Below are positions 1-64,000 of a stretch of 64,000 nt of DNA, in pieces (the stretch's first letter is position 1; each line of letters begins with the position of its first letter). This DNA comes from Clavelina lepadiformis (Eukaryota; Chordata; Ascidiacea; Aplousobranchia; Clavelinidae). The stretch is taken from positions 17,052,501-17,116,500 of the forward strand of contig NC_135247.1 of assembly GCF_947623445.1 (NCBI RefSeq), given 5' to 3'. The translations under genes were made by a program, and so were the position numbers. The notes beneath the pieces were generated by a model. It was not told the DNA's origin. It saw only the letters and a list, made by a program, of their open reading frames with translations, and made no database searches.

Positions 1-1168
1 AAAAAAAACATTTGAAACTGGACCAGCACCAAAATGCAAAACTACAGCAATAGCGTGCTTATGTGTATTCAGTCTATAAGAAACTCATCGTTCTACTTCT
101 CATGCATTCAAAAATAGCACAAAAAGTTGTAACAAAGTTGTCCCCTTGGTTTAAGTGAAGGTTAAGTGAGACGCAGTGCTTTTGTCGATTCCTGTAAGCA
201 ACTGTGCTAACAAGTTACCAGTAATGTTAAAAGTAGAGCGAAGTGCAATGGGTATAACAGAAAAAGCTTCTGTGATTGATTCATACAATATACAAACCTA
301 GGATATAAGGCATATCCAATGATGAATAAAAATGTTAATGGAAAAAGAAGATGATTAAAATTTAGGCGTATCCGACAACCAACAGACACAAACAAAATGC
401 ATGAACTACACAAACAACTCTATCAAGCATTATTTCTATAATTTATTACGAGAAAATACTTACGAGAGAAACGTCAAAGTTGAACCAATAATCATAACTT
501 TCGTGTATGACAATTCTGTCGGCGATGTATGCTCTTGCACTCGGTAACAATCTCCTGGCGGAATATGTAGGGAGGTTTTTATGAAGGCCTGTTAAAACAA
601 TGGGTGTTTACATATTTATGGTACTAAGTGAAACATGTCGGAAAATATTGTTTATATTATTTAAGAAGCAAACATGATTATTTCCCGGTTGTTATAATAG
701 TCAAATATCCTAATTAATTTGTGATAATATGATGACTAATGTGACATACGAAATTAAATATCATTTGGAAATTTAGGTTTTTAAGTGTCGAATCAGCGAA
801 GCATAACACTGCGTGACGTAATCGATTGCTTCCTGCTTACTGTGTGTGCACTTTGAGTTATTCAGTCTCGTTATTACGATCAACGCCGCAACATGCGCGT
901 CTTAATGCCGTTGCTGTACCAATGTTTTATCAAACTGTATTCTATTTAAAGAAGCTTCAATATAATCAGAATATGCAGTTGTCAAGGTGAACAATTAATT
1001 CCAAGATAGAGAAAAGCAGACAACGACCTTCGAAGACTCATATAACATCGAGCGCTATAGACAATTCTATTAACAAACATTGTAGTGAAGTGGTCAACCT
1101 TACAGGTTAAGGTACGACAACAACCATTTCATTACATAGTAAAATATTTTCTGCTGAGTAAAAATCAT
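1..1168. other. Intergenic, no gene recognised
   Basis: AT-rich DNA with only short open frames that lack recognisable domains or splice-site support. No RNA gene or repeat unit was seen. Confidence 0.5.
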
Positions 1169-1170
1169 TA

Positions 1171-1446
1171 CCCGTATTTACTTGATTGTAAGCCGCGGCT
1201 TACAAAGTTTTTTTTTCATCATGTTTGCGGCTTAAATTCAAGGGCGGCTTACAATCAAAGGCGGCTTACATTTTTTTTTTTTACAATTTTTCCTTTGCCA
1301 AACGTATGCTTGTGTGGGATTTGTTTCAGCTTTGCGTGTAAACAGTTGGTATATGCGGCTTACATTAAATTTTTAACACTATCACATGCGGCTTACATTC
1401 AAGGGCGGCTTACAATCAAGTGCGGCTTACAAACAAGTAAATACGG
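1171..1446. mobile_element. Short TIR transposon (MITE), possible TA target duplication
   Basis: The left end (CCCGTATTTACTTGATTGTA, from 1171) is an inverted copy of the right end, which read on the minus strand from 1446 is CCGTATTTACTTGTTTGTAA. The match extends about 25 bp with one mismatch. TA lies on both sides (1169-1170 and 1447-1448). Inside, a GCGGCTTACA-type motif recurs about eight times in both orientations near the ends, as in the subterminal repeats of cut-and-paste elements. There is no coding capacity, so it is non-autonomous. The superfamily is not certain; a TA duplication fits Tc1/mariner or PIF/ISL2EU-like groups. Confidence 0.7.
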
Positions 1447-1448
1447 TA

Positions 1449-2060
1449 TCAGACAATGTATTTATTACGTCACACAAGAGTTCAATATTTGGCAAGAGGT
1501 CACTATTTGGCATTTCACCATCTCCGAAAAATTTGACCGGATTTATTAGAAGTTTTTCAGCTTTAATTTTAACACGGCTCGATATTTTTCTTAGGACAAA
1601 CTATTTAGGAGGGGGCATTGGGCCATGCCCAAAATGCAGTAGGCCTATCGGTAAACTTTTAGAGAAAGATAAAAAGCATAAATATTAAAAACAAGGCTTA
1701 AATTTCACTGAAGATCTTGAACAAAACTCGTGACGTAATGTTCGTTTGGCGATTTCAGGTTCAGTACTAGACATGAAAATGGTCATGGAACGGAGCCATA
1801 CAGCATATCGTAATTGCAAATAAGCTACAATGTGTTCTTTTTTCTGAAATTATATTCTTGCGGCGTCTGTTCTCGAGTTAAAAAGTTAGGTTAGATGTAA
1901 GTAGATATATTGCATTATTGCTATATTGCATGTTTTATGTCTTTGGGCTTTGCCACTTTTCCTGCTCCTTAACTGTTCGTGAGCATATTGTTGTATTGTG
2001 CTTTAACATGCCATTAAAGCGTTGCCATTTGCTAATTAATTTCAACACTTGCAACATTTG
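1449..2060. other. Intergenic; holds a dispersed TTTATTACGTCACA-type repeat at about 1459-1510
   Basis: No gene seen. The stretch at 1459-1510 (tttattacgtcacacaagag, then a GTCAATATTTGGCAAGAGGTCAC-like segment) resembles 57616-57683 downstream of the dynamin gene. Confidence 0.45.
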
Positions 2061-2387
2061 GCATTATGTAGGCTTACCATACGTCCCGTTTTAGCCGGGA
2101 CAGTCCCCCTTTTTAACGTCTTGTCCCGGCGTCCCGATTGGTCAGCCAAACGTCCCAGTTTGGCATTTAGTCAGCCAGCATAGGCATACCGCATAGAAGC
2201 CATACACGAACATTAGCATGTTCCTATTATTGTTTTTGCTGTGTAGCGTACCGGTACTTCTTGAAGAAAAATTCGTGATCTTGTTTGTTATTTATTTCAT
2301 TTTATTCGATAAAAATGTTATTGTGACGTCATATATCGAAAGCGTCCCGCTTTGAAGCCACAAAATTATGGTAAGCCTAGCATTATG
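2061..2387. mobile_element. Non-autonomous hAT transposon with 8-bp TSD
   Basis: The element occupies 2069-2379. Its inverted ends are TAGGCTTACCATA and TATGGTAAGCCTA. It is flanked by a perfect 8-bp direct duplication, GCATTATG (2061-2068 and 2380-2387), the hallmark of hAT insertion. Several GTCCCG/CGGGAC motifs near the ends can pair. There is no transposase frame. Confidence 0.85.
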
Positions 2388-2524
2388 GTGGGGCATCACG
2401 GCGATTTTATTTTGTGGTTCAATAATGTTTTTCCGCAAGTCCGCTAAAATCCCCATCTTCCCAACGTGGGCTAGGCTATGCTAGGTGGACGTCATTTGAT
2501 TGAGGGTTTGCGCATCCAGCCATC

Positions 2525-3083
2525 CACTAAAGCAGGGGTGTGCAACCTTTTGTACAAGAGGGCCAGATCCCAACAACTGGTTGAAACCGCGGGCCACACC
2601 TTTAATTAACATACACGTAGTTAAAAGCACAAAATCAATAACAGTTTCTTTCGTTATTGGTCTTGTGACTTTATTAGGGGTTATCTCCTTGCAGAAATAT
2701 AAGTTAAGACGCAGGAATTTCTAAAGAAAACTGCAATTTAAATTAAGCGTCTACATTTTCCTTGAAATGCTAACTGTTCAGCAATTGACATCTTTGTGAA
2801 TTGCGTTCTTGCTTTGCACAAGCTAGCCGTTAGGCCCTAATCGTCTGTCTGTGACGCAACAATACCCTATAACGGTTAGGGTATTGTTGCGTCACACACA
2901 TTCAGCCAAGGTTTGATTCAGCACTGCAAGGGGATTGGAATTGATTGCACATAGCAGACTAAACTAAATTAAAACTCGTTTCGCGGGTCGCACACCGTTC
3001 AAAATTGTCACTTCTCCGCGGGCCGCATATTTTTCCTTTGCGGGCCGCATTTGGCCCGCGGGTTGCACACCCCTGCACTAAAG
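2525..3083. mobile_element. Non-autonomous hAT transposon with 8-bp TSD
   Basis: The element occupies 2533-3075 with 14-bp inverted ends CAGGGGTGTGCAAC and GTTGCACACCCCTG. Perfect 8-bp duplications CACTAAAG lie at 2525-2532 and 3076-3083. GGCCCGCGGG-type and GGGCCGCA-type motifs lie just inside the ends, as in many Charlie-like hAT relics. It contains a separate 19-bp perfect palindrome at 2851-2895. There is no transposase frame, and the perfect duplications suggest a fairly recent insertion. Confidence 0.9.
2851..2895. repeat. Perfect 19-bp inverted repeat, 7-base loop
   Basis: The left arm GTGACGCAACAATACCCTA (2851-2869) and the right arm TAGGGTATTGTTGCGTCAC (2877-2895) are exact reverse complements around TAACGGT. 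It lies inside the hAT element at 2533-3075. Confidence 0.95.
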
Positions 3084-4583
3084 TACTAAACAGTATGACT
3101 ATAGTAGGCTAGCTTCTAGGTAGGCCTATGGTATGGTGCGAGTACAATGACAATACTAGGACCAGCACGTGATATCGGCGAAAAATATTGTTTGGTTTAT
3201 TGGCACGATGTTTTTATGATCAAACGTAAAGCCTAAATTTTGCTGATGATACTCAATTGATCTTAACTTATGGTGATAGCCTGCAGGCTTATTGGGCAGT
3301 GGTCACCCATATAGTCTAGTGGGTGGTACGTGGCCCATATCTGCTTGTAGGTAATGCACGTGGTTCAGTAACGTGCACATCTAACTTTTACACATTTATG
3401 GTGTCTTGTAATGAAGAAAGTTGGTTGTTTACTTTTTTAAACGCCAAGTTTTAACAAACATTTAAAATAAACAAAGAATTTTCAGTGCACACCAAATTTT
3501 TGTTTGTTTTGGACATGAAATATTCAATGATTTTGACTTAAAATTAAGAAATAAAACAAAGGTTGTTACAGTTGTAAGTTGTAATTATATATTTTTGTAT
3601 TTACTGCTAACCTAGCTTATGTATTTTAAACTTAGCTCTACGGAAAAATAAGCTTCCAGTACCGTACATGCAGTTAAAACTAGGCAAAATCTTACGCATT
3701 TTAGATTGCATGCTTTGCTGACCACAGATTCTGATGTCAAGTCAATAAAATACATTTTATGGATTTTAAGATTCAAAGCTTTGTAGAATAAAAGCTAGTT
3801 TGCAGTTTATCACATATAAATTTATGCCAAAAATTTATTCTTTCTTAGTTTAATATATGGAGCTGATTTGAAAGCTGTTGGCCTGCATTTGTAATTTTGT
3901 ATGCTTGTATTTTGTGATGCCAAGCCAAAAAGGTTGAAACTGGTATTTACGCCAGTAGTGTACAAGTATTTGCTTTTTAACCTGGTGTGTATCATACAAA
4001 CCCATACAGGACTAGGCAAAATTTTTTCAGTATATTTTGCTGGTGTAATGAAAATCATATGCTACCCACCTGTGTGTAATCTTTACAATCCATTGTCTAA
4101 AACGAATGCAATTTAAAAGAAGAATCAAAATGGGATGAAAATTTCAATTGTTAAGTATAGACATTTAAATAATACTCACTCTCAAAAAATGCGTTTGGAA
4201 CTTGAAAAAGTTCTATAGGCTATCACCATCCGCTCGCAGTATGTTTTTTGTTGACTGCTTTACATTTCACCTTGCCCATGTTGTGCGTATTACAATATTC
4301 TTATAAAAAAAAAACAGGTCTTGGTCAGAAGTTTATATATTTCTTGTCATACCTTCCGCACCAATGTTTGCATTTTAATGCTGAAATCAATAATTGCATT
4401 AAATTTTAGTTTTTTTTTATGCCAGTATAATAACTGACTTCTACCACATATTTCAAATAGATCAACTTGCAATACAAGCCAGATGGTTTTCTCTGTTAAA
4501 GTTTTACTAGTTACTGAGACTAGTTACTTAGCACTTGACAAATCTAATTTTGTTTTGTTGGTTCTTAAGATTTTCTAGAAATA
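3084..4583. other. Upstream region of guanylate kinase
   Basis: AT-rich, with no coding exon recognised. A TTTCTAG acceptor-like sequence ends at about 4578, six bases before the guanylate kinase ATG. Either a 5' UTR intron or spliced-leader trans-splicing could use it. Confidence 0.4.
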
Positions 4584-7500
4584 ATGTCTTTGCGACCAGT
4601 AGTATTCAGTGGGCCATCAGGCTCAGGTAAAAGCACTTTGTTGAATTTGTTGTTTAAAGATTTTCCAAATTCCTTTGGATTTAGCGTTTCACGTAAGTGG
4701 TTTTCTATTTTATCATTATTAGCAGCATAGATTTGCTTGTACTCTGTAAGTACCTGTTAAGGAATTTGCATTCATTGTCAAGTTTGAATATTTTTGCAAT
4801 ACAATAAAACGGTATTGCTATTTTAAACATAGTTTTAGTATATATACATACTTCTCTCGATATACTTAGTACAATTTTTATGAATAATATGTGATAAAAT
4901 TATAATCTATATATACATACTATTCCAATGTAGATACAACCCGACAACCTCGGCCTGGAGAAGTGAATGGAAAGCATTATCACTTTACTACGGTTGACCA
5001 AATGGAAACTGAAATTAAAGAAGGAAAATTCATAGAATATGCAAGGTTTTCCGGAAACTTGTATGGAACAAGGTGGGAGTACAAACTAAAGAAGGGTCTA
5101 ACAAGCAGCTTTATTTGACTGATTTCCATGCATCTCACTCCGTTTGCAATTTATGTTGTTTCCATTATAGCAAAATGGCTGTACAAGATGTTCTGGATAG
5201 CAAACGGGTTTGTTTGCTGGACATTGATGAGCAAGGCGTAAAAAGCCTCAAGGCATCTGATATTAAGCCGTTGTACATATTTATCAGCCCTCCATCATTA
5301 AAGGTTGGTCATTTTTACAAATTTTGTATAAAATGTTGTTGTGGCGTCTATTATATACGTAAGTCCACTAGATTTAATTTCTTGTGCATTTCAACTGTAT
5401 TCTTTTTCATGGATATGTTTAATGTAATTATCGAGCCAATGTATGCATGATATTTAATAGACAATTGTGTGTCATTTCCTTTGACTGGTGAACCGGTTTT
5501 AAACTGGTTAAACAGGCTCATCATGCCCAATTGTTTCTATGTGCATGTACTTATGCGTATAGACTATTGAGCATACACACTTTAAATGGTGTATAGTTAC
5601 GGTGTTGGTGTGTCATTCATACTTACAGTGCATGGGATTTATGGTTCATTTATCTGTCCAGCATATTTATATATGCAATTACATACCGCATAATGCAGTG
5701 CATATGACAATAGTTAATATGCGAATGGGTAAATTGGTAGCAAATATGGGTGTTATAATGGACAAATTATCACACCTTTGTACCCTATTAAACTTCCATA
5801 ATTATAAATATATCGGTAACTGCATGTTATATATATATATACATTGTAGCTACATCGCTTTGCTTAATGGTCAGGATTCATGAACTGATATAATAGATGA
5901 TACTTTAAAATTATGTATATATTTATATATATATAGCTGTTTGTATATATATTAAAAGCATTACCTTGTATATACGACGTATACATATATACAAAATTTG
6001 TACAAATCAATTTAAACATTAAGATATGTTTTACTTTTGAAAATAGATATTGCAGCAGCGCTTAACTTCACGTGGAACTGAAACTGCAGAAAGTATTGAA
6101 CGAAGAATGCAGACCGCAACATCAGCTTTGGATTATAGTGAGTTCATTTAGTGGCAAAGCTTTAAGACTTATCATTTCGGGGAAGACCCACTACTTTATC
6201 ACGCATGTAAACATATATATTATTTTAAACATATAGGTATGTATTTTGCAGCTAACTATGTATATAATAACACTGTATTGTACAGGCAAAGAAAATGGCG
6301 TATACGATCTTATAGTAGTGAATGATGTTTTGAAAACAGCCTACTCACAGCTTAGAACATTTCTATTAAAAGTAAGTTTGGTGATTAATGATCCTTGTTT
6401 TTTTGATTGGTAATACTGTGTAGTATCACAAGCGTGCTTAACACTTAAGATTATTGTGCTGCATGACAGCATGCCAATGCAGGGGATTAGCCTTGTTAAC
6501 ATTTTCAATATGTGATCTGTGTAGGGTATGAATTCGTTTTCATGAATTCTTTATTCATTTTTAAAAGTTTGAAAAATCATCATTATGTATGTAGCATGCA
6601 TATCTGTTTAAATGAGTCTTAAATCTTGCTATGTATACTTCTTGTCTTCTCAGTCGATACAAAATGTTGAAAACTGGATTGTAAATGTATATATAATGTA
6701 CCATATACACATAGACTACATCCAATCATTGGCAGTATTTGACAACGTGCTGTTGTTTTGACTTGGTTGAAAGGCACCTTCGTATCCATCTAAGGTTTAT
6801 TGCTGTAGTGAACACGAATGGTCACCCTGAACAGACAATTAATTTTTGTTTAAGAAATTTTTATGAAATTGTGTCTCTTTGGTGTCATTGTTAGTTGCCT
6901 GCTCATCAAGAATTAGACATTTCATATCCACGTGTTTGCAGTCATTGGTTAGTTGTGTTTATTTTTCTAATACGTTCAGCATTATTAGTAGGCACTTGTT
7001 TACTTTCGATTGTAAATGCCAGTCACGCAATTGAAAGCAAGGGTATTTGCAAAAGTGATTTAGCATTTGTGGTGGTGGTGGTGGTGATGCATAGAACATA
7101 GGTCTATGCTATTAAATGCATGTATGTACATGAGGCACATGGTACGTAGCCTATGTGATTAGCGTTTCACACGATTGGTCTAAGCTGCTTTTGCCTTCAT
7201 TTAGTTGTGAAATCAGTGTTACATTTACCTTATGGATTTGATCTTTTGATATGTATTATATATATAAATGCATAACTAAGCATAGTATTTTCTACTGGGT
7301 GTTGATACTTGATTTTTGATAACAATGCATGGTTGTGTAAATAACATATATATATTATATATTAATAATTATTGATAATAAAAACATATTTTCCATCTCA
7401 ATTACATTATGTATGTATATATATACATATATAATGGTTAATACACACTAATATTGTTTTCACAGTTAAGTAAAATCAAACACAGCTTCTAGCCTGCAAA

Positions 7501-9416
7501 AGCATTAAAATTATATAAAAATCAGTACAAATTGTGTGCAAGTCGGTAATGAGCATCTGTCATACACGTGATTGCCAATTCATATTTTCTTCACGCTTGT
7601 TCAGGAATTGGACCCTTCAGTTATGCACACCCATTGAATCCAATCAGCGTGATAATTGTCGTTGCAAGAAGCGATGTATTTTTGTCGGTGCTATTTGGTT
7701 TGACATTTGAGCTGGTCTTGCTCAATTTTCCGATGTTTTAATATCAAATTGTCATCAACATAGATCAAGTGTACTGTTAACGTATATGTATATAATGATT
7801 AATCGGTTGTACTTAATATGTTGTAATCATGATATTGTATTTATCTCAGTGAGAAGATTTCAATTTCTTTATCACATTCTGGTTTAATAGGTTTTTACTC
7901 CATATTTATATCGTTGTATATTTTAAAAGATTATGCAAAACAGAATTGTCACCATTTGAATTTCCTAGTCTTTTTCACTCATGTATTGGCTAATAGTTCC
8001 TTCATTGCAGCCACCTATTGTCTTTCACTTAAGTTTCCAGTTTGTATGTCGCAATATTTTCTTAAACAAAATCTGCGCTTGGGTTTACTAGTGTAATCAT
8101 CTTAAAGAATTTGATTTTTGTATTTTTTGGAGATATTCAGATTTCAGATTAATTGTTTGGACTTTGGTACTTCCTGTTTAACCATATTATGTTGACTTAA
8201 AATTGAAGAGATTTGGAGTGGTTATTCCAAATATGTAATTGAAGTGAATATATATTTAATCAATGATTCCACGTTTGAAGCAATGTTTTTTATTGATTTT
8301 GTGCTTTTAATTATGATATAGGATTGGCAAATCTCTCCCTAATCCCATGTAATCAGCATGCATTTTTGCTTTGTATTCAATATGCCATTTCTGTATGTTC
8401 TTTTGTCAGTCATGATTCAATATCTCATTGTTGTTTAAATTCCCTATTAGAACTGCAGTTTTAAATCAATTGAAATAATTTAACACCACTTGAATTGGCA
8501 GTGATATATTTACCCCTTTTGATAAATAAAAGAAGGTTACTTAGGTGTGAAATCACTTGTCTTGATTGTAAAAAGCAATCAAAGTGAGATTGAGTGTTGC
8601 ATGAACAGTTTGGTGCGGTAGTGGCACATGTTTGAAAAGAGCAAGATAATGTGTATGCTAGCAATGACAGTTAAGTAATGAAACTTTAACTTTTTAAGCC
8701 TATTTTTGATTAACTGTCATGTGTTGTATTGTGCATGTTTGTTTATTCGAGCTTTTAGCAATCAATGTTTTGTCATCTAAACTTAAAGTCCAGATTTGCT
8801 GATGTGTCTTGTACTGAACATTAATATTCCATTAATTCACACCTTTTTCACTTGCGCACCAACGGTGTTTTTCAAATCTTTTCATGTCTCTTTAATTTTG
8901 CTACATTGGAAAAATCTGGACATGCATATTGTTTAATAGATTTTGTTGTAACCAAAATGACTGAGTGGCTACGTTTTTATAATATGCCACAAAATACCTC
9001 ATTTTCAATGACAATATTTCCTAATACAGCACTTCCCACATGTAGAAGCAGATTCCTGCAACGAAGAGCAACAACTTCATCAAGAAGAAAATGATGATGA
9101 TGTAGAAGCGGACCCAAAACCATCGGCCGATAGCCACCTACTGCAGCCTTCTAATGGCCGCCATAGTATTAATGAGATATCTTTAAGCCCTGTCAGATTG
9201 AAATCAAGTATTGATGATGATGCTCCGGCTGTCGTAGCCATTGATGCCACTTCATTGGATGACATGACAGACGCACCGGTTGTAACAACTGAGAACTTGG
9301 AGAAAAACAGCAAACTTATTGTCACAGACAGATCTTCTTCTCTTATAAATATGCAAGACGAAACAAGCGATCGTGCTTTATTTTGTGGGAAAGGTGGGAA
9401 TTGCATTTTATTTTAA
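4584..9416 (+). CDS. GUK1: Guanylate kinase with acidic C-terminal extension
   Basis: The enzyme makes GDP from GMP and ATP. Proposed exons are 4584-4692, 4934-5072, 5171-5303, 6047-6137, 6286-6371 and 9030-9416, all with GT-AG borders and matching phases, giving 314 aa. Residues 10-18 are the P-loop GPSGSGKST. The GMP-binding segment [19 protein letters not shown] follows at about 36-55, then [26 protein letters not shown] and [10 protein letters not shown], all in the family order. The catalytic part ends near residue 186, about 11 residues short of human GUK1, and the last exon replaces the usual end with 128 residues rich in Asp, Glu and Ser. That tail ends in CILF, which fits a CaaX prenylation box. 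The last exon contains an internal AAAG|gtggga that could be a donor, which would remove the CaaX, so the extreme C-terminus is less certain than the kinase. An acceptor-like TTTCTAG sits just upstream of the ATG. Intron 5 is 2.66 kb. Confidence 0.88.
6372..9029. other. Long intron 5 of guanylate kinase
   Basis: No coding exon recognised. It holds a short GGT microsatellite at about 7069-7086 and several TA-rich tracts (for example 7340-7440). Confidence 0.45.
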
Positions 9417-11969
9417 ACTGTTAAATTGAGTTTGTAATTCGACATGATTCTCCCCAGATTTAAGTTCCTTTAATGCTCTGCAAGTTGCCACATTCCATAA
9501 AATATTGTTCGATTTTTGCTACTGTGTTGTGCACATGTTCTTAAGTTCTTCAAAACTTTTGGAACATTAACAACATTCCACATTTATTTTGCACCTGCCA
9601 TGTTAAAATGCAATATGAGTATTACATTACGGAAACCCTTCTGTATTTCATATGCATTTAAGTTCATCTTATCACTGTTTCTGTAATGAGATTTTAAAGA
9701 ACAGTTGTGATGATGGAGAAAGATGTTTTCATAAATGACGTGTGTATCAACTTTAGAAGTATCCGTAGAAAGTTGTTTTTCAATGCAGTGGTTTCCTGTT
9801 TGTTACACCTGCAGGTGAAATTTTGAAGAGCACGTTAATTAAATGTAATTACGTAAGTAATGACAAAACAATTAACCTCATTCATAACAGTATGACAATT
9901 GATATGTGGGAAGAATCTGAGCTTTCTACAGCTACTGTTGAAAATAATTGGTTAAGTGTGACCTAAAAGTGCATAATTGTGCGTTATTTCCTGCAAAATG
10001 CTAATCCATTATATGTAGTATTTATGCTCTACTGCTCTGTAAAATTTTTATATTTGTTTCTTTCAAAAATTGTACGATTTGCTCATATGTCAAAGCACTT
10101 TAAAATTTTTCACTCTGCAGCCGAATGTAAAAATATCTGCAATTTGCGAAACATGTCACATATCAATTTCAAACTAAATATTGTGATACTGTTGTTAATG
10201 TGTTTTGACACAACTTGCCTTTTTCAGCGTTATTTTGCCATGAAATAATGTAAATAGCAGAGTAATTCACAGCTGTATATACTCAAATATATATTCCAAT
10301 TTATATTAACATGATTTTAACTTTCTCTGCCATCTGTATCTTTATAAGCCGTTCTCAAAAGTTACCTTAGACTGTTTGACACTGTTTATGTTATTGATAC
10401 TGGATAAACTGTTTTTTCAAAGAACTGTTTTGTTTTAAACCTGTTCAAAAAGTAATGTTTATTGTTTTGTAAAGCCATACCAACCTGGGCCTCCTATTAG
10501 TGTATAAAGTTTTAAATGATCATGTAGAGGATTTTATTTTTAAGAGATTTTATCATTTATTTATTTGTTGCAAGAAACGCTTTGAAATTATACGTGACCT
10601 GTATATTTATACCGTAGCCTACTTGTGATTAACATTATGAAGGTACTGACATGCTGCATCATTTATACTTTATTTTGAATCATCCTGAAAGTGAAGTTTT
10701 GAAAGGCTTGCTACACGTCTCTCTTTTCCTGTTTACAAAGCAGTATGCATATTGTTAGAGTTTGTTAAAAGTTGAACTGGTGTGGTATGCTAAGTAAGTA
10801 CCAAAGCTTCTGTTTGTCACGAGTAAATTTGATTATGCCTGATTACGTAAATGTATGTGATGCTCTTTTTACACTTTTTTTTTACTAGAAATGCAAAGTG
10901 CCTATGATGAGTATTATATCTCTTGCAGTCATTTCAGGAGTAGTTTAAGACAACATCTTATAATTCACAGATGTGTTTTTAGCTTTATGCTTAAATGTGG
11001 AATTAAGAAGACCACAACGTTAATAGCTTGTGGGCCCAGTGTTTCATTTTCATGTTGCGTTTGGTGCTTGCTATAAAACTTACAAGTATTTTCCTTGCAA
11101 GTACAAGGTATTTTTCTTGCTAGAATTTGCTTTGGGTAAGTGGAAATTGTCTACGGATACCTGGTGAAGCAGTTGTACGTTGTGCAAATAGTTTTTGCTT
11201 TTACACTTACGTGCACAAGTGTGGGGAGATTCTTTTATTTCATTTTAGACACGTTTTCTTTAAATGTGTAACATGTTATTTTAGTTAAACAAACACGGTG
11301 CAATTTTGCAAAGAATACTTGGTGCTCGTAGCTAAATAGGAAGTTGAAAAAGGCAGAGATAAATCTATCACAAGTTTATTTGAATAAGCTGGTACTACAC
11401 TCAACACTTTACTCGGTGCATACAATTTAATCTCTGAGGTTAGTTTGTTGTTGTTGTTACTTAATGTGAACTATGGAGGATAACACTGTGGGTCAGTTAC
11501 TCAGCACAATCTTTCTTGAAATGTTCATATCACATTCAGGTAATCATTTTAATTAAACTGCTTCATATGACAGATGCAAATTCAGAGATTTTGTTTCTAT
11601 CAGTAGTACTCAGGCAAAGTGAAATACCAAGTAATAAAAATGAAATTGCTCAGAAAAACACTGCAATGCAAAACCATCTCTTATCTGGTGAAAGCAGCAG
11701 ATTTGGTACTATCTTCGACGTTAAAACATAGAAAACATACTTTGAAAGAACGTAATGTGTAAAATGAATACTTATTCACTTCATTACCATGACTAATTTT
11801 TTTTAAACAAAATAAACACTGCCAAGTGCATATTGGTAAATTACAAAAGGGCAATACAGACATTTGTGTGAGTAATGATAAACAACTTCAATGTAACAAA
11901 ATTGCAATGGAACAAAAACACACAAAAAGAATTGAAATGTTAAGGTGCATTCAGTGCAGCCGAACCTTC
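9417..11969. other. Intergenic between two convergent genes
   Basis: Spans the space between guanylate kinase (+) and the C7orf57 homologue (-). Open frames here are short and lack splice or domain support. No repeat family was recognised. Confidence 0.4.
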
Positions 11970-14961
11970 TCAAGACTTCACCACTTCTCTTGTAGCTAAT
12001 CTTGGTCTGACATTGGTAAACCTGCAGTTGCCAAAAAAGAGAAATATGAGATATCAAGTCATACATAAAAATACCACAGATTGGCATGCACGAATTTATT
12101 GTCACAGAACTTCTTGCCCCGATCTGTTTTGTAATTTATACCTTAAAACACATATATGATCATTGTGGCGATTTTTTATGACCTAAAAATTGCTGAAATA
12201 TAACCTTATATTTTGTGTCTGGTTCTTTTGCAAACAGTGCATAGCTGGGTTGGAATCACTTTACTTAGAATGATTCAACATTGTAACCAAGTAAAAAACT
12301 CATCGTCTTATTAACAAATTGTATGAAATAAATAATGATCTTCAAATTTGTTAAAAATGTGACGTCACATAAACACAACAGTGCAAGGTTGCCTACTAGC
12401 CACCATATTTGAAGTTCTTCTTATGCTCTTTACATTTTAACTACTGCGAAAGAATGAACTTTTTTGAACCTCAAAGTTACATTATGTGACACAATTTTCT
12501 GTTGCGAATTTTATCACCAACAATAAATTTTATCACTTTATAACTCAGATACTAAAAACCCTATAACATTTTTAAATTTTTATTTAGGCATTTCATATCA
12601 TTTCAAATTCGTCTACTAGCCACCATACTTAAACATAATTTCTATGACAAAAAAATGTTCTAATGATCATACAACACTTTAATGTGCCACTCATTATCAT
12701 GTGAAAAAGGCAAATAAACTGCTTGATATCTAGCTAAAAAGAGACGTTTTGTACAATTACTTGGCTAAGTTTGAAAATGTGAGAGTATCTTGAAAAGGGA
12801 TCATCTAAAACACCGGAAATCCCCCGGTATGGGTCATAAGATTTGATTTATATCATAACTGATTTGCTAATAAAAAAAATTCAGATATTGATCAAATTTA
12901 AAAGTGAAGAAGTTTTGTATAAGACTTACTTGCTTAGTTTAAATGGCTCTTTCTCGATTACAAGTTCCTCTTTTTTCATAAGCCGCTGTGTATATGCAAT
13001 CGGTTTAAGCTTACGCCTTGGCAATTCTCGTTTTGATATGTTTTGCTGATATTCTGTCAAGTTGTACATGCCTGTCAAAAGCAAATACAAAATGTTAAAT
13101 TTCCATTTTTTCCTTTTGAAGACCAACGACCACAGAATGGCAGCGAAAAGAGAGCATACCTTTAAGCTCATATCATTTTACATGGACATGGCATGTCTAC
13201 GTCAACTGCCATGCAATGTTATTTACAAAACTACTTCAAATAAGTAGATCCTGCTATTAATTAACTTCATCATGGTTCTCTGTATGCGTTCACCCTTTGT
13301 TATGCTCACCAGAGTCGAGAGCATTGTTCTGATTTTCCCATTTCTTCATTTTCTTTTTCTGCTGTCGAGATCGTGTTTGGTACCAGTCTTCGCCATAACC
13401 ACCACTCATAAGTTTACTGAATTCAACCTCTTTTGGCTTTTGTGAATCTCTGTTATACAAATAGCACGAGATGCCGATGCATTTCTCTTTCAATTGACAC
13501 CACGGCAGGTGAAAATAGTTTAACTGTTAAGTATTACTCCATAAGCCATTCAATGTATATGGTAAGTTTTTTGAATGTCATCACTCACTGTTTGGATATT
13601 TTTGGCAATTTTGTGGTTTCGGATGGAAAAGAACCTTCCTGTTCAAGTAACAATAATCCAAGATCAATGCAATGGAAACAAATATCATATGTATATACAT
13701 ACGGTAGCCTGTATTATTATTATTAGTTCGTTAAAAAAACACAAAGTAAAATTTAAGTGGGTAATCAACTGCACTGTGCAGTAGTCTAGGACCTGCCCGT
13801 CCATGTAAAAAGGAGCTCCCCGCCTTTCATATTTTTCCTGAATGTCAAGTCGTTCTCTACGAGCTTGACCCAAATCCACTTCCACCGTTCCTTTCTCTGG
13901 AGTAGCTGGCTTCAGGCAACTTTCGTGAATCATGTATTCTGGTGGGAACCATTTTCTTTCCGCAAGACTAAGCAAGACATTACTTTTTATGCAATAAGCT
14001 CTTGCCTTCTTAATGTAACAATCGCTTGAAATACTGTAGGTTTAAAGCACTTGGTTTGATGTAAACAAGTAAACACAGTTAGTTATGCATTTTGACATGC
14101 ATTCTAATTAAAAGCTTGGTTTTTACTCTAACCAGTCCATGCAATAAATTTTCCAAGAATCAATTACAAAAATTAAAACAAAAGAAATACTGACATTTTC
14201 TTTTCTTCTTCTGTTGACATTGGCTCATGGTCAAACCAATCCACTCTTGGATATGATTTTGGACCTTTCGGTTTCTATAAAACACAAAATAATTTCATAA
14301 AACCATTAAAAAAATGTTATAAAACATGACCCAGAATCCGACTACCTTGACTGCGTTAAATGTGAGAAGATTTTTCCTTCCTCCGAGCTTAGCAAGCTGT
14401 ATATATTTTGTGTCTGTGTCACGAATCCAATTGCGTTTACTAAAAAAAACAATAAAAATTTATACCTGCTTTTACAAGATAGCCAACCAAATGATTGAGG
14501 TGCATCTAGTTTTATATTGAAAAATTGTTAATTTGTACAACATTTTGGGAGCTAAAATCAAAGCTGGAAAATTAACTTGTTAAACCAGGTCCGACATATT
14601 CAACAACATAAGATTTTTAACCAAAAAGGTTTAAAGGTGATTAGAATATATATGAAAGAAGGTACATGTCCTGACATTAGAAAGGTGCCTGTAGAAGTTA
14701 GTGTAGTTGGTAAATTAAACGTGTGCATACTTTGAACCAGTCTCTCTTTCCATTGCTTCAATGTCATCAGGTGTTAAGCCGGGAATCTGAGAAGCAACTG
14801 GAGCAAACTGCTTCTCTTTCTTTGCTTTTGAAATTGGAGCATGGTAAAACCAGTCCTGACCACCTCCTTTTGACAGCATTACTCTTAAGCGTTACTAAAT
14901 TGGCTACGTTATATCATAACAGTGCTAGTGGGATTGCAGTAGACAAACCCTTGGGGTGTAA
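11970..14961 (-). CDS. C7orf57: C7orf57-like protein
   Basis: Homologue of vertebrate C7orf57, a protein of unknown function. Proposed coding exons on the minus strand: 14879-14731, 14439-14346, 14274-14195, 13967-13793, 13436-13310, 13071-12930 and 12021-11970. They sum to 819 nt (272 aa plus stop) with consistent phases. Landmarks shared in order with the human protein as I recall it: DWFYHAP, SQIPGL, WIRDTDTKYIQLAK then LGGRKNLL, DWFDHEP, EYMIHE and FSKLMSGGYGEDW. The start follows an in-frame TAA, and the first exon begins at an acceptor (TTATTTCAG) at 14961, so 14880-14961 is 5' UTR. The third exon needs the donor AAAAT|GTCAGT to keep phase. The region after GEDW (MKKWENQ, KRELPRRKLKPIAY) is lineage-specific or poorly conserved. 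No enzymatic motif is visible. Confidence 0.85.
12022..12929. repeat. Intron with a direct repeat (CTACTAGCCACCATA)
   Basis: The last intron of the C7orf57 homologue contains two copies of ctactagccaccatayttraa, at about 12393 and 12611, some 218 bp apart. No coding sequence is seen. Confidence 0.5.
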
Positions 14962-15016
14962 CTGAAATAAACATGTACTACTTATAAAATATAAATAAAA
15001 TTCTGAATCAAATGTA

Positions 15017-15243
15017 GGTATATTCAGGGTTGTAACCAAGTCATTTTCTTCTTGGACTTGAGTCAATTTGAGTTGTGACTCAAGTCAGTTTAAACTGTGA
15101 CTCGAATCAATTCAATGTCAATGCTTTAACTTAAAACCTTTCAAATTGTTAACTACAGATCTATTTTGCGCAAATGTTATAACGTGATTTGAGTCATTAG
15201 GACTTTGACTCGAGTAATGGGTCATTACAACACTTGGTATATT
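15017..15243. mobile_element. hAT MITE, ACTCGAGTC family, 8-bp TSD
   Basis: The element occupies 15025-15235. It starts CAGGGTTGTAAC and ends GTCATTACAACACTT. Perfect GGTATATT duplications lie at 15017-15024 and 15236-15243. The body is filled with GACTCGAGT/GACTCAAGT motifs. Relatives lie at 24688-25090 and from 34972. Confidence 0.8.
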
Positions 15244-15389
15244 TCACATTGAAAACACACAGCACAAGTATATAATATAACGCACAAGGTACTGGTACTT
15301 CAGTTTGGTATGGTATGATAATCTTTATCTTCAGACTTATGAAAATCTTAGCACAACTTAAACCTGACGATGGTTCCTCTTAGCTCAAG

Positions 15390-15757
15390 CCCCAGTTACA
15401 GAGCTAGCCTTAGTGCAAGTTTCAATTGTCACACAATTTTTGTTTTTTCTATTTTTTATAGTATTTAGAACTGTCCACCAGGTCCAATGATAGGAAGCGT
15501 TGTTAATGCCTTGCCCAAGAGCATTACAACGGTATAGCATTACTGGATGTCGAAGACCACTGGGTATTGTGTGGCCAGTGCTACTCGGCTACTTAGGTAT
15601 CATTTTGCGCGAATTCAGAACTGGTCATCAGGCCACTGAGCTGGAACAAGCGCCATCAATGCCTTCCCTAAGGGCATTACAACAGTATCGCCAGTGGGTA
15701 TGGAACACGGGCCACATTACTGGTTATCTTGAACCCGATGCTCTAGCTACTTGACTA
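15390..15757 (-). repeat. tRNA-derived SINE, two units in tandem
   Basis: Read on the minus strand, 15757-15727 resembles a tRNA promoter: an A-box-like GTAGCTAGAGC and a B-box-like GGGTTCAAGA. Two related units (about 15466-15597 and 15612-15757) share gaactg.tca.caggcca and atgcctt.cc.aag.gcattacaac. A leading part (tttcaattgtcacacaattt, about 15420) recurs at 32836-32905, and the segment at 15470-15500 recurs inverted at 45433-45459. Confidence 0.6.
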
Positions 15758-15779
15758 CCGTTACGGTCCATAGTGAAAA

Positions 15780-18313
15780 ATGTGGCACATGAATGCACCA
15801 GGTTGATCAACATGGACCCCTAACTTTTTTATTTTCACTTCGATTTATAATAGATAAACAAAGAAAAACTGGTTGCCTTTACGCAAATTTATAATAAATA
15901 AAAAAAGAATTAAGGGTTCAGTGATTGCCATCACGCCAAAATTTGCGTCTTTTCATGCACGAGTTCTCGTCGAAAAGTGCAGTAGCCTACTTTCTAGAGG
16001 TATAAGACTAGGTGCCTAAGGTATAAAACTGAGCACAACTTTTTTGCAAAAAATTTCTCTTAATTTAATAGCCTATCGTTAAAAACGGACTGCGTGATCT
16101 ACTTAAGGCTGTTCGTTCGGGAATCTGGCTCGCTTTCAAAACAAATTTTCATCAGAATCTGCAGTCTTGATTATATTGTGATTGTCATAACAACCGATTT
16201 GATGTCTATGTGCTAGTGGATACCAGATTAAATTAAAATTTCATATGAAACTGTTACTTGCATCTGCTTTGCTTATTTAAAGTCAATTGATTTTAAAAAA
16301 CGTAATTCTATGTTTGCTGTTGTATTAATTTTTCAAATCTAAAGAATAGGATCTAAGTAAATTAAACTATAAATGTAGTAGGGAAATACCCACTAAGTTT
16401 TTCTTTAACATAGAAATCGATTTATAAGCTGTAAGTATTAAACTAAGCAGATAACACTTCCAAGGTAAATTAGTAGTTTTCTTTAATGCCATAGATAATG
16501 TATTATGAGATTATATAAAACAATATTATTGCAATCCAATTTTCTATGTTAATCCACAAACTTTCGGTTTCGTCAGATGTAGGCCAAGATAAGTAGGCGT
16601 AAATATAAACCAGTTCAACATATTATGCAGAGCATGAGAAATAATTTCTAAAATTTTGGAAGAAACATTTAAGCTAAGTAGTTCTAATTATAAATAAATT
16701 GTTTAAAAACATTCTAGCATTTGCGAATTGAGTACTATGTCTTAGGTTTTCAAAGTGATTGAATACAAAGCAAATAATAGCTACTAACTTGGTGGTAAGT
16801 TGCGTGTTGAACGGTCTGGTATTTTAATGCGTAAAAGTTAACCCAGATAAGCAAAATATACTTTTTATTTTTTCCAGTTATTTACGTTAACAAGTCAAGC
16901 AAATAAATCAATTTATAAAGAAGTTGTAAATAAATCCATCGTCGACATATAAGCTTATTTATACTTTTTACATTCCTTAATTGATAAATGAAATTCGATA
17001 AAAAGTCACACATATGTGAAAAAGGCCAAACGCCTTGCCAAAATGAGTATATAACTTATATGCTCTGCATAAACAGAATATTTTTGCCATTAATTGATAG
17101 GATTAATGTGGTGCATTCGGTTATCGTCTAGTTATTTGTCGATGAAATACGAAAAAACATAATTCTCCTATATATGTGATTCTTTACCGCGATTAATCAA
17201 ATTTTAAAATTTTTATAAAATTTGACTAGATATAGGTTAACAAATTTTAACAAACTTTAACTCGCTAATGATTGATAAGTTCTTTAAAATAAATGCGTAG
17301 CTATCGCGGTGTTTCGGAATTCTACAACCAATAAATTTACTGGGAATGAATTGATGAGTTTTTCGCACACGTGCGAGTAAAAATTAAATATTAATTCATG
17401 TGCAATCAAAAGCATTATATTTCTGAACTGGCCAGAATTATCCAGATAAATATACGTAAGTTTATTTTTAGCAAAGAAACGATTTCGAAATATTGATTGT
17501 GAATCACAATATCGCGATATGCCGACAGCAGACGGTTTTAAAAGTCAAAATGTTCAATTTAGAACCAAATTAAGATGAAGCTGTCATATCTCGATTCAAT
17601 TAGACTACAGTATATAAATCTAAAAGTGGAAATTTATTTTATATATTTTGCTATAAAACCTCTCAAGCATAAAAAGCGCCAGCTTAATTGCAGACTTGAT
17701 TGACGTTTCCTTTTCACAAAGGTACTCAAATTATTAAACACTCGAACATAAATGACTGTAAATATCGCATACTATAACCTTGTAATCAGGTAAGGTGTAG
17801 TTTTCTGTCGTTTATAAAGTATATAAACCATACCGTACTTTACATCTCGCTATAGAGTTATAAAGATTTTCAACCTTAAACTGTGACAGAAAATCATTTA
17901 TTTTGTACATAAAGGTTCAGGATATTTGGTAGTTAAACATTTATGACGAAAAATGTTTACGGCCTATTAAACTGTTGTTAGAAGATTATAAGCTTTTATT
18001 TAGAATCTTGAATGCAATACTGGAAACAAAATCGCAGCTGTTTCCAAAAGCGGTATAAGAAAAGCGTGTTTTGTGTTATATTACCGACCGTGCAACTCAC
18101 AGCAGTAATCTGATATAGGTTCGCTCTTAAATGTTAGATTCATTTCTTCTGCAACCACAGCATGGATAAATGAAAACGAAAAAGCGTCTGATCCGCTGAC
18201 GTACAGGAAATTGTTTTTATTAGGCTTCATTTAGATTTTTATTGTACAGTAATGAAGTAAGATGTCGGTGATATATCAGATCAGAAAAATAAATTTTTTA
18301 TGATGTACACCCT
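15780..18313. other. Intergenic, upstream of GnRH gene
   Basis: Very AT-rich. No exon, RNA gene or clear repeat recognised. It should contain the regulatory DNA of the downstream neuropeptide gene, but no specific site can be named. Confidence 0.4.
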
Positions 18314-18314
18314 T

Positions 18315-18320
18315 TATAAA
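18315..18320 (+). promoter_or_regulatory. Candidate TATA box of the GnRH gene
   Basis: TATAAA within ccctttataaagaag, 108 bases upstream of the ATG. A start about 25-30 bases downstream would fall near 18342, where TTTTGCAG/ACATC could alternatively be a 5' UTR splice acceptor. Confidence 0.4.
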
Positions 18321-18427
18321 GAAGACGTTTTGGTTTTGCAGACATCATTCCACATTTTGAACCTTGACGCTTACGTTATACATTTGTTTACTAGAATTAT
18401 CTTATTGCTACTCATTTTTGCTGCATC

Positions 18428-19167
18428 ATGAAAACTCTCGTCTTGCTCGAAACTTTGTTGCTAGTTACTGCCTTCGCTGATTGCTACATCCTGAAACAAC
18501 ATTTTGGCGAGAGTGATTACCAAGATTGGAATGGCTGGCGATCCCGTCACCTGGCACCTTTCGGATCGCAACAGAAAGAGTCCGACGTGGCTTTGAAGCC
18601 ACAAGACAAACGCCAACATTGGTCGGTAAAGCTTTCTCCTGGAGGCAAACGGAGTGGCTTTACGGATGTTGTTCAAACGCAGCATGAAAGAAACCCAGGT
18701 GTGGAAATTCTGGAAGAGAGAATGAAGACGAAAGAGGAGGCTCGCGATCAAGATCAATATCCTATGATGTTGCAAATTCTTCAGAAAATACTTGACGTAA
18801 GTGCAGGAAACAATTTGTAGTTTCCCAAACCTCGATTGTGCAATAGGCCTAATAGCTAGTTTCAGTCATTTATTTTTACTGAAATCTTTATAATTTTTGA
18901 ATAGATATTTTAATCTAAATTCAAAGTTTTCGAGAGTATGAGATTTTTCTTTCGATGGTTTGCGTTCAGCGTTAAAGTCGTGCAAAATGTCAAAAAATTT
19001 AAACAAGAAATTTAAACTTTTCACCATTGTGAGCGAATACAAGAGTAACATTTAACTTATTTTTTTCATGGAAGGAAACGAAAAACTACGGTGAACTTCA
19101 GACCGATCCCGAGGATTTTTCACGGTTCAGTTACGACAACCAACCGCAAAAATCTTCCCATTACTAG
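18428..19167 (+). CDS. GNRH: Gonadotropin-releasing hormone precursor (single peptide)
   Basis: Neuropeptide precursor. Exon 1 is 18428-18796 (donor GAC|GTAAGT, phase 0). Exon 2 is 19075-19167 (acceptor ttttcatggaag), reading ETKNYGELQTDPEDFSRF and onward to TAG, for 153 aa in all. Residues 1-19 are a hydrophobic signal peptide (MKTLVLLETLLLVTAFADC). After an approximately 40-residue spacer comes KPQDKR, then QHWSVKLSPG (63-72), Gly73 as amide donor and Lys-Arg (74-75). This is the standard arrangement for release of pGlu-HWSVKLSPG-amide. The remaining 78 residues correspond to a GnRH-associated peptide without a second hormone copy. Positions 1-4 and 9-10 keep the chordate GnRH pattern and positions 5-8 (VKLS) vary, as in other tunicate forms. 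Reported ascidian genes that I recall mostly carry three copies, so one copy is notable. Exon 1 read through its donor would stop at 18820, giving a 130-aa form with the same hormone. Confidence 0.93.
18614..18652 (+). other. Mature GnRH decapeptide with amidation and cleavage signal
   Basis: Encodes QHWSVKLSPG followed by GKR. It is preceded by the dibasic KR at 18608-18613. N-terminal Gln would cyclise to pyroglutamate, and Gly after Pro-Gly gives the C-terminal amide. Confidence 0.95.
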
Positions 19168-20839
19168 CTCAAGTAAGATATTCAATTGAAATTCTTTTCT
19201 TGAAATCTTTTCATTCGTTGTATAGGATTATTTGCAGTCAGGTTGCAGCATGAATTAATATTCAATGCGCCGTTTTGCTTTTTCTTGCTTCTTATCTTTT
19301 CAAATAGTCAATATATAATTTTACAGATAGAGTGACCAGACTGCATTTTTATGTTATTTTGTACCAATGGTATTTATGCTTCTTAGCTTATTTATCATTT
19401 GTTTTACATTTTTCTTTTTATTCTGATGCTATAGTCATAAAGCGATATGCAATGAATGTTCTTTGATTGTTGCTGTAAATAGGTTAGAACCGTCCGGCCT
19501 GACTTCATAACAATGTTCCCTTGAAAAGATTTCGGAGTTCTACCACCATTTCGATCACCTTGTAAATACGACACTTCAAATGCTATTTGGACAACTCGGT
19601 TTCAGTTTAGTGTTCAATTTTGCTTGTATGTCATTGCGTCTGTGTGCATAGCAAAATAAAAATACCGTACTGTAAATCTGGAGGAGAAACTTATTTTTCG
19701 AAAATTTACGTTTGGTAAGAAACTGTAACATGCACTTGTATACGGTTTTGTGAAAACACACATGATTTTAACCCTGTGATAGATTAGTCATATGTCAGTT
19801 AACTAAACCCTCCTCAAACTATACAGTTCCATTAATCAGATTTCAATGCGTAAGCAAATGTTATCAGTCATACAGCTTATGATGAGATTTGCATGACAGC
19901 AGTCACGTTTATATCCGTAGCCTACTAACGGGAAATTCGAAACTATTTTTTAAAATTTCGACAATTTTTATTAGCTTTTGTAGCCTATGCGCTGGAATTT
20001 TTTAATAAAAGGAATTTTTTTTAGTTGCCGAAAAAGTTTTCGTTTCCAGACAGTTTTTGTTTCTATAGTGCTAAGTGCGTTAAATAGTGCTAAGTTTTAT
20101 AGATTTGACTAAGTGAGTTGGTGGAGTGAATTGGTAAACCGTTTGGTTGCAGACCCAAACAGTACAAAAGCGACAGTTTGCCATGTTTTCCAAGTTGTTA
20201 AGAAGATTTCTGTACCATTTTCAAATTTTGTGGTAATTATTACCCAGAACCTTTCGAACCAGCTTTTACCTTTGTAAATTAAACGTTGTATGAGGAGATT
20301 TTATCGTTTTTTCTTATGACAATTACTAGACCTCTATGAGAATGCAATTAAGTGGGATCGAAGTTTTCAGCGTGTGTTATCAAGCGACAAACAACTTGCT
20401 TTCAACAGCAAGCGAGTATTGCTGAGAAATGTCTACCCTCTACACACAATTCAAGTTAATCGTGGCAATTTCCTACGCAATTATATGCAGTGGTAGTGAA
20501 CGCTTTGAAGACAAGCTCATTGAAAGCACTACAACGATCAAGTGGGTGAAAGTTTTAAAAACATGTTTTCTGATCTGAATGAACCCCGTCATTGATATGT
20601 AATAGTGACTTACCTCCACAAACGAGAGAAGCGCTGTGGTCATTCGAGACAGGGCAACAGCTTCAGATTTTTAGCATTGCTGACAAAGCGCATAGTAGTG
20701 AATCATATCTGACAGAATTAGCCTAAAGCTAATGATCGACTGAAAGGTTGTGCTTTATTTACGGCGGCCTTGAATTAGTTTTATATAACGATTTCGTTAC
20801 GTTTTCTGCCAGAGTAGCCTACTGTGATAGCTTTGGAAT
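19168..20839. other. 3' flank of GnRH gene and intergenic DNA
   Basis: No gene recognised. An AATAAA at 19655-19660 is a candidate poly(A) signal for the GnRH transcript, about 490 bases after the stop. Confidence 0.4.
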
Positions 20840-23800
20840 ATGTTAGCACGAAGCAGCAGTTTTGTTCCTTGCTTTTTTGCTGTGGCAGTCTTTCTAGTTA
20901 AAGGTAAGTTGGCATGTTAGTTTCAAGAAACAATTCTTTCCTCTTTGTCAATCAACTGTTGCTTTCTGAAACTGATCTGGTGAATACTCTAGACATATAA
21001 TTAGACCATTTCCATACGTAGGCATTTTATACTACTGTGGTGTTAATAATTTCTCGATTTTCCAAATGTCTGTGTGCTAGCTATATAGAGAGAGTGTGAT
21101 TCGAAGCTTAGACAGCGGAACGTACTTCACTAAATGTACCAATCCAACAAAGATTCGATCCATCATTGGGAATTAGGCAGTCGTTGCAGTTCATAAGCAT
21201 GTACATTGCACAGTACTTTTGTTATTTAGCCCAATGTCCGACAAGGAACGAGACAATAGCACGCCACGTTGGAAGGTTTCCTTGCCGGAAGTCCTGCACT
21301 CCAGGCGACTCAAGATGCAAAGGGACAAGGGTGTGCACTTGTGACCATGAGTGCGGTTACTCCTGTATAAAATTTGGTAAGTAATACCATATACTGACTG
21401 AGTATATTTATGTATACCATTTCACAGTACACCTGGAGAAGTAAGCTTATGCTTGCGAAAGCTCGTGTACTAAAATATAAATAAAGATAACCTTCATAGT
21501 GTCAAACTATATCCAGTTTTTTATTTTACTTTAATATTCGGTTGCCACGGTTCAGACAACATCAACTTTGTAGACAATATTCTGAGTTGGTGTTACAGTA
21601 GGCTGCTGTATGCAGTGGTTAACGGACAATTAAGGCAACTCGAACTTTACGTATAACTATATACGAATACAGCAGGTTCCATCTTGTTCCAAACGATTGA
21701 CACAAGCTGCTGTCTACGTTTATTATGTCTGTATTCAGTGTTTATTGTATTCTGGCACAGGGTTGACTTAGGCCATTCCACAGCAATAGTAGCATAGCTT
21801 GTAGGAAAAATAACGCCTTGAGGATAACGTTTTAGTTAAGCGGTTTTTATTGGTAGGAAATCGTGATAGCGTTTGTGTTATGGTGGTACGTCCATTATAA
21901 AGAAGATAAAAATATCTTATCAGAAAACTTTTGCCCGCTCCCCCCGGCTATACCAAATATGGAAAATGTTTTCATCTATCGTGGGAACACCAATCCTTCA
22001 CTCGTACCGAAGACAACTAACGAATTTCGGTACGACGATATGGCTGAATACGTGTGCGCACCGGGATATTCAAAGGAAAACACAATTCCGCATTTTTGCC
22101 ACGGAAGACGAGGTTGGACTGGAACCACTAATTGTGTCCGTAAGTAAAAATATCTTTTATTTTGATTAGAAATATCATATCTACGGGTTTACGTGCATTA
22201 TAGGCAATTACATCAAACCCATTAATGGGTAGTCGACGAAGCAGCATGAGACAACTGCCAAACCTGTTGCATAGCAAAAACGTTATAGACCTATCTATAT
22301 GCGGAGAGTGTTTTGACACCAAAACTATTACATTGGTTTTGCAAATAATTTCACATGATCTTTGATCCTTTCAACATGTTGAAGGATGTTATACTTGCAG
22401 AGATCTGTCCGAATGAGCAGAACATTCCAACAGATGTTGTGACAAGCGTTCAGTGCGGTACGTCGTGCAAAACTGATGACGATTGCAACGAAAGCAGACG
22501 ATGCTTCTGTGACGGTCTCTGTGGTCGGACCTGTGTAAGCGAAGGTACGGTTATGTCAGTACTGTATTGGCATTAAGCTGTACGGGCATAGTACGCTTGA
22601 CATCAGGCTGGCATTTGTAAAAATTCTTTGCAAATTTTTTTTAAAAAATTTGTTTTACTTCTACAGTGACGTCATGTGTTGTCCCGTCGGGTCTCGGAGC
22701 ATCGCTGATTACGTCACCACCAGATGCGGCAACGAGAGCAGTTGGGGAATCGATGACGTACCGGTGTCGTGGAAGAGAGAGACTGCTGGGAGGGGCAGAG
22801 GGCGAAAAATCGGTTACGTGCTTGATGGATGGAAGATGGAGTGATCAACCTCCGGCTTGCGTTGGTAAGATGACGACGAAAATTGATAACAGAAAGAGTA
22901 GATACCAGATTTGCGAAAGTAGATCCAAGGTTCTGTGACGTCAGCTATACATGTTAGGGTATAAAAAGTAAAAAGAGAATGCCTCTGTACAATTTGTTTT
23001 TGTTTACCAATGTGCGGAAATGGGACAGATTGATGTTCAACATATTTTGTGAATTTGGTAGAATGACTTATATCTGCCACTTACGATTGCGAATAAGTTT
23101 AAAGTTACACGACAAAGGAAAAAAACTTGAATTATATTTTTTTTAGATTTAGAACGCAGTTACATACAAGCTTTTGACAACATTAATCACGTGGTTTACT
23201 TTCTTTTTGATCTCGCGTATGACGTAGACGATACGTCACTAAGAAATTCAGTAGAGTTTTCCTTAAATCTTGTTCGAAGGGTAAGCAGGTTTTACTATGA
23301 TGACGCATAATAAATAAGCAAACAATTAACCCTAAACGTGGTGATAACTGCTAAAAGCACTGTAGGCTAATTCCTTGAATGTGATTTATGTGAGCTTTTT
23401 CTTTAATTTGTACATTTTTGCAGTTCGCTGAAAACAGCACAGGTGGTTTTAGCTGTGGTGTTATTATTTTTGCATCAAGAGCGAAAATTATCCTAGACCC
23501 ATCTGGATCACAACAAACACCAGATGACGTAATTGAGTTGCTCAAATCAATTCCAAAGAATAGAGGTATATCTTCTAATATACTTGTTATGCAGCATTTT
23601 GCTAAATAAATCAGCAGGATTTTTATCGACGGAACCCTACTCGTGTAAGGGAAATAGAAATGAACCTTTCGTATAAGTGTCTGCATGCATTGAAAGAGGT
23701 GGTATATTTTTCATTGGTTCTGTAAGTTGCCTAGTATTTTGTCTTCTGTCAAAAGCTTCCACGCAGCCTTTACTTGGGATGGAGAGGTATACAAGTGCTT

Positions 23801-26800
23801 CTTTGCTCCTACTTAAAGAACTCATGATGTTGTCCAGCTCTCAAAGTGCAAGCAAAAATCACGGGTCGTATGTCCTATTATTTACAAACGGTAAAGAAAA
23901 CGTGGGGTAACTTTAAATGCATGCATTAGTTGTTTGGTTTCAAAACGTTACTACTAACAACATAATCAGCTCGTTGTGTTCACAACATTTCGTGTTGATT
24001 TGCAAAGGAAAACACGGCATGGGCTCTCCACCGGGTCACGAAGTGGTTTCGATAAGCAGGAGCCGGGATAAGCCGGAGGTAATTACTCGCAATCGATCGC
24101 AACAATTCGGTTTCAACGTCAAACTTGTTGTTGTCGTTGCGCTTGATCGGAAGTATATGAATCGTTTTATTTGCTGCAATTCGCCAACGACCTAGCTAAT
24201 GATGTAATTGTTGAAAAGAAACAAACAATGGGAAACTTTTATTGCAGTTTTTCTTGATAACATCTTGTACTCACTGCATGGAATCGTCGGACATCAATGA
24301 GGAATTTTTAATGCTGGCACAAGATAACCCAGAAAATATCTATTTTCTGGACAACCATTACGAAATCGACGACGTCATTGATAATATAACGGACGCAAGA
24401 ATTGGTAAAAAAGTTCTGTCCTAAGCGGATTTTTCTTGAAATTGTTAAACTTCGGAAATTATTCTTGAATTATTTTGCAGATTTCTCCGTCTGTGGTCAA
24501 GCTGGCGATATAGGTAGCGCCAGAGAGCAAACCAGACTGGACAGAATCATTGGTGGCTCAGACGCCACAGAACGATCTTGGCCTTGGCAAGGTGCCATTA
24601 CCTTGTACAACGAGAATGTTATAAAGGTACGTTGCCTCTGCTCACGTAAAGCTTTCAAAGCAATCTCGATTATATTATAGTGTTTGCCGGAGTTGTTACA
24701 ACACGAGTCAGAGACTTTATTTTGCAAAGACTTGACTTGATTCGAGTCACTTTTCACGAAACTACATAAATCACTTGACATGACTCGAGTCGGTTCTTGT
24801 TGATTATGTTTTCGGTATCAAGGCAAAAAGAATTTTTTGTTACTTAAAAAGAAGTCTGTTTCTCTACAAAGGCGTTCGAGGAAGCAAAACAAAGCAAATT
24901 TAAAAAAATTCCAAACGTTTCTTGATGACAGTAACGGTATTTTGACTTTTTTTTTCATGGCTTAGCTTCAGATATCAATTGGTTTAATTGGTTTCACACA
25001 AGTCCATTGATTCGACAAATGATTCGACTTGACTTAAGTCACTTTTTCCAAATGTTTCGACTTGAGTTTGATTACTTGTTTACAACTCTGCTGTTTGCTT
25101 TTAAGACCTACGCAGACACCAACTTTTTTGGTGGAGCAACCCTGATCAGTAATCGCTTTGTTTTGACTGCGGCCCACTTATTTGTAACATTAAGTGGCGC
25201 ATACGACGGATGGCAACAGGATGTGGTGGTTACGTTAGGTTTGTTATGAACGTTTTACCAAATTTTACAAATTTACAAATCGTTTTACAAATTACCGTTC
25301 GCTTTTCTGAATGTCTTTCCGGGTTTTCATCTTATATTATGTCGTCCAGGTCTACACAAACGTCCGATGCACGGTGGAGACCGGCTTCCATCGGTCGTCA
25401 AAGTCTTTCGAGCTAGAAATGTGATTGAGCACGAATTATTCACCATGGAAAGATACGATTACGATGTGGCGCTGGTTTGCAAAAGTTCTTATAGTTGTAA
25501 TAGATTTGTTCTAAATTATTACCGTCGATTTCAGATGATTTATTCTTACACCCTGTCGATGTTTCGGGGTCACCAGTTAAACGTGTACTTTCTTCATGTA
25601 ATTTTAATTGGCTAATCTTTTCTGGACATTAATAAATTCTTATAGATTTCTATTAAAACTATGATCTGTCCAACCTACTAAATAGTTACTTGAAATGACA
25701 TCACGACTTCAACGCCATCTGTTGGTACAGATTGAGCTTGGAGACGAGATAAAACAAGTCGGCGATGTTTGGGAAACAACATCCAACGAGGGTTGGGTCA
25801 CATACACGGCCTTCATCAGGCCAGTGTGTCTGCCTTGCATGGGAGATAGCTGGCTGGAAAGAGTCTTCACGAATTTCCAACCTGAGTTACCAATTGGAAA
25901 TCTAACTCAAGAAGAATGTAGAATAAGAGGTAGGATAACTATATTTTTCAGCTATAAGATATATGTAAGTTATTATATTCAGATATATACTGTATGTAGT
26001 GATATAGTTGATCATTGTGAATCAAAATGGTATTTACAAACTAAACCATATAGAAGAAGCTTTTTAAGGGAAGTTTCTTCTTTTTAAGGTGACATTTTGC
26101 TTGAACGTAAACCACGAAAGAAAAAACCGTTAGCTGTGGTCACTGGATTCGGTCACACTTCCCCACTTTTGGTAAGTCATGCAAGTGAAGCTAGACCTTC
26201 TCTCTACCTCAGACAAGGATTGCTAAAACTGGAAACAGATGAGCGGTAAATGCAAGTCACAGCTTCTACAGGAGTCCTAGCTTAATAGTCAATAACAAAG
26301 CTTAGCAGAGTAAAATGTTGCTGCTGTAAAATAAATTTTAATACATATACTTTGAAAGTAAAGTTGCTTATTGAGATTACAATCAAATTATTTCTTTCCT
26401 CTGTGAATAATTGCAGTCCCTTCAAAATTCAAAGTCTACAATCGACGTCAAGTTTATTGAATTTCTTATTAGCCAAATTGTAGAGAGTGGTGTTTACGGT
26501 TTCAGATGCAGGATAGTTGCAAACGATATTATTGACTGGTCTGTTCCACCTGGGAAACTTTACACGGAACGTATGCTTTGTGCTGTAAGTGCCTTCTACT
26601 ACAGAACTATTGATGCTTGCATTGGCGATACAGGAGGACCTTTTGTGAAAGAGGTGGGAATAACGTAGGCTACTGTAGAATGTTATCTCGCCATTTGACG
26701 ATTGTTGACTGAAAAAGCAATAGAATAAATTTTGTAGATCTCAACTGCCAAAAAGTAGGAATTTTTTAATCTTTGTTCACTATGACGAGACATTCCACAT

Positions 26801-26975
26801 TTTGCAGATATACCATGAGCAGACAGGAAAGAGCTTCTGGATGCAGATTGGGCTCGTTAGCTGGGGCTGGGGTTGTGGACAGGAATATCGTCAAGACGGG
26901 ATACTTCACCAGTTTCCTGGTTATTACACGAACGTTTTGCGAATGATGTCATGGATTAAAAAACGTTATTCTTAA
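20840..26975 (+). CDS. Complement factor B/C2-like protein, catalytic Ser replaced by Thr
   Basis: Secreted mosaic protein of 827 aa. Exons: 20840-20903, 21230-21376, 21924-22139, 22401-22544, 22667-22864, 23147-23280, 23424-23565, 23756-23890, 24008-24078, 24248-24404, 24481-24626, 25106-25238, 25350-25474, 25731-25929, 26089-26245, 26506-26653 and 26808-26975. Order: signal peptide (MLARSSSFVPCFFAVAVFLV), 8-Cys WAP-like module, CCP, second WAP-like module, CCP, vWA, trypsin-like domain. Each of the first four modules is one phase 1-1 exon. Factor B forms the C3 convertase. Here the activation site is RIIGG, His is in LTAAH, Asp in YDYDVAL, and the pocket Asp (DACIGD) and SWGWG are present, but the nucleophile motif reads GDTGGP. 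The vWA metal site reads DLAYD instead of DxSxS, and TNG instead of TDG. The gene has intact frames and splice sites, so it looks expressed but catalytically altered. A second in-frame splice path exists between 26171 and 26417. Confidence 0.85.
24680..25098. mobile_element. hAT MITE, ACTCGAGTC family, inside a protease intron
   Basis: The element occupies about 24688-25090. Its ends are CGGAGTTGTTACAACACGAG and, inverted, CAGAGTTGTAAACAAGTAAT. The flanks gtgtttgc (24680-24687) and ctgtttgc (25091-25098) are an 8-bp duplication with one mismatch. It carries GACTCGAGTC/GACTTGACT motifs shared with 15025-15235. It ends 15 bases before the acceptor AG of exon 12 of the factor B-like gene. Confidence 0.75.
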
Positions 26976-28495
26976 AACCAGGGTTGATCGTTTCAAGGTT
27001 TAACTTCTAACGGTAATGTACTTCTAACAGACTTGCAACTGCCACAAAAATTCAATTCAATTTTTAATTGTTTGCATTTTATTATCGTTGTTCAGAATGG
27101 CAGCTAAATATTTGCTGTGTCAAATATATCTGTTTCTAGAAAATGAACAATTCGCTTTTTTAATGCAGCAATTGGAAGCCGTTTATCGGCAAATTGTCAG
27201 GGTCTTGTTGTTTCATATATCGACGAGATTTTAACTCTGACCAATTCTTGTCTCTTTTCTCGTAATATTCATCGTACATTCGAATTTTATTTATAACAGA
27301 ACTCTTTGAGATTGTTGTTAATTATGGATCTGATTACTTCACACAGTTAAACAATTAATTACATTTCTTTCAATTTAATACAACTAGTTCTCTGGAAACT
27401 TTATTTTACTTACAGATATTATATATGTTTTTCGTGATGGATTCAATTCAAAATGAATTGTTTTAAGTAATCGCTTCTGGTTTATTGTTGGTTTAGTCGC
27501 GTCATTAAATTAACTTGTCACATAAAGCCCCATTTATAAGTGATCCATAGGAAAAAAGAGGGGCAAAGTTCAGGGTTGCTTTATAATCTGATTTTATTAC
27601 AATCAAAAATGCCCCGGTAATTTTGTAATGATTTTTCATCTGTCGGTGAAGCATTAGAAAAGCTCCAACTATAAGTTCGCAAACCTATCCGAAATTTTTG
27701 GATTCAAATATTGTTTCCAAAGTTCCCTTTTCGGAAAAAATATTTTGCCCTAAAAAGCATGAAAAAAGCATTTATGAAAATACAATCGAGCTGCATTGAA
27801 AAACGTCCATTGGCTTTGAGTGGGCCGTGAAAGCGGTAAAAAACGTTCCTGGCAAAAGAAAATCCGTAACAGTATGAAAGAACACTTACTTGACAAATTT
27901 TATGATGTTTTCTCTTTTCTTTTGCGTTGTATGTTCACTACAGACGTAACAAAATGACCCAGGGCTCTTGCTGATATTACACTATAGCAGATGAGGATTC
28001 GTAAACTGACTTGGCTAAGCACAAGTAATTAAATCTTTGTCAAGCATTTCACCTACAGTATTTCTGCCACTGAGAACTGTATGATCCACAGTATAAGACT
28101 TTGGAATGGAGAGTTTATCAACCTTTCTTTGGATTATCATGCTGTAAAAGATTAATCAGTCTGGAAAGTGTCTGTTGTTGTTATAATAATTTCTTCTAGG
28201 TGATAAAATACGATCAGGTGTATAGTTTTCTTACCTAAATGATGTTTATCCTGTTCCTGGAGTAGTTTTATACAAACTCTATCACAGTATTGTCAATTTA
28301 TTAAACTCCGTAAGGGGCCTATGCATGCGGTTAACACGTATTAGATGAAAATATTAAAAAATCAATATCTCATAAAGTAGAGTCAATTCGGTAAAACCAA
28401 TGCCATTTTCAGATTCAGTGCCCTAAAAATACCTTAAAACCGTTGAAACATTTCCGGCACTGGAAAAATTTTTTTTGTTGGTTTGTGTTATTTTT
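26976..28495. other. Intergenic
   Basis: No gene, RNA gene or repeat family recognised. Confidence 0.4.
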
Positions 28496-29783
28496 TGAGT
28501 TATGGCGGCCACGGTGCCACCACGCGGTGATTGTGCGGACACGGTTTGGACATATTGCTTTAAGTCGTGTCTGCACTGATTTTAGTGGTATGCGTGGAAT
28601 TCGTTCGTTCTTATCTATGTGTGTGTGTACGTACTCGTTCGAGCAGACGAGTTTAACAATACAAGTTGGGTTTTAAGAGCCTGGATTGTTCAAATAGACT
28701 ACGTTTGTGGCAGCTCGTGCTAATTGGGAAGAAACGCAACCTTCCTTAACCGTTATCATGGAGTTATAACTTTCCGAGCGCCGTATTGGTGACCTCGTTA
28801 AGCCCAGTGAACAACGGTTTCTGCAACAAACTTTCTGTCGAAGATGCCGCCCACTTGTCACAGCTACATGAGCTCAGATCTCTTCTGAGAAAAAAAGGAG
28901 TGCTTTAACGCAAAGCTGGAGCGTTTGCGCGTCAAAGTTAAAAAGCAAACAGCGGAATCGCAAGCATTACGACGACAATGTGAAATAATCAAGGTGTAAT
29001 CAAGCAACTAGAAGAATAATTTCAAATGCTGGAGGTGACGACCACCAACACGCGAACTTCGCCTTGCATCAACGATCCAGACCATCATGGCTGCAAGCAC
29101 ACGACCACTGTACCTAGTTCACCAGTGTTTACTCCTGGTTCGTTGAAAAATTACAACGCCTAGGTCCGGAAGACATGGATCGAAACCGTTCAATTTACCG
29201 TTTTCGTCACCGTTTCCTCAGGAAAGTGCAACAGCTACGAAACCGTTTTTTCGAGAGCATTTTGGACACATTTATTTCAAAGATATGTCCCGCCTTCGAC
29301 CAGGCAAGATGGAGTACACCTCCACGAGAACATGCTTTTCCGGACGTCAGACGCTGTTTCGCGAACACGGAATTTGGGTTTCATACATCAGACGCAATCA
29401 GTGCAAAGATAGGAACGACGAGTGTCTTCACCGCCGAAGTTTTACGATCTCGGACTTCGTTTTGCTCTGCTCTTCGTAACCCTCATCTGGCGGGGGAGTG
29501 AGGAGGCGGCCACGGTGCCACCACGCGATGATCGTATTGTCATGGTTTGGACATATTTCTTTAAATCGTGTCTGCATTGTAAGTGGTATGCGTGGAATTC
29601 ACTCGTTCTTAAATATACATGTGTGCGTACTTGTTCTTCGAGCAGACGAATTCAACAATACAAGTAGGGTTTTAAGATTCTGGTTTGTTCAACTAGGCTA
29701 TACGATTGCAACAGCTCGCGCTCATTGGGAAATAAACACAACCTTCCTCGTAATCACGAAGCCATAACTTTCCGAGCGCCGCA
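28496..29783 (+). mobile_element. Fossil small LTR retrotransposon, broken
   Basis: Two direct repeats of about 285-291 bp (28496-28786 and 29499-29783) flank about 712 bp. Both begin TGAG and contain GGCGGCCACGGTGCCACCAC near the start and CTTTCCGAGCGCCG at the end. TTGGTGACCTCG follows the left copy (primer-site-like), and a purine-rich GGCGGGGGAG precedes the right copy. The internal part is far too short for gag-pol and has no intact gene. The family is probably Ty3/gypsy-like by its ends only. By eye the two LTRs differ at roughly 15 percent of positions, so it is old. Confidence 0.7.
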
Positions 29784-30428
29784 AAGTTATTAACAATCTG
29801 GTCATTGACTTGCAGACATTTTGCTCAGGTGAGTTGCATATGAATTCATTTGTGCGATAAAAAAAATTTGAAAATAGGTTACTTAGTTCTTATTTTACAA
29901 CGCTTTGAAATTTTGAATCCTACGCACTGTGGTTTTTGAATAAGATGTTTAAACTTCGTTGCATCGACACTGGTACCATTTTTGCCTTTTGCGCATTTGA
30001 CTTCGGGCTACATTTTCTGTAAGAGTTTGCGTGAAATCTGCGGCGCATTACACCGGCTAATTTTGTTTGGCATGTCAAGCAAAATTACGCATTTTACAGC
30101 GCATGCTACGTTAACCCCGTGACTTCGTATCGAGTCCAGTGCGTAGGATTCACGTTACTGAGGTACCTATAGTAAACAATGGCGTTTTCTGATATTGAGT
30201 CCACTTGCATGAGCGTTAGCCACCGATTAATTATTCGATTTAGAATGATTGGTTTTCGAGCTTAGTAATAAAAATGCTGCTTCTTGTAACATTAGATTTA
30301 AATATTTATATTGTAATGATATAACAGCACTAAAGCTTTGTTTTCCAATTTTCGGCTGTGACAGAATTTGCTGATACGTCGTTTCTTTTTCGTTTTGCTT
30401 CAGGCATCTCTTGAGTAAGCTGACACAG
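29784..30428. other. Intergenic
   Basis: Nothing recognised between the LTR relic and the SMG6-like fragment. Confidence 0.4.
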
Positions 30429-31017
30429 GTAATGGTACTGTCTATGTTAAACCACAAAACTTATTTCCTGATACCAACTGTTTCATCAACCATTTGGCTT
30501 CAATTAAAGCCCAGCTTCAGACCGGTCTCTTCATGATTGGAGTCCCACTTATTGGTAAGTTGTAGCGACATTTGCAGGGTTTACTATGACTTAATGCTTA
30601 TCACCAGATGCTTGTTGTTTAGCGTTGGCCGAATTACAAGGCCTGGCCCGAGACAGCACGGGAAATACTGAACAAGCAATGAAGGTGAAAGAGGATGCTT
30701 CAATGGCAGTGGAATTTTTACAGCAAAAATTTTTAACAGAACGCCACCCAGACCTTCACTAATGGAGGATCAGTGTTGAACACGCTTCTGTTCCAGAGCC
30801 AGTTCGATATGGGTGTCAAGGTTCCTAAATTCTAACCCCTAGCACTTTTAATTTTGATAAAAGATTAACACGAAACGTGGTTTGCATTTTGAGGACGAAT
30901 TACAGCTTGATACTACAGTGTTGTGAAACATATAAAGAGCAAACCAATAGTCAGAATCCAAAGACTCATTTCACTGTACTTTTAACCGACAACCGAAACT
31001 TGAGAGTGTAGTCACTT
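30429..31017 (+). pseudogene. SMG6: SMG6-like PIN domain fragment
   Basis: SMG6 is the endonuclease of nonsense-mediated decay, and its C-terminal PIN domain cuts RNA. Exon 30429-30554 reads LFPDTNCFINHLASIKAQ then MIGVPLI. After a GTAAGT...TTTAG intron, 30623-30762 reads ALAELQGLARDS then MAVEFLQQKF. These align without gaps to human PDTNGFIDHLAS, VVPLIVINELDGLAK and SIEFLEQRF as I recall them. Similarity then jumps frame (NGGSVLNTLLFQSQ at 30762-30803) and returns at 30898-31017 (SLILQCCETYKEQ, LLTDNRNLRV). The frame change and stop, the second acidic site reading NYSL where human has NDDL, and the lack of neighbouring SMG6 exons suggest a pseudogene. The intron implies a genomic duplicate rather than a processed copy. 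A live gene with unusual exons cannot be excluded. Confidence 0.6.
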
Positions 31018-31544
31018 GTTAAGAAAACTTACTCTCGATTGTTATCAGACTTTTGCAAATGGGATGGTGTTGATGCTTAATATTGTTTAAAGTTATTTCA
31101 TTATGGCCTGACTCTTTACAAATGCCTTTTATTTTCACTGATTTTCAACCTTACTTACAAAGCGCATGTTTATTTTTATTTTAGTTTTTCATTTTATTGC
31201 CCTATTATTGCGATTTTGATTTTGGGAATGAAATTCAAAGTTTCTTACCAAAATGATTTCATGGGTTACCGATTTCAAAACAAGAAATGCACTGGTCAAC
31301 ACTAATCTAACTAATATATCGCTTAGCCAATACTGAAGGCCCCAATAGTAAATCTTGCTGGTAGAAGTGGTGGTTTGATTTCCAATCGAGCCCATAACGG
31401 ATGATGCACCATGTGTGTTATAAGATGCACGCTGTGCACTGGTTAGTTTGCTTGTCTTAAGAATCGCAGTCACCATCAGAAGTGGTTGATTGAAGCTAAA
31501 AATTTTCTAATTGCGTTGTTTTGTCTATTATGTATAGTAATTTT
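31018..31544. other. Intergenic
   Basis: No feature recognised between the PIN fragment and the minisatellite. Confidence 0.35.
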
Positions 31545-32690
31545 ATTGCGTGACTGTAAAAAAAAGCGTCTAATTTCTCGGCAGATCATGAAAATAGAGC
31601 AAATCCCATTGGTAATTTTAATTGATAACGTGACTAACGGAAAGCACTTAATTTCTAAACAAAGCTAAAAAAATAGAGAAATCACCTAATTTCTAAACAA
31701 CTCGTAAAAGTAGAGAAACACCGAATATTTAGATAAGTCTGAAATATAGGGAAATCCTCTAATTCAGTGTTTCTCAAACTTTTTGCGATCGCGTACCACT
31801 CATTCGTTTTTTTTTGCTACACTGCGTACCACCTGGCTCCTGAATGACTTATTTTACTCAAATGTACCGGTATTTATTAGTTATTACCGTTATTACTATA
31901 CCATAACACCAATGAATAGCAAGAAAACACAATTTAATTTGATAGAAGCAACTGTTTCTTCTGCACAAGCTTGTCTATCCGGGGCAACACATTACTCACA
32001 GCACATCGAAAATCATGTTCAGCGGTACGCGGTACCACTTAAAAAGCTCTCGCGTACCACTAGTGGTACGCGTACCACAGTTTGAGAACCACTGCTCTAA
32101 TTTCTAGACAAATCCTAAAAGTAGGAATTCATTTTACTTTTAGACAAGTTCTTAAAATAGGAAAATTTCCGTGGGAAATTCCAATTGATCATGTGATGAA
32201 GGGAAAGCACCTAATGTCTAAAAAAATTTAAAAATTAGGAAAATCACCTAATTTCTAAACAACTCCTAAAAGTAGGGAAATCACCTAATGTTTAGAAAAT
32301 TTTAAATATAGGGAAATCCCCTAATTTCTAGACAAATCCTGAAAATAGGGAAATCACCTAATTTCTAAACAATTCGTAAAAGTAGGGAAATCACCTAATA
32401 TTTAAAAATTTTTAAATATAGGGAAATCCCCTAATTTCTAAACAACTTGTAAAAGTAGGGAAATCACCTAATGTTTAAAAAAAATTTAAATATAGGGTAA
32501 TCCCCTAATTTCTAGACAAATCCTGAAAATAGGGAAATCACCTAATTTCTAAACAACTCGTAAAAGTAGGGAAATCACCTAATGTTTAGAGAATTTTTAA
32601 ATATAGGGAAATCCCCTAATTTCTAAACAAATTCTAAAAGTAGATTAAGCACCTAATTTTTTGATAATTCCAAGAAATAGGAAAACTCTC
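31545..32690. repeat. Minisatellite, 36-37 bp monomers, interrupted by hAT
   Basis: Degenerate tandem monomers alternate between GGGAAATCACCTAATTTCTA-type and GGGAAATCACCTAATGTTTA-type units. In places three monomers form a higher-order unit of about 110 bp (best seen 32230-32640). Edges are diverged. A hAT element splits the array at 31765-32094. Confidence 0.85.
31757..32102. mobile_element. hAT MITE with 8-bp TSD inside minisatellite
   Basis: The element occupies 31765-32094. It starts CAGTGTTTCTCAAACTTTTT and ends GTTTGAGAACCACTG, with GTACCAC motifs on both sides. The duplications CTCTAATT (31757-31764 and 32095-32102) are identical and derive from the minisatellite unit. Confidence 0.9.
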
Positions 32691-32835
32691 GTGGGGAATT
32701 CCTATTGATTATGCAACACGCCAAGTGACAGCAGTAAGATCTTTTGGAAACAGCCTACCATGAAATTTGCTCAAGTGTAGAGGTACTTATATGTCATGTT
32801 CAGGTGCAGGGTTATATAAGATAACCTTCGTGCGG

Positions 32836-32905
32836 GTTTCAAGTGTCACACAATTTTTATTTTATTTTTCATATAAAATTGTCTGAAGTTATAACTGTCC
32901 ACTGA
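32836..32905. repeat. SINE-related fragment
   Basis: Shares gtttcaa.tgtcacacaattttt and aactgtccac with the SINE region around 15420-15500. Confidence 0.5.
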
Positions 32906-33744
32906 ACATAAGAAGAAATTCGTTTGTGGTGATTTTGCCAAAAAATTAAAGCGCACCAAAATAATTAACTAATAGAAAAAAAATTTTGAAATAGTAGCAG
33001 AAGCGTATGGTATATTACTATATTGAGAATATATTCTCACACGAATAACGTACAAAATTATTCTTCAAGTCTGTTTAACTTTGTCACACACTGAAACAGC
33101 GTTGTGTATTAGCTATAACTGAACTTAATATAAGCTATAACGGAATAATTTTCCAAGTTTGTTAATAATAATTTTCTAGTGAAATTTTCTCCAGTTCATA
33201 CATTTTAATAACTTATGGTAAAGAACAAATGACACAGACAGGCTTAAGTGCATTATTCTGGTTCCATTAGATTAAGAACATTCCAGGTTATATTGGTCCT
33301 TGTCCATTCATTACAGCATAAATTCCAAGCAGCAAAAACGGAAAAAGAAAAAATTGCAAGTAGCAATAGAAAGAGGGCAGAGATGATATCTTTTACTGTA
33401 TTTAAAACATGTCCTCAGCTTTAAGGTCCTCACTTCATCACATCTTGTAGCACCTATCAACAAAAAATAACGTCTTTTTTCAGATCAGTTATTCTTCGGA
33501 CTGGGAAAAGTATTTGCATGAGTTAAACTCGGAAACCACTCAAGCTCCACTTACTGAGCTTGTGTGTGGGTGTTATCGGATTGTTGTTTTCTTTATTTTA
33601 ATTTTTTTATTTGTAGTTTCACCCAAGTCTGAGTCTATTCATCTTGACCAAAACTTTATTCATGTCTTGCTTAAGATGGCGTCAAACACTAAAATATGCC
33701 ATGAAATCTTTGTTTGTTTTATTATACAGTGAATTTACTAAAAG
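32906..33744. other. Intergenic
   Basis: No gene or repeat family recognised. Open frames are short. Confidence 0.35.
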
Positions 33745-35935
33745 ACCGATTACTCGAAAAATCCTATATGGGGCTCTCTGAAGTTTTGCATGTCAATTTA
33801 GTATGCTTTGGACTACCATTCCATAAAATACCATCAAAAAACCATGATACAAACTTTTATAACAGAGGCGCACAATAAATTAGTAGTCAAAACATTTACC
33901 AGAAATTCTGTGTAGAGCAGTATTATTATAGATTAAAAATTCTTTTTTACGGTTAATGTCACACACATGCACTGATTTTTGTTCTTTGTTGCAGACGCAA
34001 ACAAGTAGAAAGCATCAAGAAGTGCGTTATTAGTCCTGCGGCAAAACATTAGGTCGATTAGATTAGTAAACTCAGTCCTTTGCTTACATTAGACTAGAGT
34101 TTTCCCATTTGCGGCCCGCAAATTTTTCCTCAAACTTAATGTGGCCCTTCATACTGGCAGTTTTGGACCACCCTACCTTAGACTATTATTTCGTGAAATC
34201 TTAATAAAATCACATACCTGTAACTTTTGCAATAGAATGTTAAAATCAAGACAGCAATTTTTAGCCAAAAAAGTCAAATTTTATCAATTATTTTCAATTA
34301 TATTTTTAACTAAGCCGACAATGTGACCAGAAAGTTTTTAAACACCCGTTTACTAAGGCAATCCCATTACTGAAAAACAACACCGGCCATACTGGCCTTT
34401 GATTGGTCTAACACACTTTGTTTAACCGTTACGCAGAAGTCCAACAAAATCATAAAAATCACAAAATTTTAGCATATAGGGCTCCTATTAGAGGAGTTTG
34501 GCCAAAAATTCAAAACGACTTTAGCTGGTTAATACGCATAACTCTAAACACCACATAGCTCTAATATGCTTGCCAATTAAAAAAAAGGCATGAAAAAAAC
34601 AGCATTTCAACACAACTTTCTTTAAATCCTCCTGTGCGTTGTAAAAATAAAACTGCTTAACTTCAATGCATAAAGCACCAAACGTCTATGTGCACATTAC
34701 ATGATTGCATACAAGATCCCTATAATCAAATCAGGCATCAATACCAGCAACAAGCTCCTCAAACTCATGCAGAGTTTCATGCCAAACCAGACTTACCTTG
34801 TCTAAGCCTGTAGCCTACCAATAGCTACTGCACAGTGCAAAATACACCAATTTGTTCCTTCCCTTAAGTGATTTTTATCTTCAGGGATGAAAAATCCTGT
34901 CGTGTTTTAACGTTGTCAATAAATCATTTTACAATTTATCTTTATCTGCACTTTTAATAACTATATATGAACAGTGTTGTAATTACTCAAGTCATTGATT
35001 TGACTCGACTCACATTTTTTGATGACTCGATTCAAAGCTACTCAAAGACTCGAGTCTCCATATGATGAACGTGACGGTAAGAAAGACAACTTTAGGTAAC
35101 AAAATTGGATAATTTTCAAAAAAATTACAACTCTCTGTAAAAATTATCAACCAGAATAATTTGTAGATATTTGTGACGTTATATCCTGTGGCCTATAGTA
35201 ACCAATTTAATGCAACACATAATGTGCCTTCAGAATAGTTTTACGTTAAATGTATTGACTTGACTTGACTCGACTCGAATCACAGTTTAAGCCGACAAGG
35301 GCCACGGGTACTATAAGACTCAATAACCAGTACATCGTGGTTAATAGCAACTTTTAATTTAATTTAACTTAATTCAACTAAAATTATTCATGCAGCTGTA
35401 GCAGTACATTAGAAACGCTTACTGGCCACCACAAAGTACTACAGGTATCTTGTCCTTGTGTGAAGCTTGAAGTGTCATCACTGGTGGCCAGCTCAGCCTC
35501 GGGGGAAAATCCCTAACCAAGCTACAACATAAAGTAAAAATTCCAAAAATTGTTGTTTAGATCAAGAAATTGGCAGCTTTCAAAGTTAGAATGCTAAAAT
35601 GATGCCTTTCACTAATAAAAATGCACTAATTAATCTCAATAGACTGAAACACGCCGGCAGTCTTAGGGTCCGTGTATGCTTGTCAAAATGTTTAATTTCT
35701 TTGTTTATTTTATTTTAAATTGAAATTACTAATAATACAATTAATCGAAAAATCTCTGAAATATTGCACGTCACTTTAGTATGCCTTAGGCTACTATTTC
35801 ATAAAATCCTAATAAAATCACATACCTCTAACTGGTGCAATAGAACGTTAAAGTCAAGACAGCGATTTTTGGCAAGAAAAGTCAAATTTCAATTGTCTTT
35901 TTGCCAAACCCAACTATGCGACCTGGACGTTTTAA
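33745..35935. repeat. Three copies of a dispersed repeat
   Basis: Related segments lie at about 33745-33850, 34174-34330 and 35720-35935. The last two share about 90 bp around aatcytaataaaatcacata and gttaaartcaagacagc at roughly 80 percent identity, in the same orientation. The second copy is preceded by GCGGCCCGCAAATTTTT and GTGGCCC, typical of the ends of hAT relics. Confidence 0.55.
34972..35292. mobile_element. Partial hAT MITE, ACTCGAGTC family
   Basis: The left end CAGTGTTGTAATTACTCAAG is intact, and the body has many GACTCGA/GACTTGACT motifs like 15025-15235 and 24688-25090. No matching right end or target duplication was found, so this copy is truncated or interrupted. Confidence 0.6.
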
Positions 35936-36867
35936 ACAGCCCTGTCATGTTCAATTTGTTGTAAAAATGTCTTAATAAATAACCTCAATATGTGTAGCAA
36001 GTTACCGGATTCGTTTATTTCCTCCAAACCACATCCATTTCCATGTTTATTTCCTCTTAACAAACCACAGGTTATATTGATTGCACTTTATATTTCACAA
36101 AACCGTAAGATGTCATCAAAATTTAATGAACTATCTTGGCGCCGGAAACAAGCAGAATTTTGTCCCATAAAGTGACCCAAAATAAGCAAGTAGAGTATTT
36201 AAAAAGGAACCAAACACTCCTTGAGGCAAATCCTAGGATTTTGTTTAAAACATGAAACACCACTTCAACCTACACCAATTGATTTTGCTATTGCACTAAA
36301 TACGCTACTAGTACGAGCTTCTGGTTACCAAAAGCGACAATAAGTGAAAATTAGATAATTTGTGTCACCAAATGACAATAACTTATATATAGAATACAAT
36401 ACAACATTGCAGAATGACGAAATGAGATGACGACGAAACAACAATGGCATGACGCTTGCAGCTACTTCAATAAACCTAAAAATGTGGAAACTTTTTCAAA
36501 AAACATGTTAAAAATGTACAAAGGTAGCAAAATAGCGATATAAAAAGGAAACTACCTCAATAAAGCTTTTATGCATTAGGTAAATTTAAAGAAACTTGCT
36601 TTGTTTTTCTTTAAAAAAGTGCGAAACCCATACATTCACTAAAACTCTAAATAAATAAAAAAACTCCACAGTAACTTCATGAAATTAAAGCTTCTTTCTA
36701 CCACCATCAGCCCAAACAAGTAAAAGCAATGAAATGAAATAATTTTTACCGACCAAATAAGTTTTGTTTGCAAACGAACAACTATGGGAACTTTAAACAG
36801 CAAGGTACTGATAAAGGGATTTATATCTGTCCTTATTTATATCTGGCTTACACGAAAGTTTTTTCCA
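35936..36867. other. Intergenic, downstream of QSOX
   Basis: No gene recognised. Confidence 0.4.
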
Positions 36868-39800
36868 TTACAGTGAATGCTTATGACGTTTGAACCTACG
36901 ATTAAACCATGCACGCTTTGATCGTACTAGGATAAAAAGAAGAACAACAGCCACAAATGAAAACAGCCATAAAAGCAAACACAAACTAAAATCAGTTGAA
37001 GTGAAACCAAGGCCAAGCACGAAGTTGCCTTTGATGAATGAACGCTTCTGTGAATGTGGGCGCAAGGCTCGAGGGTGAAAATCGCGCTCGGACAAAACAT
37101 GATCAAAATTTTCTTCTTCGTCCGTCCGCAGCAGGGCGTTATCGAGCCGGTCCTGCCAAATTTTCTCTGCATCTTTTGATTTCGAACCCTATAAAAAACC
37201 TTCGTTTTACTCTATTATACAAATCGTACTTTAAATATTTAACCAACTTTCTCCAAAAAGCTGGCTTCCGCAATGCGTTAGTCATAGTAATATAAATGTG
37301 GCTACACAAAGCAAAATGAAGTGCAATACACGATGATACACGATACACGATACAAAATGAAATACACGAAATGTTCTATAAAATGCTACTTCATTTTACA
37401 AATTTCTAACCCTGAAACCCAATCCATGAAGCACCAGCAGCTATTTGTCCAAAGCTATACCTCACTGAAAACATCATCTGACAGGACAACAGCGTCGATC
37501 AGGATGTTATCAACATCATCTTGCTCTATAACTGACACCAGGTTCAGTTGAAGAGAGCCAACGTTTTTTAAATCCTCCTCATCTTTAAGATCAAGATGTT
37601 GGTGGGTTAAAATTGAATCAACTTCACCAGGAGTATCATCCGTATGTTTTCCTGCATCAACTTCCTCTGCGTTCTTATTCTGTTCTTTTTCATCCTTGGA
37701 TGAAAGATCTGACTTAGGTCCGGGGATTTGATCAAAAATGTCAGACTGCAAATGTGAAGTCGACAACTTGGAGTCATCACTTAAATCTGCTTGTTTGCTG
37801 TACAATGGCTGGTCAACCTGGAGCTCCAATTCCGATTTAAAAGATGATAAAAGAACAGAAGTATCTGCAGTTACGATGAATCCGTTGCGATCAGTAACAT
37901 CTTTCTCCGCTTCAGCTTGGCCTTGTGAACCTGACTTATCAAGATCTGGAGCCGGAATGGGGACGGGTTCCAACAAGGATAAACCTCCTCCTTCTTCTTC
38001 TTTAGTGGAATCAGTCGAGATGTTGAGACTTTTCTCACTCAAGTTGAACTGGGACCCATTCTGCATGGTTTTTGTATCAACTTCAGCCGCTTGGTCATTC
38101 TTGGTTATGTTGTGTCCCCTGAGTTTAGTTTCTGCTGTAATTTGGTGGGTGGTGATGAGAGTTAAGTTTTGGGAATGTATTCCAGTGTTATTTTCATCGG
38201 TGTACATGTCGCTTTCTTCGGCATTCTTTTCAAAAAATATTCACACGTAAAACATATGCATGTGATGGTTCCAGGAAAATTTAACCCACGACGACTCTAC
38301 CCAGGACAATCCGACCAACGTTCATTGATTGATTTGTCTTGAATTAAATCGTCCGTGAGTTGAAATTGACCAATCACTTCATGTGATATTTCAAGCATGA
38401 GTTTATGTGCAGCCCGCAGACAAACTAGGCTGCTATTGCAGCAACCAAAAAGTTTGTCAAAAGTTCTCTTTTATGCCTAACGATGTTTGTTTCTTTCATT
38501 ACTTAACAATTTAAATTGAGCATAATAATGGATAAAAAATAAAACCGATGTCAACAGACAAAAATGTCAAGCAAAAATATTTTAAAAGTTATAACTAATT
38601 ACCGCTAAGTAGATTAGAAAACACTCCACTGTAACTAATCACCACCTTGTAGGTGAGCAAAAAACACTAGAAACGATAGAAGCAATCATATTTATAACCT
38701 CGTCTAAAATCTTGATCCACCCATTCTGAGGTTTGTGAGGGGGCCAAATTTTTATGTCATCTAAAAAGTCAACGCTCATGAACTCCTTCGAATAGCGCTG
38801 AATTAAGAAGTTTGCCACTTCAGGTTCATTCCATTCATCGTTGAGCAAATGACAACTCGCACACAACGATTCTGACGGAAACTGAACTTTGGGGAAATTT
38901 GGGTCTTCTTTAGATGGTTCCTCGTGCAATCTGAGTAATACAAGAGATTGATAGAGCTTGGATCTGTTCAGTGGTTATTGGTCACAGCACACACTGCAAG
39001 AGAGAGCGGTTTAAGGAATGTTAAGCATTACAAGACATGAAAGAACAGATTACTCTGCAACACACGCATATAACATTGACTCTTTAGTACTGCACACTCC
39101 TTCGTAATGGAATCGAAATTATAAAAACACAGCATCACACCCAGCACAGCAAAACTTCAATTGAGAAAGTCATAGAATATCAAGTCAGACGTTTAATAGT
39201 TTTAACTTAATTTTCATAAAAATCTTACCTTTTATTTACTTTGTTGTGCATTCTCCATAACCACAATATTACATCATAATCACTTCCGGTTTCCTTGAAT
39301 GGCATATCTCGAACTTCCTTTTCAAAGTTTTTACGGCACTCACGGCAGCCAAAGAAGTTAGTGATGTAACTATACATCGCATCAGGCAACACTTGCTTAT
39401 CTGTATAAAACATGAGCATGTTTTCCATATTCACTTCAGGTCATCACAAGAATTATTCTGTAATGATGTTAAGTTGGACTTGCCAATTTGCGCTTTGTAC
39501 GCAGCCACCGAAAGAGTGTGGAACAACATCCAAAGGGAGCATGGGTAGCCGCGAAGGGTGGATTTGTTTGAATAGCAGCCGACCCACAATCTATTGGTGG
39601 CTGGAAGGGACTGGCCCGGCTGAAAAATTTTGAACGTTGTCGTATTTTTTTTAAAGCAGGAAGACCTTGGTCTAATAACTCTAAATAAATTTAATTGTGC
39701 AAGCAATCTACTGTTTATAATACCATCACAGACTGGTTTTTCAAATCCGGTCTAATTTAGAATTGTTGAAAAAATATTGTAAGGGGTTACTTTGCTAACA

Positions 39801-42800
39801 TGCTATCGCTCATAAATATTCGTTAGCTAAATCATTTACCGTTTTCTCGTTAACTTTGTCAAGCCAGTCATCACATGATATATTTGTACGAGGCTGAACC
39901 CAATCATTCAACGAAGTAAAGAATTTAACGGTTGAAGATCTTGATGGAAAATTAGCTCCCACCTGTAACGCAAAACACTGCAAATTAACGAACCCTTCAG
40001 CCCAGCTTAGCAAGACAACTCAAGTTATTGTTGTAGAATACGTTGGCAAGTGCATAAAAATCAAACACATTTAATCAACTTCCTAGTGTTTGTTCGTAAT
40101 TTTTGTGGGTACATTTGCATAATTTGGATTTTTTTTTACTCACGTAAGAGATCGATTTATCTTAACATATATTGTAACCTTTGGTGTTAGCAATTCAGAA
40201 ATACGCTGAAGCTATAAAAAAGCTGACAAACTCTCACCGTTGCAAATAAATTGATCATTTTTTTCAGAGCGCCAAGTTTTGATTTTTCTAAAACTTTTGT
40301 AGCCGACACTTCCATTGTCAACATGTATCTGAGAGCGGACTCCAGGTCAGCAAGATAAACAACACTCCTGCAGAAAACAATTTCCTGCGTTACATGCAAG
40401 GGAAACAAGATCATGTCACTGTTCGAATTTCATGCATTAAATTAACTCCGGGGGTTTACTTAAGGTCACCGCTACCAGTACTGGTAAAATATTTGGCACT
40501 TGATCAAGTTAAAATTTACATGTCAATATCTTTGTAAGTTATCTCGGGGTTCCCTGGAGCAGTTTCAACATTTTCTTTCGAAGAAATGACAAGATTTCGA
40601 GCCATTGGTTCACCAACACCAGGCAATCTTTGAAGCTTATACACGTAGAAGTATCTGGTTTTCATTTCGCTAAAATTAAAAACAAAATTGTTTCATTCAT
40701 GAAATTTACGATTTACATTAAGTCTGGAATGATTTATCTTCATTTAAACAAGTACTTTCGTGGCAATTAATTACAGAGTTACAACATGCTAGTGTAAAAG
40801 GTTCAATATTGAGACATTTCTGGTAACAGTATTACAATACAATTCATTTCCCATGCGTTTTGAGTGTGAACAATTTTGCATTTCTTACACATTGACTGTG
40901 GACAGTGAGCCATTGTTTGATACGATAACAACACTGGGGATTTCAGGTTTGGTCAAAAATTTGGTTGCCAACGCCTTTCCTTGATCACTGTCAACCAGAA
41001 CCCTTCTTACCATGATGTTGCTACATGATGACATGTCCAGTATTATCTGCATATATCACAAAAAAGAAAGGACATGAAACAACAATATAGCTTGGTTTTA
41101 ACCATGATTTATGACAACTTAAAATTTATCGATTGAAATGTAAAACACTGCATTTTTCATCATCAGACGTATATTCAGATAACATATCACTATCCATGAA
41201 GTTCAGTTCCAATCTGGACCGAGTCTGAACATGTGATATATCACCTGTTTTATAGTTACAGATGTTTAGACCAACTACAGCACTCTAACATGTATACCTC
41301 TTTCCCCATTTGTGACAAACTTTCTTCGAAAACAATTGCAACATGCTGAACATTTTTAGGTGAACCACCAGGCACAGTGAAAGCCATAGCTTCAGAAAAT
41401 CTAAGTATTTCAAAGTTATTGGAGCTCATAACAAACTACAACAAGAATTAAAAACCACATGTATGAGCATAATGTATATGTATGTACTATTATACCGGTA
41501 CCATGTAGTGTATCTATACATACAATAATTTTTAAATGATTTTAAAGTCTAGTAGCCAACATACGACAACGGGTTTAGGTCAGGTTTTGGAGTGCCATAA
41601 TCCCAATCTATTGAAGTGATGTGTTTTTCAACAAATTCCACAATTCCCTTGCGAAGATATTTTATTTCTTCTTTTACTGGACAAAACAAATTTTAAAGTC
41701 ATAAATGCAACATTTTCAAATGAACCGTACGTAACTGAAGTCAATTTAGCAATAAAATTATGCACAAAACTTAGATTACACATGAGCCGCAAATGATATG
41801 TGCATGTTTTAACTCTGTTCACGAGGTATAGCACGCCATGTTTTGACCATACTTCTGTCAGAACAGCCAAGTGCTACACTTAATTCATACCTTGAAATAT
41901 TTCACCAACATTTGAAGCATTGGAATAGGGTGGATGAAACTGAATTAAAAAATAGTTAGTGCATCACCTTGCTTTAAATTTTGTCCGATAAAAATTGTTC
42001 AAATAATACAAATCATGCGACAACAAAGTATTTCCACAGAAAATCTATAAACAAAATTTTTAAAAATAAACCGCGATAACAAATTAAAAATCTCAAGGTG
42101 TGCTACTGGAACTACAGTTATGTATGAGGTAAAGGGCAGAAGCAAATCATGCATGCAGTTATGAAAAAGTTGTATATACAAGTAGAGTATACATACAACG
42201 CAATTACTGCTATGCACTAGTTTCTCTAAAACAATGCATTAAACTAATGAAAAGCTGAGCTTCTAAATTAGTCTGATAAGCATGAACCACTGCATGTATT
42301 AACTGCAAACACATCTGTTTTCTATGTAATTTCTTACTGTATTTTTAAACACAATTTAACATAAATTAAAAGCTTACTACGTACAATTTAAAAGTAAGTG
42401 GTAGATCACATGCTTATTTAGCCTTGGTTTAATACAACTGACAATGTCATCCGATTTTTCTGTTTGTTGTAATTGCAGTTCTTATGCCATTAGTATTTTC
42501 ATACATGCATGTTCAAAGTTGAAGAGAATAAGAATTGTTATTGGTGATGATGAAGTGAGAAAATCACCAAAAAGAATATTTTAGCTTTTCTTTATTATGA
42601 GCGATGATGTGAACTTTACCAAAATCACATTCCAGTTTTACAAGAATTGACCACAACCAGATAAAACTACCATCTCAATGCTAATAAATTTTAAATGAAA
42701 AATATCACCACACACTGTAATATTTTCCCCAACCCTCAGTGCTATCCTACTAATCCCTACAATTAACTCATACCCTAAACTCGGGGTAATCAAAAGCCCA

Positions 42801-43912
42801 TATAGGTTTCTGATGGCAGGTTAAAAAATTTTCATCCCCATTCGGGGAAACAGCCCCACAGTCCAAAGATCCGATCTTAATCAGCCAACTCCAACCTACC
42901 GAGATAAACTCAAAAGAATTACACAAATAATTAATCAACAATTGAACACACAAACAATTATTGCCAGAAAATTATGGTGCAAAAACATAATTAGGATGTT
43001 CTACATAACAAAAGATGCAAATACGTGATGAGCGTATAGATATAAAAATTAACCAAAGCTGCATGCACCAAGTATTATCTGCGTAGAAAGTAAAATAGAG
43101 ATCCAAAATGAGTAAGCAATTATACAATGAATCGAAGGTATTTTTCACAACTGTTAAGCTCCCATGCCAACGTAACAAAAACATGCATTTTTAAAAGCAC
43201 GCTTATGTTACCCTCAGATCTGGGACGGCATCAACATTTCTTTGAGAACAAAGTCCCTTATTTTCAGCATCAGCACAATTTACCACACCCAGTGTAATAA
43301 CTGGGCACCATTCTACAGACAATGGAATAGGTATTTTTAGTTGAATTTTCTTAACTATGTGTATAAAAGCTATTAAAATGATACCATACCTAACTATGGG
43401 CATATATGCATACAATATAAATTTATACTATTAATTATCCAAGCATAACCAATAATTCTTTTTCAATTTTTACAAACTTTTTAGGTGTGTAAATGCATTA
43501 ACTGTTATTAAACAAACCTGCTACATCCTTAGCAAGAGCTTTAAAAGTTGGGGCAAATTCTTGGCAATGACCACACCAGTCTATGTAGTATTCAATTAAC
43601 CACAAGTTGGAGCTGAGTACAAACCATTTAGAAATCATTAACGATTTCCATATATTTATATCGATATTCAGTGTATTGTACATAGATAAGACAAAGCAGA
43701 CAAGATTAATAATTGACATATACCTAAAGCAACACTTACAATTGTGGATCACAATATACGTACCTGTTTGCCAAAACTGGAAGGAGGCTGTTTCCATTGA
43801 ATATGGTGACATTATCAGTGGAATTATACAATCCAGTAGCACTTGTGTAGGAAAATTGGCCCAAAAAGAGTGAAAAAGATACAATGTTAAGTAATAAAGT
43901 TTTATGACACAT
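36868..43912 (-). CDS. QSOX: Quiescin sulfhydryl oxidase
   Basis: Oxidises protein thiols to disulfides in the secretory pathway and passes electrons via FAD to oxygen. Proposed exons (minus strand): 43912-43764, 43612-43518, 43312-43212, 41939-41891, 41676-41565, 41424-41298, 41046-40889, 40669-40520, 40367-40238, 39962-39840, 39619-39448, 39400-39229, 38930-38699, 38225-37461 and 37188-36868, giving 951 aa. The start [18 protein letters not shown] is a signal peptide. The first thioredoxin domain has WCGHC. Residues of the second thioredoxin-like domain follow, then [14 protein letters not shown], and the Erv/ALR domain with [20 protein letters not shown] and LCASC. A 255-residue acidic, Ser/Asp-rich exon then leads to a juxtamembrane segment, a C-terminal membrane helix and a basic cytoplasmic tail. 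Two junctions are uncertain: 41565/41424 (an alternative pair adds a few residues) and the weak donor at 39448. The exon 13 end at GAG|GTTATA was chosen by phase. Confidence 0.9.
41940..43211. other. Long intron 3 of QSOX
   Basis: About 1.27 kb with no recognisable exon. Open frames on the minus strand here have no thioredoxin-like content. Confidence 0.4.
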
Positions 43913-44261
43913 CGCTCCACGAAACCCCTTAACCTAAGCCCTTTCTAAAAATTGACATTGCATGATTTTATACATACACAAATTTATGCAACTTTATCTC
44001 CTCAAAACACCACAGAAGCTTTATTATGCAATTACTGGCAAAGTATTCGTGCATAAACAACAAATTTGGTGTAAAATAATGACAGACATCTCATCTCATT
44101 TTTTAACGTATTTTTAAACCAAAAACCATCCTTATGACAAGATGATTCAGCATATTCATTGAACAAAAATATTCAGAAGTCTACAGAAACAAAGGAAATG
44201 AAACTAATTCACAACACATAGTTCATAATATAAGTAGATCATTGAACAAAACAAATAGGAG

Positions 44262-44267
44262 TTTATT
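44262..44267 (-). terminator. Poly(A) signal of COA3
   Basis: AATAAA on the minus strand, about 10 bases after the COA3 stop codon. Confidence 0.6.
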
Positions 44268-44276
44268 ACACTTTTT

Positions 44277-44573
44277 TCATTTCTCCGTGCTTTCAGTAAA
44301 CTGAACAACTTCTTTTTCCATTTCTTGAATCAAGTCTTTATCCTTTGACATGGCATAGATGGTATATCCATACACGGACGCAACAATCCCCATGATACCT
44401 AATCCAAGTAGGTTATTTTTGTAGGTGAATTTTTGACGAAACCTTTGAAGTTGATCTTGGTTGTATTTATCGATCAACCGACGTTGAGCTTGTGTTAAAT
44501 GATCTCCTGCTAAATCCACCCTCTTCATCCTCGGAAAATCGGAGTCAAGATTAGGCACACGGGGAGCCGACAT
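44277..44573 (-). CDS. COA3: Cytochrome c oxidase assembly factor 3
   Basis: Small mitochondrial inner-membrane protein that stabilises newly made COX1 during complex IV assembly (family knowledge). It is 98 aa in one exon. The predicted helix NNLLGLGIMGIVASVYGYT lies at about 53-71, preceded by a basic matrix-facing part (RRLIDKYNQDQLQRFRQK) and followed by YAMSKDKDL, then a charged tail. The GLGI...VYGYT.Y core and the size match the COA3/CCDC56 family. The stop is followed within about 10 bases by AATAAA. The QSOX start lies 365 bases downstream on the same strand. Confidence 0.85.
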   Translation of the reverse strand: MSAPRVPNLDSDFPRMKRVDLAGDHLTQAQRRLIDKYNQDQLQRFRQKFTYKNNLLGLGIMGIVASVYGYTIYAMSKDKDLIQEMEKEVVQFTESTEK

Positions 44574-45394
44574 TTTTTACGTCTATTGATAACCTAACAT
44601 GTATTAAAAGCAACCAATGCTAGCTGCACTTGAAACAATGGAATTATATTGTTGTTGTAATTATGAACACAATATTATTTGCCAGAAAATATCATTTTAA
44701 AACCTATTATAAATTCATGAACCCCTATAAATAACAGTACAAGCTATTGCGAGAGATAAAGTAGTAGTATATATATATATATGCTGTAGTAGCAAAACTA
44801 GTCCATTTACTCGAACAAAATAAAACAAGCTAAGCTTAGTTTAAAATGTTGGCAGACAAAAAGGTCTGTGCATAGTGCAACAAACATTATGCATTGTCAT
44901 CTGCAAAGGGCAACATTACTACCAGTACATGATGTCTTTGTGTTTGCACAAAAGATAATATCAAGGCGTTATGAAAAGCTATTAATATTGAAACTTGAGT
45001 AGGGTTGCTAACATTGCAAATAAAATGGGGTTATCGATATACAAAATGACGGAAATTACAATAAAATGAGATCTTTATTGACCCTACTGGAAAGTTTGTT
45101 TTTAGTGCGCCAGATAAATGCGCCAATAAATGTAATACCAAAATTTGCGCCACGACAAAGTAATACTTATAATTGACCCTTTCTGAGTTACAGCCGCCTT
45201 TTTTTGGGTGACAAGATTTTTTCGATGGCCTATAATTAACAATGGAAACTGTTGATCTACTTTGATTCTTTAGTAAATTAAACATGTTTTAGGCATCAGA
45301 TTATAAATATATTATAATATAGCCTATTATATAATATATCATATTACTATAATATATTGCATTCTTCACTGACCACATATCTAGAGATCGTATT

Positions 45395-45465
45395 AAACAA
45401 GCCCACTGCCTAGGATTCAAACTGTTCCTGTTCATTGGACCTGGTGGACAATTCTAAATTCGGGC
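45395..45465 (+). repeat. SINE fragment
   Basis: The sequence cattggacctggtggacaat (from about 45433) is the reverse complement of the segment at about 15470-15495 in the SINE at 15390-15757, extended by ttctaaat. Confidence 0.55.
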
Positions 45466-45547
45466 AATAGGCTACTATAAAATCAAGAAACGAAAACAAA
45501 AAATTTGTAACGCAGTAACAATCTGAACTTGCACGAAGACTAGGCTA

Positions 45548-45626
45548 GCTTGGTAACTGGAGCTCGAGCGATGACGAATCATCGCCGTGTTTAAGTCATG
45601 CTAAGACTTTCCTCAGTCAGACCATA
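45548..45626 (+). repeat. Second SINE-like repeat, copy 1
   Basis: Contains ttaagtcatgctaagacttt followed by cctcagt, preceded by a B-box-like GGAGCTCGAGCGATGA. A relative lies at 54950-55025. Confidence 0.5.
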
Positions 45627-46624
45627 CCAACTATATAGGCCTAACCTCTTGGCTATCATTTATAACCTAAGTCAATTTGCTTTCATTGGAGTTTACTGGC
45701 ATTAAAATTTAGAATTGTGTTTACTGCTTGAACTTAAAGTAAGCCAGTTTTTAATAATAAATCATTTCTAAAAGCAAAAACAAAAATTTTGATGAAGTAA
45801 TGGCATACAATGAAGCTTTATCTGTTTTCGTTTATTTGTTGTCAGCGATATCAGGCTATATAGCCTAAACCATACTGCCATAAACGGCAGCTATTGGTTA
45901 GGCTAAACCTTCAGCGAACGATAACGCCTATCCCAATTTTACGTCCCAGGTATCATGAGTTCATGGTCGCAAATTTGTGTACTGCTTAGTGCTTATAGGA
46001 GCAGGCACTATATACATGTTACCGTTTCGGAATGAATAAGCAGCTATTAGCCTGTAGTCAGCGTCATCGGTCGCGTCCGCTTCCTGCCCAATCATTAATA
46101 AATTTCCAGTGTTGTCAACTAACAATTTATAATATGCTGCTAAATTCTGCTTTAAAACGCGTCAATCAGTACATTAAACAAAGAACGAATAAATGTTTTC
46201 CCGTTAAGTTATACTTTTAAAGAAATAAATGAATTAACCAGGTAAAAATGTTTTGCTGAAGGTTTCTCAAGAGCATTAAATCAAGTGAGAAATAATATCA
46301 ATTGGCCACACGAAAGGTTCGGCTTGGCTCAGGAGGGTTTATGGGGATCGGTTAGCTTTAATGTTTCAAACGATGGCGATGGGATCACTTTCACCATTTT
46401 ATCTCAATAACAAGAAAATTTCATTTTCGAATAAGTCGAAAATGGACTGAATAGTTCTATCGTAGCGATAAGTTATCGCGCCTTTTCCGTACTTAACTAA
46501 CTACGCCGTTGGTTTTTTTCCATTCATGGTGATTTTCTCATGCTAATATTTTTGTCTTGATTTTTATTTAAAAAAAAATAATATGGACTGCTGGTGCCCA
46601 TGGTGATTCGATCCCCTTGATCAA

Positions 46625-46685
46625 ATTAATATCCAGTTAATATTGTTCCAACTAACAATGGATCAATATCAACTGGATATTAATG
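46625..46685. repeat. Near-perfect inverted repeat
   Basis: Left arm ATTAATATCCAGTTAATATTG and right arm CAATATCAACTGGATATTAAT pair over about 20 bases with one mismatch around an approximately 17-base loop. This is a strong hairpin, possibly the core of a small MITE. Confidence 0.7.
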
Positions 46686-47512
46686 GGAAGCTTTCGATCA
46701 AAATGGTATCGGCTAGCGAAAAAGCTACTGGACATTTGCTTCTGAAAAATACACTGATTCCGAGCGAGATAAAAAATTTATGTTGCAAAGGGGCGTCACT
46801 ATTTTGTGAGAAATTTGTTCCGGGCATTGTGATCTAAAAATGTCCAATGACTCAGTGAAAGTTTTTCGATGAAAACGGTGTATTTACGGTGAGTTTGTAT
46901 GTATTCTTTGTTGTTTGTAAGTTAAGTTGGTAACCTTATAAGTTTTTCCTAAACCCGAGGGCAATCTCCGAAATTTTCTTGCGGAAAAATTATGCTCAAT
47001 CATAATAAATCTCAACTTTACAATTCCCAGAACAAATTTGCCACCACATGGGAACGGATTAGACATTCTCGAAAAAAGTAATTCGGTAAAGGGATTCGGT
47101 ACTTTTTCAAATGTACTCTCTGTATAGAAAAACTACCACGGCACTGACCACCTCTGTTTAGGCCTATAACAATATTCAACTGTTTGCATGTTCGTAGGCA
47201 ATGTATTTCCTGCCAACCTAACATCTTTATAACAGTATGCTGTAGTTAACACCTTACTCTTCTAAGCGGGGCTCGGGACATGGAAAAAAATAACCTTTCT
47301 CTCAATTTTTGCAGGGAGGGAGATATATTCTATGTATACGATGCGCTAAATCGGCAACGTTAAAGTAAGAAGTATTTCAATAAAACTGAGGTAGTTATAA
47401 GTTATTACTTATACGAGCGTTACAATTACACGCTGTTACACTTCGTTACGCGCAAAGCTGAGTTGTGAAACAAAACAGGAAAACATATACATTGCGGATG
47501 CTGGTTCATTTG

Positions 47513-50500
47513 TCAAGAGTTTGTGATACGTTACAGAGATCACTACAGACTTGTTCTACGACGGCGCGATGGATTTCTTTGAGTTCTTTAAAGCCGTTGT
47601 GAGATAAAAATACCTGTAAATACACGCACATCAATTATTGCAAATTGTTGAGCTTATGACTTGTTGCCAGGCCGGTAACTAGCTTGGGACACCAGAAAAA
47701 CCCAAGAGGGATGAACAAGAACTAACTTATTACAAATATGCTACTCATAAATTATGCTAAACAATTTCTTCAAGGGACAATGTTTACTTAAGAGGGTCCG
47801 AGCCCTCCATATGCCCCTGTTAGTTACAAGCCTGCTAGTCATATACCCTTCTTTTTCCGTATTTTTCGTCTCCTGTAAGTGATATTAATTCTGCTTTTGT
47901 AAACCTAGAGCCTAGTTTTTCAGGTTCAACTCCTATTACGAAAACCTGCAAGAAAAGGAACGCTATTAAAATATGTTGAAGAAACGAACATTTTAAAAAT
48001 CCAGCCTGTAGATTAGCCTATTTTGTACTGTTTAAAGCAGTGTGTTGTATGCATTTGAATGAATAACAAAGCTTTCAAATCATAAGTTTATTCAAAACTT
48101 ACGATTGCTCCAAATTCCATCAAACGTTTGGCGTGCGTCACAGCATCGTCATTTGCATTTGTCTGTCCATCAGTAATTACGAGAACTAGGTCACGATAAT
48201 GTGCACGGTTGCCGTTAGATGGGCTCAGTGAGACGTTATAGGCGTGCCTCAAGGCTACGCCAGTCCGAGTCCCTAAACACCAAACATAGCTCCTGAACCC
48301 GAAATGTTTTTGGTAGAAATGTAAGAACTTTTAATGGCTAATCACAGTAATTCTCAAGTAGTCGTAACAACAATTCTCGCACAACCCTCCAGTACATTAC
48401 ATACCACTGACAATGAAATTCACCCTTTGTAGCTGGTTCAATGTCAGGCTACAGTAATGGTGGGCCTAGATAAAGTAACCTAATGTAATTACCTATCCCA
48501 GAGTAGGGTATTTTGTCTAAGGCAGCAAGAAGTTCATCTTGGTCATCAAATTCATTAAGCAAAATTTCGTTAATTCTATCGACCTCTGTTGTGTAGCGAA
48601 AAATAGCGAAGTTAGTCGCGTTTGGTCCAACGGCAAAATAGCTGTGACAAATTACAAGTAGTTTTCGTTAAACGAAAAATATTCTTTCCTGCCCGAGGTG
48701 AAAAATTCAATGCTTCGCCCAGTTTCCAGCTCCAAAAGAACGTTTATTAAACTACAGCGGCCTGCCCTGTAGCATGGTTTTCTTTTATGTTAAATTCTTA
48801 GTCGTGGGCTTATACAATTTACATTCAAGTAACCTTAGAAGAACGCACAAGAGTTTTGATTTCACCTGATCAAAACTTTCACAAATTTTATAACCTTCTC
48901 CCAGTTTTCTTCCTTGATGCTGCTGGAAGAGTCGAGAGCAATCACCATGTCCATTGGGGCGTTAGGAGGACAAACGCCTGCGAAGTCATTGTCACGTTAC
49001 GTCTTCTTTAAGTTGTTTACGTAAAGAGTACTCACGAATGCAACACGGTATGCCTTCCGACCACGTTTGATCCGGCAGGCATGTTGATGACGTAAAATTA
49101 TGTGGGTGGATCACGTGATTTGTGTTTAAGCACGTCACGTTACAAGTCGAATCAGTGAGAGCTCCGTTGGTGCATTTGATTTTGGCGCTGGCAACTTTAA
49201 ATTCAGGACAAGATAAGGCTGAAATTGAAGCAAATCTGGCGTTATAGACTTATTGTAATATTAATGAACATTGATCTAAGAGAATATCTTGTAAGAAAAT
49301 TCATTAGCACGCTTGGTTTAAAGCTGATTCAAATTTAAACGGACCAAAATTCCTTTATAGTTTTCATCTTGTTGTAAATTTTCGTTCGAAGCAATTCCAA
49401 ATAAAGCATTGCCTACAAGCTATCGAAAACAATATCAAGTTTGTAGATAGCATGAAATATTGTTTATGCAAAAGTGCTGGCTAATTGTCATGCTTCTCAC
49501 GGAAACTATAAGGGACAACGTAAGAATTACATGCTACACAAATTATTGTCACTTATGTCTTTCATACGTTGCTGTTACCCTCGACAACGGTTATTTTTAA
49601 CGTTTCACGTTTATCTAGACAAAATATACCGTACTATAACTATAACGAGAACTATACAATTATTGTGACTTAAAATAGTTCACATGATATGTGTCGACGC
49701 AGTAGCCAAAGTGCATGCCTGTCAATCAAAACGTCTCGATCAATTACACACACTGCATGGTACAGCTTTAGCTTTTTCCTCTGTTTATACCGGTAATTAC
49801 TTTGCTGCACATTGATAAACATTTTGCAAGCTTTATGGACGTAAAATGCTAAACATGACCATATATATTGCTTCAAGACAGGCTCATTGAATACTTAAAA
49901 TATTTTCACGAAAATGTTTTTTTGTGTAAAAAATAAAAGTTAACTTATATTAAAAAAAATTATTTCTAAGTTTAAGCGCATTGAAATGATCGGTTATTCG
50001 AGATTTTCTTTTCTCCAAAACTGTTCTTCTTAAAGATATTCGTTTTAAATGTTTTTCTATGAATTATATAATTGTCATAAACATGAATCGTTACATTGAC
50101 TGTCTAACAACACGGTTTAAGGAGCTCACGTTGGCAAGACGGTATTGGACCAGACCATCTCGCCATTTTTCCGTCATCAGGTACGTCACAGACAATTCTG
50201 AAACTTTCTACAGGTGTCACCTCGAAACCGGGAAGACAGAGGAAGTAACATTCACTTCCGAAGTTATGCCCGGCTGAGCACCAAACGTCAAATTCGACTC
50301 CAATTGCAGGAAGTTCTGGACAAATGTTTTCTGCAAAAATTATTATGTTGTGAATAATAATTTTTACTATTATTCTAAACGCTAATAAATATTTGGTATT
50401 ATTATCGATTTAACGTCTTATAATGAAGTTATTTGATTTTTGTCTTTTTGCAATAAACTATATTCGTCAATACTTCATGAGCAAACTGAACCAATTGATT

Positions 50501-53500
50501 TTGAACAGTTATTGGACGTAATCTTACCACTGCGCTTTGACAAAGCCACATTTATTTTGGTCAATTGAGTTCGGGATGTTTGCCTAATAACAGCAATTAC
50601 GTCTCTATGGTTACGAGTGGCGGCCGTTCTTAATGTTGGTAGATTAAATAAACAACGTCGCCCATATTAAATTTAAACTTTTCGCGTTTATGTAAAGAAT
50701 TGAGAAGAAACTAAATCGGCTGTTTTCGTAGCAAAATTTGTTTTAGGGGTCAAAGTTTATCAACACACGGCATCAGCTATGATGTTTGTCAATCGCTCAA
50801 CAGTTGGTTAAGCCGCTTTTTGTTGTCACGACGTTTGACCCAAATCAAAGGTCACAAATGACCGATTTACATCGGCTGGGCGCACGCAATAATTTGATCG
50901 AGATGGAACGATTTTGAAAATTTCCATAACTTGTCATGGTTATGACACAAATAATCAATCAATTAACTTCGCTCTTGTTGGATTGTTCTAATTCAAAGCT
51001 ACTGTTTTATGTTAGCTTACGTTTGCTTTTAATTATTGCTGAAAGTACTAAAATCAAGTTATATAAGTTACTTGTAAAGATGTAGTTAAAGTCCTGTTGA
51101 TCTTAATGTTATGTCATTCATAACCATGTAAAAGGTGTCCTGGTAAGTAAGGAGCTATATCTTTTTTGCTAACGTTTCGGCAACCCTTATTGTCACACTC
51201 ATTTGGACGATGATTTTATTCTAATATTGTTATTAACATTATGATAAGATTATAATATTTATATTCACAGCATTCTTGTTATATAAATTTCGTATCGTAA
51301 AAATAAAACATTATTGAAAACATTTTTGCAACCCTACGAATTTTAAGATTTATAATGATTCTAAGGCTATGAACAAAAACAATACACATACACAAATAAA
51401 TCGTAAAGACAACAGCCATCAATACCGCTAAACAATTTTTTCAAACAGTGCTAATCCGTTTGACAGTTTGTTTTGTTTGGCTCTTGTGTTCGCCATTAAG
51501 AGGATTATAACGACTATGACGAAACGACAATAAGTAAACACGACCACGCGCCACTGTCCACTTTCATAATCGCCTCTTGCCCATATAAGGTATTGTACTT
51601 ACCGACACAAGTTGGGGGCGAATTGTCCCAAAACAACTCGTTTGAGTCTGGCTGCTGCACGCATTCTAGAACCGATGACATTGTCGGATTTATGACGTAA
51701 CCTTTCGGACATTCATATTCGCATTTGGAGCCGAGATTGCTTCCGTTCGAACACGTAACCCTTTGGCCTCGGGAAGGTTCGAACACCAGTCCACAGGTTT
51801 TACCTGGAAAGGAACATTTAAGATGCAAGTTATGAATGGAATACCGTGTTAGTTGATGCGTTTGCAATTACTAGAATGTTTTCGGGTCTAAGAGAGACTT
51901 TTCATGAGAAAAACATTTCTGCTCGCCTTCAACGATGTCATCTGGTCCTTCACGCTTCACTGGAAGCCAAGTAAGGACATCGTTGTCATCTTTCGCACAT
52001 TCCAGTTTCATAATGGCTATACCCAATGGATTGTTGTCGTAGAAAGAACAAGTTGAACCTAGAAACGCTCCATTACTGCAGACCCACTCTCCATCCGGAA
52101 AAAATTCCTTAATGCCCTTGCATTTACTGCCTAACATTGTAACAAGTGTTTTGATTAATTTTTATTGAAGTGATAGTATGATGACCAAGAAAACAATTGT
52201 TTAGTATCGTTATATTTGCAATATGTCACAAGTATCAACGTTCAGTATTTTATTTTTCTTGGCGAGCATTTATACACTTGTTAATGAGGCTTTTTCAATA
52301 TGTTGCTGTCCGAGACATTTCGTGCTTTTTGCAATTCCCTTTGCTCAAGTTTTCTCATGAATGCTTCAGGTCAGAACATGACGTTTGATCGGTGGAGAGT
52401 TTAATTGCTGGCCCCAATGTTAATAGTTGATTCAGTTTACAACAGACTTCAATTTATTGCTTGTTCTTAATCTTAAGCGACGGCTCCAGTAAAGTATCAT
52501 ATATAGGCTTAGTGGTTAGGGATCATACATGGGAGGCAACTAAAACAATATTTTATATTTTATTTTAAATGTCGTTTTTGTAAGTAGGCCTAAAGATTTG
52601 AAAAGTTTTGCAAGATAAAGCAAAATTTCCGCATAAAAACACAGAACCTTTCCTCTTCCTTTTCCTGGATAGGGATACTAATTTATCCGGCTCTGTTGGA
52701 AAGGTTGCCTTGTCATCGTTCCAACATCCATCGACTTTTCTATGGCATCTGTTACTATGGCAACAGCAGTAACATGTCGACCCTGATTGAGACCCCTTGC
52801 ACACACCTGGATTCTGAGCAAAAATTTGCAGAATAATTTTTGCCATTTAGATTACCTGAAATAGTGTAATAAACTACTCTATGAATATCGGCAAGTTTGC
52901 AAAAGGCAACATGAAATTCAATTGATTTAACGCTTCCGAACGTTTAATTACTATTTATAAATCAAAATATTAAAACAGATTCGGCACGCAGCTTAAGTTG
53001 ACATTTGTTGATAAACGGCCCTTGGCATTGACAAACCTGTCGAAAGTTGTTCTCGCAAGCAAGTTTTTGTTTGCACCTCTTCGTAATGAGCATGCCATTC
53101 GGCCATGAATCCCGAAAACGAACCTCAGTCAGGCAAGATTTCTGTCAGAAGCAAACAATTTGTCGTAACAAAAAGTAGTTAGGAGTGCCAAGCGTAAAAG
53201 TTTTTTTTATTCCGTAGAAACAGTAAGCAACCGTTCACTTCGATCAAACAAAATTGTTATTATTAATAATTAAATTAAATTTTTATCAAACCAAGTCAAG
53301 TAATTTAATGAAAATTTCTTGGGTTATTTTCTTATAAGTTAAAAGAGGGTTTGGGTTTTAGCTTTTTTTAACAAAAATGTTTGTTTGCACTTTGCTAATT
53401 TCAAATATATCTCAAAATATTAGAAAAAAATTATAAACAAAATGCCAGATAAATACAATTTCTCATGGCAAATATCAGAGCTTCTCAACCGGGGACCATG

Positions 53501-53960
53501 GCCCGTTCTACGGGGACAACGAGCAGATGCCTCGCCAGTGAACGAACCATGAAAGGTTGACAACCACTGGCCTATACAGTCAACACGACGGAATATGCAT
53601 TTAAGAATTTAACTCCTGTTTGCAAACAATTACAGTGTCTACTACTTACCTGGTAGCACTTGGTTAAACGACCATTTCTCATGCAAGCCGCCGAAGACGA
53701 CTGGTTGAAGCATTCATAGCAAAGCGTTGCTGAAAAAAATTTCTTGTATCATTTTTTAGAAGAATGGTTGTTTTTTTCCTCTAAGTTTCTCTTATACTTT
53801 ATTTTTCTATATCAAAAAATCCTTTTTTCAACATAAATCGTTTTTTCACAAGTTCATTAAGAAATATTTTCAGCAAATTCAAAAATGAAATAATTGTACC
53901 TTCAGAAAGCGCAATCATGGCAAACAGGACTGTAATGCAAAAAATCCACTGAAAGCCCAT
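47513..53960 (-). CDS. Secreted Ly6/uPAR-CCP-vWA protein
   Basis: Function not recognised; the domains are clear. Proposed exons (minus strand): 53960-53900, 53729-53650, 53141-53037, 52813-52648, 52130-51915, 51803-51603, 50330-50130, 49218-49036, 48977-48866, 48641-48493, 48272-48103, 47945-47847 and 47614-47513, giving 614 aa. A signal peptide (MGFQWIFCITVLFAMIALS) is followed by a Ly6/uPAR three-finger domain spread over three exons (LCYECFN... KRCKQKLAC... CYCCCHSNRCH), a basic SRKRKRK stretch, four CCP modules and a C-terminal vWA domain. The vWA domain has an intact metal site (DSSSS, TRTG, TDGQ). No protease domain, membrane anchor or GPI signal follows; the protein ends VCSDLCNVSQNS. 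The vWA and CCP parts resemble factor B without its catalytic half. The first CCP lacks one Cys-bearing segment, and the donor at 51915 (AAAT|GTTTTT) is poor and was chosen by phase only. Confidence 0.8.
53475..53569. mobile_element. Very short hAT-like MITE
   Basis: Ends CAGAGCTTCTCAACC and GGTTGACAACCACTG are near inverted copies. Flanks gcaaatat and gcctatac agree at only about 5 of 8 positions. It lies in intron 2 of the Ly6-CCP-vWA gene. Confidence 0.5.
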
Positions 53961-56900
53961 TTTCTATCAAGTTCTAGAAAGACTTGCAAATTTGAAACTA
54001 GCAACTGCTGAGACAAAATAATTGTTAATACAGATTTATTTAAAGGGTTTATTTACCGCTTGTACACGTGGTAAGCGTAGCGTAGTGTACCACATAGTTT
54101 GCTGCAATAAATTGATTTGTAGGCTAGTTGATTCATATGAAGCAAATAAAAATATTTCTAAAGGCGTAATTAGAAACTCCACTATAGAAAACTGAAACCA
54201 TGAGAATGCGCCATTTCAAAGGCAGTCGCATTTATAATCCAAATCTCTGCTAATGACACCTTCTATTTGTAATAAATCATACAATAATACCCAAAAATAC
54301 AATAAACCAACTAAAGCCGTCTCGCCAACTACAAAGCCTTGAAATGAAGGCTAGGAACTGCGAGTTTCTTTATATATGATTGACCTGAGAAGTTCAATGT
54401 TAAGGTCATCGCCGTACACACTAATAATAACCTTTGTGACGTAGAAAACTATGATGTTACGTTAAAAGCGTGAATTATGCCATCATCATCCGTTAAACAT
54501 GTGTTCGCGTCAAAATTGAGATTTCTATGAAAACGTTAGCTTCTTTCTGCAAGGGTTTAAGAAATGTGTTTTGACCTAACAAAGGACATGGCTTGTGCTG
54601 CTCTTTTGGTCCAAGCTTATAGGTCGGTTGGCGTCTAAAGAAAGTTTCAGGGTTTGCACAAAAACTAGAGATGTCTACGAAAATAAGTAAAATGTGCACT
54701 TCTTAGCCCAAATATTTGTTTTGGTGCAGAAGTTGTAGATGTGTGATTACAAACATGGTACATTGAATTGTGGCCCAAGACATTTTAAATCCATGGGCAA
54801 ATATTCAAGAAGTCCCTTGTGGGATTTCTTTTGCGTAATCGCTTTTTATAAAATATATATAATTAATTAAATAGTAAATATTATCAGATTCGGGTAATAT
54901 ACCATAAAATTAAAGAAAAATGTAAGATGCAAGCGTTATCGGAACTGGCATAAAGGCTTGACATCCGAGGTTCGAGCAGTCGTTGCCCAGTTTAAGTCGT
55001 GCAAAGACTTTCCTCAGTACCAGGATAAAAGCTATAACGGTAAAACTTCCTTATCACCATCTGGTGAATATTTCATTTTCATTTTGTGACTGCAAGGTGG
55101 CACCAATGACAATGAGTAACTTTTAACCACTTGATTGGTAAGAAACGTTTCAGCCTCATAAGCTTGTTTGGACCATATGTGCAAGTTATACTGTGAGATG
55201 TTTGAAATCGCTCTGCGTAGATGACCACTTTTGCAAGGAAACAAAAACACAGTGATGCGGTTGTAGCGAGTTTATTGCAGCTTGTGGTGAATCAAAGGGA
55301 GATTGTGACATCATGAATCATTGTGACAAATCCATTACTGACGAGAAAGCATCGCAACATAAACACAAAGAGTAAGGAAAAATAATACGTGAGATTAACG
55401 CCTAATTTCGCCTACAAACTCATCTCAACTTTACACTTGTACTAGCCAGCAAAAGCATGGTAAACGATTGTTAAGAAAAAGACTTAATTTGTTAATTAGA
55501 CATAGCAAAGAAACTCTTCCACCAGTGGTATATAATCTATGGGAAAATGTTTACAAAATTGAAAAGAATTAAGTTACAAATATCGTCATCTACACCAAAG
55601 CGGTGAAATTCTACAAGTAATGAGGCTATAATACTACGCGTAATATTAAACATGTTATTATACTATTTACAAGTTACGTACATAATGCAGGATAAAACGT
55701 CCGGGACCGCAAAAGCATCCCACTGTGGATCCAACTTAATCACACGATGTGAACGTCAGTGCATGGACAGTAACTAGCCGAGGACAAAATATCGACTGTA
55801 GACCGAATACTGTGAAGTTGGGGAAAGTGTTGGTTACAAACTTCAAAACTTCAGTCAGTCCAAATGGAACATATTGTAGTTTGTACAACAAATCCAGCAT
55901 TCAATGATATACAAGTAATCTCGTAAAGATTTATCAGCAGATTTGGCAAAAATTTCTAATGGAAAATGTCTTAACATGACCAAATTTGCTAAATTCGACT
56001 TCATATTAATCTTAACTTATATCAGATATACACAGGATAATAACAAAAAACAAATGTAAAAATTGACTATAATCACTCAACAATGGCTAAATAGTGACAG
56101 TTTCCTTTGAAATTTTTTTTTGTTTCTTATGAGTAGCACTGAAATTTCCACACATGAACATTAAATTATAAATTAAGTATTTACTAAAACGATAATGAAT
56201 TTTTACTTTACGTTTTACACCACTATGAAAATGCCATTACAGTGCACACACATTATACTACTTGTGTTCCTGCAACAAAAACTAATATGAAAAGCAATGC
56301 TTTTGTTACACCGGCAGCTATTCAAACAAGTTTCTTTTTACGTAAGCCGTAAATAAACCCATTAATACTATTTTGCTATGCATAGTTTGGTGGGGCGTTA
56401 TTTTCAAAACTGTTAACTTTACTTCGGTAAAATTGCATGAAAATTTCTCTACTACATTATCTGTCGAAAACTATCTAAATTATGTTCAAGCTTTTGTCGG
56501 ACACGATTGATTGATACAATCACATATGTCCAACCACTAACAACTTAGCCGCAGAGTTAGCACAGAAACAGAATAAAAAAAGTCAAGAAAGTTGCATTTG
56601 CTGCTCTATGTTGGTCTTTGGGGGATTGTAGGTCTCTGGCCGGGAGCAGGTCGCCTGTGACACAACAATCAACAATTGTTTAAATATGTTGGTAAAAATA
56701 ATTTGTGTCAGTTGAAATTACCACGTGAAATATTTTAATATTTATATTTATTGTGAATAATTACGTCATACTGACAAAAATTCATAAGACTGCAAAAACA
56801 GGAAATCAATTCGGATTCTTCACCCAGTATATTCTACACCTCCGTATGTGTTCAAAGCGTTGGCATGACTACCAGGGTTTAACCAAGCCTTACCAACCAC

Positions 56901-57048
56901 TGGGCAGTAACTATCATTAACTTAGGTATCACCGGTGTAGTGCAAAATATTAACCCCCGTTTGTGATGTAATAAATTCATTGTCTGATAAAGGATTTCAC
57001 TCAACAGAAAAGGTGCACCTGCGCGCTTCGGTAGATTTGGTTATCATG
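53961..57048. other. Intergenic
   Basis: No gene recognised. A SINE-like copy lies at 54950-55025. The Ly6-CCP-vWA promoter should lie near 53970-54100, but no TATA box is obvious. Confidence 0.4.
54950..55025 (+). repeat. Second SINE-like repeat, copy 2
   Basis: Shares gtttaagtcgtgcaaagact and ttcctcagt with 45548-45626. GAGGTTCGAGCAG resembles a tRNA B box. Confidence 0.5.
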
Positions 57049-57392
57049 CCCTAGGACAGGGGTGGCCAACCAGTCAGAGACTAAGAGCCTCACTTCTTAC
57101 TGTGTTAACCGCAAAGAGCCACATCATACACATTATGATTTATGTTTCAGTTATATTGTTTCAGTTTCATCATCTTTATTCTGGGTCGAAATCTGATGTA
57201 ATCAGTCATTATTTAGCAAATATCAATTGGACATTAGCCAGTAGAGATTACTTTTCTGTATTATTTATCTGCCTAAAATGGGTAAAATGTGCTCTCTTTC
57301 GGAGGTTCAATATGAACCAAAGAGCCGCGTAATACCGGGCAAAGAGCCGCATGCGGTTCGCGAGCCGCGGGTTGGCCAGGCCTGCCCTAGGA
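57049..57392. mobile_element. Non-autonomous hAT transposon with 8-bp TSD
   Basis: The element occupies 57057-57384. It starts CAGGGGTGGCCAACC and ends GGTTGGCCAGGCCTG. Identical CCCTAGGA duplications lie at 57049-57056 and 57385-57392. AAGAGCC/GAGCCGC motifs lie inside the ends. There is no transposase. Confidence 0.9.
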
Positions 57393-57615
57393 CCTAGGTT
57401 CTCTTAGCATATTACTGTAGAAGACAAAGGTAATGAAAGTGAATAGGTTCTGTGAATGGTATTCAGTGGCTGAATAGTATATTACCATAATTTTTTCGAA
57501 TGCGTGTATACTAGCAAACAAAATATCGTGTTCAGGTCACGGGTGTTGGTCTACTTCTCTCTGTAAATTCTACAGACTACTTGTGTATGGAGCTTATTGC
57601 GTTTTGAAAGAATAA

Positions 57616-57669
57616 ATTTATTACGTCACAAAGGGTCAAAATTTATTACGTCACAAAGGGGTCAATATT
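57616..57669 (-). terminator. Duplicated poly(A) signal region of dynamin
   Basis: A 25-bp unit (atttattacgtcacaaaggg and following) occurs twice in tandem, putting two minus-strand AATAAA motifs (57617-57622 and 57642-57647) about 85-110 bases after the dynamin stop. Confidence 0.5.
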
Positions 57670-57728
57670 TAGCAGGAGGTCACGACACCGGTACCAATCA
57701 CAACCAGTTAACGGAGCTCCTAAAATCA

Positions 57729-60700
57729 TTAATCATCAACTGACCTTGGGATGGAAGGGGCGGAACGGGTGGAGCCGGGTCGGTTGGGGATTGGTGGCGC
57801 CGCACTAGTGGGCATCAATGGAGGGGGGAGCGAGGGGGCTTGACTAGGAGGGGGTCCAGGGACATTCGACCGAGAGAAGGCTCCAGCCGGACGTGAAGGT
57901 GGACGCCTGGCAGGACTGCTGCTACGCACAGAGCTTTGAATAACAAAGGTAAAGTTATTCTAAATTGCTGGATCATGGCAACATCAAGATTACCAAAATC
58001 CTGACTTTGTTCAAACACTTAAACCCAATTAATTCAATAAAATGATAAAATGACTATGTATATATATATATACTGTACACAAAACAGAAAAGATAGCACA
58101 GTACAACAGCAGTCGCCTCTAAAACAAGTTGATAAAAATACAAAAAGCTGCACGATGCATTATTATTAATGCTTATATTTCAAGCGGTAAGTAATGTGAT
58201 TAATCTTGAACCGCGTTTTTCAAGCTGAGTCTATCTGAACGCACACATGCCAATTCCTGGTCAGCCATATACGGGAAGCAACAGCAAAATATTGAATAAG
58301 TATACAACATAAATTTAAGTAATTTAAGGTATCAAAGCAAAATTTAATAGGTTTTTTTGATGCTTTTAAAAATCTTAAATATTCATTGAGACCTAATGTC
58401 ACCCTGTTGGGTTGTCTGAATGATTCCTTTAATTTAAGTTCCCAAAGAGGTTCCCTTGATAATTTTATTTCTGTGCAACACGGGTGCCATATTATTGTCT
58501 GAGTGACTGGTTCCAGAAATCTAACTGAATAAATTTTATATTGTGGTTGTGGTAAAAGAGTTTGGTTGAATTTCATAAGTTCCTTCAGTTACAGGAAAGC
58601 GAAATCTAACTGCAAATAACTGAGCAGGTCTTTAGTACAAAAGTTAATTTATCAAGTCTAACACAGACACACACATATTTCAGTATTGCAAAAAAAGAAT
58701 TTAACTTCAATAATATCACCTCGAAGGACAGCATATTATTTCATTCATATTTATTGAAAATTTATGCCAGTAGCGCACAATTTTTATGATGTTGGATTGC
58801 CAGAGATATGTGGCGTCCATACAAACTGTCTATACTAGTTAAGATATTAGAATCGGACCAATATATGACCACGTCCACATGACACTTATTTTTTATTAGA
58901 GACCCTTTAAAAGAGTATAGAAACTTTTCAAAAACTTGAGAAATTCTTGTTTTGAGCCAAATTCAGTGTTAAGAAACTTTCTTCATTTGTTATTTGCAGA
59001 GTCTGTTGTTTGTAGTGGTGGTTTTAAATGTGTCATATTTCAAAATGTATGATTATAATCAAAACTCGTTGTAAACTTTAATTCTATTATGTTTTAACTG
59101 AAAACAGTTAAGTTGGTGTTTGATCAGTGAACCTTGTTTAAAACATGTTTACGTCTTGATAAACTAAAACCATGCTAATGTAAAAACCTTTAACTACAAA
59201 ATCCACAACTAAACTTAAGGCCAAGCTACTAGAAGCTCCAACCTCATTTTTTATATTTTATTGATATTTTTATGAGAATGAGTGCATGAAAGTGCTACAT
59301 GACCATGTTTTTTTTTTTTTAATTCTTCTCAAAAATTTGTTGTCATTTCCATGCACAGGCCACTCGTTCAAGACACAACTTTAAAAGTAATAAAACTAAA
59401 AAAATAAATAAAACTAAATAGATTCAATTAAGATGGCCATGCATCTTAATCTGGGCCATTGTGACATCACAATCATAAAGTGCCCACTGGCAAAGTAAAA
59501 CAAACTCAGATCAAAGAACTCACGATGATTGCCAATGGTCCTGGTAATAATGCCTGTCGCTGTAAGGTCATAAAACAAGTAGAACAACATTGATTTTCCC
59601 ATTAAAACTAGAGATGCACCATATTAACAAAAATTTGATTTTTGTAAAAATTTAAAGACTGTGGCTTCAGGTTTGTGTGAATTCAGTTATTGTGCTTGAG
59701 CCAAGCCAGTGATGAGTTGAAAGATGAACCAAAACCTGTCATACTATTTATTGACAAATTCAAGAAACTGCAAGAATTTTCAATTATATGGGAAGAATGG
59801 GATAATTGAATTTATTAGGAGCAGAGAGTTGGGAACTGCAAGTTATTCAAAGAATTAATACAAGAATCAAGAAATTAGAATTTTATTTAGAAAAGGTTTT
59901 GAGTTTATAACTCACTTAACTGATTTTCAACGTGATAAAAGTAAACCATAAACTCAAAACGTCTGCTAAACAAAATGATTTTTAATGTAGTTTCTCGGCT
60001 AGCTTGTAATTATTCTTAGAATTGAATTTCTATTTTGTCATGTTTTTTTTTCGATTGCAAAAAGGGTATTTGCTGGAATCTGTCAGTAAGATTTGCATCC
60101 GTGAAGACAACAAAAACGGTTGATGTCTTGTAATATTTAGATTCGTGTTTGATTCAACCCATCACTAGTTAAAAAATATTTGCCTAGCCTTGATAAAAAC
60201 AACACCAAGTCTGTATAACGAGTTAATAGTTACTGTAAGTTAATTAGTAATTACAAGACCAATATTGATAAAGTAATCAACTAATCATCCATAACTTGCT
60301 TAAACGTTAAATGGTGGCGAAGACATAACAATAGAATTGTTACTTTTATAGTTGTTCAGAATAGAAACTCCAGACCAGCTTCTAAGCCACTTGTTACAAT
60401 GGAGTTCAATAGAAAAACCACCAGCTGCGTGTTTCAGCCGCACTTGGTTAAGTTTGCAAGGCAGGTTATAAAATGTGGGAATCCTATACTTAACAGGCGC
60501 ACGTCATGCAGTTAGTTGGATATGTGTGTAATATAACCTTGGTTTGTTATTGTTTTTCATACTACTCCACCGCTTAACTGACTCCCTATGGGATGAAGCC
60601 ATAGGTCTTGAGCCAGGCACAGTCAAACCGTTTTCTTCAAGAAGGTTTTCGGCGCTTGACGAACGAACCATTGGCAGGTGCCTGTCATTTATCAAAATTT

Positions 60701-63700
60701 TAAAGCAATTCTTAAACTTTCTTAATCAGGACAAATATTCGTCCACTGAGTAAGGCCTCAAGCCATTCCTCTATAATGAAGTTGTGTGGGACAATGACAT
60801 ACTGATATTTAAATAGAAAAACGAATAAAAAGAATACTAAAAACTTTAGTATTCACTCTACTCCCATCAAACTATTATGATCTACATGGCATAAAACAAG
60901 GATAAGGGGATAAAGAAGACAACAAGAAACTCGTTTCAGTCAAGATAGAATGTAAGAATATAACATAACAGAATTTGAGAAGCACTGATGTCATTTAGTC
61001 ACGAAAGACCTAATCCGGTAATACCTCGCCAGCATGTTACAGAATGCGAGGCAGTACGTAATAATTCAGTTAAACGTATGACCTTCGAACAACCATCTCA
61101 TAACACTCCACCTATCCATCAACAACCAAATGCTTACCTGGGAGGTCTGTTCGCAGAGAGACTTGAAGAGGTACCGTTAGGTACGTGAGTTGGCGAGGAT
61201 TCCTCGTGGATCCACGAGTTATCGACCGGTGGTGGCAGTGACGCGTGGACAGTCTGCACAATTGTAAGCATGTTTTAAGCTAAAGTTTGATGAATTAATG
61301 AAAGTGTTGGTCTGTTCAAAAGGGGCTTCACAGATCCGGTATTGCAGTATCATGCAAAATATAACCTTTGTGTTGATTTCAGACATTGCTTTTAGAGCAT
61401 CTTTGAGGCTGTGGTACATGGTCAACATCGTGTTTCGACGTTCTGCCTCGTCTGCAGATTCTTCCATCAAATCCGTCTAAAAAAATATCAAATACAATTA
61501 TAATTTGCGAGAAATGTCACACGTTCGACCATGTTTTAGATGTGATTTAGATTCATTTTGTGGAAACGTTAAGAGTTTTTCAGTATGAGCAACTATAAAA
61601 AATTTATTTACTCCATTTCCAGTTGAGTAAAGATGAGCAAGAACTTCTGTTTTGATGAATTCTTTTGTCTGCAAATAAGTCCTGGAGTTAATTGATTGAA
61701 ACTTATGTGAATAATACTTTTGAAAAAAAAAGAATAATAGAATTTTAAGGTACAGATTAATCTAAGCTAACTATTTTTCAGAATAAGAAACAACTGAATA
61801 CTTTGCTAATTACATCAAACATCGTAAAATCTAAAATCAAACTTTTTTAAGCTTGGAACAAAGCTTGGAACATCAGAATAAAACAATATTTTTAGCAAGG
61901 CAGGACACATTGGTACCTCGTTTATCATGATAGTCATGATTATCTTGGGAATGAGATCGCGAATGGTTTTGTTGACGATAGCCATGTAGCTGTCAACAAG
62001 GTTTCGAATCGTTTCAACTTGTCTCTCAAGTTGAGGATCAAGGGATGCGGCTGGACTGCCGCTGCTTTCTCCATCCTGTTGTATAAACAAACAAAGTTTG
62101 TTACAATCAATTAATTTAGTCTTTTGTATAAATTTACACCGGCATGGCTTTACAGTATGGCTAATTACGACTCCACTTGTATGATTCTTGTGGTTAAGGT
62201 CTATGCCAATAATAATCTTATCAAAAATATCTTTCTTCTTTTGCATCTCCTAAAATGCACTATTGGGTTTGGTCTTCGACAAAATATGAAAGGTATTTTC
62301 ATATAACATAGCCAGCAGCCACTAATACAAATATATGATAATACAATGTAAGGTGTAAGATATTCGTTTTCAAGCATTTGGCAAATGGAAAGTCATACAA
62401 AGTAAGTAACAAAATCTAGGAGTGTTATGTTACAGAAAACTGTTCTATGACAACACATAAGTCAATGTGTATTAGTACAAAGTAGAAGAAACACCAACCA
62501 CCGCTCATTTCACCTCCGTTATTATAAGGTTGATATTAAAAAAATATTAGATACACCAGGTACTAAAATTGAAATTTAAAAAAAAAAAACAGTTTAACAA
62601 AAGTTGACATGATAAAACACAATCAAAAATCTATTTGATTTTAAACATAAAATAAGTCAAAATAAACACGAAGTGATTGCAGGGGTTAAATTCATGCAGA
62701 TGGCAGCAAAATTACCCGTCTTTCTTTCTGCAACATTCAACATCATTGTCATGCAACAAAACATAATCATTTAGATCAATGTATTTATATAATGTCACTG
62801 TGTTACTGCTTTTACACAAAAATTATTGTTCTTTAAGTTGATTGTTGAAAATTTCAACAACCAACTTAAATTGATTGAAACAAACTTGAATTGACAATTA
62901 GCACTAGCAATAGCAACTCGAATTAGCATATTGAAATTAGCATTATTCTGACTTATTTTAAAAATTTAATTGTGTCTTCATTTTATCAATTGATAAATTT
63001 GAACAATAAACCAAATAAAATTTGCAGCAATCAACGGCAGACCCTATTAATTGAAAACTAAATAGCACTTCATAGCACTCCAGGTCAACGTCATTCTACA
63101 CTACAAGTCCACAACTTCCATGAACAATTTCACTGTTATGAAACATGCCGTTGCACTTGGACGGAATCAAATGTCAACCATAAATTATTTTCAAAACCTT
63201 TGCAATGTTTACAAAATCAAAAGTTTTATTATTAGGGCTTTTATTACTTTAAATCAATTCACAGCACAAACTAAGGATAAACGAAACCACAGAATTCTCA
63301 CAAACCTTAATCTCGGAAGTTCGCTCAGGATAGACACCAGCGCGTAGGAATGAAGCTTTCCAGCTATCAACAACGTCCTGTGTCTCCGCTGACAACTCTA
63401 GTTGCCTTAAAAATGTTTCATTTGGCCATGAATAGCATCACTACTTGTGCAAGGGACACAGTATGCTAACAAGTCTGACATGCTAACATTTGCTGATACA
63501 AAAACCATATTCTACGTTTGTACACATTTGCAAATACATTGCATTTTGTAAATAAGTGAATGCTTTTTAGGTATGTAGTTGAAAGGCATTGAATAGTATG
63601 AAACATGTTAGCTTAACATCAACTTTAATCACATTCATCAATCATTGATTAAAAATTAGATGTAAACATTTTTATTTTCATTATATCTTTCAAACTGAAC

Positions 63701-64000
63701 TATTGTGCTAATGCTATGTGTGTAACGTAAAACTTTCCGGTAGTTATTATACCGTACTGCTCACTACATAAATGTACACTGCTGTACAACCCTGTACAAA
63801 TTATTATTCACCAACAACACAGCTGGGAATGTAACTCATTAGTCATAAGCTTATTATAACTGTGTTACATTTCAATTGGAAAACTTACCGGTAGTCTTTA
63901 TAAACATTCCTTTGTTCTGTGCTGTAAAGTGCAAATCCAAACTTGCTCGACATGAAACCTTTTTCCATGTCGCGAAGCCGAATATTCTCCAAAGACAAGA
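57729..64000 (-). CDS. DNM: Dynamin, C-terminal part (gene runs off the window)
   Basis: Large GTPase of membrane fission; only the 3' exons are here. Proposed exons (minus strand): 64000-63889 (partial), 63405-63306, 62075-61917, 61668-61612, 61476-61366, 61253-61138, 60681-60538 and 57933-57729, with phases that agree at each junction. The first two give the end of the PH domain ([20 protein letters not shown] and [19 protein letters not shown]). The next three give the GTPase effector domain ([20 protein letters not shown], then [49 protein letters not shown]). The remaining exons form the proline-rich tail, starting LPPPVDNSW and ending with [15 protein letters not shown], which offers SH3-binding sites. 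An internal tail exon ([14 protein letters not shown]... VKRWSS) is Ser-rich, not proline-rich, and may be optional. The GTPase and middle domains lie beyond 64000. Confidence 0.92.
57934..60537. other. Long intron in dynamin proline-rich tail
   Basis: About 2.6 kb without a recognisable exon. It could hide alternative proline-rich terminal exons, which dynamins commonly use, but none could be supported. Confidence 0.4.

Follow-up and report, generated by a model that had tools for sequence, protein, structure and literature searches.

GnRH is a hormone that controls reproduction in vertebrates, in whose GnRH precursors the peptide directly follows the signal peptide. In the ascidian Ciona, Ci-GnRH-X stands alone in its precursor. 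Clavelina lepadiformis, the light-bulb sea squirt, is a colonial aplousobranch ascidian. The chordate GnRH consensus, as given in passages of reviews, consists of Gln-His-Trp-Ser at positions 1-4 and Pro-Gly at positions 9-10. According to the same kind of source, Ci-gnrh1 encodes tGnRH-3, -5 and -6, Ci-gnrh2 encodes tGnRH-4, -7 and -8, and in Halocynthia there are two GnRH peptides per gene; two reviews describe the GnRH genes of ascidians as encoding several copies in one precursor. The ascidian comparison set used here was a review table of 12 peptides (tGnRH-1 to -11 and Ci-GnRH-X).

In this study, we analysed a stretch of 64,000 nucleotides of chromosome 8 of C. lepadiformis (hereafter, the window) that most likely contains a working GnRH gene, the counterpart of Ciona gnrh2, encoding the single decapeptide QHWSVKLSPG and not three peptides (probability of about 0.7). 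Ciona tGnRH-8, -7 and -4, from Ci-gnrh2, and C. savignyi tGnRH-9, which we infer to be a gnrh2 product, share with this peptide the pattern QHWS....PG, Leu7 and a residue other than Gly at position 6. The identity is 8/10 for tGnRH-8, -7 and -9, six of these residues being the shared core, and 7/10 for tGnRH-4. Halocynthia tGnRH-10 (identity 7/10) and tGnRH-11 have the same core, but in the reviewed passages their residues 5-8 are YGFS and YGFL, instead of VKLS. The core at 1-4 and 9-10 is also common to Ci-GnRH-X, which, unlike the window decapeptide, is described as a partial antagonist of 16 residues extended beyond the Pro-Gly. Vertebrate GnRH1 precursors resemble the window gene in having a leader, one decapeptide, GKR and an associated peptide, whereas their residues 5-8 are YGLR and they lack the propeptide of about 40 residues that in the window precursor separates the leader from the KR and the peptide.

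Structure and uniqueness of the chromosome 8 precursor

The features of the gene are provided in Table 1. Joining of 18428-18796 to 19075-19167 (+) gives a prepropeptide of 153 aa, with a 13-residue hydropathy maximum of 2.38 at residues 4-16, which on hydropathy qualifies as a secretory leader, and with 48 residues of the associated peptide encoded in exon 1, 3' of the GKR. The decapeptide conforms to the chordate consensus at residues 1-4 and 9-10, and it is preceded by a dibasic site and followed by Gly-Lys-Arg.

Table 1. Positions of the GnRH genes and receptor-type fragments of C. lepadiformis; positions without prefix refer to the window, and C4, C7 and C8 are chromosomes.
Feature	Position	Strand	Remark
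Studied 64-kb window, assembly kaClaLepa1.1, chromosome 8	C8:17052501-17116500	+	
Coding exon 1 (123 codons), with leader, propeptide, KR, decapeptide, GKR and the beginning of the associated peptide	18428..18796	+	GC 0.461
Hydrophobic leader, ~residues 1-19 MKTLVLLETLLLVTAFADC, presumed signal peptide	18428..18484	+	hydropathy only
Dibasic KR preceding decapeptide	18608..18613	+	reading frame
QHWSVKLSPG, predicted mature pGlu-HWSVKLSPG-amide	18614..18643 (C8:17071114)	+	reading frame
GKR amidation/cleavage signal	18644..18652	+	reading frame
Inferred phase-0 intron, GTAAGT...GGAAG	18797..19074	+	GC 0.295
Inferred coding exon 2, with the last 30 codons and the TAG stop, completing the associated peptide	19075..19167	+	GC 0.441
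Second GnRH gene, 214 aa, coding part without intron	C7:16331462-16332103		
PR-QHWSYGMRPG-GKR, intact copy	C7:16331900 (L001:1501-1530)		
Putative relic copy QIGSYGYRPG-SK, upstream of two intact copies, in frame, without dibasic sites	L001:1306-1335		
GnRH-receptor-type fragments, five loci	C4 ~4.97 (two, side by side, 4.964-4.977 Mb), 5.55, 5.62, 15.80 Mb		best solved-structure (PDB) match human GnRHR

The original prediction had described two exons in phase. In this regard, the GTAAGT donor and the AG acceptor (GT-AG) keep the frame in phase 0 across the 18796/19075 junction, but the frame also closes unspliced, at 18820, giving 130 aa with the decapeptide unchanged, and exon 2 is therefore less certain than exon 1; a two-exon structure with an intron at 18797-19074 is plausible and likely. 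The GC content of both exons exceeded that of the intron and flanks: only 4 of 529 flanking 369-nt windows reached the value of exon 1, and 8 of 393 flanking 93-nt windows that of exon 2. The motifs TATAAA (18315) and A[AT]TAAA (19655) were also seen, neither being evidence of function. It is very improbable that the gene is silent or decaying and makes no peptide, since the frame, the leader and both processing sites are intact and the GC content is coding-like, even though a gene on chromosome 7 shows that GnRH copies do decay in Clavelina.

Searches of the genome covered 209.06 Mb in 95 contigs, slightly less than the 210.1 Mb in 102 scaffolds given in the assembly paper (PMC10884593), and chance expectations were computed with the base composition of the window, for six frames and 209 Mb. 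On this basis QHWSxxxxPG was expected 0.29 times, and 7.7e-7 times when [KR]R was also required on its N-terminal side and G[KR][KR] on its C-terminal side. With a basic residue required downstream, the QHWS pattern gave 3 genome sites and its reversed control none, and the looser QHWxxxxxPG gave 10 sites versus 6 for its reversed control. Among these 10 sites, only the three with QHWS had R before and GKR after the peptide, the other seven being without them. A chance match of the GnRH pattern was thus ruled out by the expectation, the reversed controls and the processing sites. The precursor that had been predicted, from leader to associated peptide and with the core residues 1-4 and 9-10 conserved, agrees in frame, sites and chance expectation with these results.

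When the window precursor was used as query, the genome gave no match except the window gene itself. It must be noted that the precursor was absent from the listing of the Pfam GnRH model (PF00446), which in a control also omitted 4 of 9 known tunicate peptides placed in the same flanks (tGnRH-1 and tGnRH-3 to -10); of the five listed, tGnRH-10 was above the cut-off and four were below. The chromosome 7 precursor scored 24.6 bits with this model (cut-off 18.5), and the genome-wide search with it gave no match and missed the chromosome 7 gene likewise, for which reason that search is uninformative. Two similarities of exon 1 were discarded, that to Defensin_propep (residues 1-14, E 0.0012, 19.5 bits, cut-off 23.6) as leader similarity and that to TRAF_BTBD17 (E 0.18, below the Pfam cut-off) as chance.

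The neighbouring genes of the window provided no synteny lead. The next gene downstream (20841-26975, +) has sushi-repeat ORFs and a trypsin-like stretch just below the Pfam cut-off, and by its look is a complement-like protease. Pfam matches were also found for a thioredoxin domain (43498-43941, -), COA3 (44277-44573, -), a sushi repeat (51514-51864, -) and a dynamin GED (61815-62246, -), and 3 of the 10 neighbouring ORFs tried had no Pfam match.

A second gene on chromosome 7, orthology and copy number

Two of the three QHWS sites of the genome fall in a single gene on chromosome 7. One of its intact peptides, QHWSYGMRPG, differs from human GnRH1 by one residue (Leu7 to Met) and has Arg8; the other, present as KR-QHWSKGYSPG-GKR, is identical to Ciona tGnRH-6. 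When the corresponding part of the protein was shuffled 20000 times, a single shuffle was at least as similar to the intact copies as QIGSYGYRPG, and this segment reads as a decayed third GnRH copy. BLASTP of the window precursor against that of chromosome 7 aligned them around the peptide only, with no convincing similarity elsewhere.

The original prediction that VKLS matches no tunicate GnRH was supported for the review table, where it is absent from residues 5-8 of all 12 ascidian peptides. The nearest in that table were tGnRH-8 (LALS), tGnRH-9 (NKLA) and tGnRH-7 (YALS), with BLOSUM62 sums over these residues of 8, 7 and 6, respectively. In addition, HWSVKL, HWSVK and Trp-Ser-Val-Lys had no record in the main texts of 5.39 million open-access papers, nor had HWSYGMRPG, HWSYGMR or its three-letter form. 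The passages available from some open-access papers naming both Clavelina and GnRH give no Clavelina GnRH. QHWSVKLSPG and QHWSYGMRPG are unreported members of the known GnRH family.

With respect to orthology, the window peptide has the gnrh2-type residues (Leu7 and not Gly6), a comparison that involves four variable residues only, and against this assignment Leu7 also occurs in human GnRH1. Ci-gnrh2 has three peptides per precursor and the window gene one, which lowers the gnrh2 claim and does not end it, because copy number varies among ascidians. Since one peptide of the chromosome 7 gene is exactly tGnRH-6, a product of Ci-gnrh1, and a relic third copy accompanies it, this gene fits gnrh1, and the window gene is left as the gnrh2 candidate. 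In the best reading, gnrh1 would thus correspond to the chromosome 7 gene and gnrh2 to the single-copy window gene, both assignments being drawn from the short decapeptides. A counterpart of Ci-GnRH-X, acting as an antagonist and not as an agonist, would also have a residue 6 other than Gly and be the sole peptide of its precursor; it is nevertheless improbable, considering that Ci-GnRH-X is extended C-terminally by six residues, whereas here GKR directly follows the Pro-Gly, and that residues 5-8 have no identity (NWWI versus VKLS).

As had been predicted, the precursor of the window holds a single decapeptide. No significant relic copies were found in it, either in ungapped comparisons, in which the best scores of the N and C parts were equalled in 10936 and 2704 of 20000 shuffles, or in gapped ones, in which 190 and 1698 of 3000 shuffles, respectively, did as well. 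The best gapped match, WRSRHLAPFG, was rejected as a relic for this reason (190/3000). The lack of recognised relics is what would be expected if the single copy were ancestral, inherited by Clavelina from a chordate ancestor with one peptide per precursor, and if the copies of Ciona gnrh2 were gained later. We regard this as rather unlikely, in attention to the ongoing copy loss in the sister gene of chromosome 7 and to the fact that a relic of longer divergence could be unrecognisable. Copy loss is the likelier cause of the single copy, because copy number varies among ascidians, as seen in the chromosome 7 gene and in Halocynthia. The loss in progress on chromosome 7 implies that copy number falls in this lineage, and since Halocynthia already has two peptides, one copy is a further step on a known series. 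The "vertebrate-like layout" noted in the original prediction consequently says little about ancestry, with a multi-copy gene in the same genome and, in the reviewed passages, two peptides per gene in Halocynthia; it is probably convergent.

Predicted processing, receptors and signalling

Standard neuropeptide processing predicts pGlu-HWSVKLSPG-amide as the product. The precursor would enter the secretory pathway, prohormone convertases would cut at the KR on both sides of the decapeptide, Gln1 would be cyclised to pGlu, and PAM would convert the trailing Gly to a C-terminal amide. The PAM/DBH domain (PF03712) had 29 genome matches, of which three were examined: an exon on chromosome 3 was PAM-type, and those on chromosomes 9 and 7 were rejected as PAM, being nearer to dopamine beta-hydroxylase (weakly for chromosome 7, E 0.0056). 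Many of the PF03712 copper monooxygenase matches, at least one of them nearer to dopamine beta-hydroxylase, lie at 14.28-17.08 Mb of chromosome 7, an apparent local expansion.

Fragments of GnRH-receptor type were found in the same genome at no fewer than five loci on chromosome 4. Human GnRHR outranked the vasopressin and oxytocin receptors, where these were listed, for the chromosome 4 fragments; for the first two loci this test is reciprocal and not independent, because they were found with human GnRHR as query. A further candidate match lies at 5.539 Mb of chromosome 4. The human GnRHR query also matched a single-exon receptor on chromosome 6 (E 6.7e-7).

The mature peptide may act on one of the chromosome 4 GnRH-receptor-type GPCRs, possibly as a cAMP-type agonist in the nerve cord or ganglion. 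In passages of reviews, Ciona tGnRH-4, -7 and -8 act via cAMP through Ci-GnRHR-2, and calcium is raised by tGnRH-6 only, which has Gly6. With Lys6 instead of Gly6, the window peptide would be expected to signal mainly via cAMP, like tGnRH-4, -7 and -8, and both intact chromosome 7 peptides, which keep Gly6, could also raise calcium. According to one paper, the larval nerve cord expresses Ci-gnrh2, whose peptides are able to activate receptors of muscle cells (PMC3407064), and another indicates that tail resorption at metamorphosis requires GnRH (PMC10962819, citing Hozumi 2020). The anatomy of the window gene, its uniqueness in the genome, the second gene and the receptor-type and PAM-type fragments are direct observations. 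The expression and splicing of the window gene, the processing of its precursor, its orthology, and the receptor and second messenger that its peptide would use are predictions.

Significance for GnRH evolution in ascidians

The two unreported decapeptides come from Aplousobranchia, a suborder absent from the table of 12 peptides, and the window gene is an exception to the multi-copy statement on ascidian GnRH genes found in two reviews. Together with the chromosome 7 relic, it shows GnRH copy number changing. Of the two genes, the one on chromosome 7 is the more unexpected, on account of its Arg8 peptide and its decayed copy, and QHWSYGMRPG makes the age of the Arg8 form testable. As a speculative proposal, of low probability at present, Clavelina would keep a single-copy gnrh2 and a gnrh1 whose QHWSYGMRPG and QIGSYGYRPG hold the Tyr5-Gly6-x-Arg8 of mammalian GnRH1. 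If this is true, Arg8 GnRH would predate vertebrates instead of having arisen within them, and the single-copy layouts of chordates would be reachable via repeated loss from multi-copy genes.
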